Source: a virus
Reading direction: 5' to 3' (one strand)
Length of the DNA: 33,592 bases
Virus record (IMG/VR): IMGVR_UViG_3300043397_000005
Span: 1-33,592 of that record
A model generated the notes under the pieces. It ran no database searches and had not been told where the DNA came from. It saw only the letters and a program-made list of their open reading frames with translations. Numbering within the stretch: the first letter of the stretch is position 1; the number at the start of each line of letters is the position of its first letter. Shown piece by piece: positions 1-33,592 of this stretch. The position numbers were made by a program, and so were the translations under genes.

Positions 1-86
1 AAATTATCAAGAAGTCTCATGTCATCTGTGCGCGTGTCTTTGATTATCAAAGCGTTTGTTTCTGCTTCTGTTGCGTATTGGTTCAT
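1..86 (-). CDS. 5' part of the 61-codon hypothetical gene, cut by the window edge
   Basis: This is the start of the gene whose full copy is at 33366-33551, duplicated because of the terminal overlap. Its ATG (86-84) overlaps the TGA of ninB (85-83) as ATGA, so in the circle it is the next gene of the leftward early operon. It is truncated at base 1 only because the circle was opened here. Confidence 0.85.
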   Translation of the reverse strand, partial: MNQYATEAETNALIIKDTRTDDMRLLDN

Positions 87-127
87 TTTTCATCCTTTAA
101 TTCAATTCCGTTGTTAGCACACCAGGC
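1..127. repeat. Left copy of the 127-base terminal redundancy
   Basis: Bases 1-127 are identical to bases 33466-33592. The repeat lies inside a leftward operon and covers the end of ninB and the start of the next gene, not a packaging or terminase region. An exact 127-base overlap equals a common assembler k-mer, so I read it as the closure overlap of a circular assembly and not a biological terminal repeat. Circular permutation would fit headful packaging as in P22. Confidence 0.95.
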
Positions 128-496
128 CAAAAGAAACTCTACAAACTCGCTTGCCTGCTCTTTGGTGAACTTGCGGGTTTGTTGCCCAAGTTGCACCACG
201 CCTGTCATGTCTAGGCTTGGCACAATCTTTCCAGCGTCAATTTGCTTGTCTTTGCAGAATTGCCACACAAGCAGACGTTTCCAGCTTTCAGCATCCCATT
301 TAGACCCCAAATGGCTTGATTGCTTGGCAATGTCACCAATAATGGCATGATACTTTTCTTCTTGCTCACGGCTTTTGCTCTGCTGTTTAATCTCAAGCGT
401 CAGCTTTTTGCCATAAACCAAAGCCTCACGTACTTTAGGCCAAAGATTTGTCATCAACGCTTGAGCCTGTTCATAGCTGTCAAGGTCGTATTTCAT
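83..496 (-). CDS. ninB: NinB-like recombination protein
   Basis: A 137-residue protein matching the lambda NinB (Orf) family, a recombination mediator that binds single-stranded DNA and can replace host RecFOR functions. Family features visible here are KQSSHLGSKWDAESWKR in the first half, the VPSLD segment, and the C-terminal TRKFTKEQASEFVEFLLAWC block. The length is close to the usual 140-150 residues. The start at 496 was chosen over 547 because it forms an ATGA overlap with the upstream gene. It sits in the early leftward operon with a PD-(D/E)XK nuclease upstream and a YbcO-like nuclease downstream across the circle junction, as in lambdoid nin regions. Family assignment is from motif memory. 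Confidence 0.85.
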   Translation of the reverse strand: MKYDLDSYEQAQALMTNLWPKVREALVYGKKLTLEIKQQSKSREQEEKYHAIIGDIAKQSSHLGSKWDAESWKRLLVWQFCKDKQIDAGKIVPSLDMTGVVQLGQQTRKFTKEQASEFVEFLLAWCANNGIELKDEK

Positions 497-681
497 TTGT
501 CCAATTCCTGCATGGCTCGGCGCAAATAAATCGCTTGATCTAAACATTCTTGGTAAGCGTGTTCAAGCCATTGACGTAGCGTCAAAGGATTGTCTTGTAC
601 GCTGATTCCGTACTTGTTCATGCCAAGCTGTTGACGCGCTTCAATGTCAGCACATACCTTTTGTTCAATTCCATGTGTCAT
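493..681 (-). CDS. Small conserved phage protein, unknown function
   Basis: A 62-residue protein of a type common in phage early operons, with the recognisable pattern ADIEARQQLGMNKYG followed by LTLRQWLEHAYQECLDQAIYLRR. It looks like an all-helical single domain with no membrane segment. It is coupled by ATGA overlaps to both neighbours (681-678 upstream, 496-493 downstream). I know no function for the family; co-expression with recombination genes is the only clue. Confidence 0.8.
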   Translation of the reverse strand: MTHGIEQKVCADIEARQQLGMNKYGISVQDNPLTLRQWLEHAYQECLDQAIYLRRAMQELDK

Positions 682-965
682 ATCACCCCAATCATTCTCA
701 AAGCAGCTTCAGGGCCGTCTACAACAGCCAATGCGCCACCTTTCCAGTTGCCATGCCACGTTAGCTGGTCTTCGGTTAATTTTTGCGCTGAAAGCGGTTT
801 ACGCCCATCTTTGACTTCCATAAGCAATGTCTGGCCTTTGTATCCAACCAACAAATCAGGTACACCTTTGCCAACAGCCGCCAAAGACTGAACCGTAGCA
901 CCAGCCGCCCGTAGCGCACTGACCACTTGAATTTGATTTGCATCTGTTTTAGCCGCCAATCTCAT
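678..965 (-). CDS. VRR-NUC-like PD-(D/E)XK nuclease
   Basis: A 95-residue protein with the core of a small restriction-endonuclease-fold nuclease: GVPDLLVGY (Asp37) followed by LLMEVKDG (Glu50, Lys52), the PD...EXK signature. This fits stand-alone VRR-NUC domains, which include Holliday-junction resolvases. It lies between small early genes close to ninB, so a junction- or branch-cleaving role in recombination is likely but inferred. An in-frame ATG at 1028 would add 21 residues. I prefer 965 because that ATG overlaps the stop of a 12-codon ORF that carries the strong ribosome binding site. Confidence 0.75.
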   Translation of the reverse strand: MRLAAKTDANQIQVVSALRAAGATVQSLAAVGKGVPDLLVGYKGQTLLMEVKDGRKPLSAQKLTEDQLTWHGNWKGGALAVVDGPEAALRMIGVI

Positions 966-1000
966 TTTGTTCCACCGCCACGTTTGCGCCAGCCACTCAT
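962..1000 (-). CDS. 12-codon bridging ORF between two early genes
   Basis: The ATG at 1000 overlaps the TGA of the upstream gene (ATGA), and the TGA at 962-964 overlaps the ATG of the nuclease gene (ATGA). A strong Shine-Dalgarno AAGGAG lies 8 bases upstream inside the preceding gene. The predicted peptide is MSGWRKRGGGTK, strongly basic. It may pass ribosomes from gene to gene as a translational relay, or be a true micropeptide. Perfect coupling at both ends supports translation; function is unknown. Confidence 0.5.
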   Translation of the reverse strand: MSGWRKRGGGTK

Positions 1001-1578
1001 GTGTTCTTCTCCTTGAGTTTGGCTTCAACTAGGCTTGCGTATGTGTGAAATCTTGGAATAGCGGCACGACTTTCAAGCCACAGGTTTGACTTTTCTCTGT
1101 CCGTCAGCCCAACCCATGCTCTACGAGTGTCCTCGCCTTCGGCTGCGGTGCGTTGTTGTGGTTTGGTGTAAAGAGGTGTCCAGTCTGTTGGGTCACGCCA
1201 TCCCATTTCATCATCACGATAAATTTCAACGTAAGGGCCGCAGTCTGGTGACCATTGTTCTTTCATCCACGCCACAGGCTCACCCTGCTCTTGCTTGGGT
1301 TTATCGCATGGAGTTTCCAATTCGGCCTCACCTCGACCACATCGTTTACAAAGACCCAACACGACTTGACCATTCCTGTCACAAATCACGTCTGGTATAT
1401 CTTTGTCAGCATCCGTGTATAGGTCGTGCGTGTACCATCCACCCTGCTCTTGCTTGGCTAGTGCTTCTTTGAGTACATCAAACACCTCTTTATGCAGAAC
1501 CTCACCAGTGCTTTCAAAGTGTTTCATGCCTAAATCTTCCAACGCCTCAAGCGCCAGCGTCATTGCTTCTTTACTCAT
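997..1578 (-). CDS. Modular early phage protein of unknown function
   Basis: A 193-residue protein starting MSKEAMTLALEAL, an N-terminal module shared with the 59-residue protein at 1823-2002. It continues with an ALAKQEQ linker, a possible zinc-binding CDRN...CKRC segment, a second KQEQGEPVAWM linker and a C-terminal WTPLYTKPQ motif seen in many composite phage accessory proteins. The start at 1578 gives ATGA coupling with the gene ending at 1575. The mosaic of short repeated linkers suggests assembly by shuffling. Function unknown. Confidence 0.7.
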   Translation of the reverse strand: MSKEAMTLALEALEDLGMKHFESTGEVLHKEVFDVLKEALAKQEQGGWYTHDLYTDADKDIPDVICDRNGQVVLGLCKRCGRGEAELETPCDKPKQEQGEPVAWMKEQWSPDCGPYVEIYRDDEMGWRDPTDWTPLYTKPQQRTAAEGEDTRRAWVGLTDREKSNLWLESRAAIPRFHTYASLVEAKLKEKNT

Positions 1579-1826
1579 AACTTTATGCACTCCATGCCTT
1601 CCCATTTGCACACGGGATTTTCTTTGCACATGATGACAAACCCTTCAATTTCTTCATCGCCACCAACGCTTTGGATTTCGTAACCATAGTCGCCAATCTG
1701 AATGACAACAGGCGCATTTGGGTTAATCATGTCGTCAATGTTTCTATCTTTTTGCGTGAGCCATACGTTTTCCACATCAATCATGGCTTGCATAACGTCA
1801 ACCATTGTTTGAGATTTGATTTTCAT
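1575..1826 (-). CDS. Hypothetical 83-residue early protein
   Basis: Begins MKIKSQTMVDVMQAMIDVENVWLTQK with ATGA coupling at both ends (1826-1823 and 1578-1575). The N-terminal half looks helical and the C-terminal half beta-rich and acidic, with two cysteines near the end (ENPVCKWEGMECIKL). No membrane segment or known motif. An upstream in-frame ATG (1955) would run through the neighbouring gene and is rejected. Confidence 0.65.
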   Translation of the reverse strand: MKIKSQTMVDVMQAMIDVENVWLTQKDRNIDDMINPNAPVVIQIGDYGYEIQSVGGDEEIEGFVIMCKENPVCKWEGMECIKL

Positions 1827-2002
1827 AAAGGGCTTTCTGGCAGTTGTGCGCGTTGCGCTTGTTGATACGCTTGTTCTTGTTTGGCTAGTGCTTCTTCTAG
1901 GGCTTTGATTGCTTTTGTTATTTTGTCGTCTAATCTTTGTGTCCCGTAACCCCATGCGTCATTCAACGCCTCAAGCGCCAGCTTTATTGCATCTTTACTC
2001 AT
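1823..2002 (-). CDS. Small modular early protein, 59 residues
   Basis: Starts MSKDAIKLALEALNDAWGYG, paralogous to the N-terminus of the 193-residue protein at 997-1578, and carries the same EEALAKQEQ linker. Its C-terminus AYQQAQRAQLPESPL is shared, through a 35-base DNA repeat, with the end of the 38-residue protein at 1999-2115. ATGA overlaps join it to both neighbours. It is probably a helical peptide; function unknown. Confidence 0.65.
   Translation of the reverse strand: MSKDAIKLALEALNDAWGYGTQRLDDKITKAIKALEEALAKQEQAYQQAQRAQLPESPL
1838..1872. repeat. 35-base direct repeat, copy 1
   Basis: Perfectly identical to 2014-2048, with a 176-base period. In the minus strand it encodes the shared C-terminal peptide ending AYQQAQRAQLP in two consecutive genes, in the same frame relative to each gene. 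It is a probable recombination scar of module duplication. Confidence 0.9.
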
Positions 2003-2115
2003 AGCGGAGCCTTTGGCAGTTGTGCGCGTTGCGCTTGTTGATACGCTTTGATTTGTTTGGCAGTCCAAGGCACAGCGCCTGTGGCTGGTGGAAAAGGCCA
2101 CGATTGGTTATTCAT
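1999..2115 (-). CDS. Small early protein, 38 residues, with repeated C-terminus
   Basis: Starts MNNQSWPFPPATGAVPWTAK and ends AYQQAQRAQLPKAPL. Its ATG overlaps the stop of the zinc-ribbon gene by 8 bases (ATGAATAA), and its TGA overlaps the next ATG (2002-1999). A longer in-frame ORF to 2253 exists, but its upstream part is the wrong frame of the zinc-ribbon gene. The proline/tryptophan-rich head and glutamine-rich tail suggest a short adaptor. Function unknown. Confidence 0.5.
   Translation of the reverse strand: MNNQSWPFPPATGAVPWTAKQIKAYQQAQRAQLPKAPL
2014..2048. repeat. 35-base direct repeat, copy 2
   Basis: Identical partner of 1838-1872. It encodes the C-terminal end of the 38-residue protein at 1999-2115. 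Recombination between the copies would delete 176 bases including the 59-residue gene while keeping a coupled reading frame. Confidence 0.9.
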
Positions 2116-2263
2116 CAATGTCATAACAGTCATCCACTTCTTTTTGAACAGGCTCAACACCTGATCCGTGGCAGTGGCGGCAAGTTGAACCATCCCACAT
2201 ACCTTCGCCAGACCCACTGCACCATGTGCAATCTTCATAATCGTCATCATCAAAGTCGTTCAT
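2108..2263 (-). CDS. 51-residue acidic double CxxC zinc-ribbon protein
   Basis: Reading the minus strand from the ATG at 2263 gives 51 residues with two CxxCxGSG motifs: CTWCSGSG (Cys12, Cys15) and CRHCHGSG (Cys28, Cys31). This spacing resembles one zinc site of the DnaJ cysteine-rich domain (CxxCxGxG repeats). The flanks are very acidic (FDDDDYED, EVDDCYDIDE). The start overlaps the upstream TGA as ATGA (2263-2260). It probably folds around one zinc ion; a role as a DnaJ mimic or protein-interaction ribbon is speculative. Confidence 0.7.
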   Translation of the reverse strand: MNDFDDDDYEDCTWCSGSGEGMWDGSTCRHCHGSGVEPVQKEVDDCYDIDE

Positions 2264-2463
2264 GGCTTCACCTCTGCGTCAACAATACGAATCAGGGCGG
2301 CAATCATGTCTTTGGCCTGTTCTTTGGTCAAAGTGACATGGCAACGGGCAGCTTCCACCACCACGTTTATCCAAACACTGCCATCATGCGCGTCAACATG
2401 GATGTGGCGGCGCTTGCGTGTTGTTTCAATTCTTGTATCGAGTTCCATTTCATAGCCTTTCAT
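2260..2463 (-). CDS. Hypothetical 67-residue early protein
   Basis: A basic, beta-rich middle (RKRRHIHVDAHDGSVWINV) is followed by a helical end (TKEQAKDMIAALIRIV). The start at 2463 overlaps the upstream TGA (ATGA), which favours it. An internal ATG at 2448 has an AAAGG before it and would give 62 residues. The pattern recalls small phage proteins of unknown function that follow replication genes. Confidence 0.65.
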   Translation of the reverse strand: MKGYEMELDTRIETTRKRRHIHVDAHDGSVWINVVVEAARCHVTLTKEQAKDMIAALIRIVDAEVKP

Positions 2464-2633
2464 TTACGTTCATTTACTCGTTGCCTTACGGCTTCAACCA
2501 ACCCAACCCACAACCCTGACGGGTCATCTTCCAAGTCTTGCGCCCTTTTCTTGACATAAGGAATCCAGCCCTTCTGCAAAGCCATCTTTGTCAGATGCTC
2601 TACTTGTTGCTCGAATACTTGGTTGAAATCCAT
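2460..2633 (-). CDS. Small conserved phage protein, 57 residues
   Basis: Translation from the ATG at 2633 gives a 57-residue helical protein containing KGWIPYVKKRAQDLEDDPSG and ending VRQRVNERK, a layout I associate with small phage proteins encoded next to replication genes. Its TGA overlaps the next ATG (ATGA at 2463-2460), supporting translation. It overlaps the 3' part of the upstream gene (2524-2736) by 110 bases in another frame. Confidence 0.65.
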   Translation of the reverse strand: MDFNQVFEQQVEHLTKMALQKGWIPYVKKRAQDLEDDPSGLWVGLVEAVRQRVNERK

Positions 2634-2736
2634 CTAGGTCGCCTGTTAACTCAAGTGCTTTGTTGATTGTGTCTAGATTATAAGACAGATTATCCTTGAT
2701 TCCGTCAAGAATTTGATTTGCCTGCAAATAATTCAT
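2524..2736 (-). CDS. Small early protein, 70 residues, 3' end overlaps next gene
   Basis: Begins MNYLQANQILDGIKDNLSYN with an ATGA overlap to the methyltransferase gene (2736-2733). The first 35 or so residues (INKALELTGDLDG) resemble a short phage protein that usually stops about there. The last 36 residues are read from the same bases as the N-terminal half of the next gene (2460-2633). Either a stop codon was lost or the overlap is genuine. Function unknown. Confidence 0.55.
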   Translation of the reverse strand: MNYLQANQILDGIKDNLSYNLDTINKALELTGDLDGFQPSIRATSRASDKDGFAEGLDSLCQEKGARLGR

Positions 2737-3437
2737 AGAAAACTTGTCTGCTCTTGCTTTGGCGGTTCTATGAACATATCCACCTGTTTTGATGCTTGCT
2801 CTATGCGTTTACAAGCAATCTCAAAATATTTTGGTTCACGCTCTATGCCTATGAACTTGCGCCCCATCTGGATAGCAGCTACGCCTGTTGTGCCGCTTCC
2901 CATGAACGGGTCAATCACAGTCATTCCTTCATTAGTGCTTGCCCTTATAAGGCGTTCCATTAACGGAATTGGCTTTGCTGTTGGGTGATATTCTTTAGGC
3001 TCAGTAGGCAATCTAAAAACTGGTGAAGCGCAATGCTCGTTAAATGTTGCGCCAGATTCTTTCCCAAAAACACAAGTTTCAATGCTAGAAAGCCATAAAT
3101 GCTGCCCGTTCATTGGGCTTGGATTGGTCTTTTCCCAAATACACAATCTGCTAGACATTCCCAAATTAACCATAGCTGACCTCAATTCTGAAATTTGCTC
3201 TGTTCCACACCATACATAAACACTTGAACCATGTTTAGAAAGCAATGAAGCAAGTTCAACAAGGTCAAAATCAGCTATGTCAGCAACTCCACGGTCAAGA
3301 TTTCGTAAACCTGAGTTTTTTCTATTGACTTCTCCATAAGGCGGGTCAGTAATCACCGCATCAACCTTGTCTAAGGTCGGCAAAATGTCCATGCAGTCGC
3401 CCAAATACAACGTTGCGTCACCGATTACGACTTTCAT
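2733..3437 (-). CDS. DNA methyltransferase (N6-adenine/N4-cytosine type)
   Basis: A 234-residue methyltransferase. It has the catalytic motif DPPYG at residues 31-35, the AdoMet-binding motif DPFMGSGTTG at 176-185, and the connecting HPTAKPIPLMERL helix at 151-163. Catalytic motif before the AdoMet-binding motif is the beta-class order. The length is typical of orphan phage methyltransferases, and no cognate restriction enzyme is seen. It is coupled by ATGA to the replication gene upstream. Likely roles are protection from host restriction or marking replicated DNA; the recognition site cannot be read from sequence. A second, ParB-fused methyltransferase lies at 29783-30985. Confidence 0.9.
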   Translation of the reverse strand: MKVVIGDATLYLGDCMDILPTLDKVDAVITDPPYGEVNRKNSGLRNLDRGVADIADFDLVELASLLSKHGSSVYVWCGTEQISELRSAMVNLGMSSRLCIWEKTNPSPMNGQHLWLSSIETCVFGKESGATFNEHCASPVFRLPTEPKEYHPTAKPIPLMERLIRASTNEGMTVIDPFMGSGTTGVAAIQMGRKFIGIEREPKYFEIACKRIEQASKQVDMFIEPPKQEQTSFL

Positions 3438-4261
3438 GCTTTGCCTTTCAAAAGTTCAGCCATCTTTGCTCGGATGTTTTCAGGGATTGGAGCGGCTTTC
3501 TTGCTGTCTTCCTCAATCTTCCGCAACGCAGCGTCTTGGTTTGGCGGTGGCGGTGTAGTGATACCCGCTACATCGTATTTGTTGGCAAATGGCTGGCGCT
3601 CGTTAATTTCAAAAACATCCTGCCAACTACTTGTAATTGATTTCTCAAGAACAGCCTGAATGTTTTGCCCATTCGCTTTAAATTTTGCCAATTTATCAAT
3701 AAGCAACTTCATGGCGTAATCAGTAGGTGGCTTCTTGATTCGCTTACGCATAGCCAAAAACGCTTCCCATGTTTCCAATGGCATCCAATCTGGCAAAACA
3801 AGAGCGTCAGCGACCTTTTCTTTTTTAGATGTAGATGAAGAAGAAGAAGAAGATGTAGATGAAGGGGTTGGTTTTTGCTTATCCTCAAGGTTAACCTTAC
3901 CCTTATCCATCAAGGCAGGGTTTCCACCCTTAGAACCACCAGCAGCCCTTATCTGGCGTAGGTTTTCATCACGAATCATGCGCTTTGAGTAAATCACACC
4001 TTCATCATTTGTTTCGTAAACACCAGCTTGTGAAAGTTCCAAAAGCCAATCAGCAACAACCTCTGCACTATCCCCAACCATACGGGCAAGGTTTGAAGGA
4101 AGGATAACCTTATCTCCAACCTTTAAATGTCCGTAAGGTGAACCTTCGTGCATGAAACAAATCATGTCCATCCACAAACCACGCGCACCTGTTGAACAAG
4201 AGCGCAAAGCAGTGTCACGCAACCAATCGCTTGGGTAAAACTGAAATGATGGGCGTTTCAT
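3434..4261 (-). CDS. Replication-initiator-like protein (phage O / DUF1376-like)
   Basis: A 275-residue protein whose N-terminus (PSFQFYPSDWLRDTALRSC, then GARGLWMDMICFMH) is typical of phage replication proteins with a winged-helix DNA-binding region. A low-complexity linker of about 12 Ser/Thr residues, encoded by a TCT-rich microsatellite near 3831-3862, separates it from a C-terminal domain (LPDWMPLETWEAFLAMR, SWQDVFEIN), probably for partner contact. It most likely recognises the origin and recruits the host helicase, but no helicase loader is seen nearby. It lies just below the structured leader at 4450-4558 and is coupled to both neighbours. Confidence 0.75.
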   Translation of the reverse strand: MKRPSFQFYPSDWLRDTALRSCSTGARGLWMDMICFMHEGSPYGHLKVGDKVILPSNLARMVGDSAEVVADWLLELSQAGVYETNDEGVIYSKRMIRDENLRQIRAAGGSKGGNPALMDKGKVNLEDKQKPTPSSTSSSSSSSTSKKEKVADALVLPDWMPLETWEAFLAMRKRIKKPPTDYAMKLLIDKLAKFKANGQNIQAVLEKSITSSWQDVFEINERQPFANKYDVAGITTPPPPNQDAALRKIEEDSKKAAPIPENIRAKMAELLKGKA

Positions 4262-4440
4262 TCAACCCCCAATGCTTCACGAACAATGTGTTTTTCTTGA
4301 TTAAAAATTGTCTCAAACTGATGAACAGACAACCAAATGACAACTTCACCACCATCTGGTGTTTTTTGATTGAATGAAATCCATCCGTCCCCATGACCAA
4401 CAATCTCAGTTTCTAGTTCTGCCTTCAAAAATATTGACAT
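4258..4440 (-). CDS. First gene after the structured leader, 60-residue hypothetical
   Basis: Begins MSIFLKAELETEIVGHGDGW and ends HIVREALGVE; small, beta-rich and slightly acidic. It has a clear GGAG ribosome binding site (4449-4446) five bases from the ATG, immediately after the U-tract of the upstream hairpin, and ATGA coupling to the replication protein. Its initiation region would be directly controlled by the leader structure. Function unknown. Confidence 0.7.
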   Translation of the reverse strand: MSIFLKAELETEIVGHGDGWISFNQKTPDGGEVVIWLSVHQFETIFNQEKHIVREALGVE

Positions 4441-4449
4441 ACAAACTCC

Positions 4450-4499
4450 AAAAAAAAAACCCTTGACAACCTGTGGTACTAGCACAAGTCATCAAGGGT
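4450..4499 (-). terminator. Intrinsic terminator/attenuator before the replication genes
   Basis: The 17-pair hairpin 4459-4499 is followed by ten U residues (4459-4450) in the leftward RNA, the classical form of a rho-independent terminator. It ends one base before the GGAG of the gene starting at 4440, so no space remains for another promoter. It must be read through (attenuation) for the replication genes to be expressed from upstream. Confidence 0.75.
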
Positions 4500-4558
4500 C
4501 AGCCATTGAAGGCTTAGATGTATTCGTATCTAGTACATACGACACCTAAACCTTCTGG
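4450..4558 (-). ncRNA. Tandem-hairpin leader with complementary heptaloops (candidate kissing-loop RNA)
   Basis: In the leftward transcript, hairpin 1 (4508-4555, extendable to 4558) has loop GUACUAG (4536-4530). Hairpin 2 (4459-4499) has loop CUAGUAC (4482-4476). The loops are perfect 7-base complements. Hairpin 2 has 17 continuous pairs, 14 Watson-Crick and 3 G-U. Hairpin 1 has 10, 4 and 5 pairs with a 3-base bulge. All non-Watson-Crick pairs are G-U in the minus RNA but A-C mismatches on the plus strand, so the element is built for the leftward RNA. A TATAAT at 4564-4569 would start transcription at about 4557, the foot of hairpin 1. No known riboswitch or sRNA family is recognised. Confidence 0.6.
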
Positions 4559-4563
4559 AAAAA

Positions 4564-4592
4564 ATTATACCTCAGTTAAACCAAAGCCAAAA
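4564..4592 (-). promoter_or_regulatory. Candidate promoter for the leader RNA
   Basis: A perfect -10 hexamer TATAAT lies at 4569-4564, just after the stop of the small membrane protein gene. The -35 region at 17-base spacing (TTTTGG, 4592-4587) is a poor match, so a helper protein or weak activity is likely. The predicted start falls at the foot of hairpin 1. Confidence 0.5.
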
Positions 4593-4724
4593 GCCATGCA
4601 AAATGCCAATGGGAAAGAAGATTGCGCCAGCTACCAAGAAGCCCCAAAATCCTTGTGCAAAGCAAGTAAAGATGTGGGTAAGCCAAGCCAGCGTGACTGT
4701 GATGCCAATAAACCAGCCCATCAT
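4572..4724 (-). CDS. Small membrane protein, 50 residues
   Basis: Translation from ATGATG at 4724 gives a hydrophobic protein (MMGWFIGITVTLAWLTHIFTC, then GFLVAGAIFFPIGILHGFWL) with two likely membrane helices and a short loop. Its ATG overlaps the TGA of the MazG-like gene (ATGA). It is the last gene before the leader, and its stop lies three bases upstream of the TATAAT. Similar 50-residue two-helix proteins occur in early regions of many phages. Function unknown; not placed with the lysis genes, so a holin role is unlikely. Confidence 0.7.
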   Translation of the reverse strand: MMGWFIGITVTLAWLTHIFTCFAQGFWGFLVAGAIFFPIGILHGFWLWFN

Positions 4725-5026
4725 GCTTCCTTCACAAAGATGCCATCAGCGTTCAGATAACCCTTGCGGTCTTTGATTTCTTGGTAAGCGCCTTCAAAGC
4801 AAGTCACCAAGTCCAAGTCAGCAATTGCACAGCCCATGATTAACGTTACCAGAATGTCGCCATAGGCATCAGCCATAGCAGCGCGGTCGTTGTTGCGGAT
4901 AGCGTCAATCAGCTCGTCAAGTTCTTCTTGCGTCTTGATTGCTTGGGCAGCGGGTGTGCTGTTTTGCACAATGCCACGGGCTTCACCCCATTGCACAACC
5001 TTCATTTCTATTTCTGAATAGCTCAT
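4721..5026 (-). CDS. MazG-like nucleotide pyrophosphohydrolase
   Basis: A 101-residue all-helical protein with the MazG-type metal-binding pattern: QEELDEL near residue 33, then ADAYGDILVTLI, ending AYQEIKDRKGYLNADGIFVKE. This arrangement is common in phage MazG-like proteins. The family hydrolyses (d)NTPs to monophosphates; phage versions are proposed to adjust nucleotide pools or (p)ppGpp signalling. ATGA overlaps couple it to the Cro-like gene and to the membrane protein. The length suits a single-domain member. Confidence 0.8.
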   Translation of the reverse strand: MSYSEIEMKVVQWGEARGIVQNSTPAAQAIKTQEELDELIDAIRNNDRAAMADAYGDILVTLIMGCAIADLDLVTCFEGAYQEIKDRKGYLNADGIFVKEA

Positions 5027-5184
5027 TTTTGTTCCTTAAACCACTTGGGTTTTAAAAGTTTTAATTGCCAGATTCGTGCTTTCGGCACTTCTTTCCATGC
5101 CGCAACCGCTGGCTGGCTGATACCAAGCAGTTTGGCAAGCTCAGTCTGTGAGCCTGCAAGTTTGATAAGCTGTTCTTTGTTCAT
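5023..5184 (-). CDS. cro: Cro-like helix-turn-helix repressor
   Basis: A 53-residue protein with a compact helix-turn-helix: SQTELAKLLGISQPAVAAW (residues 12-30), then KEVPKARIWQLKLLK. This matches the P22-Cro/YdaS type, which binds short palindromes as a dimer. It is the first gene of the leftward operon and is coupled by ATGA to the MazG-like gene. No Shine-Dalgarno lies upstream, and a -10 match places the transcript start at or within about 5 bases of the ATG. A GTTGC-N6-GCAAC palindrome overlapping its promoter suggests autorepression. No CI partner was found. Confidence 0.8.
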   Translation of the reverse strand: MNKEQLIKLAGSQTELAKLLGISQPAVAAWKEVPKARIWQLKLLKPKWFKEQK

Positions 5185-5190
5185 GCGTGA

Positions 5191-5221
5191 AATGTACCAT
5201 AAGCTAGGTTGTTGCAGTCAA
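5191..5221 (-). promoter_or_regulatory. Promoter of the leftward early operon
   Basis: In the minus strand TTGACT (5221-5216, 5/6 to consensus) and TACATT (5196-5191, 4/6) are 19 bases apart. This spacing is long, but the predicted start is at about 5184, the A of the cro ATG. An alternative pair is TTGCTT (5225-5220) with TATGGT (5201-5196), 18-base spacing, starting about 5 bases upstream of the ATG. Confidence 0.5.
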
Positions 5222-5226
5222 GCAAC
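5211..5226. promoter_or_regulatory. Candidate Cro operator
   Basis: GTTGC-AGTCAA-GCAAC is a perfect inverted repeat with 5-base arms and a 6-base centre. The centre is the -35 hexamer of the leftward promoter, so repressor bound here would block RNA polymerase. I found one copy in the 140-base divergent region. Confidence 0.55.
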
Positions 5227-5250
5227 ATTTACAAAATATTTTTTGCTTCC

Positions 5251-5280
5251 TTGCTAAATCTGCATAATCTCGGTTATAGT
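5251..5280 (+). promoter_or_regulatory. Promoter of the rightward early operon
   Basis: TTGCTA (5251-5256, 4/6) and TATAGT (5275-5280, 5/6) are 18 bases apart. An AT-rich block including the palindrome AAAATATTTT (5233-5242) lies upstream in UP-element position. The predicted start near 5287 leaves a leader of about 38 bases before the first gene, which has a TAGGA ribosome binding site. Confidence 0.55.
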
Positions 5281-5324
5281 TCACACATCCCGCAGCGCAA
5301 CGCAAACGGTACTTAGGAAACAAA

Positions 5325-5525
5325 ATGAAACTTAACGACACCACCCGCACATACCCCCGCACCATGCAAGAAGCCTACCCAAACACCTATGACGCTATTG
5401 AAGCGCGTCAGCGTTGGGAATGGTTAGAAGGCCACCAATCAGACGCAGCAGCACAAGCCGAATTCTGGGTTTACATCGCCTGCGCCTTTGCCGCTGGTTT
5501 TGTAGTCTCTCAACTTTGGGGTTAA
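5325..5525 (+). CDS. Small C-terminally anchored membrane protein, 66 residues
   Basis: A hydrophilic N-terminus (MKLNDTTRTYPRTMQEAYPN) is followed by one hydrophobic helix (WVYIACAFAAGFVVSQLW) at residues 48-65. It is the first gene of the rightward operon, two bases before erf, with a TAGGA ribosome binding site. It is likely an inner-membrane tail-anchored protein. Function unknown; similar small proteins are frequent in this position in phages. Confidence 0.75.
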   Translation: MKLNDTTRTYPRTMQEAYPNTYDAIEARQRWEWLEGHQSDAAAQAEFWVYIACAFAAGFVVSQLWG

Positions 5526-5527
5526 AC

Positions 5528-6082
5528 ATGAAAAACATTGCATCAGCTTTGGTTAAAGCACAAAAAGCCTTTGGACCTGCACTTAAAACTTCTACCAATC
5601 CACACTTTCGCTCAAAGTATGCTGACCTATCAGCTTGCGTTGAAGCTGTGATTGACGCGCTTAACAACAACGGCATTTTCCTGTTGCAAAAAAACTATGA
5701 CTGCGCCGATGGCATCATGTGCGAAACAGTCTTTGTTCATGAATCAGGCGAAATGCTTGAATGTGGCATTGTTCACTTTCCTGCGGTCAAGAAAGACCCA
5801 CAAGGCTACGCATCTGCGCTGACATACGCCAGACGTTACAGCTTGATGGCTGCTTGCGGTATTGCTCCAGAAGATGATGATGGCAACTCAGCCGCACGAC
5901 CAGCCAAGACTGTGGTGGATTCCAACTTGATGGCTGACCACATTACAGCAATCCAAGACGCAACTGACGAAGCAACGCTTAAAGCCGCATACCAAGCTGC
6001 TTACAAAGCCTGTGGTACAGACGCTAACTGGCAGAAAAAGATTATTGCGGTCAAAGATGAAAAGAAAGCGAGTTTGGCATGA
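5528..6082 (+). CDS. erf: Erf-family single-strand annealing protein
   Basis: A 184-residue protein with the Erf family signature: an N-terminal helix (IASALVKAQKAFGPALK), HFRSKYADLSACVEAV, then PQGYASALTYARRYSLMAACGIAPEDDDGN. P22 Erf forms rings on single-stranded DNA and anneals complementary strands for recombination and genome circularisation. The start at 5528 follows the preceding stop by two bases; a longer frame open from 5414 is rejected. The C-terminal tail (residues about 125-184) is likely flexible or a partner-binding part. It works with the YqaJ exonuclease two genes on. Confidence 0.85.
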   Translation: MKNIASALVKAQKAFGPALKTSTNPHFRSKYADLSACVEAVIDALNNNGIFLLQKNYDCADGIMCETVFVHESGEMLECGIVHFPAVKKDPQGYASALTYARRYSLMAACGIAPEDDDGNSAARPAKTVVDSNLMADHITAIQDATDEATLKAAYQAAYKACGTDANWQKKIIAVKDEKKASLA

Positions 6083-6279
6083 GAGTAAGAATTCGTGAAG
6101 AAGCAGACAGATGCGAATTAAGGTTTGTTGTTGAATCAAAAAAATGGTATCAACTCACATGGCAATACGAACAAACTTTTTGGCCTTCTCAGGGGAACGA
6201 AGAAGAAGCAAAACAAAAAGCAATTAACTTTGCTAAACGTGTTTTAAACGCAACAACTTTTGAGGTTACAAATGATTGA
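6079..6279 (+). CDS. Hypothetical 66-residue protein between erf and exonuclease
   Basis: Starts MRVRIREEADRCELRFVVES with an ATGA overlap to erf, and its stop overlaps the exonuclease start by 8 bases. The pattern (beta strand, KKWYQLTWQYEQTFWP, then a helix EEEAKQKAINFAKRVL) suggests a small alpha/beta fold like a nucleic-acid-binding accessory protein. Its place between annealing protein and nuclease suggests a link with recombination. No family recognised. Confidence 0.75.
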   Translation: MRVRIREEADRCELRFVVESKKWYQLTWQYEQTFWPSQGNEEEAKQKAINFAKRVLNATTFEVTND

Positions 6280-6904
6280 ACAAGGTTCACCAGAATGGTT
6301 TGCACAGCGCCTTGGAAAAGTAACTGCCAGCCGTGTTGCTGACGTTATCGCCAAGACCAAGACAGGTTACAGCACCAGCCGTGACAATTACATGGCTCAA
6401 TTGGTTTGTGAGCGTATGACAAACACCGTAGCCGAATCATATTCAAACTCAGCTATGCAATGGGGCACTGAAACAGAGCCATTGGCTAGGGCAGCGTATG
6501 AAGCCCATGAAGACGTTTTGGTTGATGAAGTTGCCATGATTACCCACCCGACAATTGAATCCGCTGGCGCTTCTCCTGACGGGCTTGTGGGCGATGTTGG
6601 ACAGCTCGAGATTAAGTGTCCAAACACAGCAACGCACATTGACACTTTGCTTACGCAAACAGTGCCAGGCAAGTACAACACCCAGATGCAATGGCAGATG
6701 GCTTGTACTGGTCGCCAATGGTGTGACTTTGTGTCCTTTGACCCACGGTTGCCCACAGAACTTCAATTGTTTGTAAAGCGCGTTCCCCGTGATGCTGCTT
6801 ACATTCAAATGCTTGAAGAAGAAGTCAAAAAGTTCTTGGTTGAACTGGATGGCAAAATTACGAAACTAAATGAACTGAAAGAAAAAAATGGCAGTAATCT
6901 ATGA
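6272..6904 (+). CDS. YqaJ-type viral recombinase exonuclease (lambda Exo-like)
   Basis: A 210-residue protein of the YqaJ/lambda exonuclease family, which digests the 5' strand of DNA ends to give tails for annealing. It opens with QGSPEWFAQRLGKVTASR, followed by WGTETEPLARAAY (Glu69), SPDGLVGD (Asp103) and LEIKCP (Glu113, Lys115), the PD-(D/E)XK active site, then a MQWQMACTGRQWCDF helix. Length matches single-domain phage members. The start at 6272 is set by the 8-base overlap with the upstream gene. With erf and the SSB-like gene it forms a full recombination cassette. Confidence 0.88.
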   Translation: MIEQGSPEWFAQRLGKVTASRVADVIAKTKTGYSTSRDNYMAQLVCERMTNTVAESYSNSAMQWGTETEPLARAAYEAHEDVLVDEVAMITHPTIESAGASPDGLVGDVGQLEIKCPNTATHIDTLLTQTVPGKYNTQMQWQMACTGRQWCDFVSFDPRLPTELQLFVKRVPRDAAYIQMLEEEVKKFLVELDGKITKLNELKEKNGSNL

Positions 6905-7160
6905 AGTAACAGTCAAAGCTGGCACATACCAAAAAGACGGTCAAGACATGGTGCGTTATCAGCGCATTGGTAGCGTCATTGAAACCAAAAAAGGACCAAT
7001 GCTGAAACTTGACCAGATGCCTTTGGTTGAAGGCGGTTGGGAAGGTTGGGCATATCTTTTCACGCCTTTGACTGAAGAACAAAAGGAAGCCAAGCGCAAT
7101 GGGTTTGCTCCTAAGAAACCATCCAACGATGGCTTTCCAGACGATGACATTCAGTTTTAA
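6888..7160 (+). CDS. Small SSB-like protein with acidic C-terminal tip
   Basis: A 90-residue protein with an N-terminal beta-rich stretch (VIYEVTVKAGTYQKDG, YQRIGSVIETKKGPMLKL) and a C-terminal linker ending DDDIQF. This tip closely resembles the DDDIPF tail by which bacterial SSB recruits partners. The body is shorter than a normal OB fold of about 110 residues. The gene overlaps the exonuclease gene by 17 bases. I infer a single-strand binding protein or an SSB-tail mimic. The position after erf and exonuclease supports this; the fold itself is not proven. Confidence 0.6.
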   Translation: MAVIYEVTVKAGTYQKDGQDMVRYQRIGSVIETKKGPMLKLDQMPLVEGGWEGWAYLFTPLTEEQKEAKRNGFAPKKPSNDGFPDDDIQF

Positions 7161-7167
7161 TTGATTT

Positions 7168-7265
7168 CGGTGGGAAAGCAGATGCTGTGACGCTATTGCC
7201 TAAACGGTTGGCTTTTTAGCCAGTAAGTTCAGGCGTTGCAGTGCAGCGAGTACCACCACCCACAA
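7168..7265 (+). other. Candidate structured RNA leader
   Basis: The 120-base gap before the winged-helix gene can fold as a branched RNA. It has a long central arm (7197-7233) built from GCCU/AGGC, AAC/GUU and a UGGCU-UUUU-AGCCA hairpin. A CGUUGC/GCAGCG hairpin follows (7233-7247), with a small AGCA/UGCU hairpin near 7177-7186. GGUGG near 7169 can close with CCACC or CCCAC near 7252-7262. No U-tract follows, so it is not an ordinary terminator. No family recognised. Confidence 0.3.
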
Positions 7266-7280
7266 CCTTTAGGAACCAAT

Positions 7281-7583
7281 ATGTTTGAATTTATACGAGC
7301 AAGAGCAACAGACGCAATTACCAGCTTCAAAGCGGCTGATTCAATCAAAGACGTAGCCAAGATGCACCAAGAAGTCATTGTGGCTTGCCTGCAACGGTTT
7401 GGGCCACTTGGCAAAGACGGTATCGCAGAGCGCACAGGGCTTGAAAGCAATCAGGTAGCTAGACGCATGAACGAGCTTCAGAAGCTGGATTTGATTGAAT
7501 TGACAGGCAATCAGGTGCAATCCAAAAGCGGCAGAGCAGAACGTGAATGGCGGTTCAAACCTTTTCAACAGGATTTGCTGTGA
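7281..7583 (+). CDS. Winged-helix DNA-binding protein, 100 residues
   Basis: The central part HQEVIVACLQRFGPLGKDGIAERTGLESNQVARRMNEL is a winged-helix fold with recognition helix around SNQVARRMNELQ. A wing-like LIELTGNQVQSKSGRAEREW strand pair follows, as in MarR or ArsR-type transcription factors. The start at 7281 has an AGGA ribosome binding site. It may regulate later phage genes or bind at the origin. It follows a possibly structured leader, suggesting separate control from the genes before it. The N-terminal 30 residues are helical and less conserved-looking. Confidence 0.75.
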   Translation: MFEFIRARATDAITSFKAADSIKDVAKMHQEVIVACLQRFGPLGKDGIAERTGLESNQVARRMNELQKLDLIELTGNQVQSKSGRAEREWRFKPFQQDLL

Positions 7584-7636
7584 TTGAACTACTTGTAATT
7601 GGACTTTTAATTGATTGGATGCTAGATGATTGTTAA
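7580..7636 (+). CDS. Possible 18-residue hydrophobic micropeptide
   Basis: A GTG start at 7580 overlaps the TGA of the winged-helix gene (GTGA) and opens an 18-codon frame, mostly hydrophobic then acidic (ending DWMLDDC). It ends at 7636, overlapping the next start. The coupling pattern resembles the junctions elsewhere in this genome. It is too short to judge by composition, so this is a weak call. Confidence 0.25.
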   Translation: MIELLVIGLLIDWMLDDC

Positions 7637-7880
7637 TGCGTTTCACAAGGATTACGTTCAAACGTATATGCCTGAGTTTTTAAGCACAATCCGCAAAGAA
7701 GCGGATGCCAAGGCAAACGGCATAAAGTATGGGACACAGGCAAGAGCCACACGCGAAAGCGATGGCAGGGCTAAAACAAGCGCCTTAAGCGACTTTCCAA
7801 AGACCAAGCGCGTGTCAATTGAACGCACAGACTTTTTTGTTTATTCAAAGGCAGGGATGCCAAAAGGGGTAAAAAAATGA
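7626..7880 (+). CDS. Basic hypothetical protein, 84 residues
   Basis: Starts MIVNAFHKDYVQTYMPEFLST; the second half is rich in Lys/Arg (ATRESDGRAKTSALSDFPKTKRVS), and the end is GMPKGVKK. Its stop overlaps the next start (ATGA at 7877-7880). The ribosome binding site is weak, so expression may depend on coupling to upstream translation. It may bind nucleic acid by charge. No family recognised. Confidence 0.65.
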   Translation: MIVNAFHKDYVQTYMPEFLSTIRKEADAKANGIKYGTQARATRESDGRAKTSALSDFPKTKRVSIERTDFFVYSKAGMPKGVKK

Positions 7881-8062
7881 CGCATTACAGCGAAGCAGGC
7901 AAAGGTGGCAATATGCGACCAACAGACCACAATAAATGGTCAAGTGGCTATGACAACATTCAATGGACAAAAGAAGAAGATGAAGAATTCAACCGTATTC
8001 AAGACCGTACTAGCACCAAACGCCCCGTGGCCCAAGTGGGAGACACAGGAAAAGAAGCCTAG
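7877..8062 (+). CDS. Small hydrophilic phage protein, 61 residues
   Basis: Begins MTHYSEAGKGGNMRPTDHNK, a pattern (HYS.AGKG..RPTD...S..YD.I) seen in short phage proteins of unknown function near recombination genes. ATGA coupling to the preceding gene favours this frame over a 102-codon frame open from 7905 that overlaps it. Probably largely unstructured with an acidic middle. Confidence 0.6.
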   Translation: MTHYSEAGKGGNMRPTDHNKWSSGYDNIQWTKEEDEEFNRIQDRTSTKRPVAQVGDTGKEA

Positions 8063-8069
8063 TCGTGTT

Positions 8070-8213
8070 GTGGGTCTAAAAACGATTCGTATAGACTTTG
8101 ATAAAACAAGTCTGGACTACTTTTTAGAAACACATGAAGAACTTAATCAATCAAAGATTGCCACGAAATCTCGAATCCGTGACAAGTTATCGGGGCGATT
8201 TACGAGTAATTGA
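8070..8213 (+). CDS. Possible small protein with GTG start, 47 residues
   Basis: The gap between two better-supported genes is open in the frame of 7905-8213. A GTG at 8070 gives 47 residues (GLKTIRIDFDKTSLDYFLET, then LNQSKIATKSRIRDKLSGRF), the second part resembling a helix-turn-helix. A purine-rich stretch lies 14-24 bases upstream, farther than ideal. The start is uncertain and the gene may be absent. Confidence 0.35.
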   Translation: MGLKTIRIDFDKTSLDYFLETHEELNQSKIATKSRIRDKLSGRFTSN

Positions 8214-8220
8214 GGGCTGG

Positions 8221-8334
8221 ATGGGTCGTCAGGAACGCCTTGCAAGAGTCAAAGAACAAAGGCTTTGGCATTGCAAGGTATGTGACGAATACTTCCAAAC
8301 CCTAGGCGAAGCAAAGGAGCATCGACATGGATAA
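8221..8334 (+). CDS. 37-residue zinc-finger-like protein
   Basis: The ATG at 8221 has a good GAGG ribosome binding site 5-6 bases upstream. The peptide ends with HCKVCDEYFQTLGEAKEHRH, a C-x2-C-x12-H-x-H arrangement of a short C2H2-like zinc finger, preceded by a basic helix. An in-frame ATG at 8134 would add 29 residues without such a site. Its stop overlaps the next start by 8 bases. DNA or protein binding is inferred. Confidence 0.6.
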   Translation: MGRQERLARVKEQRLWHCKVCDEYFQTLGEAKEHRHG

Positions 8335-8431
8335 TATTGCCGTTCTTTCAGCCATCCTGTTGGGCGGCGCAATACTCTTTGTTGGAGTGTTTGCGCTTGT
8401 CGCCGCATTGATGGTTGCGCTTGACAATTAA
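8327..8431 (+). CDS. 34-residue single-span membrane peptide
   Basis: The ATG at 8327 overlaps the zinc-finger gene and opens a 34-codon frame that is hydrophobic almost throughout (ILLGGAILFVGVFALVAAL). It is the last gene of the rightward operon. Its TAA (8429-8431) shares the four bases TTAA with the endolysin TAA on the other strand (8430-8428). A GGAG lies eight bases upstream of the ATG. Function unknown; it may be a membrane-acting early peptide. Confidence 0.6.
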   Translation: MDNIAVLSAILLGGAILFVGVFALVAALMVALDN

Positions 8432-8877
8432 ACGTGGTATTCGGCTTCTGTCAGGATGCCAGGCTTGTACTTACCTTCAGGCTTAAAAATGGTCAACTCT
8501 TGCTGACGCATTTCAGGCGCAAACGAAATGTGCATCCAGCGACCATATTCGTGAATCATTTGGTCAAACTTGATGCCAGCATTTTTAACCAGTTGGCACA
8601 ACTCATAAGGCGTGTGTGTAGACGATGAACAGTCAATAGCCCAACCATCCATGTGGCTAGAAATCTTTGAACCACCAACAGCTTCATTCACGGCTGGCAA
8701 ACGCAACCAAGAATTTACACGCATAGGACCAGACAATTCACGCACCAACTCAAGGTGTTCAGCGGCAATCTTCATATTTTGAAGCTGCTTTTCGCTTGGC
8801 TGGTTGTTAATGTGCATACGAACAGCGGTTTCGCTGTAAGTGCCTTCTTCAAGGGTAAAGTGTTTGCTTAGGTTCAT
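8428..8877 (-). CDS. Endolysin, peptidase M15 family
   Basis: A 149-residue peptidase M15 (D-Ala-D-Ala carboxypeptidase-like) enzyme that would cut peptidoglycan peptides at lysis. The zinc ligands are visible: SSHMDGWAID (His75, Asp82) and RWMHISF (His116), with catalytic Glu110 in QMIHEYGRW. No signal sequence is present, so export would depend on a holin. It is the last gene of the late leftward operon, coupled by ATGA to the spanin gene. Its 3' end meets the rightward operon with no spacer. Confidence 0.9.
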   Translation of the reverse strand: MNLSKHFTLEEGTYSETAVRMHINNQPSEKQLQNMKIAAEHLELVRELSGPMRVNSWLRLPAVNEAVGGSKISSHMDGWAIDCSSSTHTPYELCQLVKNAGIKFDQMIHEYGRWMHISFAPEMRQQELTIFKPEGKYKPGILTEAEYHV

Positions 8878-9260
8878 TTTGTAAACTTGTTGTAAAGGTC
8901 AATGCAAGAATTCAATTCAATTATGGCTTGGTCACCGTCTGCTGTGATGGCGATAAGGTCGTCAGCAGTCTTTGGGTCAAGTTCGGCTCGCGCTTCTGAA
9001 TCTCCTGCGGCAGTGGTGGCAGAGCAACTGGAACGGACTGACAACCTGACAGCGCCAGCAGCAACATCAGAGCGAAGCTGGTTAATTTTTTGTTTGGCAT
9101 TTTCTTTGTCCTTGTGAAGTTCGTCAGCAGCCTTTGCCGCCTCGATTGCGCGTTCAGCAACAATGCGGTTGATTTCCTCTTGCTGTTCAAGATAGGCTTG
9201 ATGATGGCCTGCGTAAAACGCGCCAACCAAGACCAAAACAAAAACTGCAATATTACGCAT
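8874..9260 (-). CDS. Rz: Inner-membrane spanin (Rz-like)
   Basis: A 128-residue protein with an N-terminal membrane anchor (NIAVFVLVLVGAFYAG), then a long periplasmic helical region (EEINRIVAERAIEAAKAADELHKDKENAKQKI), the layout of i-spanins that bridge to the outer membrane lipoprotein. The ATG at 9260 overlaps the preceding stop by 8 bases; an upstream in-frame ATG at 9317 is rejected. A complete Rz1 frame is nested inside (8921-9100). Confidence 0.85.
   Translation of the reverse strand: MRNIAVFVLVLVGAFYAGHHQAYLEQQEEINRIVAERAIEAAKAADELHKDKENAKQKINQLRSDVAAGAVRLSVRSSCSATTAAGDSEARAELDPKTADDLIAITADGDQAIIELNSCIDLYNKFTK
8921..9100 (-). CDS. Rz1: Outer-membrane spanin lipoprotein (Rz1-like), nested in Rz
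   Basis: In another frame inside Rz, the ATG at 9100 starts a 59-residue lipoprotein: a basic N-terminus (MPNKKLTSF), a hydrophobic core, the lipobox LSGC with Cys20, and a Pro-rich mature part (VPVALPPLPQEIQ). It is fully embedded in the i-spanin gene, as in lambda. After lipidation it would sit in the outer membrane and bind Rz through its C-terminus. The frame stays open upstream to 9250, but only 9100 gives a signal peptide. Confidence 0.85.
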   Translation of the reverse strand: MPNKKLTSFALMLLLALSGCQSVPVALPPLPQEIQKREPNLTQRLLTTLSPSQQTVTKP

Positions 9261-9507
9261 CAGGCTTTCTTTCTTCTTTGTTGAAAGCAGAAATGCCCAA
9301 GATTGCAGCAAACGCAATGTGAATAAAACCGCCGTTTGTTAACGTGAGAGGAACCCATTGACGAAACGCATCATTGGCTGCTTGTGTTTCCCAGAACTGT
9401 ACGATGGTATACATGATAGGAAACGCCACAAAATCGGCAATGTTCACAATCATGTAGGTCAAGCCCATCAAATAGGTCCACTTTTGTTTATGCGTTTCAT
9501 CCATCAT
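9253..9507 (-). CDS. Two-helix membrane protein, probable holin
   Basis: An 84-residue protein with hydrophobic segments about residues 13-40 (YLMGLTYMIVNIADFVAFPI) and 58-76 (LTNGGFIHIAFAAILGISAF) and charged ends. It lies directly upstream of Rz/Rz1 and endolysin with ATGA coupling to the gene before it. Position, size and membrane topology make it the best holin candidate, though two other small membrane proteins lie nearby and no family motif decides it. Confidence 0.65.
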   Translation of the reverse strand: MMDETHKQKWTYLMGLTYMIVNIADFVAFPIMYTIVQFWETQAANDAFRQWVPLTLTNGGFIHIAFAAILGISAFNKEERKPDA

Positions 9508-9701
9508 TTTTCCTTTCTAAGTTCTTCTTTCAACTTCCGTAGTTCACGGGCTTCTTTTTTGATTTCCGTTTTCATCCATAGCGTTTCCACATAGGCAATG
9601 AAAGACAGAGCAAACACCACAATCAGCACAACCAACACAATCAGGTGTGCCAAAAAGACGCTCGTTGAATCGCTTGGTTTTTTACTTGCCACAACAACCA
9701 T
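9504..9701 (-). CDS. Single-span membrane protein with basic coiled tail
   Basis: A 65-residue protein with a hydrophobic helix (FLAHLIVLVVLIVVFALSFI) at residues 16-35 and a highly charged C-terminal helix (KKEARELRKLKEELRKEK). It overlaps the preceding gene by 61 bases in another frame. In a lysis cassette such a protein may be an antiholin or holin partner; this is inference from place and topology. Confidence 0.65.
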   Translation of the reverse strand: MVVVASKKPSDSTSVFLAHLIVLVVLIVVFALSFIAYVETLWMKTEIKKEARELRKLKEELRKEK

Positions 9702-10327
9702 CCCAAAAAAATCAAACCAACCAAAGCAACGCCAGCATCAATTGACTTTTCAGCAACCTCACGCATCATCAGTTCTTTTTCTCTGAGCAAAGCCGCATCT
9801 TCTTTTGCCTGCTTCTCACGCGCCAGCCTTTGTTCTTCTTCTATTTGCTCACGCATTTCCTCAAACTGTGACCACAACGCACCCAATTCAGGTGGGCTGT
9901 GATAAACCATCTGTTCACGCAACTCAACTTGCATAGCCAACAGCTTCTGACGCACCATAATGCGCTTCAAAGCCATTCGCTTTAATGAAGTGCCAGGCGC
10001 TTGAACCTTTTTGGCTTCACGCTCCTGTTCCCAGAAAAGTTCCTCAAGCTTGTCAAACGCATCAAACATATTCCCAAGCTCGTCACCAATCTTGAAAATT
10101 ACTTCATCAGGGTTTGTTTTTGCTACTTCCGCAACACGCGCCTTCTCAACTTCAATTTTCTTAGCTTGTTCCTTAGTAACCGTCTTGCCAGCAAACTGCC
10201 CAGAAATTTCATCATAGATTTGCTTTACGTTGCCAGCTACACCCTTCACTTCTTTGTAAAGAGCGCAACCATCTTTGACTAACTGAAAAGCCGTTGTTGC
10301 CGCGAATAACGCAGTTCCAATTGGCAC
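9641..10327 (-). CDS. Coiled-coil, C-terminally anchored late protein
   Basis: A 228-residue protein starting with GTG at 10327 (no ATG in the right place). It is rich in Glu, Lys and Gln with long helical stretches (EQAKKIEVEKARVAEVAK, LEELFWEQEREAKK, EQRLAREKQAKEDAALLREK) and a C-terminal membrane helix (VALVGLIFLGWLLW). It lies between tail and lysis genes. It may be a virion-associated or lysis-timing protein; no family recognised. Confidence 0.65.
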   Translation of the reverse strand: MPIGTALFAATTAFQLVKDGCALYKEVKGVAGNVKQIYDEISGQFAGKTVTKEQAKKIEVEKARVAEVAKTNPDEVIFKIGDELGNMFDAFDKLEELFWEQEREAKKVQAPGTSLKRMALKRIMVRQKLLAMQVELREQMVYHSPPELGALWSQFEEMREQIEEEQRLAREKQAKEDAALLREKELMMREVAEKSIDAGVALVGLIFLGWLLWQVKNQAIQRASFWHT

Positions 10328-10328
10328 A

Positions 10329-10532
10329 TCACAAACCGATTAGCTTTTTGAAGAACTCAGCACCAACGCCAGGGCCAAGAAGAACAACAGCCATCACTGC
10401 ATACAGCAAGTATTCAATTTTGGTCATACGTTTTTCGCCATGCTCTAACGATTCATTGATTTTTTCATACCGATGCGCACAAATGGCTTCGTGCGTGTCC
10501 AATCGTGCTGCTGTTGAATCAATTGTTGCCAT
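10329..10532 (-). CDS. XhlA-like small membrane protein (possible holin partner)
   Basis: A 67-residue protein. The soluble N-terminal helix (DTHEAICAHRYEKINESLEHGEKRMTKIE) and C-terminal membrane helix (YLLYAVMAVVLLGPGVG) resemble XhlA/haemolysin-type phage lysis proteins, which act with a holin. It is the first gene after the tail proteins, at the head of the lysis cassette. Confidence 0.6.
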   Translation of the reverse strand: MATIDSTAARLDTHEAICAHRYEKINESLEHGEKRMTKIEYLLYAVMAVVLLGPGVGAEFFKKLIGL

Positions 10533-10534
10533 GA

Positions 10535-11077
10535 TTACGACTTCTGAATAAAGGCCAATGCGTAGTACAAAGGCAAGTTAGTGCCAACGTTGCTTGTTGC
10601 AGCGCTTGTAAAGCCGCCTGTGTTGCCAACAGCGTAGGTGTTACCAGCGCCAACAACAAAGCTGTCTTTCAAGTTTGGTGTGCCATTAGTTCCGTCACAC
10701 AAAACGTAACCAGAAGGAATTGAAGCAATAGAGCCTGACCACATGATAATTCCGCCAGCAGGCACAGCAGACACGCTTGGTGTTGTGCCAATAATGCCGT
10801 AAAGGTTGTCGTAAGTCTGAATCACCACGTTAGATGAATCAGTCAGGACAAACTTGTAGGTAGAACCAGCAGTTAGCCAAATTTCAGCAGGTGGACGACC
10901 ATCTGTGCCTAACTGAATTGGGTTTGCGTTGGCAATCGTGCCAGAAGAATCCGTGTAGGTTGCAGATGGAGTAGTTGAGCCAGCTTGGTACGAATACAGA
11001 AAGCCGCCAGCAAGCGGTACGCCTGTGGTGGTAAAGAACTGAAAGCCGTTACCAATGGGTGAAAGATTGACTGCCAT
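10535..11077 (-). CDS. Tail fibre or needle protein with collar-like end
   Basis: A 180-residue structural protein. The N-terminal part (NGFQFFTTTGVPLAGGFLYS, GTDGRPPAEIWLTAGSTYKF) is a beta-rich module common in podovirus tail proteins. The C-terminal part (GGIIMWSGSIASIPSGYVLCDG, then NLKDSFVVGAGNTY) matches tail-collar domains found at fibre tips. It lies after the ejection genes, where P22 places its tailspike. It probably contributes to the tail tip; the exact part is uncertain. Confidence 0.75.
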   Translation of the reverse strand: MAVNLSPIGNGFQFFTTTGVPLAGGFLYSYQAGSTTPSATYTDSSGTIANANPIQLGTDGRPPAEIWLTAGSTYKFVLTDSSNVVIQTYDNLYGIIGTTPSVSAVPAGGIIMWSGSIASIPSGYVLCDGTNGTPNLKDSFVVGAGNTYAVGNTGGFTSAATSNVGTNLPLYYALAFIQKS

Positions 11078-11079
11078 TT

Positions 11080-13092
11080 TTAGTCCTTACCTACATTTTT
11101 AAGTTTTACGCCAGCGCCTGGGCGCAATGATTCTTCAACCGCTTTTTTAGATGCACGTTCTTGTAGCAATTGACGCGCAGGTTCTACAAATCTTCCAACA
11201 ATAGGTGTTTGTTCTGCAAGTTTTTTGCCATACTGAGCAACTAAAGCGCCAGCGGTATTTGATTCGTTTACATATGCACCAGCGGGTCTAGCTTCAATAA
11301 GTTGACCTGTTTTTGCAATTTTGCGTAATGTTTGGGCTTCTTCACCAAACAACACATCAAGTTTTTTATTTACATCAAGATTTTCAATTGCTTTAGAGAA
11401 TCGTGAAGGCTTAAAGTTTCCACTTGCGTCTGTCGCATCTTTAATGATTATGTCCAAAGCGCCAGCGCGTAAATGCTGCTTGGCTGTTGGGTCATCAAAC
11501 AACTCCATCGTTTTAGCAAAATCTTTATTTTTAGAACGCAACACAGCACTTTGGATAAAGTCTTTTGTGTCTGCCTTGCCGTTTACCAAATCTGCATAAA
11601 CTTTGTTGTATGCGGGACTGTCACGGTTTAACAAATCAAATTCTAATTTAGCAGTTGACCTAGCTTTGTCAGCAAGTGCTTTAGCTTCTACTGTCTCGCC
11701 AATCAAAGGCAACTTTTCCAATTCGCCACGAACCAAAGTCAAAGCGTGAACTGCATTTCCATCATCTGCTTTTTGCGCCTTACGAGTTTCACGCGCAATT
11801 TGTGTGCGCAGATTTTCGTATTGAGCAAAGTTCATTGGTTTGCCGCCTTGATAGGCTTCAACCTTTGTTTTAATTACAGATGGCAAAAAATCAATGTCTT
11901 CTTTTGCCGTTAATGCTTTCATTGCATCATTGCCAAAAGTTTTACTATCAACTTCAATTTTTCCTGCGCCAAAGTCTTCTAAATCTTTGTAGGCTTTAGT
12001 CGTTGTTTGTTCATTTTGTTTAATCTTGCCACCGATGAACTCTAATGCGCCTTCAGCGTTCGCAACGTAATCAGGTGCAAACACATCTGGTGCAGTCAAT
12101 TCTTTAACGTTGCTAACTTTTTCCTGCAAGGCTTTGTTTTGCTGGCTTAAGGCTTCAACTAAACGTGGGTCTTGACTACGGCTGTTACGTTCAAAAGAAA
12201 TTAAGTTAGGGTCTTGCGTTGCTTGACCTTTCAACAAACGAACACCAACTTCATCTGCATCTAAATATCGTTGCAAGACTTCAGGGCTAATGGTCGCAGG
12301 ATTTTCTTTTGACAACTGAGCCGCCAATTCAGGCGATGCTTGAGCAATTGCTGCATCTAGTGTGGCTTTGTTGGTAGTTGCCGCAGCGCCACCAGATTGC
12401 ATTCCACCAGGCTTGCCAACAGTTTCAACACGCACAGTAGGCAAAGCGGCTTTAGCATCTGCCAAGCCTTTAGCAATAGGCTTAATGCCTGCTGGTGCTG
12501 CAATCATTGCGGCATTAATCGCGTTTTGAACGTCTTGAACTGGTACACCAAAACGCTTGGCAATAGATTCAGCGCCTTGGTTAATGTTTTCACCAATATA
12601 GTTCATTACCTGCGTAGGCAATGCTTGCTCGTATTGTTTTGTTCCTGCTGTTCCAGTAAGGCGTCCAACAGGCTCGGCAAGTTTGCCCGCAACCTTTTGT
12701 GATGCGTTTGTAGCTTCTTCAGGCGACAAGCCAAACAAACGACCAGCGCCATAGCCAACAGTGCCAGCAACCATGCTTGGCAAACCAGCAGCCACATCCA
12801 AAGCAGATGCAGCAAATGCAGGAACTTGTTTTTTAGCTTCAAACAAGTTTTGCAATGCAGAAGGCAATAAGCCTTGTGTTTGTTGTTTAGCTTCTTGGCT
12901 TTGCTGTTGTGATCGTTGTGTAGAACCGCCACCAAGAATTAACTGTCCAAGTTCGTCAGGCATATCAAGTTGTGGCTGCAATTCAGGATTGCGACCACTC
13001 ATTGCACTTTTTTTAGGCGCAATGACATTAGACCTGTCTGCTTCTCGGCTTGCAGGTCGTTCACCAAGAATTAGTTGGCCTAATTCATCCAT
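11080..13092 (-). CDS. Large ejection-type virion protein (third of three)
   Basis: A 670-residue mainly helical protein in the place of P22 gp16 among three consecutive genes after gp10. It has an unusual N-terminus in which DELGQLILG occurs twice (residues 2-10 and 46-54), a Gln-rich stretch, a small hydrophobic Gly/Ala segment (about 95-125, VPAFAASALDVAAGLPSMVA) and long helical regions. Such proteins travel into the host with the DNA to form a channel across the envelope. Homology to gp16 is inferred from order and composition. The start overlaps the upstream stop (TAATG). Confidence 0.7.
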   Translation of the reverse strand: MDELGQLILGERPASREADRSNVIAPKKSAMSGRNPELQPQLDMPDELGQLILGGGSTQRSQQQSQEAKQQTQGLLPSALQNLFEAKKQVPAFAASALDVAAGLPSMVAGTVGYGAGRLFGLSPEEATNASQKVAGKLAEPVGRLTGTAGTKQYEQALPTQVMNYIGENINQGAESIAKRFGVPVQDVQNAINAAMIAAPAGIKPIAKGLADAKAALPTVRVETVGKPGGMQSGGAAATTNKATLDAAIAQASPELAAQLSKENPATISPEVLQRYLDADEVGVRLLKGQATQDPNLISFERNSRSQDPRLVEALSQQNKALQEKVSNVKELTAPDVFAPDYVANAEGALEFIGGKIKQNEQTTTKAYKDLEDFGAGKIEVDSKTFGNDAMKALTAKEDIDFLPSVIKTKVEAYQGGKPMNFAQYENLRTQIARETRKAQKADDGNAVHALTLVRGELEKLPLIGETVEAKALADKARSTAKLEFDLLNRDSPAYNKVYADLVNGKADTKDFIQSAVLRSKNKDFAKTMELFDDPTAKQHLRAGALDIIIKDATDASGNFKPSRFSKAIENLDVNKKLDVLFGEEAQTLRKIAKTGQLIEARPAGAYVNESNTAGALVAQYGKKLAEQTPIVGRFVEPARQLLQERASKKAVEESLRPGAGVKLKNVGKD

Positions 13093-14438
13093 TAGAGTTC
13101 TCCAGTGGCTGTCAATTTCTTGATGTTATTGTACTTTTGAAAGAATTGTTGACGCTGTTCAGGATTGTTGCCAAGCAAACGATCAATTTCATCTTTACGC
13201 TTAGCAGAGTCTTTGATGTTTTCAAACAAACTCATGGCTTCAAACACCTTTGAATCGGCATTTTGCGACCATTGCTGCTTAAAAGTGTTAAGGTTGCTGT
13301 CGCCATACTTCTTAGCAAACTTAGATGCGGCAGTTGCTTGCATATCCAAATTGGTCAAATCTGCATAAGTGCGGCGAGCAATATTTTTCAACACTTCAGG
13401 CGGGTAAGTTTCGTCACCATTTGCCATGCGAATTAGTTGTTTGCCAGCATCAGTTTCCATTGAGCCACCCATAGCAGCCATATTGGAAATTTGAACGTTT
13501 GCCAAATCTTTGCTAAGTTGCTTATACTTTTCATCACCCAAAGCACCTTTGATTGACCGAGTAGCAGCTCCCAAAACACCAGTAGAAAACAAATCTTCTT
13601 TGGAAATTTTGCCTGCCGCTTCAATAACTTCATCCAAGTTGCGGCGTGATTTTGACAAGTCTGTTTGACGAGTAGTCAAATCATTACGGTACTTAGCGCC
13701 ACGTTCTGCATCTTGTGTTTCGTTTGGAGCGATTGGGCGAATGTCGCCAGCTCTACGAACAGGATATTGCAATCCCATTTGTGTTGGAGTTACGCCAGTT
13801 GGTGCAGTTCCAACGTTAGGAGCGCCAACTGCTGGTGGTTGAGCCAAACCAGTATTTCCTTGACCGCCAATATTAAGTTCTTTTGCTGTTCCTGTGCCGC
13901 TTTGAAAAGTAGCCGGCGCACCTGCAACAGTAGCCAACTGAGGCGTTTGCAATGCTTGTTGACCAGTAGCGCCAATTTCACCTTGAATCATGTTTTTCAG
14001 ATAAGGCAAAACAGACTTGGCATCTTTGCTAGCAATTTGCATGATTTGGTCGCTAGTGTCTTCTGGATGCTCTGGGACGCCAATAGCTTTCAAAAAACCT
14101 TTTGCAGTTTTTAATTTTTGAATCATTCCAGCTTGATTGCCGTTGATAAAGTCTGGGTCGTTTGCAAAACCGCCTAAAACGCTACGCTCTTTTTCTGCAT
14201 AGCTTTTTTCCAAATCAAACTCAGATTTGCCAGTTTGTGCAGTTTGTTGACGCACCGCCAAAGGATTTATTTTTTGAGCTTGCTCAATTTCCATTTGCGC
14301 TTTTTGAAGCTGCAAAGGGTTTAATTGATTTTGTTGTTGATATGCTTGGATGCCTCTAGCAGTGTTAATCATGTCGCCAAGGCTTGTGCCTTGTTGTGCC
14401 GCAGGACCAAGATTGGTGTTGAATTGATAATCTGCCAT
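13092..14438 (-). CDS. Second ejection-type virion protein
   Basis: A 448-residue Gln/Ala-rich helical protein (QAYQQQNQLNPLQLQKAQME near the N-terminus) with a low-complexity middle (residues about 160-230) and a folded helical C-terminal half (NLDEVIEAAGKISKEDLFST, MAAMGGSMETDAGKQLIRMA). It occupies the position of P22 gp20. The amphipathic helix content suits a protein that unfolds through the portal and reassembles in the periplasm. No signal peptide. Confidence 0.65.
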   Translation of the reverse strand: MADYQFNTNLGPAAQQGTSLGDMINTARGIQAYQQQNQLNPLQLQKAQMEIEQAQKINPLAVRQQTAQTGKSEFDLEKSYAEKERSVLGGFANDPDFINGNQAGMIQKLKTAKGFLKAIGVPEHPEDTSDQIMQIASKDAKSVLPYLKNMIQGEIGATGQQALQTPQLATVAGAPATFQSGTGTAKELNIGGQGNTGLAQPPAVGAPNVGTAPTGVTPTQMGLQYPVRRAGDIRPIAPNETQDAERGAKYRNDLTTRQTDLSKSRRNLDEVIEAAGKISKEDLFSTGVLGAATRSIKGALGDEKYKQLSKDLANVQISNMAAMGGSMETDAGKQLIRMANGDETYPPEVLKNIARRTYADLTNLDMQATAASKFAKKYGDSNLNTFKQQWSQNADSKVFEAMSLFENIKDSAKRKDEIDRLLGNNPEQRQQFFQKYNNIKKLTATGEL

Positions 14439-14447
14439 GATTTTTCC

Positions 14448-15707
14448 TTATGCTACGCGACCACTTTGATTTAGCAATTGCGACAACATATAAGTGTTAC
14501 CAACGTTGCCAATTGTATTCGCCAACGCATTTGTTGAACCAACTTGTCCCGCCGCCTGCGCCGCAGCACTACCAACACCCAACTGAGAAGCTGCATTTGT
14601 TGCATTTGTTGCTGCTGTGTTTGTAGCGTTTTGACCAGTTTGACCAATACCAGCAATGCCAGCCAAAGTGTTGTAAATGTTGGAACGTTGGTTTTGATAG
14701 TTAGTAAACGCATTTTGATACGCATTGCCAGCATAGTCTTGCGTAAACTTGTTAAGACCTTGCAAAGCGTTACCACCCAAAGCGCCGCCGCCCATGTTTG
14801 CGGCACGTTGGTTAGCCATCTGCCCTTGACCCAACATAAAGTCATAATTTGGGGCCAAACCATTTGTTAAATCGTTTTTGTCAAACTGGTGCGTTAAATA
14901 TCCAGAGCCTTGAGCAACACCAGTTGGATTGCCAGCGGCATCATATTTTGTATATTGACCGCTATTTAATTCGCCAATGTTGTTCAATGCACCATATCCA
15001 GCAGTGCGATAAGGCGCTTGCTGTTGGTTAATGGTGTTAAACATTTGACCTTGTAAAGCCGTGGCATCTTTTGCCGCCGCAGACTGAATGTCAGCCGCTT
15101 TTTTAGCAGAATCAGCTTGCAACAAACCAGTGACAACTTGACCGCCAACCATATATGGCAGCATAGAACCAAGAGAAGAACCAGCGGCAGCACCACCAGC
15201 AGCACCCAAGGCAGAACCAGCACCACCAGCCGCGCCAAGTGTTCCAATTGTTGAACCAATACCACCATTTGCTAATGCACCACCAGTTTCGCCAATTGTT
15301 GTGCCTACTGTTGATGCTCCAGTTAGACCTTGTGCGCCACCCATTGCACTTAAATTAGCTGTATTGCCTGCGGTCAATCCAGTGCTACCGCTAGCAGTCA
15401 AACCAGTACCAGTAGACCCTGCTGCACCAGCTTCAGTAGTAGTAGCCGCAGCAGCTTGTTCGGCTGTTAAAGGTGCGCCAGTTGAGCTAAAGTAAGCACC
15501 AATTTCTGGTGCATAGTAAACGCCAGCACCAATTAAAATTACACCAGCCCAACCGCCTGGTACTTCATTATTAACAAAGTCATCAAGCTGCGAGCCAGCG
15601 TCTTTGGTTGCATTAACAATAGGCTGAACAATTGCGTCATCAACCTTTGAAATTGGCTCACTAATTGGATCAAAAACACCGCCAGTGGCTTTACTAAACC
15701 ATCCCAT
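14448..15707 (-). CDS. First ejection-type virion protein (DNA-transfer-like)
   Basis: A 419-residue protein rich in Gly, Ala, Thr and Asn. The N-terminus contains DDFVNNEVPGGWAGVILIGA with a short hydrophobic stretch, a Gly/Ala-rich middle follows (about 110-190), then helical parts (AKKAADIQSAAAKDATALQG, QQQAPYRTAGYGALNNIGEL). This layout is often annotated as a phage DNA-transfer or ejection protein, and the place after gp10 is that of P22 gp7. It likely enters the host envelope with the DNA. Confidence 0.7.
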   Translation of the reverse strand: MGWFSKATGGVFDPISEPISKVDDAIVQPIVNATKDAGSQLDDFVNNEVPGGWAGVILIGAGVYYAPEIGAYFSSTGAPLTAEQAAAATTTEAGAAGSTGTGLTASGSTGLTAGNTANLSAMGGAQGLTGASTVGTTIGETGGALANGGIGSTIGTLGAAGGAGSALGAAGGAAAGSSLGSMLPYMVGGQVVTGLLQADSAKKAADIQSAAAKDATALQGQMFNTINQQQAPYRTAGYGALNNIGELNSGQYTKYDAAGNPTGVAQGSGYLTHQFDKNDLTNGLAPNYDFMLGQGQMANQRAANMGGGALGGNALQGLNKFTQDYAGNAYQNAFTNYQNQRSNIYNTLAGIAGIGQTGQNATNTAATNATNAASQLGVGSAAAQAAGQVGSTNALANTIGNVGNTYMLSQLLNQSGRVA

Positions 15708-15725
15708 ATATTCACCTTTAAATGT

Positions 15726-15962
15726 TTATGGATTGTAATAGGGAACCTTAAAAGGTTGCCCATTTACAGTCACATTTATGAACCCAACAGGGTTGGCTGG
15801 CAAAGATGCGGAGCCTGTTGTCGCTGTTGTCGCCGATGAAAAGTTCAACAAGTTCAAAAAGAATTGTTGCCATGCTCTAGTCGGGCGTTTTGTTCCTACA
15901 TCCAAAAACTCGCTTTGTGGATAAGGATTTACTTGTGGGGAGCTGTAAAGTCCATTTGACAT
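15726..15962 (-). CDS. Small structural protein at the gp26/gp14 position
   Basis: A 78-residue protein with TRAWQQFFLNLLNF in the middle and a beta-rich tail (GFINVTVNGQPFKVPYYNP). Its ATG overlaps the stop of the gp10-like gene (TAATG), and it lies between the connector and ejection genes, where P22 encodes gp26 and gp14. It is too short for a needle. It may be a tail-plug or ejection accessory protein; no homology claimed. Confidence 0.65.
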   Translation of the reverse strand: MSNGLYSSPQVNPYPQSEFLDVGTKRPTRAWQQFFLNLLNFSSATTATTGSASLPANPVGFINVTVNGQPFKVPYYNP

Positions 15963-17950
15963 TAGTTTTCTCCTTTACTAGCTTTTAGGTTTGCAGCAAT
16001 GATGACAACGTTTACAGGGTCGGTAATCGACACTTCAAACACTCGGTCACGGGCTTGACCCAATCTGCGCCAGATAGCACGATTGCGATATTTGCCCATC
16101 TTACCAATGCTTACCCAATATTCTTTTGACCATGTAGAACCGCCGTCATTAGACCAGCGCAGCATTGCTTGCGGGTTGGTCGTTGTGACAGTGTTGTTTA
16201 AAGCGGCTTGTTGACCAATCACAAAAGTCTGGAACGGGCCAATCAAAAACGTAGCATCAGGATAAATGATGTACGGTGAATTCAGATAAATGTCACCAGT
16301 AGGCTGAGACAAACCAGTTGTGCCAACGCCAGGCTGAAACTGAATCTGCAATTCGTCAAAGTATTGACGTTGGAAATCAGTTACAAAATGCGGTGCGCGG
16401 CGCAGTCTACGCACGTTTTGACCGTTATCTGTGTAGTTGTTTTTATCCAACTCATAGATGCGACCGTTCTCATAATCACCAACCAACACCATGCCTTGAA
16501 AGTTAGCACAGCAATTGCCACGATGCCGCTGGTAAGAATTGTCGTTAGCCGTGTAAAGCCATTTGTGCCACATCTCAGTTGTGGAATCGTAAGCCCATGT
16601 CAGGTTCAACGTTGGGAACGTGACGACATAAACTTCATGGCCTTCAAGCTGATATGTCCAAGCAATAGCATCATCAACATATTGGTTAGTCAGCGTGTTT
16701 TCAACTGCGTGTGTAGAAATACGTTTCGGCAGATAGCCGTTCATTTGCATGATTTGCGCTTGACCACGGTTGTTACGTGAAACGTAAGCAAACGAATTGC
16801 CAAGGCGATACAACGAGAACGGTGCAGCAATGCCATGTTGAGTAGAAGTGCCAGGGATTCGTTGGAATGGAAAAGGCACAGCGCCCACATCTGTCCAAAC
16901 TTCCGATGAAATAGCACCTAACAAATAAACTTCACGATGGTCAACGATCAAAGCAACCAAATCGTCAGGAGCGCCATCTTTTAACGAATAGCTAGTCTGA
17001 GGCGAAATTGGAGACAAAAGGTTCGTAGCGCCCCATTGTTGCGTTGTGGGGTTGTTGTAAACAATGTAGTTGTCCATTACGTCAACGGTGTTTGCACCGC
17101 TAAACGCGCCATCCGTAGATGGCAAAACAGAAAAGTTAATGGCATACATTGTCACGCCAGAACCAACGGTGCTAGCAACGCTTAACGTATATGTGCCAAT
17201 TCCACCAGTACCAGAACCGAAGGCAGTCACCACAGTTCCAGCAGTAACGCCAACGCCCTGAATGGTCTGACCAAGGTAAATTGTTCCTGACGTAATCGCA
17301 GAAACAGTCATTGTCGTGCCAGAAATCGTGGCAGTAAATTTTGCACCTGTTGCCGTAGAGTTTAGGCTACGAGCAGAAACAGTCTGTGAAACTCCAACCG
17401 TGTATGTTCCTGTTCCACCAGTGCCAGTACCCAAAGCGGTAATAACAGTTTCAGCAGAAACGCCAACGCCATACAGCGATTGACCCACAGCAATAGTTCC
17501 GCTAGAAACGCTTGTCACCGTCAGGGTAGTGGTAGACACAGAACCAGTAAACACGGCGTTAGCAGGGCTAGAAATGCGCCATGTGTAGCGATAAGCACCG
17601 TCTACCAAGTAAACGTTTACGCCGTTGTCGGTGATTCGCACCTGACCAGCAGATGAATTCAACACACCAATAACAGAAGGCACTAAGTCAGAAGTCAGCG
17701 CGTAGACATAAGGTCCAGACACCGCAATCATTTGTTCGCCACCAGACACAGAGTGCATACCGCGCACTTCTTGCGTGTTAGGCAAAACTGCCTTTAAGGT
17801 AAGTCCAGGCGTAGGATAAAGAGCCACAACACCGTTTGTTCCAGGCTGCTTTAGCGGGTCAATTTCAGGGAAAAAGTTGATGCACTCTTGAGCATCTTGA
17901 TAAATGCTCGGTGCTTCATAACTTGGGCCAACAAAGCCAAAATCAGGCAT
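15962..17950 (-). CDS. P22 gp10-like packaged-DNA stabilisation protein with inserted repeat module
   Basis: A 662-residue protein resembling P22 gp10, the tail hub that closes the portal after packaging (usual length about 470). The N-terminus is typical ([46 protein letters not shown]) and is followed by beta-propeller-like repeats. Residues about 132-270 are an insertion of two tandem copies of a Gly/Thr/Val-rich module ([15 protein letters not shown]...[12 protein letters not shown], then [15 protein letters not shown]...[12 protein letters not shown]), which explains the extra length. The gp4-like neighbour carries a third, diverged copy. Confidence 0.85.
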
Positions 17951-17959
17951 ATCAGTCCT

Positions 17960-18940
17960 TTAAATGAAACCGCCAGTAAGAATCCAGCCCGCATCTTTTG
18001 CTTTATTAACTAATAACGCATCAGGATAACGAGCAACTTGAAGCGGTGACATATTTGTGCGTTTAAGCGTAGCTTTGGCTTGTGCAGCGTATTGCTGAAT
18101 CATTGCAATTTGAACTTGGCTTGCCTTGCCATACATAGGCATCAGGCGTTCAGCCAAACACCAACGCAAAGCCATTGAATAGCCTTGTGGCAAGACAACA
18201 TCTTCATACAAACTTCCATAGCGCGTAAACAAGGTGTTTGCAAACAAATGCATTTCACCTTGCGATGGGCTAGGCCAAACAAACAAATTACCAGATTCCT
18301 CATTTGGGTTGTAGTAAATCGCTTTAGGCCAAGGGCCGTTCAGCGTTTTTAAACCAATCATTTGATAATCTTGCAAAGCCAACACAGAAATTGGATAGTC
18401 AAGACCACCACTGTTGATTGGCTGACCATTTGAGGTTGTATTGATACGAACAAATGCAGAATCAATGCTCAAAGGCTTCTGGTAATTTGCTGTGATTGTG
18501 GTTGCAGCAACGTTTTGACGAATGTTGACACGATAAGTGCCAGCTTCAATTACGTTACCACCAGCACCCGTTAATTCCAACGTGATTCTTGTTCCTTCAG
18601 CAATTCCACCGCCACTCAAAGTTTGACCTTGAGCAACAGCGCCTGAATTTACGCTTGTAACTGTAAGAATGTCGCCAGAAATTGAGCCTTCAAACAAAGC
18701 GCCAATAAAGTTCTGCGTTTGTGGGCTTGGGCCAAGACTATATTGAACTTGCCCAGAAATTACAGGAAAAATGATTTCTGTGACGTTAAACACCATCATG
18801 TTTTCGTTTGACCATTGGTCAACCAAATCATTCATCATGTCAAACGCATCTTGTGCTGCGTCTGGTGTTGGTGTTTCGCCAGCTTCAAGTGCGCCAATAT
18901 CCTTTAACGCTCGGCTGATAGTGTCTATTGGCTTTGTCAT
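17960..18940 (-). CDS. P22 gp4-like head-to-tail adaptor with inserted module
   Basis: A 326-residue protein. The N-terminus (ISRALKDIGALEAGETPTPD, DAFDMMNDLVDQWSNENMMV) and later parts (PKAIYYNPNEESGNLFVWPS, LPQGYSMALRWCLAERLMP) are characteristic of P22 gp4, the first ring below the portal. P22 gp4 is about 166 residues. Here residues about 80-152 hold one copy of the module found twice in the gp10-like protein (GSISGDILTVTSVNSGAVAQ ... GTYRVNI). It lies directly upstream of the gp10-like gene, as in P22. Confidence 0.85.
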   Translation of the reverse strand: MTKPIDTISRALKDIGALEAGETPTPDAAQDAFDMMNDLVDQWSNENMMVFNVTEIIFPVISGQVQYSLGPSPQTQNFIGALFEGSISGDILTVTSVNSGAVAQGQTLSGGGIAEGTRITLELTGAGGNVIEAGTYRVNIRQNVAATTITANYQKPLSIDSAFVRINTTSNGQPINSGGLDYPISVLALQDYQMIGLKTLNGPWPKAIYYNPNEESGNLFVWPSPSQGEMHLFANTLFTRYGSLYEDVVLPQGYSMALRWCLAERLMPMYGKASQVQIAMIQQYAAQAKATLKRTNMSPLQVARYPDALLVNKAKDAGWILTGGFI

Positions 18941-18948
18941 GTTTTATC

Positions 18949-19257
18949 TCACAGTTCTGGTGTGAAAGTCTGCGGTAGCCAAGGGGCTGGAACAGGCTTC
19001 TTTGACAGCGTTTCTAGCTGTTCTGCTAGGCGTGATTTTATGACATTGTTACCGTCTACAACAGCAGAATCTTCAATCCATTGAGCAATCATTTCTTCTG
19101 TCACTTCAGCAAACGGCACAGTTCCTGCTTCTGGAAAAGACCAGTAGCCTTCTGTTTCAACCGTGTCATTCCCTTCAGTTGCAGAACAGAAATATTTAGC
19201 CGATGTGATTGCTTCACCATCAGCGTAAACGTCTAAAATTTTCCAAACATAGTTCAT
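18949..19257 (-). CDS. DUF7936-like small protein, paralogue 2
   Basis: A 102-residue protein (MNYVWKILDVYADGEAITSA start chosen at 19257 by ATGA overlap with the upstream gene; the first ATG is at 19269). It shares layout with its neighbour: WxI at the start, a beta-rich core with FPEAGTVPFAEVTEE, WIEDSAVVDGNNVIKSRLAEQ and a Pro-rich end. It resembles a small beta-helix-type family common next to phage tail genes. Role unknown, possibly virion-associated. Confidence 0.7.
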   Translation of the reverse strand: MNYVWKILDVYADGEAITSAKYFCSATEGNDTVETEGYWSFPEAGTVPFAEVTEEMIAQWIEDSAVVDGNNVIKSRLAEQLETLSKKPVPAPWLPQTFTPEL

Positions 19258-19550
19258 GCTGTTGCCCAAGGAACGCCAGCTTGTTGAACTGGATGCTTTT
19301 GCAACTCAATTTGAGCAGCCAAAGATGCTTCAATTGCGTCTTTGTCAACGCCACTTGCCCAACACCAATTCAAAACTTCTTGCTCTGTGACTTGAGAATA
19401 TGGAACTAAAGGAGAACCTTCACCAAAACTGCAAGTGCTATAAATAGAAGCCGAATACTCACCATCTACAATAGAAGCTGTCCAATGAGCTGTTGTGATG
19501 TAGCCATCAGAAGTTAGGCTGTCACATTGTGTAATTGTCCATGTGGTCAT
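19254..19550 (-). CDS. DUF7936-like small protein, paralogue 1
   Basis: A 98-residue protein (MTTWTITQCDSLTSDGYITT) with the same order of elements as the next gene: WTI, GSPLVPYSQVTEQEVLNWCW, DKDAIEASLAAQIELQKHPV, and a C-terminal PWATA. The two are tandem paralogues that have diverged strongly at sequence level. They sit between fibre genes and the gp4-like gene, with TAATG and ATGA junctions. Confidence 0.7.
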   Translation of the reverse strand: MTTWTITQCDSLTSDGYITTAHWTASIVDGEYSASIYSTCSFGEGSPLVPYSQVTEQEVLNWCWASGVDKDAIEASLAAQIELQKHPVQQAGVPWATA

Positions 19551-20659
19551 TATTTGTTCTCCAATGCTGTAACTTTTGCGTTTAGTTCTTGAATAGCTGC
19601 TGTTAATGTGGCGACCAAATAAGAGGAATCCATGCCTTGATACTGAGGCTTTCCATTAGCGTCAACAGCGTCTTTTTCTCCTGTTACAGCAGAAGGAATA
19701 ACTTCCTGAACTTCGTGTGCAATGAATCCTTCACCAACAGCACCATCACAATCTTTCCATACCCATTGAACAGGCTTCAAAGCTGCAACTCTTTCGAGCG
19801 CTCCAGTCAAAGGAGTTGTATTTTCTTTTAAGCGATAGTCCGAAGATGTGTTGTAAAGCACCGCAGAAGTAGCGCCTACCCGTGTAATTTGTCCACAGGT
19901 GTTTGATGTGCTATCAAAACGCATAAACTGAGCGCCTGACACGCCAGTTGAATCTACAAGGTAGACACCGTTGTTTGATGAACTAAAACTAAATACGGAT
20001 TTAGCTGCGTTCACTGTTGCAGTAGTCCCCACCAGCAAGTTACCGCTGGTATCAAACATACCAACAACAGTATTGCTTGAGTTTGTAAATCGAACATCTG
20101 TTCCTGAAACTTCCATTGGAACAGCCGCAGCATTTGAAGTGTTTACTGCTAACAAGCGAACACCTGTTGTACTTGCTGCTGGATAGACTTGAAACCGTCC
20201 ACCAGACACCTGTACGTCAAGCTTAGTTGCTGGAGAACTCGTACCAATACCTACGTTACCTGAAGCATCCTTGTAAAACTGGCCTGAACCTAAGTTAACA
20301 ATGCCAGTACCACCAGTTAATGTGGTTGTGTATGACAAGGCCGTAAATGAACCAGCAGCCGCAGCAGTGCCACCAATAGCGGGTGGGCTTGCCAAATAAG
20401 TGCTAAAGCCTGTTCCGCTTACAGTAGAACTAGCAGACAACGTAGTAAAAGCACCAGTGTTAGGCGTTCCGCTACCAATAGTGCCAGGCGCTGTATAGGC
20501 GCTAGAAGCCAGCATTGTGTTGGTCACAGTGCCTGTGTCGCCAGTAGTCACCATGTTGCCAGCTACGGCAGGAACGTTAATGTTAAACGTGGAAGCCGTG
20601 TTAGGGCCAACCAGATTAACCTGACCGCCCAAAGTTGCTTGAAATACGAGTTGTCCCAT
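19550..20659 (-). CDS. Tail fibre with C-terminal peptidase S74 chaperone domain
   Basis: A 369-residue fibre. The N-terminal 130 residues are beta-rich with PxIGGTAAAAGSFTAL-type repeats shared with the next fibre, followed by the YKDASGNVGIGTSSPATKL motif typical of repeat shafts. The C-terminus (TSSDYRLKENTTPLTGALER, VGEGFIAHEVQEVIPSAV, and a final helix AAIQELNAKVTALENK) is an S74 intramolecular chaperone, which trimerises the shaft and cleaves itself at the SD.RLK motif (around Ser273-Lys278). Likely a host-recognition fibre. It is encoded next to the other fibre. Confidence 0.9.
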   Translation of the reverse strand: MGQLVFQATLGGQVNLVGPNTASTFNINVPAVAGNMVTTGDTGTVTNTMLASSAYTAPGTIGSGTPNTGAFTTLSASSTVSGTGFSTYLASPPAIGGTAAAAGSFTALSYTTTLTGGTGIVNLGSGQFYKDASGNVGIGTSSPATKLDVQVSGGRFQVYPAASTTGVRLLAVNTSNAAAVPMEVSGTDVRFTNSSNTVVGMFDTSGNLLVGTTATVNAAKSVFSFSSSNNGVYLVDSTGVSGAQFMRFDSTSNTCGQITRVGATSAVLYNTSSDYRLKENTTPLTGALERVAALKPVQWVWKDCDGAVGEGFIAHEVQEVIPSAVTGEKDAVDANGKPQYQGMDSSYLVATLTAAIQELNAKVTALENK

Positions 20660-20668
20660 GATGTTTCC

Positions 20669-22357
20669 TTACGGTGCAATGATTAGCTGTGAGGCTGTCA
20701 ATGCCCCTGTGCTTGGGTTAAATTTTAACTTTGTTGACGATGTTTTAACAGGCAAATTACCAGTTGTGCTAGTTACCCAAGAAGGATAAACAGTTGCGTT
20801 TGTCGTTGTGTCGTCAGTAATGCCAACGTTTGTGGCATTAGTCGCTGACGTTGCGCTAGTCGCTGTGCTTGCGTTACCTGTCAAAGCACCCACAAAAGTG
20901 GTTGATGTAACAGAAGTTAAGCCAGCAAACGTTGTGACCGTGGCGCCCAACGATACAGAAGTTGAACCGATGGTTACGCTGGAATTGGTCAATGCCGCAT
21001 TAGGAATTGACGTAAGGCCAGCGCCTGAACCGCTGAACTGAGTAGCCGTTAAAACGCCCGTAGACGGATTAAATTGGTACTTAGTTGAACTGGTGTATTC
21101 AGTCGTTAAATTACCGCTTGTAGCGGATGCAAACAGCGGATAACGGGTTGCGTTTGTGGTCGTGTCATCCGTAACGGTAGCGTAAGCTGTTGGAGTTGTC
21201 CAAGTAGGTAAACCTGACCCGCTAGAAGTCAAAACCTGACCGCTTGTGCCTGTTGAGCCATTAACAGAAAGCGTAGTGTTAAAACGCAAAGTGGCAAATG
21301 TGCCATCAACAGCAGTTGTTCCACCAATAGCAACGTTATTCATTGTTCCAGCAGTTGCTGGATTGATTGTTACTGTGCCTGTGCCAGTTGGAGCAAGGCT
21401 TACGTTCTTGTTTGATGGATTAGCCAGCAAACCACCGTTGACTGAAATATTGCCACTGCCACCGCCATCCCAATTCAGCAAAGATGTGCCGCCAGATGTG
21501 CGTAAGTTTCCACCAAGAATTGACTGTGCGTAATATTCTTGACTGACAAACTTTGTGTTTGCCGTGACTGTTGTGCCTGTAATTGCAGCAGGAGTTGTGC
21601 CGCCAATAGCAGGGGGGCTAGACAAATCAAGTGTGCCGCCAAGCGTGATTGTTCCGCTAGTCGTAATTGGGCCACCCGTCAAAGTAATACCGCTAACTGT
21701 GCCGCTTGTGGCAATGCTAGTGATAGTTCCTGTTGTTGGGGTAGACCAAGAAGGCAGGCCAGAAGCCAACGTCAATACTTGACCATTTGAGCCAGCCGCC
21801 AACAATGAAGTTGAGCCAGCCGATGATTGATAAGGCAATGAACCAGCAGCGCCGCCTGCAATATTAGTTGCAGTTACTGCATTTGTGGCGTTTGTTGCAT
21901 TTACTGCGTTTACTGCGTTTGTGGCGTTTGTGGCATTAGCGGCACTTGTTGCCGTAGCAGCATTTCCATTTATTGACCCAGTGATTACATTAGTAACGGT
22001 CAAATTATCAGATGACAACGTGGTAAATGCACCAGTTGAAGGAACAATATTGCCAATAGGCGTATTGTTTAACGCTGTAATTGCAATTGATACGCCACTA
22101 ATAGAGCCGCCCGTAATTTGAGCGTTGCCCGTTGTCATTGTTGAGAACGTACCAGCGGCAGGCGTTGTTGCGCCAATCACAGAACTGTTGATAGTGCTGC
22201 TAGTAATGATTGCGTTAGTAATGGTATCGGAACTTAACGGTGGAGAAAAGAATTCCCCACCTGGTCCAACCAAGCCAACGCAAACTCCGTTCTCGTCAAA
22301 GATAGCTTGAACAGGAACGATGTTTGTTGTTACTGTCTCCGCTACTGCGTTAGTCAT
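20669..22357 (-). CDS. Large tail fibre with repetitive shaft
   Basis: A 562-residue fibre protein beginning MTNAVAETVTTNIVPVQAIF. The shaft is made of Gly/Thr/Ser-rich repeats (AGTFSTMTTG, SPPAIGGTTPAAITGTTVTA, YQFNPSTGVLTATQFSGSG and its later copy KFNPSTGALTASQ) and an Asn-Ala-Thr low-complexity region near residues 155-185. The start at 22357 follows the upstream TAA by one base; an in-frame ATG at 22411 lies within that gene and is rejected. Receptor-binding role inferred from shaft type and neighbours. It has no S74 domain. Confidence 0.8.
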   Translation of the reverse strand: MTNAVAETVTTNIVPVQAIFDENGVCVGLVGPGGEFFSPPLSSDTITNAIITSSTINSSVIGATTPAAGTFSTMTTGNAQITGGSISGVSIAITALNNTPIGNIVPSTGAFTTLSSDNLTVTNVITGSINGNAATATSAANATNATNAVNAVNATNATNAVTATNIAGGAAGSLPYQSSAGSTSLLAAGSNGQVLTLASGLPSWSTPTTGTITSIATSGTVSGITLTGGPITTSGTITLGGTLDLSSPPAIGGTTPAAITGTTVTANTKFVSQEYYAQSILGGNLRTSGGTSLLNWDGGGSGNISVNGGLLANPSNKNVSLAPTGTGTVTINPATAGTMNNVAIGGTTAVDGTFATLRFNTTLSVNGSTGTSGQVLTSSGSGLPTWTTPTAYATVTDDTTTNATRYPLFASATSGNLTTEYTSSTKYQFNPSTGVLTATQFSGSGAGLTSIPNAALTNSSVTIGSTSVSLGATVTTFAGLTSVTSTTFVGALTGNASTATSATSATNATNVGITDDTTTNATVYPSWVTSTTGNLPVKTSSTKLKFNPSTGALTASQLIIAP

Positions 22358-22358
22358 T

Positions 22359-22694
22359 TTAGAAAGCGATTGGTGTGACGTAAACGATAGAAGGACCAGC
22401 AGCCGAACCAATCATTCGCACATAGTTGGGAGTAGTTGGAACGCCAAACATGATTGCATCATTCATTGATGGTGGCAACACAAAGTCACCAGTGGTCGAA
22501 CCGCTAACTGGCAGCACAGGAGCGCCAACACCAGTAGGACCAAACTTAACAGCAACGCTTGTTGCGCCAGTGTTAATCAACGAAACGTAGTTACATTGAA
22601 TGTTGGGGTCGTTGTTGACCAACGCTTCTGAAGTGGCGGTCGCGCCTGCCGAAACAGCGGTTGTTTTGCCAACTACACGAAAAGGAGTAGACAT
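22359..22694 (-). CDS. Small beta-rich structural protein, 111 residues
   Basis: Starts MSTPFRVVGKTTAVSAGATA, with NNDPNIQCNYVSLINTGATS and FVLPPSMNDAIMFGVPTTPN later, suggesting a beta-sandwich. It lies between glycosyltransferase and fibre genes. Such proteins may be head-decoration or fibre-adaptor proteins; no known family can be named. A one-base gap to the next start suggests coupled translation. Confidence 0.65.
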   Translation of the reverse strand: MSTPFRVVGKTTAVSAGATATSEALVNNDPNIQCNYVSLINTGATSVAVKFGPTGVGAPVLPVSGSTTGDFVLPPSMNDAIMFGVPTTPNYVRMIGSAAGPSIVYVTPIAF

Positions 22695-22723
22695 AGATTT
22701 TCCTTTGCAAAGATGGGCTGATT

Positions 22724-23386
22724 TTACCTATTTCGCAGGTAATTTCCTAGATTCCCTTGAAAGATTTTATACCCAACGTGGCCCATAGCAATTTCAGGGT
22801 CAACCCATACTTGACCGCCAATCTTATTCCAGCGGATGCAGAAACTGTAATCTTCACCCCATTTGAACCCGTCTTCAAAGATGTGGTCAAACAAAGGATA
22901 GAACTGTTTGTCGCGTTCTGCGGTGTAGAAATGTCGTTCAGGGTATTCAGCAATCATGCGCTCAACGCAATTACGGCTGATTTTCATAAACCCTGTGGCA
23001 ACTGATTTGACTTCCAAAAGCCCTGTTTTGGGGTCTGCCCACAGTTCAGGCTTGTCAAGATAGTGAAGCGGATAGTTGATTGGGTCACGGCGACCAGGGT
23101 ATACACCAGCCACCAAATCGGCTTTGGCATCTACCAACTTGAGCAAAGCGCCAGCTTCCCAAGTTACATCTGAATCGACAAAAATCAAATCATCGCAATC
23201 TGATTCCCAAAAGCGCGTGGCAATGATGCCTCTGCTGTCAGCAATCAGGGCATTACCAATGTCATCGACCAATGTAAACCTGTCACCCCTTTTGACCAGT
23301 TCAATCGTGTCGTTGAGCAAGGAACGCATTGTTCCCATGTGTACCGTTCCCGTGTAAGCAGGAATGGCAATCATTACGTGTTTCAT
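22724..23386 (-). CDS. GT-A-fold glycosyltransferase-like protein
   Basis: A 220-residue protein starting MKHVMIAIPAYTGTVHMGTM, with LIFVDSDVTWEAGALLKLVD carrying a DxD-like motif (Asp-Ser-Asp), then LVAGVYPGRRDPINYPLHYL and FKWGEDYSFCIRWNKIGGQV. This pattern is typical of phage family-2-like glycosyltransferases. The substrate is unknown: virion glycoprotein, host surface sugar or phage DNA base are options. It is encoded within the capsid/tail region, so late expression and modification of virion or envelope are likely. Confidence 0.75.
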   Translation of the reverse strand: MKHVMIAIPAYTGTVHMGTMRSLLNDTIELVKRGDRFTLVDDIGNALIADSRGIIATRFWESDCDDLIFVDSDVTWEAGALLKLVDAKADLVAGVYPGRRDPINYPLHYLDKPELWADPKTGLLEVKSVATGFMKISRNCVERMIAEYPERHFYTAERDKQFYPLFDHIFEDGFKWGEDYSFCIRWNKIGGQVWVDPEIAMGHVGYKIFQGNLGNYLRNR

Positions 23387-23400
23387 TCTTTTTCCTTCTC

Positions 23401-23436
23401 AAAAAGAAACGCCACCCAATTTTACTCGGGTGGCGT
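23401..23436 (-). terminator. Intrinsic terminator after the 77-residue gene
   Basis: In the leftward RNA ACGCCACCC (23436-23428) pairs with GGGUGGCGU (23417-23409), nine pairs around a 10-base loop, followed by UUCUUUUU (23408-23401). Part of the late transcript would end here, before the glycosyltransferase. Confidence 0.8.
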
Positions 23437-23456
23437 AAAGGCAACTGCTTAAAAAA

Positions 23457-23690
23457 TTAAGCGGTCAAACCAAGGTTTTTCAACGCTGTGATGATTGAGT
23501 TAGTTGCAGCAACAAACTCAGCAGTCGATGGGCCTGCGGTCAATGCGGTGATTGCGCTAGGTTGCACGATTGGAGTTTTGCCGTAAAAACCCATTTCGCC
23601 GCCTGCAAGACCGAGTGCAATACCATCGCTGGCGTTGCCGTTTAACAGGTAGTTAGGGGTTTGGGTGGATGCTGGTCCTGGATTAGACAT
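23457..23690 (-). CDS. Small head-fibre/decoration-type protein
   Basis: A 77-residue protein with LGLAGGEMGFYGKTPIVQPS followed by FVAATNSIITALKNLGLTA. The GFYGKTPIVQP pattern with a C-terminal helical INSIITAL segment occurs in short phage head-fibre or virion proteins encoded after coat genes. It lies between two strong terminators directly after the coat gene, consistent with an abundant structural product. Function inferred. Confidence 0.6.
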   Translation of the reverse strand: MSNPGPASTQTPNYLLNGNASDGIALGLAGGEMGFYGKTPIVQPSAITALTAGPSTAEFVAATNSIITALKNLGLTA

Positions 23691-23714
23691 GATGTTTTCC
23701 TAAAAAAAAAGTTT

Positions 23715-23738
23715 AAAAAACGGGGGTGTTTAGCCCCC
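23715..23738 (-). terminator. Intrinsic terminator after the coat gene
   Basis: In the leftward RNA GGGGG (23738-23734), loop CUAAACA, CCCCC (23726-23722), then G and six U (23720-23715). It starts 9 bases after the coat stop codon. It probably limits transcription of genes after coat, so that coat is made in excess. Confidence 0.85.
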
Positions 23739-23746
23739 ATTCTTGA

Positions 23747-24997
23747 TTAGCTGGCAACGCGGCAAGCCAATTCAGGGTACAGAGGAGCCCAACCGTACAA
23801 CACATCCAAACGAGTTGGGATGCTGTCGTTGTTGATGGTGTATTGACGCACAACGCGCATCGACAAACCAATTTCCTTGTCGCTTGCACGACCAGCGAAA
23901 TGCACACCTTCTGGCAACTCAAGGTCAGCCACTGCCAAAGTGAACGCATTTTTGTGCATCACGATGTTTTGGGCAGACACAGCACCAGTAGCGTTGAACT
24001 GAGTAACAGCAGCAGTGCTAGAAGTGGTTGGGATGCTCACGTTTTGGAACTGACCAGCGGTAATCACTGCGGGAGACACAGTAACAGCCACGGTAGAGCC
24101 AGAAGTGATAGAAGCGGCAGTCTTAACCACGAAGTTACGGAGCTTGTTAGAGCCGTAAGGTTGGCGGTTTTGTGGGTTGACAGCGTACACGCCAGCGATA
24201 GTGAAAACGTCACCAGCGTTGAGGTTCACAGTTGCAGTTGCAGCAGTGATGCTCACAGCGCCAGAAGAAGCCCAACCACTAGTCAGGAAGCCTGTACCAG
24301 TAGTAGTGTTCACAGAAGCAGTAGCGTTAGCGCCGTTAGTGCCGAAAGTTTGCGACACAACGTTCTGGTCCAGTTTCCAGTTCATACCACCAGAATCACG
24401 ACCCATCAAACCTTTACGGTATTGTGAACCAATGGCTTCTTGAGGAACGAACAAACCTTTCAAGCTGTTCACGATGGAAGCAGATGTGAAGGGTTCAACG
24501 ATACATGAACGGCGACCGTCACGTGGTGCGCCTTCGCTGTCGAGATAAGCGCCAGCGGTCAAGTAGGTCAACAGGTCGGTAGGAACTGTACCAGCAGTGC
24601 CAACGATGTTGGCAGTCTGAGCCACAGCCATAGCCATACCGTCACGGTCAATCTTGTTGGCGATTGCAGCGATTGCAGGCTTCAACACGCGGTCGCTAAA
24701 CATATCCAAGGACAAAGCCAAGTCTTGTGTAGTGAACTGAGTGTCAACGTGGAACTGAGTGGACAAGGTAACAGGCACTGAAGTCTCGTTGAAGTCTTCA
24801 ACGTTCAGGGCAGGACCAGTTGTACCGATAAAACGACCAGGCTTGCGAACGTTTACGGTGTTACCGATTTTTGCGCCCACGACAGCGAATTGGTCGTCAT
24901 AGTTGCGGTCGACTTCAGAAGTGAAGGTCAACTCGTTTTCTAAGACCATCAACGCTTCGTTGGTGATCTTGCTAATGGTCAATAAATTGTTTGACAT
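23747..24997 (-). CDS. Major capsid (coat) protein, P22 gp5-like
   Basis: A 416-residue protein of the P22 coat type (P22 gp5 has 430 residues). Signature parts include the N-terminal LTISKITNEALMVLENELTF, the GNTVNVRKPGRF strand, the VTLSTQFHVDTQFTTQDLAL region, and DGMAMAVAQTAN. The stretch about 215-320 (Ala/Thr/Val-rich) matches the place of the telokin-like I-domain. It follows the scaffold gene and is followed by a strong terminator. Hundreds of copies would form the shell. Confidence 0.92.
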   Translation of the reverse strand: MSNNLLTISKITNEALMVLENELTFTSEVDRNYDDQFAVVGAKIGNTVNVRKPGRFIGTTGPALNVEDFNETSVPVTLSTQFHVDTQFTTQDLALSLDMFSDRVLKPAIAAIANKIDRDGMAMAVAQTANIVGTAGTVPTDLLTYLTAGAYLDSEGAPRDGRRSCIVEPFTSASIVNSLKGLFVPQEAIGSQYRKGLMGRDSGGMNWKLDQNVVSQTFGTNGANATASVNTTTGTGFLTSGWASSGAVSITAATATVNLNAGDVFTIAGVYAVNPQNRQPYGSNKLRNFVVKTAASITSGSTVAVTVSPAVITAGQFQNVSIPTTSSTAAVTQFNATGAVSAQNIVMHKNAFTLAVADLELPEGVHFAGRASDKEIGLSMRVVRQYTINNDSIPTRLDVLYGWAPLYPELACRVAS

Positions 24998-25021
24998 TTG
25001 TTTCTTTCAAAAAGATTAGGT

Positions 25022-25918
25022 TTACCGAATTTTTCCCGCTTTGCGGAGTTCTTTCCACTGCGCTGCTGTACCAAAAAAGACCCCGTTGGAATCCAATGGC
25101 ACATCAGGTGTGTTCTTACCCCCGCGAATCGGTTGAATCGGTGATGGTGCTTTACTTCTAACAATAGGGGCTGGCTTCTCAGCTTCGGGCTTTGCCTCGA
25201 AACGAGCTTCCAACTTCCCAATCTCTCGCAACGCTTGCTTTGGCGACAAACCAGCGATTTTCTTAGCGATTTCATCGTTTTCAGCTAGGTGATACAGGAT
25301 TTGAGGCCCAACATCACTCTCCAGAATGGCATCACGAATGTCGTCATTTACGACCACATCACTTGACGCAACAATGTCATCAAAATCAGGCAACGATTGC
25401 TTGGCTGATTCCACCTTTGCAGTCCATTGGGTAATAACCTTTTGGCGTTGCTCGGCTTCTTTAGCTTGAGCTTCTTGTTGCTTCATTTCACTGATTCGCT
25501 TGTCTGCTGTGTACTCTGCGAGTGCTTCAGCATATTCAAACGCATCACTGAACTGGCTAGGTTGCGGCTTTTCGTCTACAAACTCAGCCTTTTTGGGCTG
25601 TGAATTGTTTTCTAAAGCTGCCAAACGCGCTTCCAGAGCTTGCCTTGCTTCACGTTCTTGTTGTGCTTCTTTACGCGCTTCTTCACGTTGCTTAGTAATC
25701 TCAGAAAAGCGGCGCTCAAGTTTAGGATTTTGCTTGCGCTCACCCTCTTGTTTTGCTTCGGCTTCTGCTTCTTCAGGTTCACTCTGTTCAACTACTTCTG
25801 TCGGCTCCGATTGCTCGGCCTCGGCAGGAGCTGGTGATTCAGCTAAACCTAATCTGTTTGCATAAAATTCCGCTGCGTTTTCGCCCGTCAATACTTGACT
25901 AGCTTGTTTTTCAGACAT
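25022..25918 (-). CDS. Scaffolding protein, P22 gp8-like
   Basis: A 298-residue, highly charged Glu/Lys/Gln-rich helical protein between portal and coat, where P22 places scaffold gp8 (303 residues). Residues about 65-110 form a coiled coil (EITKQREEARKEAQQEREAR). The C-terminal part is basic and ends with FGTAAQWKELRKAGKIR, a helix suited to bind coat protein. It would direct procapsid assembly and leave on packaging. Assignment from place and composition; no direct motif. Confidence 0.8.
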   Translation of the reverse strand: MSEKQASQVLTGENAAEFYANRLGLAESPAPAEAEQSEPTEVVEQSEPEEAEAEAKQEGERKQNPKLERRFSEITKQREEARKEAQQEREARQALEARLAALENNSQPKKAEFVDEKPQPSQFSDAFEYAEALAEYTADKRISEMKQQEAQAKEAEQRQKVITQWTAKVESAKQSLPDFDDIVASSDVVVNDDIRDAILESDVGPQILYHLAENDEIAKKIAGLSPKQALREIGKLEARFEAKPEAEKPAPIVRSKAPSPIQPIRGGKNTPDVPLDSNGVFFGTAAQWKELRKAGKIR

Positions 25919-25936
25919 TACGTGTCCCTACGAATT

Positions 25937-25980
25937 TACCCCGTGTACCTCACGGGTAAGGTTGTGGTTAATCTACCACA
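25937..25980 (-). other. Two short hairpins between portal and scaffold genes
   Basis: In the leftward RNA UGUGGU/ACCACA (25980-25963) is followed by UACCCGUG/CACGGGGUA (25958-25937) with one bulged G. No U-tract follows, so termination is unlikely. They may protect or process the message so that scaffold and portal differ in amount. Confidence 0.4.
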
Positions 25981-25983
25981 GAA

Positions 25984-28095
25984 TCATTCTTGCATCAAGG
26001 GGTTTTGGCCTTGGTCAATATCCATTGCGGCAGATTGTGCATATTGTGCCTGCTCTGCGTTACGGATAGCCAATTCACGCTCCAAACGGCCCGTGTCCAT
26101 GTGATGCAACAAAAGCTGAACAATCGCGTCAATCTCAGTCTTGTTTTGACTTGTGACAGCGCGGGTGTTTTGGTCATTGACCTTAACTTCTGCCATTGTT
26201 TCAGTGTTGTGGGCGCGTGAAGTCACATCCAACAGCTTGCGCTTGGTGTTTCCTTCTTCTTTCAATTGCGCCACAGATTGACCATATTTCAGGTCAAGCG
26301 CCATTGCTTGCATTTGCTGTTGCATATCTTCCACTTGCTTCTTAGCTTGCGCCAATTGCATTTGCACTTGCGGTGGAATGTCAGATTTGTCGTCAATCTG
26401 AGCCAATGGGTTAAGCGTAGCCAAACGGTCTGCAATGATGTCTGCGCCAGGGAAATCTTGGTTTCTGAAGTACAGGTCACCAATTTTGTCCATCAAAGCA
26501 GGGTCGCCTGCCAAGATTGGGCCAATGCTTGCAACGGCTTCTTGACGCTTGCTGTTGTAGCCAGGGCCAGTGTCCATCACTACGTCATATTGACCAACAG
26601 TCATGTCGTTCAATACGCGACCAGCAGAATCACGCTGGTTAACGGTCAACAATTCAGGCTTGCCATCATCGCCAATGATTCGCATAACACGCTCGGTGTC
26701 ATAAATCTTTGGCAACAAGTCCAAAATGACAGTGCCGCAATGGGAAATTGAGCGTGTCAGGTTGTCGTAATAGTCGTAATTTGTCAGGTCAACTTGTTGC
26801 TGCTGACCGTTCAAAGCCTTGCCAGAAATGTTGCCTTGACCTAATTGAGCAGGGTCAAACACGCCCATGATTGACTTAATGTCATCATCCACACCCGCAG
26901 CAGCAGCCATGATGCCAGCTTGCGGTGGCTCTGGTTGCAGACGCTGTGGCACTGGAGCAGGGCGACCTTCAATGTCTGTCTGCTTGTAGCGCAACAATGG
27001 GAAAGACTTGATGTTGGCGTTAGCCCAATCGCTTTCGTGGCCTTCGTCTTGACCTTCGGCAATCAACCACTTGGCCTTTGGAGCCAGTGCAACGCCTTCG
27101 GTAATAGAAGTCTGCCAGAAGTTATACATACGCTGTGGGTCTTTGGCATAACGAATCATGCCGAACTTTTTGCGTTTGTCACCAATAACAATGTGGCGAC
27201 CATATACGGGAATGATTGGGATGTACTTACCAGCCCAAGTACCTTCTTCAATAATGTCAATGGCTGTCAGCTTGCAATACTTAATTGTTTTCTTGTAAGA
27301 ATCACGCTTATCAACCACTACGATGCCAGCACTGGCAAGACGGGCAAAGAAGTCTTTGTCTTCAGCGAAAGTGCTAGAACCATCGCTCAACTGATACAAA
27401 GTTGCTTTTTCACGCACTGTGTAGAAGTATTCAGCAAGGCGAATGTCTTCTTTGGTAATCCATTCAGACTGACTGTCACCTGTGCCACGTTGTGTGAAAG
27501 ACGTACCACCATCAACCGATGCGTCAGGATAGAGCTTTGAAAACTCCTTCTTTGGCATCATTGTTGTAATTAAACAACGGTCAGCATCAGAGCCATCAGG
27601 AGCCACAGAATTAGGGTCGAAATAGACAGTGAACGGATTATCAATAGGGTCAATGAAAATTTCTTGCTCAAAAGAATCTTCCGAAACGTAATCTGTGCGA
27701 ACACGGAAAAAGCCCCAACCCATGCGAACAGCGTATTCAAATGCGTTGTCGTAAGCGTGGTCAGCATTGGAATTGTTCTCAATGTGGCGCACGATGCCTC
27801 GGATTGTCTGAGCGTCAACCATGTCTTCATGCGTGTTCATGGCATGAACTTTGATGCGTGGTCGTTGCTGGCGCTGTTGGTTACAAACTTGGCGGCAATA
27901 GTTGTCCACCTTGTTGACCGTAATAACAGGGCGTGATTCCAGATTGCGTGAGTTTTGCAACTCCACGGGCCATTGGTCGCCACCACCAAATTTCAAGTCT
28001 TCAAGAGCCTCTTGGCGGTTCATCGTGTCGGCTTCATTAGCCAATTTCAAGAATTCAATTGCTTCTTGAATCCGTGGGTCGTAATCATCTGCCAT
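25984..28095 (-). CDS. Portal protein, P22 gp1-like
   Basis: A 703-residue portal of the P22 type (725 residues in P22). The N-terminus (ALEDLKFGGGDQWPVELQNS, RPVITVNKVDNYCRQVCNQQ) and IYDTERVMRIIGDDG are recognisable, and the C-terminal third is Gln-rich and helical, consistent with the barrel. Twelve copies form the DNA channel at one capsid vertex, on which gp4 and gp10 assemble and where terminase docks. It is preceded by TerL and followed by scaffold. Confidence 0.92.
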   Translation of the reverse strand: MADDYDPRIQEAIEFLKLANEADTMNRQEALEDLKFGGGDQWPVELQNSRNLESRPVITVNKVDNYCRQVCNQQRQQRPRIKVHAMNTHEDMVDAQTIRGIVRHIENNSNADHAYDNAFEYAVRMGWGFFRVRTDYVSEDSFEQEIFIDPIDNPFTVYFDPNSVAPDGSDADRCLITTMMPKKEFSKLYPDASVDGGTSFTQRGTGDSQSEWITKEDIRLAEYFYTVREKATLYQLSDGSSTFAEDKDFFARLASAGIVVVDKRDSYKKTIKYCKLTAIDIIEEGTWAGKYIPIIPVYGRHIVIGDKRKKFGMIRYAKDPQRMYNFWQTSITEGVALAPKAKWLIAEGQDEGHESDWANANIKSFPLLRYKQTDIEGRPAPVPQRLQPEPPQAGIMAAAAGVDDDIKSIMGVFDPAQLGQGNISGKALNGQQQQVDLTNYDYYDNLTRSISHCGTVILDLLPKIYDTERVMRIIGDDGKPELLTVNQRDSAGRVLNDMTVGQYDVVMDTGPGYNSKRQEAVASIGPILAGDPALMDKIGDLYFRNQDFPGADIIADRLATLNPLAQIDDKSDIPPQVQMQLAQAKKQVEDMQQQMQAMALDLKYGQSVAQLKEEGNTKRKLLDVTSRAHNTETMAEVKVNDQNTRAVTSQNKTEIDAIVQLLLHHMDTGRLERELAIRNAEQAQYAQSAAMDIDQGQNPLMQE

Positions 28096-28125
28096 ATATG
28101 TCCTATGTTGACAAGTTTGCCAATT

Positions 28126-29412
28126 TTAGCCCATCCAGCTATTTGCGCCACCGTAATTTTGAACGGGTCGCGGCCTTCTGCGCTCTTTGGGTTCGTTAAT
28201 CATCAGACCGATATAACGGAAAGCGTCAGCCCCGTGTGAATACTGGTCGTGAACAGGTGTTTTGCTGAATTGCTTGGTGTCTGGGTCAACATCGTAACGG
28301 TAGTGACGCAGGCATTGCAATCCATCGTAGCAATTGTCACGGTCAAACCAGCAGTTTCTGAAAATGGTTCGGGCAGCATTGATACTGTCCAAGATAGGGG
28401 TTTTGCCAATGATGCGAGTTTTGTAGCCAGCAGCCCTGACAATTTCCTCAATACTGCGACCATTGCCAGCCAAAGTCTTGTTCTCAGCGTCATGCGGCAG
28501 CCAAAGCGTGTCATAGATATACCCAAATGTTTGCATCTTTGCCAGATACTCGCTCATGGTTTGCTGGTTGCCTTCCATGTAACGAATAATGCGGGTTTCC
28601 ATGCCCACAAACTGCAAGAACCAAATGGCAGTAGCGTCAGACCAGCCTAAGTCAAAGATGGCGTGAACAGGCTTTGTAGGGTCATAGTTGACCTTTGTAA
28701 TGCGCCCATCCAATTCAGCCACTTGCATTTCACGGGCAAACACAGCGCCATCAACTGTTTGGCGGCACAAACCTTCCCAAACAACGTTGTAGGCTTGCGG
28801 GTCACGGCTTTTAAGCGCGTCTTTTTCATCCCGTAGCGTGTCAGGAAACCAAGGGTTATCAGACCAGTTGACCTTAACAACAATGGCGTTTTCAGGCGGC
28901 TTTAAAACAAATCGTTGATAGGTTTCGTCTGTTTCTAGATGCGGGTTAAACGTAATCCATATTTCGGATTGTTCCTTACGAATGGTAGGAATCAGCACAT
29001 CCCATGACATACGGCTAACCGATTGGGCTTCTTCCACCCAACAAATATCCACGCCTTCATAAGATTTGACGTTTGCCACGTTGTTTTTAAGGCCAACAAA
29101 GCTGAACTCTGAACCGTTCTTGCCACGGATGCTGTTTTGGGTTATTTCATAAAACCCAAGCAGACCAAGCGCTTGAATCTGGTCGGATAACAGCTTGTGG
29201 ACTGAATCCTTCATTGAAGTCATAAACTCACGCGCACAAAGCACACGGGTTGGCGTTTTAGCGGCAAGGATTAGTAAGGCACGAGCCACGCCCCAAGATT
29301 TAGCGCCACCGCGACCACCATACAGAACTTTGTAGCGTTGCCTCTCAAACAAGCATTGCAGCTTGATGGGAAACTCGGCTTTGGCTAGTGCCTGGGCGAC
29401 TGCATCACTCAT
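28126..29412 (-). CDS. terL: Terminase large subunit (PBSX/Terminase_3 type)
   Basis: A 428-residue packaging motor. The N-terminal ATPase has the Walker A motif GGRGGAKS (residues 32-39) and Walker B VDICWVEE (121-128). The C-terminal RNase-H-like nuclease begins around AIFDLGWSD (Asp254), with a further acidic site near GADAFRYI by the C-terminus. It pumps DNA through the portal and cuts concatemers. The start overlaps the small-subunit stop by 8 bases. The length is shorter than P22 gp2 (499) but usual for the PBSX group. Confidence 0.93.
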   Translation of the reverse strand: MSDAVAQALAKAEFPIKLQCLFERQRYKVLYGGRGGAKSWGVARALLILAAKTPTRVLCAREFMTSMKDSVHKLLSDQIQALGLLGFYEITQNSIRGKNGSEFSFVGLKNNVANVKSYEGVDICWVEEAQSVSRMSWDVLIPTIRKEQSEIWITFNPHLETDETYQRFVLKPPENAIVVKVNWSDNPWFPDTLRDEKDALKSRDPQAYNVVWEGLCRQTVDGAVFAREMQVAELDGRITKVNYDPTKPVHAIFDLGWSDATAIWFLQFVGMETRIIRYMEGNQQTMSEYLAKMQTFGYIYDTLWLPHDAENKTLAGNGRSIEEIVRAAGYKTRIIGKTPILDSINAARTIFRNCWFDRDNCYDGLQCLRHYRYDVDPDTKQFSKTPVHDQYSHGADAFRYIGLMINEPKERRRPRPVQNYGGANSWMG

Positions 29413-29755
29413 TTGGCTTTACAAACACCACTTGGATGCCGTTTAGCGCTTCACCATCAGCGCCAGTTACTTCCTGCTTCACAGTCTCGGACCAACGCAT
29501 TTGGCTCTTTGTCCACCAAATCAAGCTGGTTGTGTCGCCTGACACCGCCTTAGAAAACAGCGTCTTGGCGATTTGCCCGTTGGCTTTGGCCTTGCCCGTA
29601 TCAAGCTCGGTGCGGTAATACTTGCGCAGCGTCTTGTCATCAATCCCCACCAGAATGGCAATTTGCTCGTGCGGCAGGCCCAATCCGCTGGTGCTTTCAA
29701 CCAGCTTGCGCTTTTCATCGGTTGGCTCGTGAGCCTCTTGTGGAATTACTGGCAT
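29405..29755 (-). CDS. terS: Terminase small subunit-like protein
   Basis: A 116-residue protein with a helix-turn-helix in the first half (VESTSGLGLPHEQIAILVGI, DDKTLRKYYRTELDTG), a helical middle (KANGQIAKTLFSKAVSGDTT) and a flexible acidic end. This matches small terminases that bind the packaging site and recruit TerL. It lies directly upstream of terL with 8 bases overlap. The ribosome binding site is weak. Confidence 0.8.
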   Translation of the reverse strand: MPVIPQEAHEPTDEKRKLVESTSGLGLPHEQIAILVGIDDKTLRKYYRTELDTGKAKANGQIAKTLFSKAVSGDTTSLIWWTKSQMRWSETVKQEVTGADGEALNGIQVVFVKPNE

Positions 29756-29782
29756 CTTTTTTAAAGGGGAACTCGTGTTAAT

Positions 29783-30985
29783 TTAAACCGTTTCGGTTAC
29801 TTCTGTCAACAACTCAGCTTTTTTGCCTGTGAAGTCTTCCCATCGCTTGACGATTACATCGCAATACTTAGGGTCTAGCTCCATTACACGAGCCACACGA
29901 CCGTTCTTTTCGGCTGCAATCATTGTTGTGCCGCTTCCACCAAACGAATCTAGCACTATGTCGCCGCCCTTTGTGTTGTTGAGTAGTTGATACTCAAACA
30001 AAGCCACGGGCTTCATGGTTGGGTGTTCACCGTTGCGCGAAGGCTTCTCAAACTCCAAAATAGTCGTTTGTTTGCGGTCTGTTGCCCAAAGGTGGCCTGC
30101 GCCTTCTTTCCACCCATACAAGCAAGGCTCGTGCTTCCAGTGATAGTCTTGGCGACCCATAACCATGCTGGACTTCTTCCAAATAAGGCACTGGCGTACT
30201 TTCCAGCCTGCGTCTTGAGCTGCGCCACGGAAGTTGTAGCCTTCTGAATCGGCATGCCAAATATAAAAAACAGCGCCAGCTTTCATTACGGCATCGGCGG
30301 CAACGTAAGCATCGCGCAAGAACTGACGGAACTGATCATCGCCCATGCTGTCGTTCTGGATCGTCAGGCTGTCTTTTGTTTTGCCTTCATAGGCTACGTT
30401 GTAAGGCGGGTCTGTGAGCCACATATCCACAGCTTGACCGTCACAAAGGCGCTCTAAATGTTCAATACTGGTGCTGTCTCCGCACATAAGGCGGTGTTTG
30501 CCAAGTTTGTATATATCGCCAGGCTTTGTTTTGGGTTCAGAGGGCAGCGGTGGGGCTTCGTCTTCATCTGTAAGTCCAGCGTTCAATTCCACGGGGTTTA
30601 GCGCCTCAATCTCGTCAAGGCTAAAACCCGTCAATTCCAAATCAAAGCCAAGCTCTGCCAACTGGTCAAATTCCAGTTTTAGCATTTCATTGTCCCACCC
30701 TGCGTTTAACGCCAGGCGGTTGTCGGCAATGATGTAAGCCTTCTTTTGAGCTTCGGTCAGGTCTTTGAGTTCAATTGTTGGGACTTCCTTGTGGCCTAAC
30801 TTACGCGCAGCCATGAGGCGACCGTGGCCAGCAATAATGCCGTTGTCACCATCCACCAATATTGGGTTAGTCCAGCCAAATTCCTTGATGCTTGCCGCAA
30901 TCTGTGCCACCTGTTCGTCAGAGTGGGTGCGGCTGTTTTTCACATAAGGGATTAGTTCTGTGACCAGTTTAGTTGTGATTTTCAT
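29783..30985 (-). CDS. ParB-like domain fused to DNA methyltransferase
   Basis: A 400-residue two-domain protein. Residues 1-130 form a ParB/Sulfiredoxin-type domain (LIPYVKNSRTHSDEQVAQIA, IIAGHGRLMAARKLG), often fused to phage methyltransferases. Residues 155-395 are a beta-class N6-adenine/N4-cytosine methyltransferase with DPPYN (192-196) and DSFGGSGTT (346-354). HPTMKPVALFEYQL is the usual connecting helix. It lies before the terminase genes and is coupled by ATGA to the 48-residue gene upstream. Likely methylates phage DNA before or during packaging; target unknown. Confidence 0.92.
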   Translation of the reverse strand: MKITTKLVTELIPYVKNSRTHSDEQVAQIAASIKEFGWTNPILVDGDNGIIAGHGRLMAARKLGHKEVPTIELKDLTEAQKKAYIIADNRLALNAGWDNEMLKLEFDQLAELGFDLELTGFSLDEIEALNPVELNAGLTDEDEAPPLPSEPKTKPGDIYKLGKHRLMCGDSTSIEHLERLCDGQAVDMWLTDPPYNVAYEGKTKDSLTIQNDSMGDDQFRQFLRDAYVAADAVMKAGAVFYIWHADSEGYNFRGAAQDAGWKVRQCLIWKKSSMVMGRQDYHWKHEPCLYGWKEGAGHLWATDRKQTTILEFEKPSRNGEHPTMKPVALFEYQLLNNTKGGDIVLDSFGGSGTTMIAAEKNGRVARVMELDPKYCDVIVKRWEDFTGKKAELLTEVTETV

Positions 30986-31128
30986 TTCTTTTTAGCTGGC
31001 TTTTTGGCAGCTTCACGTTTTTCAGCGTAAGCGATTGCAACAGCTTGCTTTACGGGCTTGCCTGCTTTCACTTCCGCTTTAATGTTTTCTTTAAACGCTT
31101 TGGGGCTGGTCGATTTCTTGAGGGGCAT
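30982..31128 (-). CDS. Very basic 48-residue protein
   Basis: Reading from the ATG at 31128 gives a Lys/Ala-rich peptide (MPLKKSTSPKAFKENIKAEV, AGKPVKQAVAIAYAEKREA) ending AKKPAKKK. The GKPxKQAVAIA segment is familiar from small phage proteins. The basic tail suggests nucleic-acid binding. Its stop overlaps the methyltransferase start (ATGA), and its 5' part overlaps the preceding gene by 38 bases. Confidence 0.65.
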   Translation of the reverse strand: MPLKKSTSPKAFKENIKAEVKAGKPVKQAVAIAYAEKREAAKKPAKKK

Positions 31129-31258
31129 TTTGTTTCTCCACTTCGGCTAATTGCCATTTGCACTGCTCTAAAGCACCGTTAATCATGTGAATCTGAACTT
31201 CTAACTGTTTGCCTTGCGCCATCAGTTCGTCCATGCGCTTTTGGATTGCTTCTTTCAT
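31091..31258 (-). CDS. 55-residue coiled-coil protein
   Basis: Starts MKEAIQKRMDELMAQGKQLE and continues as one amphipathic helix to about residue 45. The start overlaps the upstream TGA (ATGA at 31258-31255). Helical heptads suggest an oligomer or a partner-binding peptide. No family recognised. Confidence 0.6.
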   Translation of the reverse strand: MKEAIQKRMDELMAQGKQLEVQIHMINGALEQCKWQLAEVEKQNAPQEIDQPQSV

Positions 31259-31377
31259 TTATCTTCTCCAGTTACTACGGTTGATTGTTTATGCAGTCGT
31301 GGGCGCTTCTTTGGGTCTTTTGCCTCAAGCATTTTGCCCAACTTCCATAAAAGCCATTGAATCTTACGCTTGAGCAT
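31255..31377 (-). CDS. 40-residue basic protein
   Basis: Reading from the ATG at 31377 (overlapping the upstream gene by 14 bases) gives MLKRKIQWLLWKLGKMLEAK followed by DPKKRPRLHK. The N-terminal segment is amphipathic and the rest basic. The TGA overlaps the next ATG. Its place between late small genes supports translation; function unknown. Confidence 0.5.
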   Translation of the reverse strand: MLKRKIQWLLWKLGKMLEAKDPKKRPRLHKQSTVVTGEDK

Positions 31378-31567
31378 TGGTTTCCCCAAAGTAGGCTAAC
31401 AGGTCAATGTCTTCGTTTATGTTCTTGAACCGTTCCTCAAACGAATACACAATGCCTTTATACAAACTGACATAGTAGCGGTTGCCGTTCTTTTTGTAGA
31501 ACTCCAACTGCTTCTTGGCTAATCCGTAAGCCAGCGCCAGCGTGTAAATGTTTTCTTTGACTATCAT
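31364..31567 (-). CDS. Hypothetical 67-residue late protein
   Basis: Begins MIVKENIYTLALAYGLAKKQ with Tyr/Asn-rich helices (FYKKNGNRYYVSLYKGIVYS) and an acidic end. It is coupled to the GroES-like gene by ATGA (31567-31564). It looks like a small soluble helical protein. No family recognised. Confidence 0.65.
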   Translation of the reverse strand: MIVKENIYTLALAYGLAKKQLEFYKKNGNRYYVSLYKGIVYSFEERFKNINEDIDLLAYFGETNAQA

Positions 31568-31851
31568 GCTTCTTCAACAAAACACACATCCATCCACGAC
31601 ATTTTCAAGCATTGGTCTTCACCTAGCTTTAGTGGCTCAAACTTCAGATATTCGTCTTTGGCTGTGTTCGCTACCGTACCAAAGTGGACTTTATCGCCCA
31701 TCTTTAAGCCTTGGCGCATAGCATCGTCACCCAAAGCGACAACGTGGCCTGTGGTTGGGTAGCCTTCCACCTTGCTCAAGTCCAAAACCTCAGACTTAAA
31801 GCGTTGTTCAGGTTTGACAATGATTTTGTCGCGCAATGGCTTGATGTTCAT
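31564..31851 (-). CDS. GroES-like co-chaperonin
   Basis: A 95-residue protein with the GroES fold signature: MNIKPLRDKIIVKPEQR at the start, TGHVVALGDD, KMGDKVHFGT (the conserved G-D-x-V strand), EYLKF, and a C-terminal WMDVCFVEE. The part between residues 17 and 32 (FKSEVLDLSKVEGYP) matches the mobile loop that binds GroEL. Length equals cellular GroES (97). No GroEL is encoded, so it would act with the host chaperonin, as T4 gp31 does for coat folding. It lies at the head of the late operon before the capsid genes. Confidence 0.85.
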   Translation of the reverse strand: MNIKPLRDKIIVKPEQRFKSEVLDLSKVEGYPTTGHVVALGDDAMRQGLKMGDKVHFGTVANTAKDEYLKFEPLKLGEDQCLKMSWMDVCFVEEA

Positions 31852-32075
31852 GCCGCCACCTTTTTGGTGTATTTGCGTTTTGGCTTGTCTTCTGTCATTT
31901 CACGAACAGGCAATGCAAGCATCTCAGGCACAGGCTCTGAGTAAGGCACAGGCGCAAATTCACCGCACCAATCATTTAGTGAACGGGTCTGGAATGTCGG
32001 AAAGCGCCGACAAGTTCCAACGCTGTGACTACTATCCACAAAGTAATCACAAGCCTTACAATTCTTAACAGACAT
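31848..32075 (-). CDS. Four-cysteine zinc-ribbon-like protein
   Basis: A 75-residue protein with four cysteines in the first half (NCKACDYF, Cys6 and Cys9; GTCRRFP, Cys22; DWCGEF, Cys37), a likely metal-binding knuckle, then a Pro-rich middle and a basic tail (DKPKRKYTKKVAA). A strong AAGGAG ribosome binding site lies 8 bases upstream. It is coupled to the GroES-like gene by ATGA. Confidence 0.7.
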   Translation of the reverse strand: MSVKNCKACDYFVDSSHSVGTCRRFPTFQTRSLNDWCGEFAPVPYSEPVPEMLALPVREMTEDKPKRKYTKKVAA

Positions 32076-32144
32076 GGCGAATCTCCTTATTTGCCTTGTT
32101 TAGAAGTCCTTGCAGTTCCTTCTCAACTGCTTGGGCTTCGTCTT

Positions 32145-32360
32145 TTAGCGGTAAGCTGCTTTTTCTTTAACGTAGCAGATGCCAGCAGTGCGACCAGTGT
32201 CAAACTTCTTGTCAGCGCCCACTGCGTCTTCTTTACCCATGCCAACACCACCTTTGACGGAACCAGCGCGTTCGCCAGTACGGTCAGAAGAAGTTGCGCC
32301 CATTGGTGCTTTAGCGCCAGTAGTGCTAGGGATGCCTTTGTTTGAATCCATCTTACCCAT
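32145..32360 (-). CDS. First late gene: 71-residue Gly/Lys-rich protein
   Basis: Starts MGKMDSNKGIPSTTGAKAPM, followed by SDRTGERAGSVKGGVGMGKE and FDTGRTAGICYV. It is low-complexity, basic and probably disordered. AAAGGA lies 7 bases upstream of the ATG, and a good sigma70 promoter (32389-32417) lies just before. A longer frame to 32480 would run through the promoter and is rejected. As first gene of the late operon it may be abundant. Function unknown. The 69 bases between it and the next gene hold only that gene's ribosome binding site. Confidence 0.7.
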   Translation of the reverse strand: MGKMDSNKGIPSTTGAKAPMGATSSDRTGERAGSVKGGVGMGKEDAVGADKKFDTGRTAGICYVKEKAAYR

Positions 32361-32388
32361 GATTTTTCCTTTAGGAAGTTGTTTGGTA

Positions 32389-32417
32389 ACTTTATGCCGT
32401 TGGTGGCACAATGTCAA
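32389..32417 (-). promoter_or_regulatory. Sigma70 promoter of the late leftward operon
   Basis: In the minus strand the perfect -35 TTGACA (32417-32412) and -10 TAAAGT (32394-32389, 4/6) have ideal 17-base spacing. The predicted start near 32382 leaves about 22 bases to the first ATG with a good ribosome binding site. It is the best-scoring promoter by eye in the window. Confidence 0.7.
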
Positions 32418-32439
32418 TGCAATTTTAACAGGAAATCCT

Positions 32440-32604
32440 ATGGCTACCAATTTTAAAGTCTCTGGCGACATGAAATCCAAAAAGACCCCAACAGGTCATT
32501 ACGAACCTGTCAAAGAGCATCGTGAAGAAATGCGCCGTATTGCTGCGGTTGAAAAAGAACTCAAGCGCCACGAGAAAATGCCAGCTTCTAAAGCTCACGG
32601 TTAA
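32440..32604 (+). CDS. Isolated plus-strand gene, 54-residue basic protein
   Basis: Starts MATNFKVSGDMKSKKTPTGH, with a charged helix (VKEHREEMRRIAAVEKELKR) and a basic end. An AGGA ribosome binding site lies 8-9 bases upstream. It is divergent from the late operon and convergent with the YbcO-like gene, overlapping it by 17 bases. The frame is open back to 32179, but only this start has a ribosome site. It may be a DNA-binding regulator at the late switch; inference. Confidence 0.65.
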   Translation: MATNFKVSGDMKSKKTPTGHYEPVKEHREEMRRIAAVEKELKRHEKMPASKAHG

Positions 32605-32908
32605 GCTCGTCAGGCCATTTACCTTGGCCTTTTAGCTGTGCAACGGTCTTTTGATAGGCCATTTGCCACAACATTCGGCGCTGTTCTTTGTTTAATCTTG
32701 CGCCTTGGTCTAGTTCTGTGTGGCATTTTTGACACAATGCGGCTGTGTATTCGTCACTTGCCTTGATTCCCCTGCCCTTGCCGTGTTCAGCCCAATTGCT
32801 GTGGGCGGCTTGGGTTTGGTCTTCTACATAGCAGTTTTGGCAGGGTAGGCTGGCTACGTTCTGAAGATGCTTCTTGCTTCTAAAGTAGTTGAACTTGGGA
32901 ATCATCAT
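32588..32908 (-). CDS. YbcO-like HNH-type nuclease
   Basis: A 106-residue protein with metal-binding cysteines LPCQNC (Cys23, Cys26), the QAAHSNWAEHGKGRGIKASD block (His36) and AALCQKCHTELDQG (Cys59, Cys62, His63). This matches the YbcO/DUF1364 family of small phage nucleases in the nin-like region. It lies at the end of the leftward early operon in the circle (after the 154-residue gene, ATGA overlap 32908-32905). A role in processing recombination intermediates is inferred. Confidence 0.8.
   Translation of the reverse strand: MMIPKFNYFRSKKHLQNVASLPCQNCYVEDQTQAAHSNWAEHGKGRGIKASDEYTAALCQKCHTELDQGARLNKEQRRMLWQMAYQKTVAQLKGQGKWPDELNREL
32612..32633 (+). terminator. Weak terminator of the isolated plus-strand gene
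   Basis: AGGCCA (32612-32617), 7-base loop, TGGCCT (32625-32630), then TTT (31-33), within the 3' end of the opposing YbcO-like gene. The hairpin is short and the T run weak, so the call is tentative. Confidence 0.35.
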
Positions 32909-33369
32909 ACGATTTCCACCACATCTTTTCCGTGACTTTTAATGTAATTGGCGGTCTTACGAATCATCTTTTCGTATTCTGACCGTGGGATGCTGGTGCG
33001 TTGAAGGTCGTGAAACTCCCACACATCCTTGATTGCTTTGATTCCTGCGCCTGATAAACCCATCTTTTTGGTTTCTTGGTAGCGTTTGGCAGATTCCAGC
33101 ATAGCAGTCTGTGCTTCTTGGCAATACGGCAGCACTTCAGGACCAATGCCAGCTTTGCCCATTGTTTCGGCAATGTTGATAACGTCAGCCAACCAGCGCC
33201 AATCTTCTGTTGTTCCCATGCCTTTGGTCATTGCATCAATGGCTGAAAGCTCACAAAGGCGCAGTTTGTCCAATGATTGCTTGTCAGACACAGCAGCGCC
33301 AGCAATTGCATGGGCTATTGGGTTGATGTTGGTTGACCAAACTTTGCGATTGCATCGTTTACGGCTCAT
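32905..33369 (-). CDS. Conserved phage protein of unknown function, 154 residues
   Basis: A helical protein starting MSRKRCNRKVWSTNINPIAH, with MTKGMGTTEDWRWLADVINI, GIGPEVLPYCQEAQTAMLES and VWEFHDLQRTSIPRSEYEK. This layout recurs in many phages after nin-type genes, but no function is known to me. It is coupled by ATGA on both sides (33369-33366; 32908-32905). It may be a virion- or recombination-linked soluble protein. Confidence 0.75.
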   Translation of the reverse strand: MSRKRCNRKVWSTNINPIAHAIAGAAVSDKQSLDKLRLCELSAIDAMTKGMGTTEDWRWLADVINIAETMGKAGIGPEVLPYCQEAQTAMLESAKRYQETKKMGLSGAGIKAIKDVWEFHDLQRTSIPRSEYEKMIRKTANYIKSHGKDVVEIV

Positions 33370-33551
33370 TTCTTGCCTTTGGTAATTGCCAAAAGTTCAA
33401 GCGTAATTTGATACAAGATTGGATAGGCTTCAGCGCCTTGTTCGTTTGCACCACGTTCATCAAGCAAATTATCAAGAAGTCTCATGTCATCTGTGCGCGT
33501 GTCTTTGATTATCAAAGCGTTTGTTTCTGCTTCTGTTGCGTATTGGTTCAT
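33366..33551 (-). CDS. Hypothetical 61-residue protein, full copy
   Basis: Starts MNQYATEAETNALIIKDTRT, a helical acidic protein ending ITLELLAITKGKK. The first 29 codons lie in the 127-base terminal overlap, so the gene joins directly to ninB in the circle (ninB TGA and this ATG overlap as ATGA). No family recognised. Confidence 0.7.
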   Translation of the reverse strand: MNQYATEAETNALIIKDTRTDDMRLLDNLLDERGANEQGAEAYPILYQITLELLAITKGKK

Positions 33552-33592
33552 TTTTCATCCTTTAATTCAATTCCGTTGTTAGCACACCAGGC
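33466..33592. repeat. Right copy of the 127-base terminal redundancy
   Basis: Identical to bases 1-127; joining the copies closes a circle of about 33,465 bases and restores the continuous leftward operon through ninB. Confidence 0.95.

Follow-up and report, generated by a model that had tools for sequence, protein, structure and literature searches.

Two tandem hairpins with complementary, co-varying loops ahead of phage replication genes: a candidate transcription attenuator and small RNA

The question raised by this locus is what two neighbouring hairpins with exactly complementary 7-base loops are doing in a non-coding gap ahead of the replication genes of a phage. The window, by which we mean the whole stretch of DNA that was analysed, comprises the 33,592 bases of a virus record in IMG/VR, and the element is read leftward, on its minus strand.

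The element and the phage that carries it

The gap is of 130 nt, with an ORF for a 50-aa membrane protein on one side and one for a 60-aa protein on the other. Reading leftward it holds TATAAT, hairpin 1, a 9-nt linker, hairpin 2, ten U residues, GGAG and ATG, and from the sequence we predict a promoter-to-terminator unit of about 105 nt (Table 1).

Table 1. Coordinates of the element and neighbouring genes in the window
Feature	Position	Strand	Comment
-10 box TATAAT	4564..4569	-	From sequence; predicted RNA start at about 4557-4556, the foot of hairpin 1
Hairpin 1	4508..4555	-	Lower stem of 13-14 bp, 3-nt 3' bulge, upper stem of 5-6 bp, 7-nt loop
Loop 1 GUACUAG	4530..4536	-	Exact reverse complement of loop 2
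3-nt bulge (AAU in window)	4521..4524	-	Between lower and upper stem of hairpin 1; kept in relatives
Linker AAUGGCUGA	4499..4507	-	GGCUGA invariant
Hairpin 2	4459..4499	-	7-nt loop; predicted intrinsic-terminator stem, from fold and terminator scan
Loop 2 CUAGUAC	4476..4482	-	Exact reverse complement of loop 1
U10 tract	4450..4459	-	Of predicted terminator; from sequence
Shine-Dalgarno GGAG	4446..4449	-	Immediately 3' of U tract; from sequence
60-aa ORF	4258..4440	-	First gene 3' of element; in several relatives the element is followed by a homologue; unmatched in PHROG and Pfam
Replication initiation (O-like) protein gene	3434..4261	-	phrog_678, E 4e-18
50-aa membrane ORF	4572..4724	-	5' of element; phrog_7319, E 1e-12; stop codon abuts -10 box

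The hairpins and their exactly complementary loops had been described in an earlier note made from the sequence, and RNAfold gives precisely these two hairpins for the minus strand (-52.2 kcal/mol, z -6.43, with none of 200 shuffles equal), the last A of the linker pairing with the tail's first U. The plus strand folds more weakly (-33.9). In a scan for terminators hairpin 2 scores best within the first 16 kb of the window, and it has in its sequence what is looked for in an intrinsic terminator, a stem of 18 pairs with the U10 tract directly adjoining. The predicted promoter has a weak -35, about TTTGGC at a spacing of 16, and a generic consensus promoter scan of the window did not flag the -10 box.

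The earlier note treated the element as a leader with kissing loops. The loops were correctly seen, but the U10 terminator, the TATAAT box and the 3-nt bulge of hairpin 1 were overlooked, and with a predicted intrinsic terminator and promoter of its own the element is better read as a promoter-hairpin-terminator unit, which may act as an attenuator of the operon and also give rise to a small RNA. It was also said to lie directly before the replication protein, which is the case in three relatives (L048, L412 and L403), but in the window the 60-aa ORF intervenes.

The window has genes for a P22-like portal and a large terminase, and its early genes are in lambdoid-like order, with Erf and an exonuclease rightward, and a Cro-like gene, a MazG-like gene, the element, the O-like initiator, a methyltransferase and NinB leftward. 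The Cro-like ORF (5023-5413) opposes the rightward Erf gene at a distance of about 230 bp, with no cI and no space for a cI gene beside cro, and this spacing suggests a virulent lambdoid-like phage. No integrase gene was detected in any of 20 phage contigs, several of them perhaps incomplete, whereas all 14 control genomes scored positive. Given the lack of integrase in the contigs and of space for cI beside cro in the window, lysogenic immunity is unlikely. We did not identify an N-like gene in these phages, and the site is of interest as a control point for replication genes in phages with no identified N-type antiterminator.

Elsewhere in the window there is a minus-strand gene (29783-30985) with a ParB N-terminal domain fused to an N6/N4 DNA methylase domain, and there are two diverged direct-repeat pairs, one of 63 nt at 1823-2061 (83%, spacing 176) and one of 45 nt at 1535-2003 (89%, spacing 424), both apparently duplicated small-ORF segments.

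Relatives of the element and the pairing of its loops

Relatives were sought with the protein of the 50-aa ORF, with the initiator protein and with DNA patterns of the stems only, each pattern having N at the loop positions and being blind to the loop letters. More than 40 distinct elements were recovered from other phages, one of them in the deposited phage genome MW202710, and 41 rows were aligned. The carriers are freshwater phages, and the element heads their DNA-replication genes.

Both stems are maintained by compensatory change. Among the 41 relatives 97-99% of cells are paired in hairpin 1, with double compensatory changes in 10 of 19 pairs, and 98% in hairpin 2, with double changes in 11 of 17 pairs, making 98.1% paired and 21 of 36 pairs with double changes for the stems together. 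The earlier note had seen in the window that the non-Watson-Crick stem pairs are G-U in the leftward RNA and A-C in the opposite one, and had concluded that selection acts on the leftward transcript. This is borne out by the relatives, as stem cells of the leftward RNA include 181 G-U and only 9 A-C, and we conclude that the leftward RNA is the functional one. We found no counter-transcribed RNA of the ColE1 or pT181 type: stem polarity, fold energies and the -10 box all point leftward, although a weak opposite promoter may remain.

In every one of the 41 relatives the two loops match exactly, over all 7 bp, by Watson-Crick pairing; there are 11 different loop pairs and no G-U. All 287 loop-pair cells are standard and Watson-Crick, 54 of them with double changes, and one of the seven loop base pairs shows all four Watson-Crick types. 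Covariation of the loops is 0.492, compared with 0.092 after shuffling and at most 0.057 in slid registers. By parsimony, on a weakly resolved tree from which the loop columns were left out, each loop has changed type at least 17 times. L048, for example, has GUACAAG and CUUGUAC, a joint change relative to the window, and L402 and L420 are nearly identical outside the hairpin 1 cap and loop 2, where the letters of the two loops have changed in concert. Loops that varied independently in relatives had been named in advance as the finding that would count against pairing, and what we see is joint change throughout.

Two further samples bear on this. A free scan of 3.9 Mb of loci gave 2,214 terminator-like hairpins with 7-nt loops, of which 36 have an upstream hairpin with an exactly reverse-complementary loop, and 34 of the 36 fall in the twin-hairpin family; three control relations gave 0, 1 and 4 cases. 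Among 51 loci picked by the replication protein alone the element is present in six, and the loops are complementary in all six. Complementary and co-evolving loops are the mark of a kissing-loop RNA, and on this comparative sequence evidence it is close to certain that the pairing is real and selected. Loop covariation is compatible with pairing in cis and in trans, and does not separate the two.

Several other features are conserved. The bulge of hairpin 1, mostly GAU or AAU, is 3 nt long in 37 of 41 relatives and 4 nt in the other four. A 9-nt linker separates the hairpins in 38 of the 41, and GGCUGA and a U-rich tract are present in all 41. The conservation of UUUAG/CUAAG and GGCUGA is over and above that needed for pairing, which hints at contact with a protein or with polymerase and is not required by the attenuator model presented below. 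A -10-like hexamer ends 5-9 nt (mostly 7-9) 5' of hairpin 1 in 43 relatives, although for L453 the scan chose a poorer hexamer with TATAGT visible, and from this position transcription should begin at the base of hairpin 1. The next start codon is 14-19 nt past the matched terminator in 43 of 45 elements (in one it is at 3 nt and in one none was found). No promoter fits between terminator and start codon, and the downstream genes must therefore depend on read-through. Most of these genes are for replication initiators or primosomal proteins, of five kinds and with several unrelated N-terminal types, for HNH endonucleases or for small proteins, and a helicase-like protein is also encoded.

A covariance model of the family (R1) found a second, strongly diverged copy in phage G388 at 64.6 bits. 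This copy (L475:100-253, on the contig of L422) has rewritten stems and the loops AUAAGAG/CUCUUAU, a twelfth loop pair, and keeps the promoter, the bulge, the 7-nt loops, the U tract and the ATG. It precedes a gene resembling that for a phage regulatory or antirepressor protein. Two copies are also present on G004 and on G378 (L406), and in each of the three contigs the loop pair differs between the copies; those of G004 are about 37 kb apart on a 76-kb contig, possibly two joined phage genomes. We considered the differing loops as a means of avoiding cross-talk in phages with two copies and rejected the idea, as three of three differing has a chance expectation of about 0.6 from the loop frequencies.

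The earlier note knew of no described family with this layout, and our searches agree. The window gave only chance-level matches in Rfam at gathering thresholds, and for the element also with E up to 5 (PyrR, for example, at 17.7 against 54 bits), and we found no such family in Rfam 15 or in the open-access papers searched, the subscription literature being mostly outside the scope of the search. Blastn of the window element against phages and plasmids gave only partial matches of 28 and 41 nt, the plasmid match having no flanking hairpin and being taken as chance. None of the six matches in a pattern scan of genome contigs is the element, and the family model had no match in 369 Gammaproteobacteria genomes under strict filters, in a set that included no positive control. 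The element looks like an RNA switch of phage replication genes, or a small RNA serving them, that has not been described before, and for a phage RNA family the evidence of a tertiary contact between loops is unusually clean, with natural compensatory swaps even among near-identical RNAs.

Possible functions of the element

We suggest, with a probability of about one half, that the element is a transcription attenuator controlled by the kissing loops, and that termination at it also yields a small RNA. The self-contained unit at the head of the replication operon would consist of a sigma70-type promoter, hairpin 1 and terminator hairpin 2, with the replication genes expressed only by those polymerases that read through hairpin 2. 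The 7-nt loops would kiss with full Watson-Crick complementarity, and we infer that hairpin 2 would terminate transcription in vivo and that the kiss would decide how often polymerase terminates and how often it reads through. Acting in cis, hairpin 1 may capture the loop of the emerging terminator hairpin, and since a fully zipped hairpin 2 and an intramolecular kiss would strain each other, the kiss would favour read-through. Terminated transcripts would accumulate as a small RNA bearing both loops, and this may act in trans by kissing nascent leaders, or may dimerise, giving concentration-dependent feedback on transcription of the replication genes.

In a coarse rigid-helix model 0.7-1.2% of hinge orientations permitted an intramolecular kiss while hairpin 2 was complete, as against 0% without the bulge and 33% with the bottom 4 bp of hairpin 2 open. 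The modelling suggests that the kiss and full closure of the terminator may oppose each other in cis, and that a two-molecule double kiss would be unstrained.

The comparison with ColE1 made in the earlier note is valid for loop geometry, as the kissing loops of ColE1 RNA I and RNA II are of 7 nt and complementary over their whole length. However ColE1 has two RNAs from opposite strands, control of an RNA primer and no terminator loop, whereas here a single RNA carries both loops, and the geometry is all that is shared. The attenuators of the pT181 type resemble the element in having a 5' leader of a rep gene, an intrinsic terminator, kissing as the specificity step and an interior loop or bulge, and these plasmid regulators need the interior loops in the hairpin (PMC4878617). 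In pT181 the partner is antisense RNA transcribed from the other strand, whereas both of our loops are in the sense leader and one is the terminator loop; nor did we find an antiterminator stem in the element. If our reading is correct this would be an antisense-free form of attenuation, useful for RNA biology and for synthetic circuits, and the natural orthogonal loop pairs are a ready set for asking whether a kissing loop gates intrinsic termination.

The alternative that survives best, although we think it unlikely, is a dimeric or trans-acting small RNA, in which two molecules pair reciprocally, hairpin 1 with hairpin 2 (14 bp in total), the genes receive a default low level of read-through, and the kiss serves for dimerisation or for recognition between molecules, for example in copy-number control or superinfection exclusion. 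A promoter and a terminator are predicted within the element itself, and judging from the lengths an antiparallel dimer with two kisses would need no bend, only short linkers. There is also precedent, as the phage RNAs GOLLD and ROOL homo-oligomerise via conserved kissing loops (PMC12286853). However the conserved 3-nt bulge and the nearly fixed 9-nt linker would be unnecessary for a dimer, and the different loop pairs on the three two-copy contigs (the L406 pair, G004 and G388), which fit this alternative, are expected by chance (about 0.6).

Control as in phage P4 is a further alternative and an improbable one. In P4 premature termination blocks the replication genes when the CI RNA pairs with seqA and seqC, both located in the same untranslated leader (PMC4825925). 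Here the small RNA would bind the nascent leader in trans through its loops and promote termination before the replication genes, as an RNA-based immunity or timing switch with the loop sequence giving specificity. Among phage systems P4 CI (C4) and IsrK come closest as examples of a replication operon controlled through premature termination with a read-through small RNA, sharing with the element the leader position before replication genes, the in-leader complementarity and a small RNA running from promoter to terminator (PMC4825925), and loop types that differ between close relatives such as L402 and L420 would suit such specificity. The improbability of lysogenic immunity in these integrase-lacking phages counts against it, as does the lack of any sequence or structural match: the Rfam models RF01695 (C4) and RF01394 (isrK) both match P4, used as positive control, and neither matches the window at gathering or with E up to 5.

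We give still less weight to an RNA like put of HK022, in which a two-hairpin RNA would bind RNA polymerase in cis and make it resistant to hairpin 2 and downstream terminators. The resemblance lies only in two tandem hairpins in the early transcript of a lambdoid phage (PMC9378689), here at its 5' end, and with it go the lambdoid-like gene order (Erf, Cro, O-like, NinB), the N-like gene not having been identified, and the conserved GGCUGA and UUUAG/CUAAG, which could contact polymerase. Against this, put is about 70 nt with two stem-loops, and neither loop-loop pairing nor a terminator is described for it (PMC9378689); model R1 has no match in HK022, and put is not among the Rfam families that match HK022. 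Finally it is scarcely credible that this is ordinary insulation, the terminator of one operon and the promoter of the next with functionless loop complementarity, as the signals are indeed those of a plain operon boundary but come in the order promoter then terminator and not the reverse, and joint change of the loops in all relatives nearly refutes it.

Other leader RNAs in the same position

The int-alpA RNA (RF02996) is found in this position too, likewise immediately downstream of a -10 box, but has a different structure, and it has no match in the window in Rfam at gathering or with E up to 5. At 80 related loci (L001-L080) examined for the slot behind phrog_7319 there are 30 int-alpA-like leaders, two twin-hairpin elements, two leaders of a second undescribed kind that we call type B, four of a third, type C, and 42 with no leader. 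The count for int-alpA is by sequence signature, with two confirmed by Rfam (L004 and L021). These int-alpA-like leaders precede replication genes, outside the int/alpA context from which the family is named.

In type B the 5' hairpin has the loop UUGGNNG, which pairs with CNNCCAA within a long terminator hairpin, the loop versions being UUGGCGG, UUGGCAG, UUGGUGG and UUGGUCG. This match was part of the search pattern, but a second pseudoknot of 6-7 bp was not, and it varies jointly in most members (CGUAGU/ACUACG, UCGGUAA/UUACCGA, AAGGUA/UACCUU). Type B leaders precede replication genes, and have no Rfam match in the members scanned. They were found at L022, L055, L057, L066, L069, L088, L100, L109, L116, L288, L313, L464 (9221, minus), L508, L513, L521, L522 and L529.

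The twin-hairpin element and type B are unrelated leaders that share a principle, which speaks for a shared role in the gating of these operons. We tentatively raise the possibility of a 'kiss-or-terminate' class of RNA switch, in which a 7-bp kiss between a 5' hairpin and the terminator loop would be obligatory, strain between the kiss and the completed stem would control read-through, the terminated RNA would feed back in trans, and the unrelated type B leader would work on the same principle.

Type C has no Rfam match in L066, L069 or L078. It has the form GAAAGCGGAUGCU ... AGACGCAGCGAGUA, and is found just behind the phrog_7319 ORF in L066, L069, L073 and L078.
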